Part shown: positions 1 to 27,203 of the stretch, one piece after another
How the letters are laid out: each line of letters starts with the position of its first letter
Position numbering within the stretch: the stretch's first letter is position 1
Assembly (NCBI GenBank): GCA_023441105.1
Contig: JAEZQX010000491.1
Span: forward strand, 1 to 27,203
Length of the DNA: 27,203 nt
Source: Pseudomonadota bacterium
GTDB lineage: Bacteria > Pseudomonadota > Gammaproteobacteria > Burkholderiales > Burkholderiaceae
Direction: 5' to 3'
The notes under the pieces: model-generated
Told to the model about the DNA's origin: nothing
Databases searched by the model: none
Seen by the model: the letters and a program-made list of their open reading frames with translations, nothing else
Program-made: the position numbers and the translations under genes

Positions 1-593
1 CCGGTGTAGGGCACGTGCAGCATGTAGGTTCCGGTGTTCTGCTTCAGCATCTCCATCGGGACGTGCATCGTGCCGTAGTTGCCGGACGAGCCGAAGGTGA
101 TCACCCCGGGACGCGCCTTGGCGTCGGCGATGAATTCCTTGGCGGTCTTCCACGGGCTGTCCGCGCGCACCACCAGTACCGTCGGATCGGCGGTGAAGCG
201 GGCGATCGGGACCAGGTCCTTGAGCTGGAACATCGGCGAGCGTTCCAGCACCCGGTCCGCCTCCGGCAGGATGGTGATCGATGACAAGGCCAGCAGCACG
301 GTGTAGCCGTCGGGCTTCGCCTTGGCGACCTGCGCCATGCCGATGCCGCCGCCGGCACCGGCCTTGTTCTCGACCACCACCGGTTGTCCGAGAATCCGCG
401 ACAGCGCTTCGGCCACCGGACGGCCGACGGTGTCGGCCACGCCGCCCGGCGGGAACGGCACGACCATGGTCACCGACCGCGATGGGTAGGCTTCCTGCGC
501 CTGCAGGACCGGTGCCGCGGCCGCGGCGCCAAGGCCGGCGAGCATCAGGCAGGTGCGCCGGCGGGCGCGCGATCCGGGTGCATTGCTGGGCAT
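1..593 (-). CDS. Bug/TctC-family tripartite tricarboxylate transporter substrate-binding protein (3' part cut off by window edge)
   Basis: The ORF runs off the left edge; 197 codons from the ATG are visible. The start is ATG at 591-593 (complement), preceded by a strong GGAG ribosome binding site about 7 nt upstream. The N-terminus has an Arg-rich stretch (RARRRTCLM, Tat-like) and a hydrophobic Ala/Gly/Leu segment ending in LQAQE, so export to the periplasm is likely. The mature part shows Bug-family hallmarks: YPSRSVTMVVPFPPGG near the start, then VVENKAGAGGGIG, AKPDGYT and GVITFGSSGNYG. Bug proteins bind carboxylates or other small acids for TctAB-type carriers, but many are orphans. No TctA or TctB gene is visible here. 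The ligand cannot be told from the sequence. It is divergent from the RHS gene, with about 220 bp between the two starts. Confidence 0.93.
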   Translation of the reverse strand, partial: MPSNAPGSRARRRTCLMLAGLGAAAAAPVLQAQEAYPSRSVTMVVPFPPGGVADTVGRPVAEALSRILGQPVVVENKAGAGGGIGMAQVAKAKPDGYTVLLALSSITILPEADRVLERSPMFQLKDLVPIARFTADPTVLVVRADSPWKTAKEFIADAKARPGVITFGSSGNYGTMHVPMEMLKQNTGTYMLHVPYT

Positions 594-816
594 CGTTGCA
601 TCTCCTTCCAAGTCTCGATTCGAATGTCCGGCTGGCGACCTGCCTGGTCGCCCGCGCCGGGTCTCAGGAGATGATAGCCGCCTGCCCCGACGGGCCCGGT
701 CGCAGGCTCCGCCGGGGAGGCGGCCTTGTCGGCAGGCCGGGCCGCGATCGACCGGTCTAGGCGAGCAGGCCGCATTCCGGCCGTCCGGCCGATGGTGCGT
801 CGAAGCCGTTGCCACG

Positions 817-3800
817 ATGCTGGTCGTCATGCAGACCTCGAGCATCCGCCTCGGCACGCCGTCCCGCCGGTCCACGCCCGCGTCCTCCCGCGGGCCTGCG
901 CCCGAGCCGTCGTGCGTGCCTGTGCCCGCCCCCTCGTGCGCGTCTGCGCCCGTCCTCGCCGCCGCGCGGCTGCTGGTCGGCGGTGCCCTGCTGTGGTCGG
1001 CGATCCTCCTGCCGCTCGCCGCGCAGCAATGCCGTCCCGCCGGCGGCGGCTCGCCTTGCGAGACTGCCGACGGCATGGCCAGCCTCGGCGATCCGGATGG
1101 CGGCGACCTCGCGGTGGGCAATCCCTTCCACCCGATCACCGGCAACAAGTACCAGGAGGAAGTCGATGCCTCGCCGTTGCCCGGATTCCTGGGGCTGGAG
1201 ATCCGCCGGCACTTCAACGGCGCCTATGCCGCCCAGCCGGGCCCGTGGGGCAGGGGCTGGACCCTGTCCTACGATACGCGGCTGTTCCGTCACGGCAGCA
1301 TGCTGCAGATCGTGCAGGCGGACGGGCGCCGCCTGCTGTTCGGCGTACCGTCGGCTGCCGCCAGGGAGCCGGCGGCTTGTGCGGCGGCGTCGCCCGGCCA
1401 GGGCGAGCTGACCGCGGAGGGGGAGGGGTTTCGCTGGCGCTGGCCCCAGCAGCGGGAGCTCCGCTTTGATGGCTCCGGCCATCTCGTCGCCATCGGTCCG
1501 CGCGGCGGCTCGGCGGCGGAGTCGGCGCGGATCGAAAGAGATGCCGTCGGGCGCATCGTCCGCATCACCGATCCCCTCGGCCGCAGCCTGCAGATCGGCT
1601 ACGACGGCAATGGGCATCTCAGTCGCATCGAACATCCCCTGGGAACCTGGCGATACGCGGTGGACGACGCCGGCCGGCTGCAGTCCGTCACCGCGCCTGA
1701 CGGCGTGACGCGTCGCTATCGCTACGAGGACCCGGGCCATCCGCACCGCTTCACTGCCGTCACGATCCAGCCGCCGGGAGAGGTCGAAGCCCTGGTCGCG
1801 CAATGGGTCTACGACGCCGCCGGCAGGGTGGTGAGGCATCGGCGGGCGGATGGCGGCGAACTGCACATGGAGTACCGGCAGTCCCCCGCCGGGGCGCGCG
1901 GCAGGAACGAAGCCTGGTCGCAGCTCACCAACGCAGCCGGCGAGCGGACCAGGTTCCGTGCAGTGGAGCTGGCCGGACGCTGGCGGATCACGGAAATCGC
2001 CGGCGCGGGATGCGAGGAATGCGGCCCGACCAACCTGCGCCTGCGCCATGACGCTCGTGGACTGCTCGTGGCCCGGCGCCGCATCGGCGGCGACGGCATC
2101 GCCTACCAGCGCGATGCGCAAGGCCGGGTGGTGCGGATGTCGCGCCTGGATGCAGCCGGGACGACAGCGGCGGACTACCTGCTGCGCTTCGAGTATGGGG
2201 ACGGCCAGACCCAGCTGCCGCGTCTCGTCGCGCGGCCGAGCGTCGTGCCCGGCAGGGAGCATCGCATCCTCCTGAACCGCGACGAGCGCGGCAACCTGCT
2301 GGAGTACCTCGAGTCCGGCTATGCGCCGGCGCTTGGCGCAGCGCCATGGCAACCCATCGCCAGGAAGACCGTCCTTCGCTACCGGGTCATCGCCGGGCGG
2401 CTGGTGCTGGCGGAGGTCGACGGTCCGCTGCCAAACGGACCGGCGGCCGCACCGGCTGATTCCGACATCACCCGGTTCGGCTACGACGAGGCCGGCCGGT
2501 TCCTGCAGACCATGGAGCTGCCGGGCGGCTGGTGGCGTCGCGCCGTGCAGCGGGATGCCGCCGGACGGGAGCTGGTGACCCGGTCCGGTGACGGATATCG
2601 GGAAGTCGAGCATCGCCGGGTGCTGGACTATCGTCACCGATGGCTCGAGCTGGGCCGCGTCGCCTGGCTCGCGGCGGATGCAAGACGCCTGCCGGACGGG
2701 GCGATCGCTGCAGTCAGCAGTCGCCGCTTCGATCCGCGCGGGCATCTGCTGCACTGGCAGGATGCCGGCGGCCAGCGGTTGAGCTACCGGCATGACGCAG
2801 CCGGCCGACTGCTCGGCATCGAGGATCGGCGCGGATACCGCGCGGAGGTGCGCCGGGATGCGGAAGGGCGGGTGGTCGCCAGCCTGCTGTTCGAACCGGG
2901 CGGCACCGGGCCGCGGCGGGCCGCCTATTTCGGTCGCAACCGGAATGGCCGGCTGGAGACGCTCCTGCTGCCGGACGGCCGGCGCTTCGGGCTGCACTAC
3001 GACGTCGCCGGTCGCCCTCTGGCCATTGCCGGGTCGGACGGCTCCGTGCGGCTGGTCGCGTTGCCATCGGCCGCTCGCGGCAGCACCAGCACATCGGTCG
3101 ACGATTTCGGCAGGCCGGTACTGCAGGTGCTGCCGGACCACGGGTCGCGTAACCTGCGCTACGACGAGGCCGGGCGGATGATCGAGCTGACCGACGCCGC
3201 GGGCACCCGGTACGCCTTCCGGCACGATGTGACCGGCAGGCTGCTGGCGCGCACCATCAGCGGCCCGGCAGGCGAGGAAACCGTGGCTTTCGGCTGGCAG
3301 GGCAACTTGCTGGTACAGGCGGACGATCCCGCCCAGGCCACCCGCTGGACCCATGACGCTGCCGGCAGGATGCTGTCGACGTCGATCGAGCTGGCGGGGT
3401 TGCCGGGAAGGCCGCTGCGCACCACGCGCACCTGGGGTGCCGTGGCCGACGCTGTCCTGGAGCAAGGGCTTGTGGACGGACAAACGCTGTCGCTGAGCCA
3501 CTCCGGCACAAGCCATGACGACCTGCCGGGACAGTTGCAATTGCGCAGCCGGTTCTGGAGCGCCGCCCGCGATTGGCTGGATCGCATTCTGCCCGCGGCG
3601 GCGGCTTCCCACGTCACCGGCTGGCTGCCCGCGATGACGCTGGCACGGGATGTCGCCGTGCATCCCCTCGATGGACTGACCGGGCTCACCTTCTTCAACG
3701 GCAGCGTGATGAGCCGGACCGTCGATGCCGCCGGACGAACGCTGCGTCTGCTCGCCGGTCATCCGGATCGGCCCGCGGCACACTGGCGCTATCACTATGC

Positions 3801-5496
3801 CGGCGGCTCGCGCATCGCCGGCATCGAGAAGCTGGACGGCGCGCTTGCGGGTGAACCGCGCCCTGGCCACGACGACATGCGTGGGCAGCAGGATGGGCCG
3901 TCATCCACGCACGGCGTCGGCCTCGACCGCGACCGCGCCGGCCGCGTCGTCGCCGATGCCCGCTTTCGCTACGCCTACAGTCCTCGCGGGCAACTCGAGC
4001 GCGTGACGGACCTGGAGGGGCGACTGGTCGCCACCTACGCCTACAACCATCGCGGCCAGCGGGTGCGCAAGACGGTGCATGCTCCACAAGCACGGCCCGT
4101 CACGCGCTACTTCCTGTGGGACGAGCAGGCGCTGGTGGCCGAGATCGACGCCGACGGCGGCGTCGTCGCCCAGTATCTGGCCCTCGACGACGGCCAGCGC
4201 CGCCTGCCGATCGTCCAGTTGCGGGCCGCTGCGCCGGGCAGGGCGGCGCCACGGGCGCGCCGCACCAGCCAGTCGATCCTGGCGATCCATGCCGACCATC
4301 GCGGCGCGCCGGTCGCCCTGACGGACGAGCGCGGTCGCCTGGCCTGGCAGGCACAGGTCGGACCATGGGGCACGGCAACCGTGCAGTCGGTCTCCGGCGA
4401 CGCGGGAACCAACCTGCGATTGCCGGGCCAGTATTTCGACGCCGAGACCGGGCTGCACGACAACTGGCATCGCAGCTACGACCCGCGCCGTGGCCGCTAC
4501 CTGCAGCCTGATCCACTGGGCTATCCCGACGGCGTCGATGCCTATGCCTACGCCGGCGGAGATCCGGTCAACCGCACGGACCCGACGGGGCTCTACGAGA
4601 TCGATGTCCACTACTACATGACGTTCTTTCTCGGTGTGACGGCGGGACTGGATCCGGAAGAGGCGAGGATCGTGGCACTGGCGGCCCAGTACGTGGACGA
4701 CAACCCGTTGACCAGTCCGGTTGACCCGGGCGGCATCGGCACCACCGTGGCGTCGGTGCTCGGCAACCAGGCGCGCCTGCTCAACTATCACTTCGTCCTC
4801 AGTGGCGCTGATGGACGAACCCTGCCGCCCTATCGCAATGACCGGCTGGAGATCGAAGACAGCCCGCAACTGGCCAATCTCCTGCGCGCCGCGCGCACCG
4901 CCGGCCTCGGCCGCAATGCCAGCCTGCAGTTCCTCGGGGAGTACCTGCATGCGCTGGCGGATACCTATGCCCACCGGGATCCGCGCAACGTCCCTTACGA
5001 TGCCTTGATGCTTGGCTGCGGCGTAGGCCATGGGCTTGCCGGTCATGAGCCGGACCTGACCTATGATGACCTGCCGGCCTGGAGCGGGGTGATTCCGGGC
5101 GTGTTGCCCATCGGACGTACGCCCTGGCGCCGGGAGGCGCGAACCCTGGCGATGGAACTCGAATTGCACGGCGTGCTGCTGGCCGTGGGGGATCCCGCCC
5201 GGGCGCGGGAAACCGCGGAGATCGAGGCCACGCTGCGCGAGTTCAACGCCATTCGCGAGAGTGAGGGCCGCGGCGGGGACTTCGCCGGCAAGATCGGGCT
5301 GCTGCAGTCCCGGCTCGTCGCGCTCGGCTACGGCCACCTCGACCTGCGCAACGACGAACGCTACGGCTACAACGAGCGGGACGCGCGCAGCAACCGCCTG
5401 GTCTTCCTGCGCAACACCGAGACCGGGGCGCCCCTGCGCGAGGAGGACTTTCCGGGAGTCTGCCTCGAAGGAGGAAGCCGTTGCCGAGCGCGCTGA
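817..5496 (+). CDS. Exported RHS/YD-repeat protein with a DUF6765-like putative zinc-hydrolase C-terminal tip
   Basis: About 1559 aa from the ATG at 817. This start has no clear ribosome binding site; ATG 829 or GTG 916/922 are alternatives, while the longer frame from 553 would run into the Bug gene. A hydrophobic segment near residues 50-73 (LLVGGALLWSAILLPLAAQ) looks like a Sec signal with a long n-region. A DUF6531-like motif follows (NPFHPITGNKYQEE), then many YD repeats (YDAAGRVVRH, YDEAGRFLQT, YDEAGRMIEL). The RHS core ends with RYLQPDPLGY and DPTGL, the usual self-cleavage boundary. The tip (residues 1260-1559) begins with IDVHYYMT and carries YVDDN, NYHF, an H-x3-D-x3-H motif (H1378, D1382, H1386) and GHGLAGHEPD. 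I relate this to DUF6765, which shares features with zinc-dependent phospholipase C/P1 nuclease folds; that link comes from memory of motifs. A toxic hydrolase role is inference. No VgrG or T6SS gene is nearby. Confidence 0.9.
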   Translation: MLVVMQTSSIRLGTPSRRSTPASSRGPAPEPSCVPVPAPSCASAPVLAAARLLVGGALLWSAILLPLAAQQCRPAGGGSPCETADGMASLGDPDGGDLAVGNPFHPITGNKYQEEVDASPLPGFLGLEIRRHFNGAYAAQPGPWGRGWTLSYDTRLFRHGSMLQIVQADGRRLLFGVPSAAAREPAACAAASPGQGELTAEGEGFRWRWPQQRELRFDGSGHLVAIGPRGGSAAESARIERDAVGRIVRITDPLGRSLQIGYDGNGHLSRIEHPLGTWRYAVDDAGRLQSVTAPDGVTRRYRYEDPGHPHRFTAVTIQPPGEVEALVAQWVYDAAGRVVRHRRADGGELHMEYRQSPAGARGRNEAWSQLTNAAGERTRFRAVELAGRWRITEIAGAGCEECGPTNLRLRHDARGLLVARRRIGGDGIAYQRDAQGRVVRMSRLDAAGTTAADYLLRFEYGDGQTQLPRLVARPSVVPGREHRILLNRDERGNLLEYLESGYAPALGAAPWQPIARKTVLRYRVIAGRLVLAEVDGPLPNGPAAAPADSDITRFGYDEAGRFLQTMELPGGWWRRAVQRDAAGRELVTRSGDGYREVEHRRVLDYRHRWLELGRVAWLAADARRLPDGAIAAVSSRRFDPRGHLLHWQDAGGQRLSYRHDAAGRLLGIEDRRGYRAEVRRDAEGRVVASLLFEPGGTGPRRAAYFGRNRNGRLETLLLPDGRRFGLHYDVAGRPLAIAGSDGSVRLVALPSAARGSTSTSVDDFGRPVLQVLPDHGSRNLRYDEAGRMIELTDAAGTRYAFRHDVTGRLLARTISGPAGEETVAFGWQGNLLVQADDPAQATRWTHDAAGRMLSTSIELAGLPGRPLRTTRTWGAVADAVLEQGLVDGQTLSLSHSGTSHDDLPGQLQLRSRFWSAARDWLDRILPAAAASHVTGWLPAMTLARDVAVHPLDGLTGLTFFNGSVMSRTVDAAGRTLRLLAGHPDRPAAHWRYHYAGGSRIAGIEKLDGALAGEPRPGHDDMRGQQDGPSSTHGVGLDRDRAGRVVADARFRYAYSPRGQLERVTDLEGRLVATYAYNHRGQRVRKTVHAPQARPVTRYFLWDEQALVAEIDADGGVVAQYLALDDGQRRLPIVQLRAAAPGRAAPRARRTSQSILAIHADHRGAPVALTDERGRLAWQAQVGPWGTATVQSVSGDAGTNLRLPGQYFDAETGLHDNWHRSYDPRRGRYLQPDPLGYPDGVDAYAYAGGDPVNRTDPTGLYEIDVHYYMTFFLGVTAGLDPEEARIVALAAQYVDDNPLTSPVDPGGIGTTVASVLGNQARLLNYHFVLSGADGRTLPPYRNDRLEIEDSPQLANLLRAARTAGLGRNASLQFLGEYLHALADTYAHRDPRNVPYDALMLGCGVGHGLAGHEPDLTYDDLPAWSGVIPGVLPIGRTPWRREARTLAMELELHGVLLAVGDPARARETAEIEATLREFNAIRESEGRGGDFAGKIGLLQSRLVALGYGHLDLRNDERYGYNERDARSNRLVFLRNTETGAPLREEDFPGVCLEGGSRCRAR

Positions 5497-6575
5497 AGCT
5501 CGTCGCCGCCCTGGCGTGCACCGGCAGCGTCGTGACGCTGCCGGCCATGGGCCCCGATGGCTGCATTCCGGCGCAGGCCGTGGAGTTCGGCGGTGCCGCC
5601 GTCGCACCTTCCGGCTCCAGGCCCCGCCGGCCGGAGGTGAACCTCCTCCAGCCCGGCCACTACTGCCTCGCGGACGACCTGCACCAGCGCAAGCTGCTGG
5701 ACCGCAGGACCGGCCGGGAAATGCGGACGCCGGGCGGGGATGCCATCGTCCTGGTCGGGGCCGACGATGTCAGCCTCGATCTCGCAGGCCACGGAATCTC
5801 CAATGATCGGGAGCTCGGCTATACCCTGCTGAGGCATCACCGATACGAGCCGGGACGCGGCCACTTCCATGCCTTCGTCCACACCCGGATCCACAACGGC
5901 AGTCTGTTCTCGCCCGGCAGCCGCGGCGTCGGCATCCGCCTCGTCTCGTCCCGGACCTACGATACGCCCGGCTTCGGCAAGCCGGTGCGCCTGGCGCAGG
6001 CGGACCGGCCGGCGAACGTCTTTCGCGATACCGCCCATGTGCTCGAGGACCTCCGGATCGAAGCCGGCAGGCATGCCATCCTCGTGGACGGCAGCAACAA
6101 CGTCATCCGCAACAACCGCATCGTGGTGGACAGCGCTACCGCGATCGTTGCCCAGGGGCCGGGCGTGCTGATCGAGGACAACGTGATCGAGGTCCGCGCC
6201 GACCTGGGGCTGTCCCCCGGGCCGGATCAGGACAGTCAGACGCAAACGTCGGCGGTGATCAGGCTGATCCAGGCCGATGGAGCGGTGGTGCGCAACAACC
6301 AGGTCAGCCTGGTGGACGGTCGTCGCCAGGATCCCTTGCCGTCGGCCATCGAGCTGGTTGCCTCGCGCGGCGTATCGGTCGAGAACAACATCATCCGCGG
6401 AATGCAGGCGGCGGTTTCCGCGGATGCCGCGAGCACTCATCGGGAAGCGGGCAATCGCCTGCAGGTATGCCCCGCGGCCGGCGAGCGCTTTCTTCCGCCG
6501 GACGAGAGCGGCGACATCGCGGTGGCAAGCAAGGCATCCTGTCGCGGGCCACCGCCCCATGCCGTGGGACGCTGA
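5481..6575 (+). CDS. Exported right-handed parallel beta-helix (PbH1-repeat) protein, coupled to the RHS gene
   Basis: 364 aa from a TTG start at 5481. AAGGAGGAAG lies 3-4 nt upstream, inside the RHS 3' end, and the two genes overlap by 16 nt, so translation is probably coupled. A short signal peptide (LKLVAALACTGSVVTLPAM) predicts export. The middle has repeated beta-helix rungs: DVSLDLAGHGIS, HAILVDGSNNVIRNNRIVV, GVLIEDNVIEV, GAVVRNNQVSLV and GVSVENNIIRGM. This asparagine-ladder pattern is typical of NosD/pectate-lyase-like PbH1 proteins. No catalytic residues can be assigned. The gene sits where an RHS toxin would normally have its immunity gene, but it is exported and looks structural or glycan-binding. 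It could be a partner, a periplasmic protector or a surface protein. Function unknown. Confidence 0.85.
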   Translation: MPSALKLVAALACTGSVVTLPAMGPDGCIPAQAVEFGGAAVAPSGSRPRRPEVNLLQPGHYCLADDLHQRKLLDRRTGREMRTPGGDAIVLVGADDVSLDLAGHGISNDRELGYTLLRHHRYEPGRGHFHAFVHTRIHNGSLFSPGSRGVGIRLVSSRTYDTPGFGKPVRLAQADRPANVFRDTAHVLEDLRIEAGRHAILVDGSNNVIRNNRIVVDSATAIVAQGPGVLIEDNVIEVRADLGLSPGPDQDSQTQTSAVIRLIQADGAVVRNNQVSLVDGRRQDPLPSAIELVASRGVSVENNIIRGMQAAVSADAASTHREAGNRLQVCPAAGERFLPPDESGDIAVASKASCRGPPPHAVGR

Positions 6576-6577
6576 AG

Positions 6578-6597
6578 CGCTGCGCCTGCTCGCAGCG
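6578..6597 (+). terminator. GC-rich hairpin just after the beta-helix gene (possible terminator)
   Basis: A perfect 7-bp stem (CGCTGCG / CGCAGCG) with a 6-nt loop starts 2 nt after the TGA of the beta-helix gene, in the convergent gap with the DUF1488 gene. No T-tract follows, so an intrinsic terminator is not proven. It could also be simply GC-rich sequence. Confidence 0.25.
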
Positions 6598-6659
6598 GCG
6601 TCCGACGCGCGCCGGCGAGCGGCCAGACCGGCGCCGATCAGCGCCTTGCCGCGCCGCGT

Positions 6660-6974
6660 TCAGCGCATCGACCGGCGCCAGGGCGAGTCGGTGAAATGGG
6701 CGGCCTTCAGCCGGATCGGATCGGCCTGCACCTGCAGCATGACCAGGCTGCCGGCCACGCGCTGGATGTCGGCCTGGTGAGCCTGGAAGCGATCGAGCAC
6801 GTCCGCATCGTAGAACGCTTCGGCTCCAAGGGCCTTCAACGCGTTCATCTCGAGATGGAATCGGTAGCTCGATCCGTCCGCGCCGGTGGCGCTGAAGTCG
6901 ATGCCATCGCCATGAGGCGTAGGCTGGGAATAGGTGAGTCCCAGGTGGCGATCCCAGTTGGCCTGTCCGTCCAT
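6660..6974 (-). CDS. DUF1488-like small protein
   Basis: 104 aa. The start is ATG 6972-6974 (complement), with CTGGAGGAAA about 5 nt upstream as a strong ribosome binding site. The pattern of a short beta-rich N-terminus ([26 protein letters not shown]) followed by a helical part ([17 protein letters not shown]) fits the DUF1488 family, whose function is unknown. The basic C-terminal tail (SPWRRSMR) is unlike the core. It is convergent with the beta-helix gene and divergent from the thiolase gene, so it is likely a separate transcription unit. The long reading frame spanning 6391-8289 on this strand is a shadow of the thiolase and beta-helix genes. Family assignment is from memory of motifs and moderate. 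Confidence 0.75.
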
Positions 6975-7176
6975 TGCGTTTCCTCCAGTTGTTGTTGCCG
7001 GTCAGGCTATCAAAGGTGGATGTTGTTTTACGATGCAGGAGCGCCGTTCGGCAGCCTCCAGAGTGCCGCTCGGCAATCCGGGGCGCTGGATGAACAGTTC
7101 CGGACGAAGAGCGGCGGCTGCGGTATCTTTGGCGTTCGGGGCGGCTGGCCCCGGACCAATGCACCTGGAGGTCGAC

Positions 7177-8352
7177 ATGGAAGAGGCGGTCATCGTCGCG
7201 GCGGCACGTACTGCGGTGGGCAAGTTCGGCGGCTCCCTGGCCAAGGTTCCGGCACCGGACCTCGGCGCCACCGTCATCAAGGCGGTTCTCGAGCGCAGTG
7301 GCGTCTCGCCGGAGGCGGTCGAGGAGGTGATCCTGGGCCAGGTGCTGACTGCCGGCAGCGGCCAGAATCCGGCGCGACAGGCGGCCATCAAGGCGGGGCT
7401 GCCTCATCAGGTGCCTGCGTACGTGGTCGGCAAGGTCTGTGGCTCCGGCCTTAAGGCCACGCACCTCGCCACGCAGGCGATCATGCTCGGCGATGCCAGC
7501 ATCATCGTCGCCGGCGGCCAGGAGAACATGAGCGCGGCGCCACACGTGCTGCCGAACTCGCGCGACGGTCAGCGCATGGGCGACTGGAAGATGGCGGATA
7601 CGATGATCGTCGACGGCCTGTGGGACGTCTACAACCAGTACCACATGGGTGTGACCGCCGAGAACGTGGCCAAGAAGTTCGAGATCTCGCGCGCCCAGCA
7701 GGACGAGTTCGCCGCGGCTTCGCAGCAGAAGGCGGAGGCGGCGCAGAAGGCGGGCAAGTTCAAGGACGAGATCGTCCCGGTGGAGATCGCCGGGCGCAAG
7801 GGAACGGTGGTCTTCGACAGCGACGAATTCATCAAGTCGGGCGTCACCACGGAATCGCTGTCGGGATTGCGGCCGGCCTTCGACAAGGCCGGCGGCGTCA
7901 CTGCCGGCAATGCCTCCGGTATCAACGATGGTGCCGCCGTGGTGCTGATGATGTCCGCGCGCAAGGCGCAGGAGCTGGGCCTGAAGCCGCTGGCGCGGAT
8001 CAAGGCCTATGCGTCGGCCGGCCTGGATCCGGCCATCATGGGCATGGGGCCGGTGCCGGCCTCGAGGCGCTGCCTCGAGAAGGCGGGATGGAAGGCTTCG
8101 GATCTGGACCTGATGGAGATCAACGAGGCGTTCGCCGCCCAGGCCTGCGCGGTCAACAAGGAGATGGGCTGGGATACCGGCAAGATCAACGTCAACGGCG
8201 GGGCCATCGCCATTGGCCATCCCATCGGCGCTTCCGGCTGCCGCATCCTCGTCACCTTGATTCACGAAATGATTCGCCGCGATGCACACAAGGGGCTGGC
8301 ATCGCTCTGCATCGGCGGCGGCATGGGCGTCGCGCTGGCCATCGAGCGCTAG
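7177..8352 (+). CDS. Acetyl-CoA acetyltransferase (thiolase II)
   Basis: 391 aa, the usual thiolase length. The start is ATG 7177, with CTGGAGG 5-6 nt upstream; the upstream in-frame extension to 6934 lacks family similarity. It condenses two acetyl-CoA to acetoacetyl-CoA, or cleaves beta-ketoacyl-CoA, in the cytosol. Thiolase N-domain motifs are [14 protein letters not shown] and the nucleophile C88 in KVCGSGLKA. The C-domain has NEAFAAQ, the [14 protein letters not shown] motif with its catalytic His, and [11 protein letters not shown] with the second catalytic Cys. Biosynthetic (PhaA/AtoB-like) and degradative roles cannot be separated by sequence alone. No phaB or phaC is adjacent. A link to acetoacetate from the homogentisate pathway about 17 kb away is possible but speculative. 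Confidence 0.95.
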
Positions 8353-8485
8353 CGATCGACCGGCGGCAAGGCCGAAAAGGGGCCGCGCCGCCGCAGTCGC
8401 ACGATTTCCGAGGATCCGCGCCCGGGGTAGATTCTCTCCCGGCTGCGGCGGCCGTCGCAGCCGCGACCCTCAGGAGGCGAGGACC

Positions 8486-8659
8486 ATGAAAGTAGTCCGG
8501 TGTCGGGATGTCGGCTTCGACTGCAACGGCGTCGTCCGAGCGCCGTCGGAGAAGGAGGCGCTCGAGCAGGTGGCGCTGCATGCCAAGGAGGTCCACGGCG
8601 TGGACCAGGTGCCGCCGGAGGTCATCAGCAAGGTCAAGGACGTGATGCGCGACGAATGA
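8486..8659 (+). CDS. DUF1059 family small protein
   Basis: 57 aa. The start is ATG 8486, with CAGGAGGCGAGG upstream. The sequence begins MKVVRCRDVGFDCNGVV and continues with an EALEQVALHAKEVHG helix, the standard DUF1059 pattern (two early Cys, then a His-rich helix). Members are small cytosolic proteins of unknown function, common in proteobacteria and archaea. A 7-bp hairpin (GGCTGCG 8441-8447 with CGCAGCC 8456-8462) lies in the leader just before the ribosome binding site. The gene follows the thiolase gene by 133 bp in the same direction and is convergent with the DUF1080 gene. Confidence 0.88.
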   Translation: MKVVRCRDVGFDCNGVVRAPSEKEALEQVALHAKEVHGVDQVPPEVISKVKDVMRDE

Positions 8660-8677
8660 CCAGGCGGGCGACCTGAC

Positions 8678-8739
8678 GACCTGCTGACCCAATCAGCGGG
8701 TCACCGGATGGCTGGATGACCGGGTGACCGGGTGACCGT
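8678..8739. terminator. Hairpin-rich convergent gap between DUF1059 and DUF1080 genes
   Basis: Two inverted repeats are visible. GACCTGCTGA 8678-8687 pairs with TCAGCGGGTC 8693-8702 around a 5-nt loop with one G-T pair. GGTCACCGG (from 8699) can pair with the following CCGGGTGACC with one bulge. The second arm sits in a tandem ATGACCGG/GTGACCGG/GTGACCGT triplet at 8716-8739. No T-tract is present, so this is a possible bidirectional stop for transcription, not a proven one. Confidence 0.35.
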
Positions 8740-8747
8740 GGCGGGTT

Positions 8748-9371
8748 CTAGAGCGGCTTGATCGCCACCTTGCGGAACTTGATGGTGCCGGCACCATGCT
8801 GCAACGTGATCGGGCCCTCGCTGAACAACCCGTTGCGCACTTCGGCGGTCTTCTTGCCGTTCATGGTGGCGGTGATCTGCCGGCCGTCCGCGACGATCTC
8901 GAAGGTGTTCCATTGCCCGCCGGCCTTCGGCATCGGATCGACCTCGGCGTAGTGCACGATCGCACCGGTGCCGTAGGTGGGGTCGGGACGCTTGTCGAAG
9001 ATGTTGACCTCGTAACAGGAGCGATCGGTGATCGTCTTCGGATCCGCGCAGCGCAGGTAGATGCCGCTGTTGGCGTCGTCGCTGGCCCAGAACTCCACAT
9101 GCAGCGCGAAGTTCTTGTACGGCATCTTGCTGACCAGGTGCGCTGGGGCCTTGCCGGCCAGCTTGTCGGCGACCACCGCGCCATCCTCGACGCGCCAGTT
9201 GCTCTCGCCGACCTGGTCCCAGCCGTCGAGTGAAGTACCGTCGAGCAGGGTAGTCCACCCCGGCCCGGATTGCGCGGCGGCAGGAAGTGGCGCAAGGGCG
9301 CTCGCCGCAACCGCGATGGCGGCGAGGGTTGCTGCGAAGGTCGCACGCGCGGCAGTACGTTGAACTGGCAT
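8748..9371 (-). CDS. Exported DUF1080 (3-keto-disaccharide hydrolase-like) domain protein
   Basis: 207 aa. The start is ATG 9369-9371 (complement), with CAAGGAGAC upstream. A signal peptide (residues 1-33, ending PAAAQ) indicates periplasmic location. The mature protein is one jelly-roll DUF1080 domain: GWTTLLDGTSLDGWDQ, WRVEDGAVVA, FALHVEFWASDDANSGIYLR, YGTGAIVHYAE, WNTFEIVADGRQITATMNG and IKFRKVAIKPL. Some DUF1080 proteins hydrolyse 3-keto-glycosides; many are only carbohydrate-binding. The length matches a single-domain member. The SDR oxidoreductase is immediately upstream on the same strand (45 bp gap), so the two may be cotranscribed and could act on the same sugar-like substrate. That link is inference. 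Confidence 0.9.
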   Translation of the reverse strand: MPVQRTAARATFAATLAAIAVAASALAPLPAAAQSGPGWTTLLDGTSLDGWDQVGESNWRVEDGAVVADKLAGKAPAHLVSKMPYKNFALHVEFWASDDANSGIYLRCADPKTITDRSCYEVNIFDKRPDPTYGTGAIVHYAEVDPMPKAGGQWNTFEIVADGRQITATMNGKKTAEVRNGLFSEGPITLQHGAGTIKFRKVAIKPL

Positions 9372-9416
9372 CTGCTGTCTCCTTGATGTAGGCGGACTGG
9401 GGGCCAGGCGGCGTGC

Positions 9417-10193
9417 CTACTGCGCCGCCTTCGAATCGCCGTCGATGGGAAAGGACTGGCCGGAGATGGAGCCGCCATGCGGGCCGGCGAGGAACTGCAC
9501 CAGCGCCGCAATGTCGGCGGGATCGACGAATTTGCTGACTGCCTGGTTGGCGTAGGCCCGTTCCAGCTCCTCTTCGACGGTGCGGCCCGAGTGGCTGGCG
9601 CGACCCTGCATCACCTGCTGGATCCGCGAACCTTCCACGGCGCCAGGAAGGATGGCGTTGCAGGTGATGCCGAAGGGGCCCAGCTCGAGCGACAGCGTCT
9701 TCATGAAGCCGATCAGGCCCCACTTGCTGGTCGCGTAGGCAATACGATTGGGATAGCCGAAGCGGCCCGCCAGCGACGACATCACGATGATCGACGCATG
9801 CCGGCCATCGGGCTGGGCCGATTTCCGGAGCAGCGGGATGGCCTCCTGGGTGACGAAGAAGGTGCCGTTGAGGTTGACGTCGACGACGCTGCGCCAGCCC
9901 TTGCGGTCGTAGCGCTCCGCTGGCGCGGTCGGTCCGGAAACGCCGGCGTTGTTGACCAGCACGTCGAGTCCGCCGAAGCGCCGGTCGACTTCGGCAAGCA
10001 GGCGCTGCACCGCCGCTTCGTCGCTCACATCGGCAATGGATCCGCTGACGAGATCGCTGCCGGCGGTGGCCTTGTCGAGCGCCGCCTGGTCGATGTCGCA
10101 GATATGGACCTGCGCGCCAGCGGCGGCGAAGGCCTTGGTGATCGCGAGGCCGATGCCGCTGGCACCGGCGGTGACCAATACCCGTTGTGTCAT
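9417..10193 (-). CDS. SDR-family NAD(P)-dependent oxidoreductase
   Basis: 258 aa. The start is ATG 10191-10193 (complement), with GCGGAGGAGATC upstream; the longer frame to 10370 crosses the HPF-like gene and is not used. It is a classical short-chain dehydrogenase. The cofactor motif is VTAGASGIG (residues 7-15; the usual TG is TA here), with D33 at the end of strand 2 favouring NAD. NNAG is at 81-84, N108 is in the active site, S139/S140 are in IVMSS, and Y153-x3-K157 are in YATSK. It would reduce a carbonyl or oxidise an alcohol; the substrate is unknown. The C-terminus ends SISGQSFPIDGDSKAAQ, common in FabG-like SDRs. It probably forms a unit with the DUF1080 gene downstream. Confidence 0.93.
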   Translation of the reverse strand: MTQRVLVTAGASGIGLAITKAFAAAGAQVHICDIDQAALDKATAGSDLVSGSIADVSDEAAVQRLLAEVDRRFGGLDVLVNNAGVSGPTAPAERYDRKGWRSVVDVNLNGTFFVTQEAIPLLRKSAQPDGRHASIIVMSSLAGRFGYPNRIAYATSKWGLIGFMKTLSLELGPFGITCNAILPGAVEGSRIQQVMQGRASHSGRTVEEELERAYANQAVSKFVDPADIAALVQFLAGPHGGSISGQSFPIDGDSKAAQ

Positions 10194-10266
10194 CCGATCT
10201 CCTCCGCGCCGATGCCCCGGTGCCGGGCACCTTCCGGATCGCTCGCGCAACTCGCTCGAGCGCCGG

Positions 10267-10623
10267 TCATTCCACGTCGTCGCCGGCGACCCGAATCGAA
10301 GGCGAACCCTTGTGATCATGCAGCCGACCGAGCCGGCTGTCGAGCAGGCCGCGCAGTTTGCGGATTGCACCCTTACAGGCCTCTTCGACGCTGGGGGCCT
10401 GGTGGGTCACGCTGAGCGGGTCCTGTCCGGCGGCCCGGGCTTCGAGCATGCAGCGCTTGTCCGCACTGCCGGCCTTGCCGGCGTTCTCGTCGCCTAGGTG
10501 GGCTTCGACCCGCGTGAGATATTCGTTGAACCGGGACAGGCCGCTGGACACTTCCTTCTCGACCCACGCCGCCAGCGAGGCGCCGCCTTGCAGGTTGTCA
10601 TCCGTGTTCACTTGAATTTGCAT
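10267..10623 (-). CDS. HPF/RaiA-like ribosome-associated protein
   Basis: 118 aa. The start is ATG 10621-10623 (complement), with ACAGGAGAAG upstream. The fold pattern matches the sigma-54 modulation / hibernation factor family: MQIQVNTDD, the helix SGLSRFNEYLTRVEAHLGDEN, CMLEARAAGQDPLSVTHQAPSVEEACKGAIRKLRGLL, and a short basic end. Family members bind the 30S subunit and inactivate ribosomes in stationary phase or stress. This one lacks the extended C-terminal domain of long HPF, so it is a short or variant type. It lies 73 bp upstream of the SDR gene on the same strand and is divergent from the receiver-protein gene. Confidence 0.82.
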   Translation of the reverse strand: MQIQVNTDDNLQGGASLAAWVEKEVSSGLSRFNEYLTRVEAHLGDENAGKAGSADKRCMLEARAAGQDPLSVTHQAPSVEEACKGAIRKLRGLLDSRLGRLHDHKGSPSIRVAGDDVE

Positions 10624-10724
10624 TCGACTTCTCCTGTTGTGATGGTGCCTGTGGAAGGCAAGCGACAGACCTGCCGTCCTGCAGCATCGGCAGGGATAGG
10701 CATGCAGGTTGCCGGCGGTCGCCT

Positions 10725-10740
10725 CGCAGCCTCGGCTGCG
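10725..10740. promoter_or_regulatory. 16-bp interrupted palindrome in the divergent HPF / receiver-protein gap
   Basis: CGCAGCC-TC-GGCTGCG is a perfect 7-bp inverted repeat with a 2-nt centre, roughly midway between the two divergent start codons (10623 and 10789). The position suits an operator, but GC-rich palindromes are common here and no regulator is identified. Confidence 0.25.
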
Positions 10741-10788
10741 GACTCGATAACAGCGGAGGTGTTGGCACCGCACCCATGGGAGCATCTT

Positions 10789-11193
10789 ATGACAGCCGCG
10801 CAGGAGAGGGACCACGACGGAAACGACAGTGCCGGCAGGTTGCGCAAAATGCTGTTGGTGGACGATGAGGCGGATGTGCTGTCGACTTCCGCCGAAACGC
10901 TGCAGTCGCTGGGCTACGAGGTAGTCTGTGCGGCGACTGCGCAGGAGGCCATGCAAGCGCTCGCAGGTACGTCGGACATCGAGGTGATGCTCGCCGACGT
11001 CCTGATGCCGGGCACCAACGGCGTCGACCTGGCCAGGGAAGCGCGCCGTCTGCAGCCTGGCCTCGACGTGATCCTGGTTTCCGGCTTCCCCACCACCGCG
11101 ATGGATGCGTCGGCGGGCGAACCGGGTGAATTCAAGTTCCTGATGAAGCCCTTCACTCCTTCGGAGGTCGCACTGCTCTTGCGCAGCCCCTGA
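10789..11193 (+). CDS. Stand-alone response-regulator receiver protein
   Basis: 134 aa from ATG 10789, with GGGAG 6 nt upstream; a longer frame from 10498 would overlap the HPF-like gene. It is a single CheY-like receiver. The acidic pair D25/D26 is in LLVDDEADVL, the phospho-acceptor D70 in MLADVLMPG, S98 in ILVSGF and K120 in FLMKPF. All switch residues are present. No output domain is fused, so it must act by protein contact or as a phosphate sink. It is divergent from the HPF-like gene, and an MFS gene follows 89 bp downstream. No partner kinase is adjacent; the kinases at 15402-18324 are the nearest candidates. Confidence 0.9.
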   Translation: MTAAQERDHDGNDSAGRLRKMLLVDDEADVLSTSAETLQSLGYEVVCAATAQEAMQALAGTSDIEVMLADVLMPGTNGVDLAREARRLQPGLDVILVSGFPTTAMDASAGEPGEFKFLMKPFTPSEVALLLRSP

Positions 11194-11282
11194 AGCGGCG
11201 GACGGCCAGGCTTCGGCTGCTGCTACGATAGCCGCCGTTCGGCGCTGACCGGACGCAATGGGCGATCGATCGGGAGGTTGCG

Positions 11283-12611
11283 TTGGCTGGCACCGGTGCC
11301 GGGAAGTGGTACTTCGGATGGAACATCGTCGCGGTGGCGACCCTGGTCACGCTGCTGACCGTCGGCATGCGGATGGGCATCGGACCCTTCTTCCTGCCGA
11401 TGGCCGAGGACCTCGGCTTCAGTCGCAGCCTGCTGGCCGGCATCGTCGCCGCGGGCATGCTCTGCTACGGCCTCGGGATGCCGCTTGCCGGTCACCTGGT
11501 GGCCCGCTGGGGTACCCGCCCGGTGCTGCTGCTGGGCACTGCGATCGTGGTCGCATCGACCATCTGGACGGTCTACGCCCGCGATCCGGTCAGCTTCCTG
11601 CTGGCCTTCGGCATTCTGATGTCCTTCGGCCTGGCCTTCACCAGCCCGGTCGCGTTCACTCCGCTGCTGAGCCACTGGTTCGTCCGCCGGCGCGGGATGG
11701 CGCTGTTCTTCCTGTCGACCGGCTCGATGGCGGGCATCGCGGTGATGACGCCGGTCCTGACCCAGTCGATCGCCGCAGCGGGCTGGCAATGGACGCTGCT
11801 CGGCTTCGCCGCGGTCTTCGCGGTGGTAACCGTTCCCCTCGCGCTGCTGGTGGTGCGCGACGAAGCGCCGGCGGATGCCGACCTGCTGCCCCATCGGGCG
11901 GCGTCGCAGCCGGCGGCTGCCGATCTCGGCAACGCTGATCGCAGCGTGGCGGTTGGCGAGCGGGCAGTCCCCGAGCGGGCACGGGCGGCTGCGCTTGCGC
12001 CGGCCATCAAGTTCCGCGACGCGCTGCGGACCGGGCCATTCTGGAAGATCAACTTCGGCCTGTTTGCCTGTGGATTCAGCATGAACCTGATCGGTACCCA
12101 CGGCGTGCCGATGCTGATGGATCACGGTTTCGATTCGACGACCAGTTCGCTGGGCATCGGACTGATCGGCCTGGTGGCGATCTTCAGCACGCTGATCCTC
12201 GGCCGGCTGTCGGACACCTTGCCGCGCCGGCACATTCTTTCGGCCATCTACCTGGTGCGGGGGCTGGGCTTCTTCGCGCTGCTGCTGGTCGGCACGCACT
12301 GGGAGCTCTATGGCGTGTCCACCCTCGGCGGGCTTGCCTGGGCCGGCAGCATCGCCTTGTCCTCGGCCATCCTTGCCGATGTCTATGGCGTGCGGCTGGT
12401 CGGCGTCCTGTACGGCCTTGCCTACCTCGGCCACCAGGTGGGGGCGACGATCAGCTCCTGGCTCGGCGGCTGGGCCTTCGAGGCGTTCGGGACGCACTGG
12501 GTCAGCTTCGGCAGCGCCGGCGTGCTCCTGCTGCTGGCCGCCGCGGTGTCGACCCAGCTGCCGCCACGCAACTTCATCCTGTTCGCCCCGGGGGCGGCGC
12601 CTGCCCGCTGA
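11283..12611 (+). CDS. MFS transporter (monocarboxylate/oxalate-formate-like)
   Basis: 442 aa from a TTG start at 11283. GGGAGG lies 5 nt upstream, and no ATG gives a better N-terminus. It begins KWYFGWNIVAVATLVTLL, as in the OFA/MCT-like branch of the major facilitator superfamily. About 12 hydrophobic segments are visible, split by a charged Ala-rich loop around residues 195-240. The signature GLGMPLAGHLVARWGTRPVLLLG follows TM2, and GRLSDTLPRRHIL is its counterpart in the second half. It probably moves a small organic acid across the inner membrane; the substrate is unknown. The stop codon lies within an intrinsic terminator stem. Confidence 0.9.
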   Translation: MAGTGAGKWYFGWNIVAVATLVTLLTVGMRMGIGPFFLPMAEDLGFSRSLLAGIVAAGMLCYGLGMPLAGHLVARWGTRPVLLLGTAIVVASTIWTVYARDPVSFLLAFGILMSFGLAFTSPVAFTPLLSHWFVRRRGMALFFLSTGSMAGIAVMTPVLTQSIAAAGWQWTLLGFAAVFAVVTVPLALLVVRDEAPADADLLPHRAASQPAAADLGNADRSVAVGERAVPERARAAALAPAIKFRDALRTGPFWKINFGLFACGFSMNLIGTHGVPMLMDHGFDSTTSSLGIGLIGLVAIFSTLILGRLSDTLPRRHILSAIYLVRGLGFFALLLVGTHWELYGVSTLGGLAWAGSIALSSAILADVYGVRLVGVLYGLAYLGHQVGATISSWLGGWAFEAFGTHWVSFGSAGVLLLLAAAVSTQLPPRNFILFAPGAAPAR

Positions 12612-12624
12612 TCGAGCGGTTTTT
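12605..12624 (+). terminator. Rho-independent terminator of the MFS gene
   Basis: CCGCT / AGCGG stem (12605-12609 and 12615-12619) with a GATCG loop, followed directly by TTTTT (12620-12624). The MFS stop codon TGA at 12609-12611 lies in the stem and loop. It separates the MFS gene from the stressosome operon. Confidence 0.65.
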
Positions 12625-12633
12625 CCCGCCACG

Positions 12634-12639
12634 TATACT
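12634..12639 (+). promoter_or_regulatory. Possible -10 element for the stressosome operon
   Basis: TATACT at 12634-12639 differs from the sigma-70 -10 consensus at one base and lies 72 bp before the rsbR ATG, after the MFS terminator. No convincing -35 hexamer is seen at 16-18 bp. Location supports it; sequence support is partial. Confidence 0.35.
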
Positions 12640-12710
12640 CCGACGGTACCAGGGTAGATGCCCTGCCGATCCACGTAGTGCGAGCGGTATTCGACGAACA
12701 AGGGGAATGG

Positions 12711-13559
12711 ATGGGAGCGCCGAGCGACAGGTTGGCGGAGTTGTTGCAGGGTTCGCGTGATTCGTTGCTGAACCAGTGGGTCGAGGAGGAGTACGACGGC
12801 AAGGGGATCGCATCGGGTGCCCGCAAGGAGAACGCCAGGGCCACCCTGGCCGCGCTCGAACGGGGCATCGCGGACGGCGGCGAGCCGGTCCGCTTCGACG
12901 CCTCCGCATGGCAGCCGCTGCGCGAAGCGCTTGCCGACGGCTCGGCGACCGATGCCGCCCAGGGGCGAACCGCCGGCGACACCAGCCGCTTCATCCTGGC
13001 CTTGAAGCGGCCGCTGTTCCTCGCACTGCAGCAGCGCGCCGGCAATGACCCGGACCAGCTGATGGAGTCCATTCTCTGGGTGACCACCCTGGTCGACGCC
13101 ATGGCGCGATTCACCGTCGACGCCTACCAGCGCACTCGCGAGGACATGATCCAGCGGCAGCAGGGCGAGTTGCTGGAGCTGTCGACGCCCGTCATCAAGC
13201 TGTGGGACAAGGTGCTGGCCGTGCCGATGATCGGTACGCTCGACAGTGGCCGCTCCCAACTGGTGATGGAGACGCTCCTGCAGCGGATCGTGGAAACCGG
13301 TTCGGAACTGGCGATCATCGACATCACCGGCGTCCCGACCGTGGACACGCTGGTGGCCCAGCACCTGATCAAGACCGTGTCCGCCATCCGCCTGATGGGC
13401 GCCGACTGCATCATCAGCGGCATCCGGCCGCAGATCGCCCAGACCATCGTGCACCTCGGCATCGATCTCGACGGCGTCACCACCAAGGCCTCCCTGGCCG
13501 ATGCACTGGCCACGGCGCTCAAGCAAACCGGCTATGTCGTGACGACGGCCAGGGTCTGA
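12711..13559 (+). CDS. rsbR: Stressosome sensor RsbR (RsbRD_N-like + STAS)
   Basis: 282 aa from ATG 12711, with AAGGGGA upstream; a GTG at 12678 is possible but less well placed. The N-terminal half (about 1-150) is helical (DRLAELLQGSRDSLLNQWVEEE, LMESILWVTTLVDAMARFTVDAY) and resembles the RsbRD N-terminal sensory domain, not the globin type. The STAS domain covers about 160-275: STPVIKLWDKVLAVPMIGTLDS, AIIDITGVPTVDT and GIRPQIAQTIVHLGIDL. The two phospho-threonine sites of B. subtilis RsbRA match T213 (VDT) and T245 (AQT). With RsbS it would form the cytosolic stressosome core, with RsbT as kinase. It is the first gene of the six-gene operon. The signal sensed is unknown. Confidence 0.93.
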   Translation: MGAPSDRLAELLQGSRDSLLNQWVEEEYDGKGIASGARKENARATLAALERGIADGGEPVRFDASAWQPLREALADGSATDAAQGRTAGDTSRFILALKRPLFLALQQRAGNDPDQLMESILWVTTLVDAMARFTVDAYQRTREDMIQRQQGELLELSTPVIKLWDKVLAVPMIGTLDSGRSQLVMETLLQRIVETGSELAIIDITGVPTVDTLVAQHLIKTVSAIRLMGADCIISGIRPQIAQTIVHLGIDLDGVTTKASLADALATALKQTGYVVTTARV

Positions 13560-13569
13560 GCCGGCGATC

Positions 13570-13968
13570 ATGGAGCGCATCCCCATATTGCAGATGGGCA
13601 AGTGCCTGCTGGTCACCATCCAGGTGGACATGCAGGACCAGACGGCCATCGCGCTGCAGGACGACCTGGCGACGAAGATCGAGGCCACCGCGGCCAAGGG
13701 CGTGCTGATCGACATCTCGGCGCTCGAGATGGTCGATTCGTTCATCGGGCGGATGCTGGCCAGCATCTCCGGCATCGCCAAGGTCCTCGATGCCACGACC
13801 GTGGTGGCGGGCATGCAGCCCGCCGTCGCCATCACGCTGGTGGAACTGGGGCTGTCACTGCCCGGGGTCCTCACCGCGCTCGACGTCGAACGGGGCATGC
13901 GATTGCTGGCGGCCCGCGATGCCGATTTCCAGCCGGGCGAGGGGCAGGGTCTTGACGACGAGTCGTGA
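13570..13968 (+). CDS. rsbS: Stressosome scaffold/antagonist RsbS (STAS)
   Basis: 132 aa from ATG 13570, 10 nt after the rsbR stop. It is a single STAS domain: IPILQMGKCLLVTIQVDMQD, KGVLIDISALEMVDSFIGRMLA and TVVAGMQPAVAITLVELGL. S57 in VDSFIGR corresponds to the serine that RsbT phosphorylates in B. subtilis RsbS (S59). In the known system RsbS holds RsbT in the complex until it is phosphorylated. The C-terminal tail (QPGEGQGLDDES) is a little longer than in Bacillus. The 3' end overlaps the rsbT start by 17 nt. Confidence 0.95.
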   Translation: MERIPILQMGKCLLVTIQVDMQDQTAIALQDDLATKIEATAAKGVLIDISALEMVDSFIGRMLASISGIAKVLDATTVVAGMQPAVAITLVELGLSLPGVLTALDVERGMRLLAARDADFQPGEGQGLDDES

Positions 13969-14356
13969 AGGGGCGATCCCCCTGGGCACCCAGCAGGATA
14001 TCGTCGCCAGCCGCCAGGTGGTCCGCAAGCTTGCACAGGAGCTTGGTTTTTCGCTGGTCGACCAGACCAAGATGGTGACCGCAACCAGCGAGTTGTCGCG
14101 CAACACCTTGATCTACGGGGGCGGCGGCGAGATGCGCTGGGAGGTCCTCGTCAACGGTACCCGCCAGGGATTGAGAGTCCATTTCGAAGACCACGGGCCC
14201 GGGATTCCCGACGTCGAGGCGGCGATGACGGACGGCTGGTCTTCGGGCTCCGGCCTCGGCCTCGGGCTGTCCGGAAGCAAGCGGCTGGTCAACGAGTTCG
14301 AGATCCGCACGGCGGTCGGCGCGGGTACCTGCGTCACCATCACCCGATGGAAGTGA
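13952..14356 (+). CDS. rsbT: Serine/threonine kinase RsbT (GHKL ATPase)
   Basis: 134 aa from a TTG start at 13952, with AGGGG 7 nt upstream, overlapping rsbS by 17 nt. The length matches B. subtilis RsbT (133 aa), which favours this start over the longer frame from 13790. GHKL motifs are the N-box TSELSRNTLIYGGGG (E47, N51), the G1 box DHGPGIPD (from D80) and the G2 loop SGSGLGLGLSGSKRL (98-112). It phosphorylates RsbS and RsbR in stressosomes and then activates a downstream partner. No RsbU phosphatase is encoded here, so its released target is probably the fused phosphatase or the kinases that follow. That is inference. Confidence 0.95.
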   Translation: MTTSREGAIPLGTQQDIVASRQVVRKLAQELGFSLVDQTKMVTATSELSRNTLIYGGGGEMRWEVLVNGTRQGLRVHFEDHGPGIPDVEAAMTDGWSSGSGLGLGLSGSKRLVNEFEIRTAVGAGTCVTITRWK

Positions 14357-15402
14357 TGCCAGTTGCTCCTCACCGCGCCTTCGACGTCACGGATGGCAGC
14401 CAGCCGGGCGAGGTCCGGCGGGCAGCGGTGCAGCTGGCGCGGCAGCTCGGGTTCGACGAGGTGGCGGCCGGGCGGGTCGCCCTGGTGGCGACCGAACTCG
14501 GCAGCAACCTCGTCAAGCATGCGCGGGACGGCCGGATGCTCCTGGCTCCGGTGCAGGCGGACGATGGCACCTGGATGGTGGAGCTGATCTCGCTCGATGC
14601 GGGTCCGGGCATCGCCGACCTGCGCGCCTGCCTCGAGGACGGTTTCTCCACCGGTGGCACGGCGGGAACCGGCATCGGTGCCGTCCGCCGCCTCGCGGCA
14701 ACGTTCGACGTCTTTTCGCAGCCGCCGGGCGGTACGGTCATCCTGGCGCGGGTCGCTGCCGCTGCGCCGGCAGTCGTCGCCGTGGCGCCCCTGGCCCCGG
14801 AGCAGGCCGCGGCCCCCGGCTGCCTGGTGGGCGCCGTCGCCCTGTGCGCGCCCGGGGAAACCGCCTGCGGCGATGCCTGGCGCATAACGGCGGACGCCAG
14901 CCGTGCCGCGGTCATGGTTGCCGACGGCCTCGGACACGGCCCGCTGGCCGCCGAGGCTTCCGAGGCGGCGACGGCGATGTTCGGGGACGATCCGTACGGC
15001 CTGCCCAGCCAGGTCCTCGGCCGGGTCCATCTCGGGCTCAAGGCGACGCGCGGCGCAGCCGTGGCCTTGGCGCGGATCGACTTCGAGGACGAATCGCTCG
15101 TCTTCGCGGGCGTGGGCAACGTCTGCGCGCGGATCATCAACGGCGTGGAGGATCGCACGCTGGTCTGCCAGAACGGCACTGCCGGGATGCAGATCAGGTC
15201 GCTGCAGGATGTGCGCCATACGTGGACCGCGCACTCGCTGCTGGTGATGCATTCCGACGGCATCGCCAGCCGCTGGAGCCTGGCCGAGGCGCCGACGTTG
15301 CTGCAGCACCATCCGGTGCTGGTTGCCGCCTGGCTGGCGAACAATCATCGGCGCGTGCGCGACGATGCGACCGTGGTCGTCGTCAGGCGACGGCAGCTGT
15401 GA
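14347..15402 (+). CDS. Fusion of GHKL anti-sigma-type ATPase domain and SpoIIE/PP2C phosphatase (RsbX position)
   Basis: 351 aa from ATG 14347, overlapping rsbT by 10 nt. The N-terminal domain (about 1-135) is a second GHKL ATPase: ATELGSNLVKHARDG (E50, N54), DAGPGIADL and GGTAGTGIGAVRRLA. After an Ala/Pro-rich linker (136-158) comes a SpoIIE/PP2C phosphatase domain with metal-binding acids: GDAWRI (D176), VADGLGHGPLA (D193), HSDGI (D304) and VRDDATVVVV (D339/D340). RsbX in Bacillus is a phosphatase alone that resets RsbR and RsbS. Here the same protein also carries a kinase-like domain, so it could both add and remove phosphate, or one half may be regulatory. Such fusions are known in Gram-negative stressosome loci; their activity here is inference. 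Confidence 0.9.
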   Translation: MEVMPVAPHRAFDVTDGSQPGEVRRAAVQLARQLGFDEVAAGRVALVATELGSNLVKHARDGRMLLAPVQADDGTWMVELISLDAGPGIADLRACLEDGFSTGGTAGTGIGAVRRLAATFDVFSQPPGGTVILARVAAAAPAVVAVAPLAPEQAAAPGCLVGAVALCAPGETACGDAWRITADASRAAVMVADGLGHGPLAAEASEAATAMFGDDPYGLPSQVLGRVHLGLKATRGAAVALARIDFEDESLVFAGVGNVCARIINGVEDRTLVCQNGTAGMQIRSLQDVRHTWTAHSLLVMHSDGIASRWSLAEAPTLLQHHPVLVAAWLANNHRRVRDDATVVVVRRRQL

Positions 15403-16352
15403 TGGGGGAGGCGTCGAATGGCGATCGGGCCGCGGCTGGTGCCGGCGCGGCGACCGTCGCGGATCTCCAGGCACAGCTGAGCGACAAGGCCGCCGAGCTC
15501 GAGGCGTTGCGCGAAGAGCTGGAAGAGACCAACCGTGGCGTGGTGGCTCTCTATGCCGAACTGGACGCGCAGGCGGCCGAGCTGCGCCGCGCCACCGACC
15601 TGAAGAGCCGCTTTCTCGCTTACACCAGCCATCAGTTCCGCACGCCGGTGGTCGCCATCCACAGCGTGGCCCGGCTGCTGATGGACAAGATCGACGGTCC
15701 GCTGACCCAGGAGCAGGAGGTCCAGGTGCGGCTGATCCAGCAGGCGGCCGACGAGTTCTCGGAGATGATCAACGACCTGCTCGACCTCGCCAAGGTGGAA
15801 GCGGGCCGCGTGGACGTGTCGCCCGGCTGGTTCGAGATGGTCGACCTGTTCTCGGCGCTGCGCGGCATGTTCAAGCCGCTGGTGACCAACCCGGATGTCG
15901 CGCTGATCTTCGAGGAGCCGGAAGGCGTGCCGGCCATATTCAGCGACGACCGCAAGCTGGCGCAGATCCTGCGCAACTTCATCTCCAACGCCCTGAAATT
16001 CACCGAGCGAGGCGAGGTGCGGATTTCAGCGCGCGTGTTCGAGAATGCCAATGTCATCTTCTCGGTGAGCGACACCGGCATCGGGATCCCTGCGGAATCG
16101 CACCACCTGATCTTCGAGGACTTCTCGCAGGTCCAGTCGCCGATCCAGAAGGGGCTGCGGGGGACCGGGCTCGGGCTGTCGCTCGGCAAGCGGCTTGCCG
16201 GCCTGCTCGGCGGTCGAGTCGAGATGCAGAGCGAGCCTGGCGTCGGCTCCACTTTCTCGGTGATACTGCCACTCAGGTATCCCGAAGCCGCCGGCGCTGC
16301 GGCGGCAAGCGCCGGAAACCTCGGCGCCAAGGAGGGACGGGAAAATGACTGA
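15402..16352 (+). CDS. Cytosolic sensor histidine kinase of the stressosome operon
   Basis: 316 aa from ATG 15402, which shares one base with the preceding TGA (TGATG). There are no membrane segments or PAS domain. An N-terminal coiled coil (about 20-66, DLQAQLSDKAAELEALREEL) leads into HisKA with H77 in YTSHQFRTP. The HATPase domain has the N-box RNFISNALKF (N192, N196), SDTGIGIP (D224) and RGTGLGLSLGKRL. The C-terminal tail is Ala/Gly-rich. A soluble kinase with no sensor domain in a stressosome operon suggests that its signal comes from the complex, perhaps through released RsbT. The 3' end overlaps the hybrid kinase by 8 nt. Confidence 0.93.
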   Translation: MGEASNGDRAAAGAGAATVADLQAQLSDKAAELEALREELEETNRGVVALYAELDAQAAELRRATDLKSRFLAYTSHQFRTPVVAIHSVARLLMDKIDGPLTQEQEVQVRLIQQAADEFSEMINDLLDLAKVEAGRVDVSPGWFEMVDLFSALRGMFKPLVTNPDVALIFEEPEGVPAIFSDDRKLAQILRNFISNALKFTERGEVRISARVFENANVIFSVSDTGIGIPAESHHLIFEDFSQVQSPIQKGLRGTGLGLSLGKRLAGLLGGRVEMQSEPGVGSTFSVILPLRYPEAAGAAAASAGNLGAKEGREND

Positions 16353-18324
16353 TCCGATCGCATCCACCGCGGCGGGCGGTGCTGCGCAGGAGGTGCTGGT
16401 TGTGGACGACCATCCCGCCTCGCGCTATGCCACCGCCCGGGTCATGCGGGCCGCCGGGTTCGAGACCCGCGAGGCCGCCACCGGAACCGAGGCGCTGGCG
16501 CTCGCCGACAAGGGCCTGGCGGCGGTCATCCTGGACATGCACCTGCCGGACGTCAACGGCTTCGAGGTCTGCCAGGCGCTGCGGGCCCGCCCGGAAACCG
16601 CCAACATGCCGGTGATCTGCCTCTCCGCGGCCTATGTCCGAAACGACGACAAGGTCCAGGGGCTCGACTCGGGAGCGGACGCCTACATCGTCCATCCGGC
16701 CGATCCGGCGCTGCTGGTGGCCACCGTCAAGGCGCTGATCCGGGCCCGCGGTGCGGAAGAGGGCATGCGGCACAGCGAGGCGCGGTTCCGGGCCGTCTAC
16801 GACAACGCGCTCAGCGGCATCTGCCTGCTCGACGCTGCCGGCCGGGTCGTGGACGCCAATCCGGCGATGCTGGGGCTGCTGCAGCGGGAGCGGGCCGGCG
16901 TGGTCGGGCGCCGGCTGGTCGAGTTCGCGCCGCCCGACTGGGTCGTGCCGATCGAACAGCATCTCGCCGAAAGCCGGGCGGGGATGTGGCGGGGAGATTT
17001 TCCGCTCCTGGGCGCCGATGGCCGGCTGGTCCATCTCGACTGGCGCCTGTCGGCGCACGTGGAGCAGGGCATCAGCCTGGCAGTGGCCAACGACGTCTCG
17101 GAGCGCGTGGCGCTGCTGCGGCAGCGCGAAGAGCTGCTGGAACGCGAGCAGGCGGCCCGTGCGGCAGCCGAGCACCTCAGCCGCGCCAAGGATGAGTTCG
17201 TGGCGGTGCTGTCGCACGAACTGCGCACCCCTTTGAATGCCATCCTCAACTGGGTACAGGTGCTGAAGCATTCGAAGAACGCGAGCCTCGAGCGCGGCCT
17301 CGACACCATCGAGCGCAATGCCCGGGCGCAGACGCACCTCATCTCGGATCTTCTCGATGTCTCGCGCCTCGATCTCGGCAAGCTGCGCCTGCACCTGCAG
17401 CCGATCCAGGCAGCCGAGCTCCTGGAGTCGTCCATCAACGCCTTCGACGGCCAGCTGGCGGAGAAGTCGATCCAGGTCGTGGTGGATGCCAGCGGTCCGC
17501 GGCTGCCGATCCTTGCCGACGGTTCGCGGCTGCAACAGGTCATCTGGAACCTGCTGAGCAATGCCATCAAGTTCTCGCAGCCCGGCGGCCGGATCCACGT
17601 GCGCCTCGAACAGGGCGCCGAGAACCTGACGCTTGAGGTGAGGGACGAGGGCCAGGGGATCCGCAAGGAGTTCCTGCCGTACCTGTTCGATCGCTTCACC
17701 CAGAGCGACTCCGCCAGCAACCGGTTCCACCGCGGGCTTGGCCTGGGCCTGTCGATCGTCAAGCGCCTCGTCGACCTGCATGGCGGGACCATTAGCGCCG
17801 CCAGCGACGGCCCCGGCATGGGCGCGACGTTCACCGTGACGATTCCGGCCACGCCGGTCGGTGCCGTCGCCGCCGCGGCCATCGCCTCGCCAGGCGGCGG
17901 ATCGGGGCCAGCCATGGGCGAAGCGGTCGCGGATCTGCAGGGGCTCAGGATCGTCGTGGTGGAAGACGACCACGAAGCTCGCGAGGTGCTGGCCATGATC
18001 CTGCGCGAGCGCGGCGCGACTGTCGTCCAGGCCTCCGATTATGCGGATGGCCTGCGTCGCATCGGAGACGCCAGGCCCGACATCCTGATCAGCGACATCG
18101 GCATGGCAGGCAGCGACGGGTATGCCCTGATCCGGGAGGTGCGCCGCCAGGAGCGCGGCTCGGCTCGGCTACCGGCGATCGCCTTGACGGCGTTTGCCCG
18201 GCCGCGCGATCGGCAGCTGGCACTCGAGGCTGGCTTCGATGCGCATTGCGCCAAGCCACTGGATACGGCCGAGCTGATTGCCGCCGTCCGGCGGCTGGTC
18301 GTTCGGGAGGCCGAAGCGCGCTGA
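16345..18324 (+). CDS. Hybrid kinase REC-PAS-HisKA-HATPase-REC
   Basis: 659 aa from ATG 16345, with AGGAGGGACGGG upstream, overlapping the previous gene by 8 nt. Domain order: receiver 1 (about 15-135, VLVVDDHPASR, D64 in VILDMHLPD), PAS (145-255, FRAVYDNALSGICLLDAAGRVVDANPA), coiled linker, HisKA (H291 in LSHELRTPLNA), HATPase (WNLLSNAIKF, RDEGQGI, RGLGLGLSIVKRL) and receiver 2 (535-655, IVVVEDDHE, D584 in LISDIGM, K637 in HCAKPLD). In receiver 1 the conserved switch Lys is replaced by His (H117 in YIVHPAD), so its phosphorylation response may be altered. There is no DNA-binding output. It probably receives signals from the stressosome and the kinase before it. Confidence 0.95.
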   Translation: MTDPIASTAAGGAAQEVLVVDDHPASRYATARVMRAAGFETREAATGTEALALADKGLAAVILDMHLPDVNGFEVCQALRARPETANMPVICLSAAYVRNDDKVQGLDSGADAYIVHPADPALLVATVKALIRARGAEEGMRHSEARFRAVYDNALSGICLLDAAGRVVDANPAMLGLLQRERAGVVGRRLVEFAPPDWVVPIEQHLAESRAGMWRGDFPLLGADGRLVHLDWRLSAHVEQGISLAVANDVSERVALLRQREELLEREQAARAAAEHLSRAKDEFVAVLSHELRTPLNAILNWVQVLKHSKNASLERGLDTIERNARAQTHLISDLLDVSRLDLGKLRLHLQPIQAAELLESSINAFDGQLAEKSIQVVVDASGPRLPILADGSRLQQVIWNLLSNAIKFSQPGGRIHVRLEQGAENLTLEVRDEGQGIRKEFLPYLFDRFTQSDSASNRFHRGLGLGLSIVKRLVDLHGGTISAASDGPGMGATFTVTIPATPVGAVAAAAIASPGGGSGPAMGEAVADLQGLRIVVVEDDHEAREVLAMILRERGATVVQASDYADGLRRIGDARPDILISDIGMAGSDGYALIREVRRQERGSARLPAIALTAFARPRDRQLALEAGFDAHCAKPLDTAELIAAVRRLVVREAEAR

Positions 18325-18389
18325 TCCGCGGGCGCTGTCAGCCTGACCGGCTCGCCGCGATGCCGTTTCGGCGGCGAGACCGTGCGCGG

Positions 18390-18578
18390 TCAGCCTTCGG
18401 TCGGTCCTTCCCGGCGGTTCGCGCGGGTGCCGGGCCGCTTCCTCCGGTCGTCGATCCAATCGACACCAGCGTGGCGGTAGGCGCGTTCGGCCGCTGCCTG
18501 CCGATTGGCATCCTCCGCGGAAAGCGCATCCTGCTCCGCCAGGGCGGCGGGCGTCTGGTCGTCTCGAATCTGCTCCAT
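18390..18578 (-). CDS. Small uncharacterised protein, convergent with the stressosome operon
   Basis: 62 aa. The start is ATG 18576-18578 (complement), with ACAGGAGG 7-8 nt upstream; a second ATG 21 nt further upstream would contain this ribosome binding site, so the shorter start is preferred. The N-terminal half is Ala/Asp/Gln-rich and probably helical (EQIRDDQTPAALAEQDALSAED). The C-terminal half is Arg-rich (YRHAGVDWIDDRRKRPGTRANRR). I do not recognise a family. The good ribosome binding site and sensible composition favour a real gene. It ends 66 bp from the stop of the hybrid kinase. Confidence 0.5.
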   Translation of the reverse strand: MEQIRDDQTPAALAEQDALSAEDANRQAAAERAYRHAGVDWIDDRRKRPGTRANRREGPTEG

Positions 18579-18748
18579 GTCGGCGGTCCTCCTGTCCACG
18601 CGCGCTTGTCAGGGCAAGAACCGGTCCCAGTCGCGCGACCCGCTCTACGCTGGTAACAGCCGAACCCGCGCGCCGCCGCAGCAGCGTCCCTGGGCGTGGG
18701 CACTTCCATTGCCAACAACGGCAGCCTGCCATCGCATCGGAAGAAAAA

Positions 18749-18979
18749 ATGGACAGAGACGAACTGGAGAGAGCGCTTACCCAGCTGGACCAGGCGGAGA
18801 CGTGCGTCTTTCGCCTGGTGGAGCTCGAGCCGGACTTGATCCGCCAGCCCGAGATCCTCGATGTGCTGACGCACCTGAAAAGTGCGATCGATTCGCTGCG
18901 AGCGGCTGGACGCAAGGCGAATACCGCGGCGAACACGCCTGGACGAGCCGCGCCGCAGGATCGTGGCCGCGGGGTGTGA
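18749..18979 (+). CDS. Small helical hypothetical protein
   Basis: 76 aa from ATG 18749, with GGAAG 5 nt upstream. The first 55 residues form amphipathic helices rich in Leu, Glu and Asp (MDRDELERALTQLDQAE, IRQPEILDVLTHLKSAIDSL). The tail is Ala/Gly/Arg-rich and probably disordered. No family is recognised. It stands alone between the small ORF on the other strand and the guanidine riboswitch-gdx unit. Confidence 0.55.
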   Translation: MDRDELERALTQLDQAETCVFRLVELEPDLIRQPEILDVLTHLKSAIDSLRAAGRKANTAANTPGRAAPQDRGRGV

Positions 18980-19057
18980 AGGGCCGTCGCCTCTCAACCA
19001 CCCAGGGCGCGTGAGGCCATGAGGCGCCGATCTGTCGCTTGACGGTATCGTTGGTGA

Positions 19058-19117
19058 CGGCGGGGACGACCCCGCCGGCTGGATCTCGATGCCGGGGACG
19101 ACCCCATGACGAAGGGG
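19058..19117 (+). ncRNA. Guanidine-II (mini-ykkC) riboswitch upstream of the SugE/Gdx gene
   Basis: Two hairpins with identical ACGA loops are seen. P1 is an 8-bp perfect stem (CGGCGGGG 19058-19065, ACGA 19066-19069, CCCCGCCG 19070-19077). P2 is a 4-bp stem (GGGG 19094-19097, ACGA 19098-19101, CCCC 19102-19105). The 16-nt linker and the ACGR tetraloops match the mini-ykkC class, which binds free guanidinium. The CCCC arm of P2 can alternatively pair with AGGGG at 19113-19117, the ribosome binding site of the next gene. Guanidinium binding to P2 would free that site and switch translation on. The mechanism follows published work on the class; the assignment here is from visible motifs and gene context. 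Confidence 0.9.
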
Positions 19118-19123
19118 AAGTCA

Positions 19124-19438
19124 ATGAGCTGGATTCTGCTGGCGGTTGCCGGCTTGTTCGAGGTCGGCTGGGCGATCGGTCTCAAGTACACGGAGGGCTT
19201 CACCCGGCTGTGGCCCACGCTGGGCACGTTGGCGGCGATGGCGATCAGCATCGCGCTGCTGGGTGTCGCGATGCGCGACCTGCCCGTCGGAACCGCCTAT
19301 GCGGTCTGGACCGGTATCGGTGCGGTCGGGACCGTGATCCTGGGAATCGTGCTGTTCGGCGACTCGGCGGCCTGGGGGAGGCTGCTGTGCGTCGGGCTCA
19401 TCCTGACCGGGATCGTGGGGCTCAAGTTCATCACCTGA
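19124..19438 (+). CDS. gdx: SMR guanidinium exporter (SugE/Gdx type)
   Basis: 104 aa from ATG 19124, with AAGGGGAAG 4-6 nt upstream. An ATG at 19106 lies inside riboswitch P2 and is rejected. Four membrane helices cover nearly the whole protein: [61 protein letters not shown] and [19 protein letters not shown]13 in FEVGWA is the conserved SMR proton/substrate glutamate. The motifs [17 protein letters not shown] and [13 protein letters not shown] are characteristic of the SugE/Gdx subtype, which exports guanidinium rather than bulky drugs. The upstream riboswitch strongly supports that role. It acts as a dual-topology dimer in the inner membrane. Confidence 0.95.
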
Positions 19439-19479
19439 GCAATCGTTCCGGCTACGCGCCGGCGATCAGGTCGCGATCG

Positions 19480-20096
19480 CTAGGCGCGACGTTCGCTACC
19501 CATCACCTTGTAGGCGTTCTCCACCATCCCTAAGATCGTCAGCTCGCTGTTCAGCGCATAGGTCATCACGATGGCGGTGAAGCACAGCACTACGAACTGC
19601 ATCAGGCGCAACGTCGGGCGGTCGTTCAATCCCGGCAGCATCGGCCGCAGGATGTTCTCGGCGAAGGTCACCGACGGCGCCAGCAACGTCGCGCTGTCGC
19701 AGCTCTTGATCGCCGACAGCAAGGCACCGAAGAACAATACCTGGGCAAGCAGCGGCGCGTGCTGCATCACCATCTGCGGCAGGAATCGTCTGGGGGGCGC
19801 TGTCGATGTACCGGGCGACGAGGTCGGGCGCTATCGGCGCCGCGGCGTAGCCGAGGAAGAGCCTCCGGCACCCGGATCAGGAGCCCGGCCTCGCTGGCAT
19901 GACCCACCACCGCTGCCACGCCGCCCGCGCGTTCCGCCACGTCCCAACCGATGAACAACATGCCCACGACGATGACGATTCACGGCAGCAGCCTGCCAGC
20001 CACCGCAAAGTCGGCCGTGGTGTGGACCCGCAGGGTGGCCCAGATGCCGATCGAGACCGAAATGACCCAATAGGACAGGACGAAGCCGAGAAGCAT
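19480..20096 (-). pseudogene. Degraded sodium:solute symporter (SSS family) gene
   Basis: Pieces of one SSS transporter lie in order but in different frames. The N-terminus starts at 20096 (LLGFVLSYWVISVSIGIWA, DFAVAGRLLP), followed by an in-frame TGA at 19980-19982. Next come IVIVVGMLFIGWDVAERAGGVAAVV, a frameshift near 19860 (LFLGYAAAPIAPDLVARYI), a second shift near 19785, and PQMVMQHAPLLAQVLFFGALLSAIKS with LLAPSVTFAENILRP. The match ends near ENAYKV. The sequence between the first TM pair and the IVIVVGML helix is missing, as is the C-terminus. Intact family members are usually about 460-500 aa; the remnant is about 205 codons. A functional product is not possible. It is convergent with gdx. 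Confidence 0.85.
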
Positions 20097-20306
20097 GTCG
20101 AGCCTCGCTGGCAATGGCCGCCGCCGCCGGACCGCTGCGGGTACAGCCGGCTTGCAGGCCTGGACCCTAGTCTGAGCCACAGTTTACGGTTATGCGGCGC
20201 GCTCAAGCCGACACTAGGGTTGCGCCGGCACGCCGCGCTCCACCCGGATCAGTCCCGAGCCTGCTGCCGTCGCAGCGCGAGGCGCTTCGCAGGAAGCACC
20301 GTTCGC

Positions 20307-20348
20307 TTGATCTGGCGCAAGGCGATCCTTGCGCGGGCCGGCTCAAAT
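20307..20348 (+). promoter_or_regulatory. Possible FNR/ANR-type class II promoter of the universal stress protein gene
   Basis: TTGAT-CTGG-CGCAA at 20307-20320 resembles the FNR/ANR half-site pair (TTGAT-N4-ATCAA), with two mismatches in the second half. A -10-like TCAAAT lies at 20343-20348. If transcription starts about 7 bp after it (near 20355), the site centre falls at -41.5, the class II activator position. Oxygen-regulated usp genes are well known. Assignment is by motif and spacing only. Confidence 0.42.
20315..20334. repeat. 8-bp inverted repeat overlapping the putative FNR site
   Basis: GCGCAAGG / CCTTGCGC with a CGAT centre: a perfect stem sharing its left arm with the second half of the putative FNR box. 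It could be an operator for another regulator, or a remnant structure. If transcription starts near 20355 it would not be in the mRNA. Confidence 0.5.
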
Positions 20349-20381
20349 GACGGTCGAGACGTTAGCGGGAGGCAATGAGCC

Positions 20382-20837
20382 ATGTACTCGAACATTCTGG
20401 TACCGATCGACGGCAGCGAGGCCAGCGACGCAGGTGTCGCCGAGGCGCTGGGGGTCGCGGCGAGGATGGGCGCCAGCGTGCGCTTCTTCAACGTGATCGA
20501 CCTGAATTACCTGGCCAGGACCGGCGGCGACGGCACGTCGTTCCACTCGAGCCAGCTGGCTGACCTGAGCCGCAAGGAGGCGGCGACGCTGCTTGATCAG
20601 GCGCTTGAACGCGCAAGCGCGGCCGGCGTGAAGGCCGAGGCTGGCAGCGTCGAAATCATGACCGGCCGCCCCGCTGACGAGATCGTGCTCGAAGCCGGGC
20701 GCTGCGAGGCCGAGTTGATCGTGATGGGCACCCATGGCCACCGCGGCTTGCGGCGCGCGATGCTCGGCAGCGACGCAGAGTCGGTGGTACGCCATGCAGC
20801 GGTGCCAGTGCTGCTGGTGCCGTTGCGGAGGCACTGA
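20382..20837 (+). CDS. Universal stress protein (UspA family, ATP-binding type)
   Basis: 151 aa from ATG 20382, with GCGGGAGG upstream. A single Usp domain begins MYSNILVPIDGSEAS and contains the nucleotide loop GTHGHRG...GS (G116-x2-G119-x9-G129-S130), followed by DAESVVRHAAVPVLLVPL. This is the ATP-binding UspFG/MJ0577-like pattern. The cytosolic protein is usually induced by starvation, low oxygen or other stress. The promoter region upstream has an FNR-like site. It is an intact gene flanked by pseudogenes and unassigned DNA. The exact role is not predictable. Confidence 0.95.
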   Translation: MYSNILVPIDGSEASDAGVAEALGVAARMGASVRFFNVIDLNYLARTGGDGTSFHSSQLADLSRKEAATLLDQALERASAAGVKAEAGSVEIMTGRPADEIVLEAGRCEAELIVMGTHGHRGLRRAMLGSDAESVVRHAAVPVLLVPLRRH

Positions 20838-20867
20838 CTCAGGATCCTCGGGCAACCGCGACTGTTC

Positions 20868-20999
20868 GGGTGGGCCCACCCGGCGAACCCCGAGGCGGCG
20901 TCACGGCCCTAGTGAAGGTTCGTCAGGGCGTCCCGAGGGGCTGGGGAGAAGAAATCCCTCGGCGGGGCAGACACCCGGACCGGTTCGGCCCCGTTTTTT
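20868..20999 (+). terminator. Structured segment ending in a terminator-like hairpin and T6 tract
   Basis: About 30 bp after the usp stop lies GGGTGGGCCCACCC (20868-20881), a perfect palindrome. CCGAGGG (20933-20939) pairs with CCCTCGG (20956-20962). GGGGC (20964-20968) can pair with GCCCC (20988-20992), followed by G and TTTTTT (20994-20999). The last element looks like an intrinsic terminator. The whole could be a long usp 3' UTR or a small RNA. No protein-coding signal is seen from 20838 to 21078. Confidence 0.4.
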
Positions 21000-21078
21000 C
21001 CCGGCCGCGAGATGACCTACCCCGGGGTCGCATCGGGGAGTGCTGGAGTGCCCTACCGGGCGGGATACGCCAAAGCTG

Positions 21079-21396
21079 CTAGGGATGGCTAGCGACCCTA
21101 TGGAGCTTATGACCGCTCATGCCGTTAAAAGTCACTACATTGTCGTAGCAGAGGAATTGCGCACTTTTCCCGGTCATATGAAGCGTCATGACGAAGGTGT
21201 ACACCGCCTTCTCGTCCGCCGTTATCCAGCATGTTTGCCCAGTGGACAACTTGAAATAGACAGGTGCGGTTTCTCCTTCCCAATGCCACATCTCCGTAAC
21301 CTGCGCTGGCGATGCAGCGATCCAGGCGTTGGCAAGTTGGCACACGGCTATGGTGATGCCGGCGAAGACTGCTTTGAATGACGCTTGCATGTTCAT
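21079..21396 (-). CDS. Small secreted protein of unknown function, lower GC than its neighbours
   Basis: 105 aa if the ATG at 21394-21396 (complement) is used; ATG 21388-21390 and GTG 21412-21414 are alternatives, and none has a clear ribosome binding site. The N-terminus is a good signal peptide (FKAVFAGITIAVCQLANAWIA, cleavage probably near ANA or IAA). The mature part of about 80 residues is beta-rich and has two Cys (QTCWITAD, FLCYDN) that could form a disulfide. Codon use is visibly less GC-rich than the surrounding genes, suggesting transfer. No family is recognised. Confidence 0.6.
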   Translation of the reverse strand: MNMQASFKAVFAGITIAVCQLANAWIAASPAQVTEMWHWEGETAPVYFKLSTGQTCWITADEKAVYTFVMTLHMTGKSAQFLCYDNVVTFNGMSGHKLHRVASHP

Positions 21397-21786
21397 CTTG
21401 AGATCTGCGCCCACTTGCGCATGGTGAAGTCGTTGGCCCCGAAGCTGCTAAGACGTCCTAGGCAACATGCAGCGTGTCATAGCCGAGGGCAAGCTAGATG
21501 AGCCGTAGGTAGGCGGCGCAGCCATCGATCGGAAGACGGCGATTGTGGTTTTGGCTCCGACTCTTCGGGAGGAACTGCGTCACACTGTCTCTGGTTCAAC
21601 GGGGAACTTCTCGTAGCCCTCCCGCCCGCCAGATGGTTGCGGCTGAAGACAGCCGTAGCTGCATTGCGCTACCGGCGGGGAGATGGGGGAGTTCCAAGAC
21701 GCGGTACGCAACGTTGCTGCCCTGTGCGTCCTACTGAGCGACCGCCCCGCGCTTCTCGCGGATTACCCATAGCCTCACCACGAAGC
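21397..21786. other. Unassigned intergenic stretch
   Basis: About 390 bp between the small secreted protein gene and the LysR fragment. All frames are short or interrupted and I recognise no family. Composition is mixed and less GC-rich in places. A fragment such as RKTAIVVLAPTLREELRHTVSG can be read near 21532-21597, but it has no start or homologue I can name. It may be eroded coding DNA. Confidence 0.5.
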
Positions 21787-22190
21787 CTACTCGTCGCCGG
21801 TCTGGAACATCGTACCGAAGTAGCAGTGCCGGCGAGCGAGTTCGACGATGCTCAGCACCAGCTTGCTGCGTTGGTCGCCTTTGCAGACGGCGGCAGTAAC
21901 TCGCAGGCGGCAGCGGTGGGGTCACGGTGAGCGCTTCGAGGCTCCCGGACCTGATCATCGGCGCCAGGCACTTCCGGGGCAGGTAGCTGATCCCCATTCC
22001 CGATATCGTCAAGCCGACCAGGGCGACCAGGCTGTTGCTGAATAGCGTGTTGTCGGGTCGCAGCCCGATCGAATGGAACCATCGGTTGTAGAGGATCCCC
22101 GTGCCCGATCGGTCGTCCTGTGTCAGCACGGCGAAACGCCGGGGAGCAGCGTCTGGTAGAACCTCTCTGGGGGAGCGGAGACTTGCCGGC
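21787..22190 (-). pseudogene. LysR-family regulator fragment (C-terminal effector domain, frameshifted)
   Basis: The readable frame contains VLTQDDRSGTGILYNRWFHS and NSLVALVGLTISGMGISYLP, typical of the LysR substrate-binding domain. Near 21900 the frame shifts, and the family-like end (VTAAVCKGDQRSKLVLSIVEL, ending FQTGDE then TAG at 21787-21789) continues in another frame. Upstream of about 22150 the similarity fades. The helix-turn-helix and first effector half are missing, so it cannot bind DNA. It belongs to a different subfamily from the intact LysR gene that follows, so it is not a recent duplicate of it. Confidence 0.75.
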
Positions 22191-22314
22191 GCCTGAGCTG
22201 CAATTCCGCTGTGCTCCCGGCGACCGCTGGCGCGCCGAGCGTGGACCCAGGACAGACCCAGGCTGACGGCCGGCGAAGCGCGAGGTGCATTGCAAGGCCC
22301 GGTTTTAGATCAGG

Positions 22315-23217
22315 TCAGGCGGAATCAGCCTTTTCCACCAGGAATTCCAGCAGTCGGGCCGACGGCGCTTGCAGCGTGTCGCGCCCCCGGAAGCAGATGG
22401 CGAAGCGTCGCTTGGCCCAGCGATCCGTCAGCGGCAGCGCCACGACTTCCGCTCGGCTGTGCGAGCGGAAGACTTCCATTGGGATCACGCTGATGCCGAG
22501 GTTCGCGGCAACCACGCGCAGCGCTGCATCGAAGTTTGAGACGATGACGCGGTAGGAGACGGTTCGTCCGGCGCGCGCCGCGGCGCGATGCAGCATGCTG
22601 TGGACGGCACTGGTCGGCGGCAAGCCCACGTGATCGTAGTCGAGCGATTGCTCGAAGCGGACCGCCTTGTGGCACGTCAGGGGATGAGCGCGGTGCACCA
22701 TGACCGCCAGTTCGTCACTCCGATACGGCAGATGCTCGAGCTCCTCGAAATCGACATTGTCCCAGCACACTCCCAGCAGCGCGACGCTCTCCCGGACGGC
22801 TCTGACTAGGTCGCGTGAGTTCCGTTCCTCGATGTCGACCTTGATGTTCTGATTCTCCCGCTGGCGCATGAAGGCCGCGACATCGTCGAGCAGCGATTCG
22901 GCAATGGCGGAGGCACTCGCGATCAGCCGGACATGCCCCCTGAGGCCGCCGCTGTACGCCGCGACATCATGCTCAAGGCGCTCGACCGTGAAGAGCAAGG
23001 TCCGGGCGTGGTCCAGCAGGGCCAGGCCGGCCGGGGTGGGCTGAACGCCGCGTCGAGAGCGCACCAGCACGCGCGTGCCAAGCGCCTGTTCCAGCTGGGC
23101 GATGCGCTTGCTGATGGCGGATGGTTCGATGCTCTCCTGGTCGGCAGCTGCCTTGATGTTCCTAAGGTCGCAGACTGCAACCAGCAGACGCAAGGTCTTG
23201 AAGTCCAGGTCGCGCAT
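22315..23217 (-). CDS. LysR-family transcriptional regulator divergent from the homogentisate operon
   Basis: 300 aa, the normal LysR length. The start is ATG 23215-23217 (complement), with CTGGAGGGAC upstream. The winged helix-turn-helix is at about 1-62 (FKTLRLLVAVCDLRNIKAAADQ, SAISKRIAQLEQALGTRVLVRSRRG, TPAGLALLDHA). The effector-binding domain follows (GHVRLIASASAIAESLLDDVAAF, SVALLGVCWDNVDFEELEHLPYRSDELAVMVH). It is transcribed away from the Bug-hpd-hmgA-fah operon with a 329-bp gap, the classic layout for a LysR activator and its target. A T-N11-A palindrome lies in the gap. The effector may be 4-hydroxyphenylpyruvate, homogentisate or the Bug ligand; that is inference. Confidence 0.93.
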   Translation of the reverse strand: MRDLDFKTLRLLVAVCDLRNIKAAADQESIEPSAISKRIAQLEQALGTRVLVRSRRGVQPTPAGLALLDHARTLLFTVERLEHDVAAYSGGLRGHVRLIASASAIAESLLDDVAAFMRQRENQNIKVDIEERNSRDLVRAVRESVALLGVCWDNVDFEELEHLPYRSDELAVMVHRAHPLTCHKAVRFEQSLDYDHVGLPPTSAVHSMLHRAAARAGRTVSYRVIVSNFDAALRVVAANLGISVIPMEVFRSHSRAEVVALPLTDRWAKRRFAICFRGRDTLQAPSARLLEFLVEKADSA

Positions 23218-23546
23218 TTGTCCCTCCAGGCGGCACTGCGAAAAACGCGATCGTTAGATTCCGGTTGGGAATCATTGGACTTCCAGAATACCACTTGTAC
23301 ATCTTCTCGGAAGGTCTAAAGTCACGGCATCCGCTGGAGCGCTACCAGCGGCGAGGGACCTGGGCACCGAGACCGGTAGGAGAGTGAGCCGGTGCTGCTG
23401 CCGCTACGCATGAATTGGCCCCATCCCGCAGCGCGAATCGCGGTGCCCCGGATCGGCGAGCACAACGACGAGATTCTTGACTCAAGGGCCGCCTGGTCGC
23501 GATGACCGACGCGCCTTTCCTTGCACGTATCCATAGGAGATCAGCC
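23218..23546. promoter_or_regulatory. Divergent control region with a LysR-type T-N11-A site
   Basis: ATTCC-GGTTG-GGAAT at 23258-23272 is a perfect interrupted palindrome of the LysR T-N11-A form, 41 bp from the LysR start codon. On the plus strand TTGTAC (23295-23300) and TAAAGT (23317-23322), spaced 16 bp, could be a weak promoter. That would give a leader of about 215 nt before the Bug gene. TTGACT at 23477-23482 is an alternative -35. No gene was seen in this stretch. Confidence 0.5.
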
Positions 23547-24533
23547 ATGTCGATTTCTTCCTTCCGGCGTCGCCAGGTCGTCGCCGCAATCTCGGCCGCC
23601 GGCTTCGGCCTTGGCTTCGGTCAGGCCTTGGCGCAGTCGCAGCCCCCGCTGCGCGTGATACTGCCGGTGAGCGCTGGCGCCGCCATCGATGTGATCGCCC
23701 GGTCGGCCCAGCCGGCGTTGATCAAGGCGCTCGATGGCCGACCGGTCGTGATCGAGAACCTGCCCGGCGCCGGCGGCATTCCAGGAACCCAGGCGCTGAC
23801 ACGCGCTGCCCCCGACGGCAATACGATCGCCTTCCTGTCGAACAACCACGCGGTCAATCCCAGCGTCTACAAGAAGCTGCCGTACGACAGTCTGAAGGAC
23901 ATCACGCCGATCACGGTGATCGCGGGCTCGCCGTTCCTGCTCGTCGTCAACCCGACCAAGGTCCCGGCCAAGAATGCGAAGGAACTGCAGTCCTTCCTCA
24001 AGGCGAAGCCGGATGCCTACAACTATGGGTCCGCGGGCAACGGCACCATCATCCACCTGGCAGGGGAGATGTTCAACGACGCCCTCGGCGTGGCGGTCCG
24101 ACACGTGCCCTACAAGGGCACGGGCCCGATGCTCACCGATCTGATCGGCGGCCAGGTGGAGATGGGCGTGGGCGCCGTGGCGGCCGTCCAGACGCAAGTC
24201 AAAGCCGGGCAACTGCGCGCGATCGGCGTCATGGGAACGCAGCGAATCGCTTCGATGCCGGACCTGCCGACGATCGCGGAGCAGGGCTTCCCGGAGGTGG
24301 ACGTCGCGGGCTGGTTCGCCGCCGCCGGCCCCAAGGGGCTCCCGGCCGACAAGGTCAAACAGCTTCGCGATGCGATCGTCAAGGCGTTCAATGATCCGCA
24401 GGTGAAGGAAGGCTTCGCCCGTCGCGACGACTATCTGATCCTGTCGCCGACGGAAGAGACAGCTGCCTTCCTCCAGTCGGAGCAGGAACGTTACGGCAGG
24501 CTGGCCAAGAAGGCCAACGTCACCCTGGACTGA
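23547..24533 (+). CDS. Bug/TctC-family solute-binding protein of the homogentisate operon
   Basis: 328 aa, the usual length. The start is ATG 23547, with TAGGAGATC upstream; an in-frame ATG at 23502 lacks a signal-peptide fit. The N-terminus has an Arg-rich stretch ([20 protein letters not shown]) and ALAQ cleavage, so it is exported, possibly by Tat. Bug motifs are [81 protein letters not shown] and [20 protein letters not shown]. It is the first gene of the operon, 11 nt before hpd. No TctA or TctB is nearby. Its place suggests capture of an aromatic acid or keto acid that feeds the pathway, or sensing; that is inference. Confidence 0.95.
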
Positions 24534-24544
24534 GGAGATTCGTC

Positions 24545-25627
24545 ATGGCTGACCTGTTCGACAACCCGATGGGCCTCTGCGGATTCGAGTTCGTGGAGTT
24601 CGCTTCGCCGGTGCCGGGCGTCCTGGAGCGGACGTTCGAGATGTTGGGCTTCACCGAGGTCGCCCGGCACCGGTCCAAGGACGTTGTCCTTTACCGGCAG
24701 GGCGAGATCAACTTCATCGTGAACCGCGAGCCGAAGAGCCACGCCGCCTACTTCGCGGCCGAGCACGGGCCGAGTGCCTGCGGGCTCGCGTTCCGCGTCC
24801 GCGACGCGCACCTCGCCTATGAACGGGCGCTCTCGCTCGGGGCCCAGCCGCTCGAAATGCCTACGGGGCCGATGGAGCTGCGGCTGCCCGCGATCAAGGG
24901 GATCGGCGGCGCGCCGCTGTACCTGATCGATCGCTTCGAGGACGGCCAGTCGATTTACGACATCGACTTCCGCTTCCACGACGGCGTGGAGCGGCGGCCC
25001 GCAGGCCACGGGCTGCGACTCGTCGATCACCTGACCCATAACGTCTACCGTGGCCGGATGGCATTCTGGGCGAACTTCTACGAGAAGCTGTTCAACTTCC
25101 GCGAGATCCGCTACTTCGACATCAAGGGCGAGTACACGGGCCTCACCAGCAAGGCGATGACGGCGCCCGACGGTCGGATCCGGATCCCGCTGAACGAGGA
25201 GTCGGCCAAGGGCAGCGGGCAGATTGAGGAGTTCCTGATGCAGTTCAACGGCGAGGGGATCCAGCACGTGGCGCTGCTCACCGATGACCTGAAGACGACG
25301 ATCGACGAGTTGCAGATGGCGGGCGTCCCGCTGCTGGCCCCGCCGAACGACGTCTACTACGAAATGCTTGAGGAGCGGGTGCCCGGCCACGGCGAGGACG
25401 TGGGCGAGCTGAAGGCTCGCGGCATCCTGCTCGACGGGACCACGCAGGGCGGCAAGTCCCGGCTGCTGCTGCAAATTTTTTCGGAGACGCAGCTCGGTCC
25501 GGTGTTTTTCGAGTTCATCCAGCGCAAAGGCGACGACGGCTTCGGCGAGGGCAACTTCAAGGCCCTTTTCCAGTCGATCGAGCGCGACCAGATTCGTCGC
25601 GGAGTCCTGTCGGCCGACAAGGCTTAG
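24545..25627 (+). CDS. hpd: 4-hydroxyphenylpyruvate dioxygenase
   Basis: 360 aa, the normal length. The start is ATG 24545, with TGAGGAGA upstream. It converts 4-hydroxyphenylpyruvate and O2 to homogentisate and CO2, the second step of tyrosine degradation, in the cytosol with Fe(II). Two glyoxalase-like (VOC) halves are visible. The iron ligands match H162 (DHLTHNV), H241 (GIQHVAL) and E323 ([18 protein letters not shown]). The C-terminal helix [13 protein letters not shown] closes the active site. It lies 11 nt after the Bug gene and 33 nt before hmgA, in one transcription unit. Pigment (pyomelanin) would form only if hmgA failed. Confidence 0.97.
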
Positions 25628-25660
25628 CGCTCCCGCCACCCGATTCGAGCAGACATTCCC

Positions 25661-26959
25661 ATGTCAAAGGATCGCTATCAGACCGGCTTCGGCAACAGCT
25701 TCGCGACCGAAGCCATGGCCGGTGCGCTGCCGGTCGGGCGCAATTCGCCGCAACGCTGCCCGCACGGCCTCTACGCCGAGCAGCTCTCCGGCACCGCCTT
25801 CACGGCGCCGCGGGCCGACAATCGGCGCAGCTGGCTCTATCGGATCCGCCCGGCCGCGGTGCACCGTCCCTTCGAGCGCTTCAGCGCCGGCCGGATCGTC
25901 AGCGACTTCAGCGCAGAGCCAGCGCCCCCGAATCAACTGCGCTGGGACCCACTGCCGATGCCTTCCGAACCGACGGACTTCGTCGAGGGCCTGGTCACGA
26001 TGGCAGGGCAGGGCGATCCGCACGCGCAGGTCGGCGCAGCGGCCCATCTTTATGCAGCGAATCGATCGATGACGGGGCGCGCCTTCTACGACGCTGACGG
26101 CGAGCTTCTCATCGTGCCGCAATCCGGTCGTCAGCGCTTCGTCACCGAGCTCGGCGTCATCGATGCCGAGCCGCAGGAGATCGTCGTCATCCCTCGCGGC
26201 GTCCGGTTCCGCGTCGAACTTCCCGATGGCGAAGGGCGCGGCTACGTCTGCGAGAACTACGGCGCCAACTTCAGGCTTCCCGATCTCGGGCCCATCGGAT
26301 CGAACGGGTTGGCGAACCCGCGCGACTTCCTGACGCCCGTCGCTGCCTACGAGGACCGCGACGAAGCGTACGAACTCGTCGCCAAGTTCATGGGCCACCT
26401 GTGGTCGGCCCGCATGGACCATTCCCCGTTCGACGTGGTCGCCTGGCACGGGAACTACGCACCCTACAAGTACGACCTGCGTCGCTTCAACGCGATCGGC
26501 TCGATCAGCTACGACCATCCGGACCCCTCGATCTTCCTGGTGCTGCACAGCGCTTCGGACACGCCAGGGGTCAGCAGCATCGACTTCGTCATTTTTCCGC
26601 CGCGGATCCTCGCAATGCAGGACACGTTCCGTCCGCCCTGGTTCCACCGCAACGTCGCGAGTGAGTTCATGGGGCTCATCGCCGGCGTCTACGACGCCAA
26701 GGCGGAAGGCTTCCTGCCGGGTGGCGCCAGCCTGCACAACAGCATGTCGGGACATGGACCGGACGCGGAGACCTTCGAGAAGGCCAGCACCGCCGACCTG
26801 TCGAAGCCCGACGTCGTCCGCGACACGATGGCGTTCATGTTCGAGACGCGCTGCGTCTGGCGACCGACCACCCAGGCGCTGGCTTCGGCCCAGCTCCAGC
26901 ACGAGTACTTCCGCTGCTGGCAGGGGCTGGAGAAGCACTTCCCCGGAGCACATCGATGA
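25661..26959 (+). CDS. hmgA: Homogentisate 1,2-dioxygenase
   Basis: 432 aa, the normal length. The start is ATG 25661; the ribosome binding site is weak (GAGCAG about 10 nt upstream). It opens the homogentisate ring to maleylacetoacetate, using Fe(II) and O2. The N-terminus [13 protein letters not shown] and [18 protein letters not shown] are family signatures. Iron ligands match H329 and E335 ([16 protein letters not shown]) and H365 ([12 protein letters not shown]), equivalent to human H335, E341 and H371; H359 lies nearby. The stop codon overlaps the next start (ATGA at 26956-26959), so fah is translationally coupled. Confidence 0.97.
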
Positions 26960-27203
26960 CGACCTTCCCGATCGACGGCACCCACGACGCCGGCTTGCGA
27001 AGCTGGGTGGACGCAGCGAACGATCCCACCAGCGACTTCCCGATCCAGAACCTGCCGTTCGGGCGTTTCCGTCGCGACGGCGGCAGCGACTGGCAGATCG
27101 GCGTGGCGATCGGCGATCAGGTCCTCGACCTGCGCCGCGCCCGCCTGATCGACGGCCGCGACATCGGGTCAATCATGCGCCTGTCCCGAGAGCCGCGCAG
27201 GGC
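26956..27203 (+). CDS. fah: Fumarylacetoacetase, N-terminal part (cut off by window edge)
   Basis: 82 complete codons are visible from ATG 26956, which overlaps the hmgA stop by the ATGA arrangement. [24 protein letters not shown] and [14 protein letters not shown] are characteristic of the fumarylacetoacetase N-terminal (SH3-like) domain. The enzyme hydrolyses fumarylacetoacetate to fumarate and acetoacetate, the last step of the pathway. A maleylacetoacetate isomerase gene would be expected nearby; it is not in this window and may lie downstream. The catalytic C-terminal domain is outside the window. Confidence 0.93.

Follow-up and report, generated by a model that had tools for sequence, protein, structure and literature searches.

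The RHS protein encoded in the window (the whole 27,203-nt stretch of DNA analysed here) ends in a tip of the DUF6765 family, and the best explanation for the properties of this tip, and a fairly probable one, is that it is a zinc hydrolase activated when the RHS shell cuts itself and frees Tyr1260. On this view the tip would have the phospholipase C (PLC) / S1-P1 fold, would hydrolyse phosphoesters in a zinc-dependent way, and would be the cargo that an RHS shell exported by the Sec route carries. As long as shell and tip remain joined, the tip would have no free N-terminus and its metal cluster would stay incomplete. The RHS aspartyl protease would then cut behind DPTGL, and the main-chain amine and carbonyl of Tyr1260 would become metal ligands; the remaining ligands are predicted to be His1265 (His6), Asp1294, His1325, His1378, Asp1382, His1386, His1405, and Asp1413. 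Since the cut would free a metal-ligating residue, self-cleavage of the shell would be release and zymogen activation in one step. A neighbouring secreted beta-helix protein is a likely immunity protein or partner.

The RHS reading frame extends over 553-5496, with ATG 817 as the likely start of a 1559-aa product (Table 1). RHS repeats, core, and a DPxGL motif ahead of the variable tip are all present (PF05593, 128 bits; PF03527; TIGR03696). The N-terminus has a hydrophobic, signal-peptide-like stretch, as judged by eye and from homologues; by a crude test, a comparable run near the start is found in 88 of the 99 homologues longer than 1400 aa. A Pfam search of the protein gave no match to PAAR. 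The RHS core closes with a DPLGY ... DPTGL pair; read from the sequence, this is the motif pair by which RHS aspartyl autoproteases are recognised, and it has been described earlier (PMC8636562). Two of the 113 homologues (see below) have variant cut motifs (DLYGT in P0027, DFLGL in P0110), and altered motifs are found at the same place in two related loci (DTQGQ in L005; DPLEL in one gene of L013).

Table 1. Positions in the window of the RHS gene, its predicted cleavage and active-site features, and the neighbouring beta-helix gene.
Feature	Position	Strand	Basis or conservation
RHS protein: DUF6531, RHS/YD repeats, RHS core, DUF6765 tip	817..5496	+	Pfam, NCBIfam
First DPxG motif of RHS aspartyl autoprotease pair, DPLGY, residues 1232-1236	4510..4524	+	sequence
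Second motif of the pair, DPTGL (residues 1255-1259), with autocleavage predicted behind Leu1259	4579..4593	+	motif Asp in 113/113 homologues
DUF6765 tip, 300 aa, residues 1260-1559; predicted trinuclear-zinc phosphoester hydrolase; stop 5494-5496	4594..5493	+	
Tyr1260, residue 1 behind the cut; predicted main-chain metal ligand	4594..4596	+	Y 106, F 6, N 1 of 113
His1265, His6 of mature tip	4609..4611	+	114/114
Asp1294 (tip D35), by order counterpart of the S1/P1 catalytic Asp	4696..4698	+	114/114
His1325 (tip H66)	4789..4791	+	114/114
H1378-x3-D1382-x3-H1386	4948..4974	+	113/114 each
H1405-x7-D1413	5029..5055	+	113/114 each
Right-handed beta-helix protein of 364 aa, secreted; start codon TTG; 16-nt overlap with RHS stop; candidate immunity protein or partner	5481..6575	+	

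The assignment of the tip to DUF6765, proposed in a preliminary description of this DNA, is borne out by Pfam (PF20551, 67.6 bits, E 1.8e-18, above the curated cut-off of 26.6 bits; E 1.2e-16 with the whole RHS protein as query); NCBIfam has no match on the tip. A homologue search with the tip, which scored proteins of 0.55-1.75 times the RHS protein length and thereby excluded short stand-alone proteins, yielded 113 proteins among the best 7991 candidates; the precomputed annotation gives RHS repeats and PF20551 for each of the 113. With the window protein these make an alignment of 114 tips, none dropped. His1265, Asp1294, and His1325 are conserved in every one, and His1378, Asp1382, His1386, His1405, and Asp1413 in 113 each, the single miss being a gap in one tip of just 96 aa. 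Among 35 diverse members, stand-alone proteins included, H6, Y8, D35, H66, G115, H119, D123, H127, and D154 (tip numbering) are invariant, and H146 is nearly so. Conservation on this scale, in 113-114 of the 114 tips and across the diverse members, is not due to chance, and the invariant columns hold candidate metal ligands. The histidines and aspartates of the preliminary description are all present in the sequence, and the loss in close homologues that it named as grounds for rejecting a hydrolase was not found, except for H1410: this residue, kept in just 54 of the 114 tips, was rejected as a ligand. The earlier list had also omitted the fully conserved Asp1294. Another possibility, that the domain is degenerate or without activity and is retained as a structural plug, might draw on the copies that are truncated (P0064, P0083) or broken by a stop (L016), but at least 113 of the 114 tips have all eight predicted ligands intact, and we consider it very improbable.

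For profile A3, L016 (in-frame stop) and L029 (a short fragment) were left out; L023 and L024 run off the ends of their contigs, L074 belongs to another family, and L102, L105, L107, and L111 either score below the cut-off or are missing the N-terminal part. In a tree of 41 domains the RHS label needs four changes. A single origin of the RHS-DUF6765 association may be compatible with this tree; its deep forks are weak, and no number of independent fusions is therefore claimed. A search of 72,556 plasmid records matched DUF6765 twice, in Vibrio and in Photobacterium.

The preliminary description had also suggested kinship with zinc-dependent PLC and S1/P1 nucleases, to be checked by structure prediction, and several lines of evidence now support it. 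The AlphaFold2 (AF2) model of the tip is all-helical (pLDDT 85.3, pTM 0.89, with residues 1-30 at 97-99), matching the mostly helical fold of the PLC / S1-P1 superfamily. On structural re-alignment the first 13 rows are PLC/S1-P1 chains of six proteins, and in these rows residue 1 of the model pairs with chain residue 1, 26, or 27; Foldseek by itself gave no match at E <= 0.001. The tip also has the ordered ligand set of the superfamily, H-D-H-HxxxD-H-H-D/E. The same order is found in eight loci, taken from other genomes, for bacterial S1-P1 nucleases (W1 H6 D45 H62 H115xxxD119 H125 H149 D153) and 11 for Zn_dep_PLPC (H6 D42 H57 H96 D100 H104, that is, HxxxDxxxH, then H121 E125, with H57 nearly invariant), where the numbering counts from row starts that were chosen by the author. 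Three of 14 S1-P1 loci were not read (L190-L192; N-terminal part missing or below cut-off), and six Zn_dep_PLPC loci below the cut-off (L217-L222) were dropped.

PF00882 (Zn_dep_PLPC) matches five of the 35 members weakly (best E 0.0015) and does not match the window tip itself, and PF02265 is absent among the eight families matched by these members at E up to 10, in a search where HMMER filters drop most weak matches. Searches of solved structures gave nothing related with the tip (best E 1.5, a flavodoxin), and interleukin-4 and others at E 0.36 and worse with profile A3. By hhalign, with the beta-helix alignment as negative control, DUF6765 against S1-P1 and against Zn_dep_PLPC was not significant; neither was the positive control, the known kin pair S1-P1 and Zn_dep_PLPC, and the comparison therefore has too little power to speak for or against kinship. 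The tip is very probably a zinc phosphoester hydrolase of the PLC / S1-P1 fold. Its substrate may be either a phospholipid or a nucleic acid.

Where such an enzyme begins would be critical. In S1 nuclease the main chain of the N-terminus binds metal (PMC5201275); in Listeria PC-PLC main-chain atoms of W1 do so, W1F is tolerated, and one extra residue ahead of W1 abolishes activity (PMC10576769). In Rhs1, cleavage occurs at DPLGL|A, so that the shell ends at Leu and the tip begins with the next residue, and a D1338N change blocks the cut and abolishes toxicity (PMC8636562). Taken together, an N-terminal ligand of this kind and a cut of this kind predict that an enzyme of this type borne by an RHS protein must start exactly at its residue 1. 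In all 113 DUF6765 RHS tips, five residues lie between D-x-x-G-[L/Y/T] and the first histidine, and the residue that opens the tip is Tyr in 106 of them, Phe in six, and Asn in one. For P0027 and P0110 the pattern search had returned 28, missing DLYGT and DFLGL; a direct look gave the usual distance. Two divergent RHS tips (L108, L109), whose phylum is that of G027 (a genome labelled Verrucomicrobia), have W-x4-H directly behind D-x-x-G-L, a start spacing equal to that of the S1/P1 nucleases read. Because the spacing is exact and stand-alone proteins start at the same point (below), self-cleavage of the RHS protein would build the active site.

A plainer reading keeps the zinc hydrolase and takes the junction as an ordinary domain boundary, where the first helix happens to start. 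Many RHS tips start at DPxGL, and the ADP-ribosyltransferase fold is not known to have an N-terminal metal ligand. Cleavage would then do no more than set the toxin free, as it does elsewhere among RHS proteins; the toxicity of Rhs1 requires cleavage even though its tip is an ADP-ribosyltransferase (PMC8636562). One argument against this is that there is not one residue of slack in the 113 RHS tips. Further arguments come from proteins that reach the same residue 1 by other routes, and together they make a simple boundary rather unlikely.

The first of these routes is the start codon. Among the best 120 of 1938 stand-alone DUF6765 matches, the residue five ahead of the conserved histidine is Met in 119 and Val (at position 1) in one. 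For 116 of these 120 proteins the database places the start at this residue; the remaining four have a longer predicted start, within which the residue is a Met. Next to it, every one of the 120 has D, N, or E as residue 2, and another 27 genome loci, with starts taken from the alignment, have Q, D, or N there; by the methionine aminopeptidase rule, the Met is predicted to stay.

In Zn_dep_PLPC the count shifts with the fate of the Met, as a rule requiring a free amine at residue 1 predicts. Fifteen loci, read as beginning at a start codon, place His at 7, and in each of them residue 2 is Ala or Pro; one of these starts with GTG. Removal of the Met would give His6, and two loci below the cut-off (L232, L233) begin Met-Asn and have His at 6. 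Of 49 loci read by eye, 39 fit (the 15 among them), three do not (L242, L244, L247), and seven are ambiguous. If the Met-Ala and Met-Pro proteins (L193-L247) are a guide, a start-site rule of mature His6 would hold throughout the superfamily.

The third route is a signal peptide. Four of six secreted DUF6765 members read (L065, L066, L067, L070) have a signal-peptidase-like site exactly ahead of residue 1; L072 and L078 have no such site there, and L106 does not fit. Likewise, W1-x4-H6 stands at the end of the leader in all 11 S1-P1 loci read (of 14). In all these counts cleavage sites and the fate of the Met were assigned by rule from the sequences, and proteins of one family do not count as independent cases.

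The gene directly downstream encodes a predicted beta-helix protein (Pfam Beta_helix, E 4.6e-7), a fold on which AF2 and fold comparison agree. A secreted beta-helix gene lies directly behind the RHS gene in the window and in 18 of 27 assessable related loci. The beta-helix profile has matches in 26 of 274 genomes of the class, all weak (E 4.8e-10 or worse) except that in G004; near four weak matches (L172-L175) a crude motif test found no RHS gene in 12-19 kb each. The beta-helix gene may be linked exclusively with DUF6765 RHS genes. Six loci (L006, L008, L009, L011, L014, L022) carry, behind the RHS gene, between two and eight beta-helix matches in tandem, some of them fragmentary; these are possibly banks of orphan immunity genes. 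In L177 (G014:C64, 1070-6410) a beta-helix gene is followed by an RHS gene with no DUF6765 match, and may be an orphan immunity gene beside another RHS.

We lean slightly towards an antibacterial toxin with the beta-helix protein as its immunity protein. A different role seems possible, if doubtful: the RHS protein might display or release a secreted phosphatase, nuclease, or lipase that scavenges nutrients, with the beta-helix protein assisting it, for example as a lyase or by binding carbohydrate. A literature search (open-licence PMC) found no paper on the candidate beta-helix immunity family.

Elsewhere in the window, translations at 12678-18324 show what looks like a stressosome-type module (a STAS protein, a short STAS protein, an anti-sigma-like ATPase, and a phosphatase) followed by two histidine kinases. 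Genes at 24545-26959 resemble those for 4-hydroxyphenylpyruvate dioxygenase and homogentisate 1,2-dioxygenase, which we take to belong to tyrosine degradation.

If activation by the RHS cut is correct, RHS self-cleavage, a step studied for a long time, does more than open a cage: it completes a catalytic centre, and the weapon is chemically off inside its producer until it is cut. The uncharacterised DUF6765 would gain a catalytic model that can be tested, the near-absence of N-terminal extensions in the members examined would be accounted for, and His6 of the mature chain would serve as a sequence rule for locating start sites and active members. The beta-helix protein is named as a candidate immunity family. 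The chances seem evenly balanced for the fuller proposal, in which autoproteolysis makes an N-terminal zinc ligand, His6 and a free residue 1 are reached by RHS cut, signal peptidase, Met kept, or Met removed, and the beta-helix proteins are a new immunity family.

In the same literature, no paper was found on DUF6765, or on RHS cleavage tied to a metal ligand; activation through the RHS cut is new as far as searched, while RHS tips of PLC/S1-P1 type as such have already been predicted. YdjM RHS tips (PMC8557891) and Het-C domains (PMC3482391) are likewise predicted toxin domains of this superfamily in polymorphic or related systems, and the earlier suggestion of a "new class of polymorphic toxin" was therefore too strong. 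They belong to families different from DUF6765, and in the available parts of those accounts RHS cleavage is not tied to a metal ligand.

The closest relatives of the tip are the DUF6765 proteins, which it matches significantly in sequence and whose domain is annotated in all 113 homologues; cytosolic stand-alone members start with Met, whereas the window tip is predicted to be cut from an RHS shell. S1/P1 nucleases (PF02265) show no significant sequence or profile match to the tip, and have HxxxDxxxxxH, H-x3-D, and Trp1 where it has HxxxDxxxH, H-x7-D, and Tyr1 (Trp in L108 and L109). Zinc-dependent phospholipases C (PF00882, including the PC-PLCs of Bc and Lm and the Cp alpha-toxin) give E 0.0015 for the best DUF6765 member. 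The propeptide of Lm PC-PLC is removed by a separate protease (PMC10576769, available part), whereas here the RHS autoprotease is predicted to act. Rhs1 of Photorhabdus laumondii resembles the window protein in its RHS shell, its DPLGL aspartyl autoprotease, and a tip that starts behind Leu; it differs in being a T6SS PAAR protein with an ADP-ribosyltransferase tip, whose cleavage is described, in the part of the account available, as release (PMC8636562).
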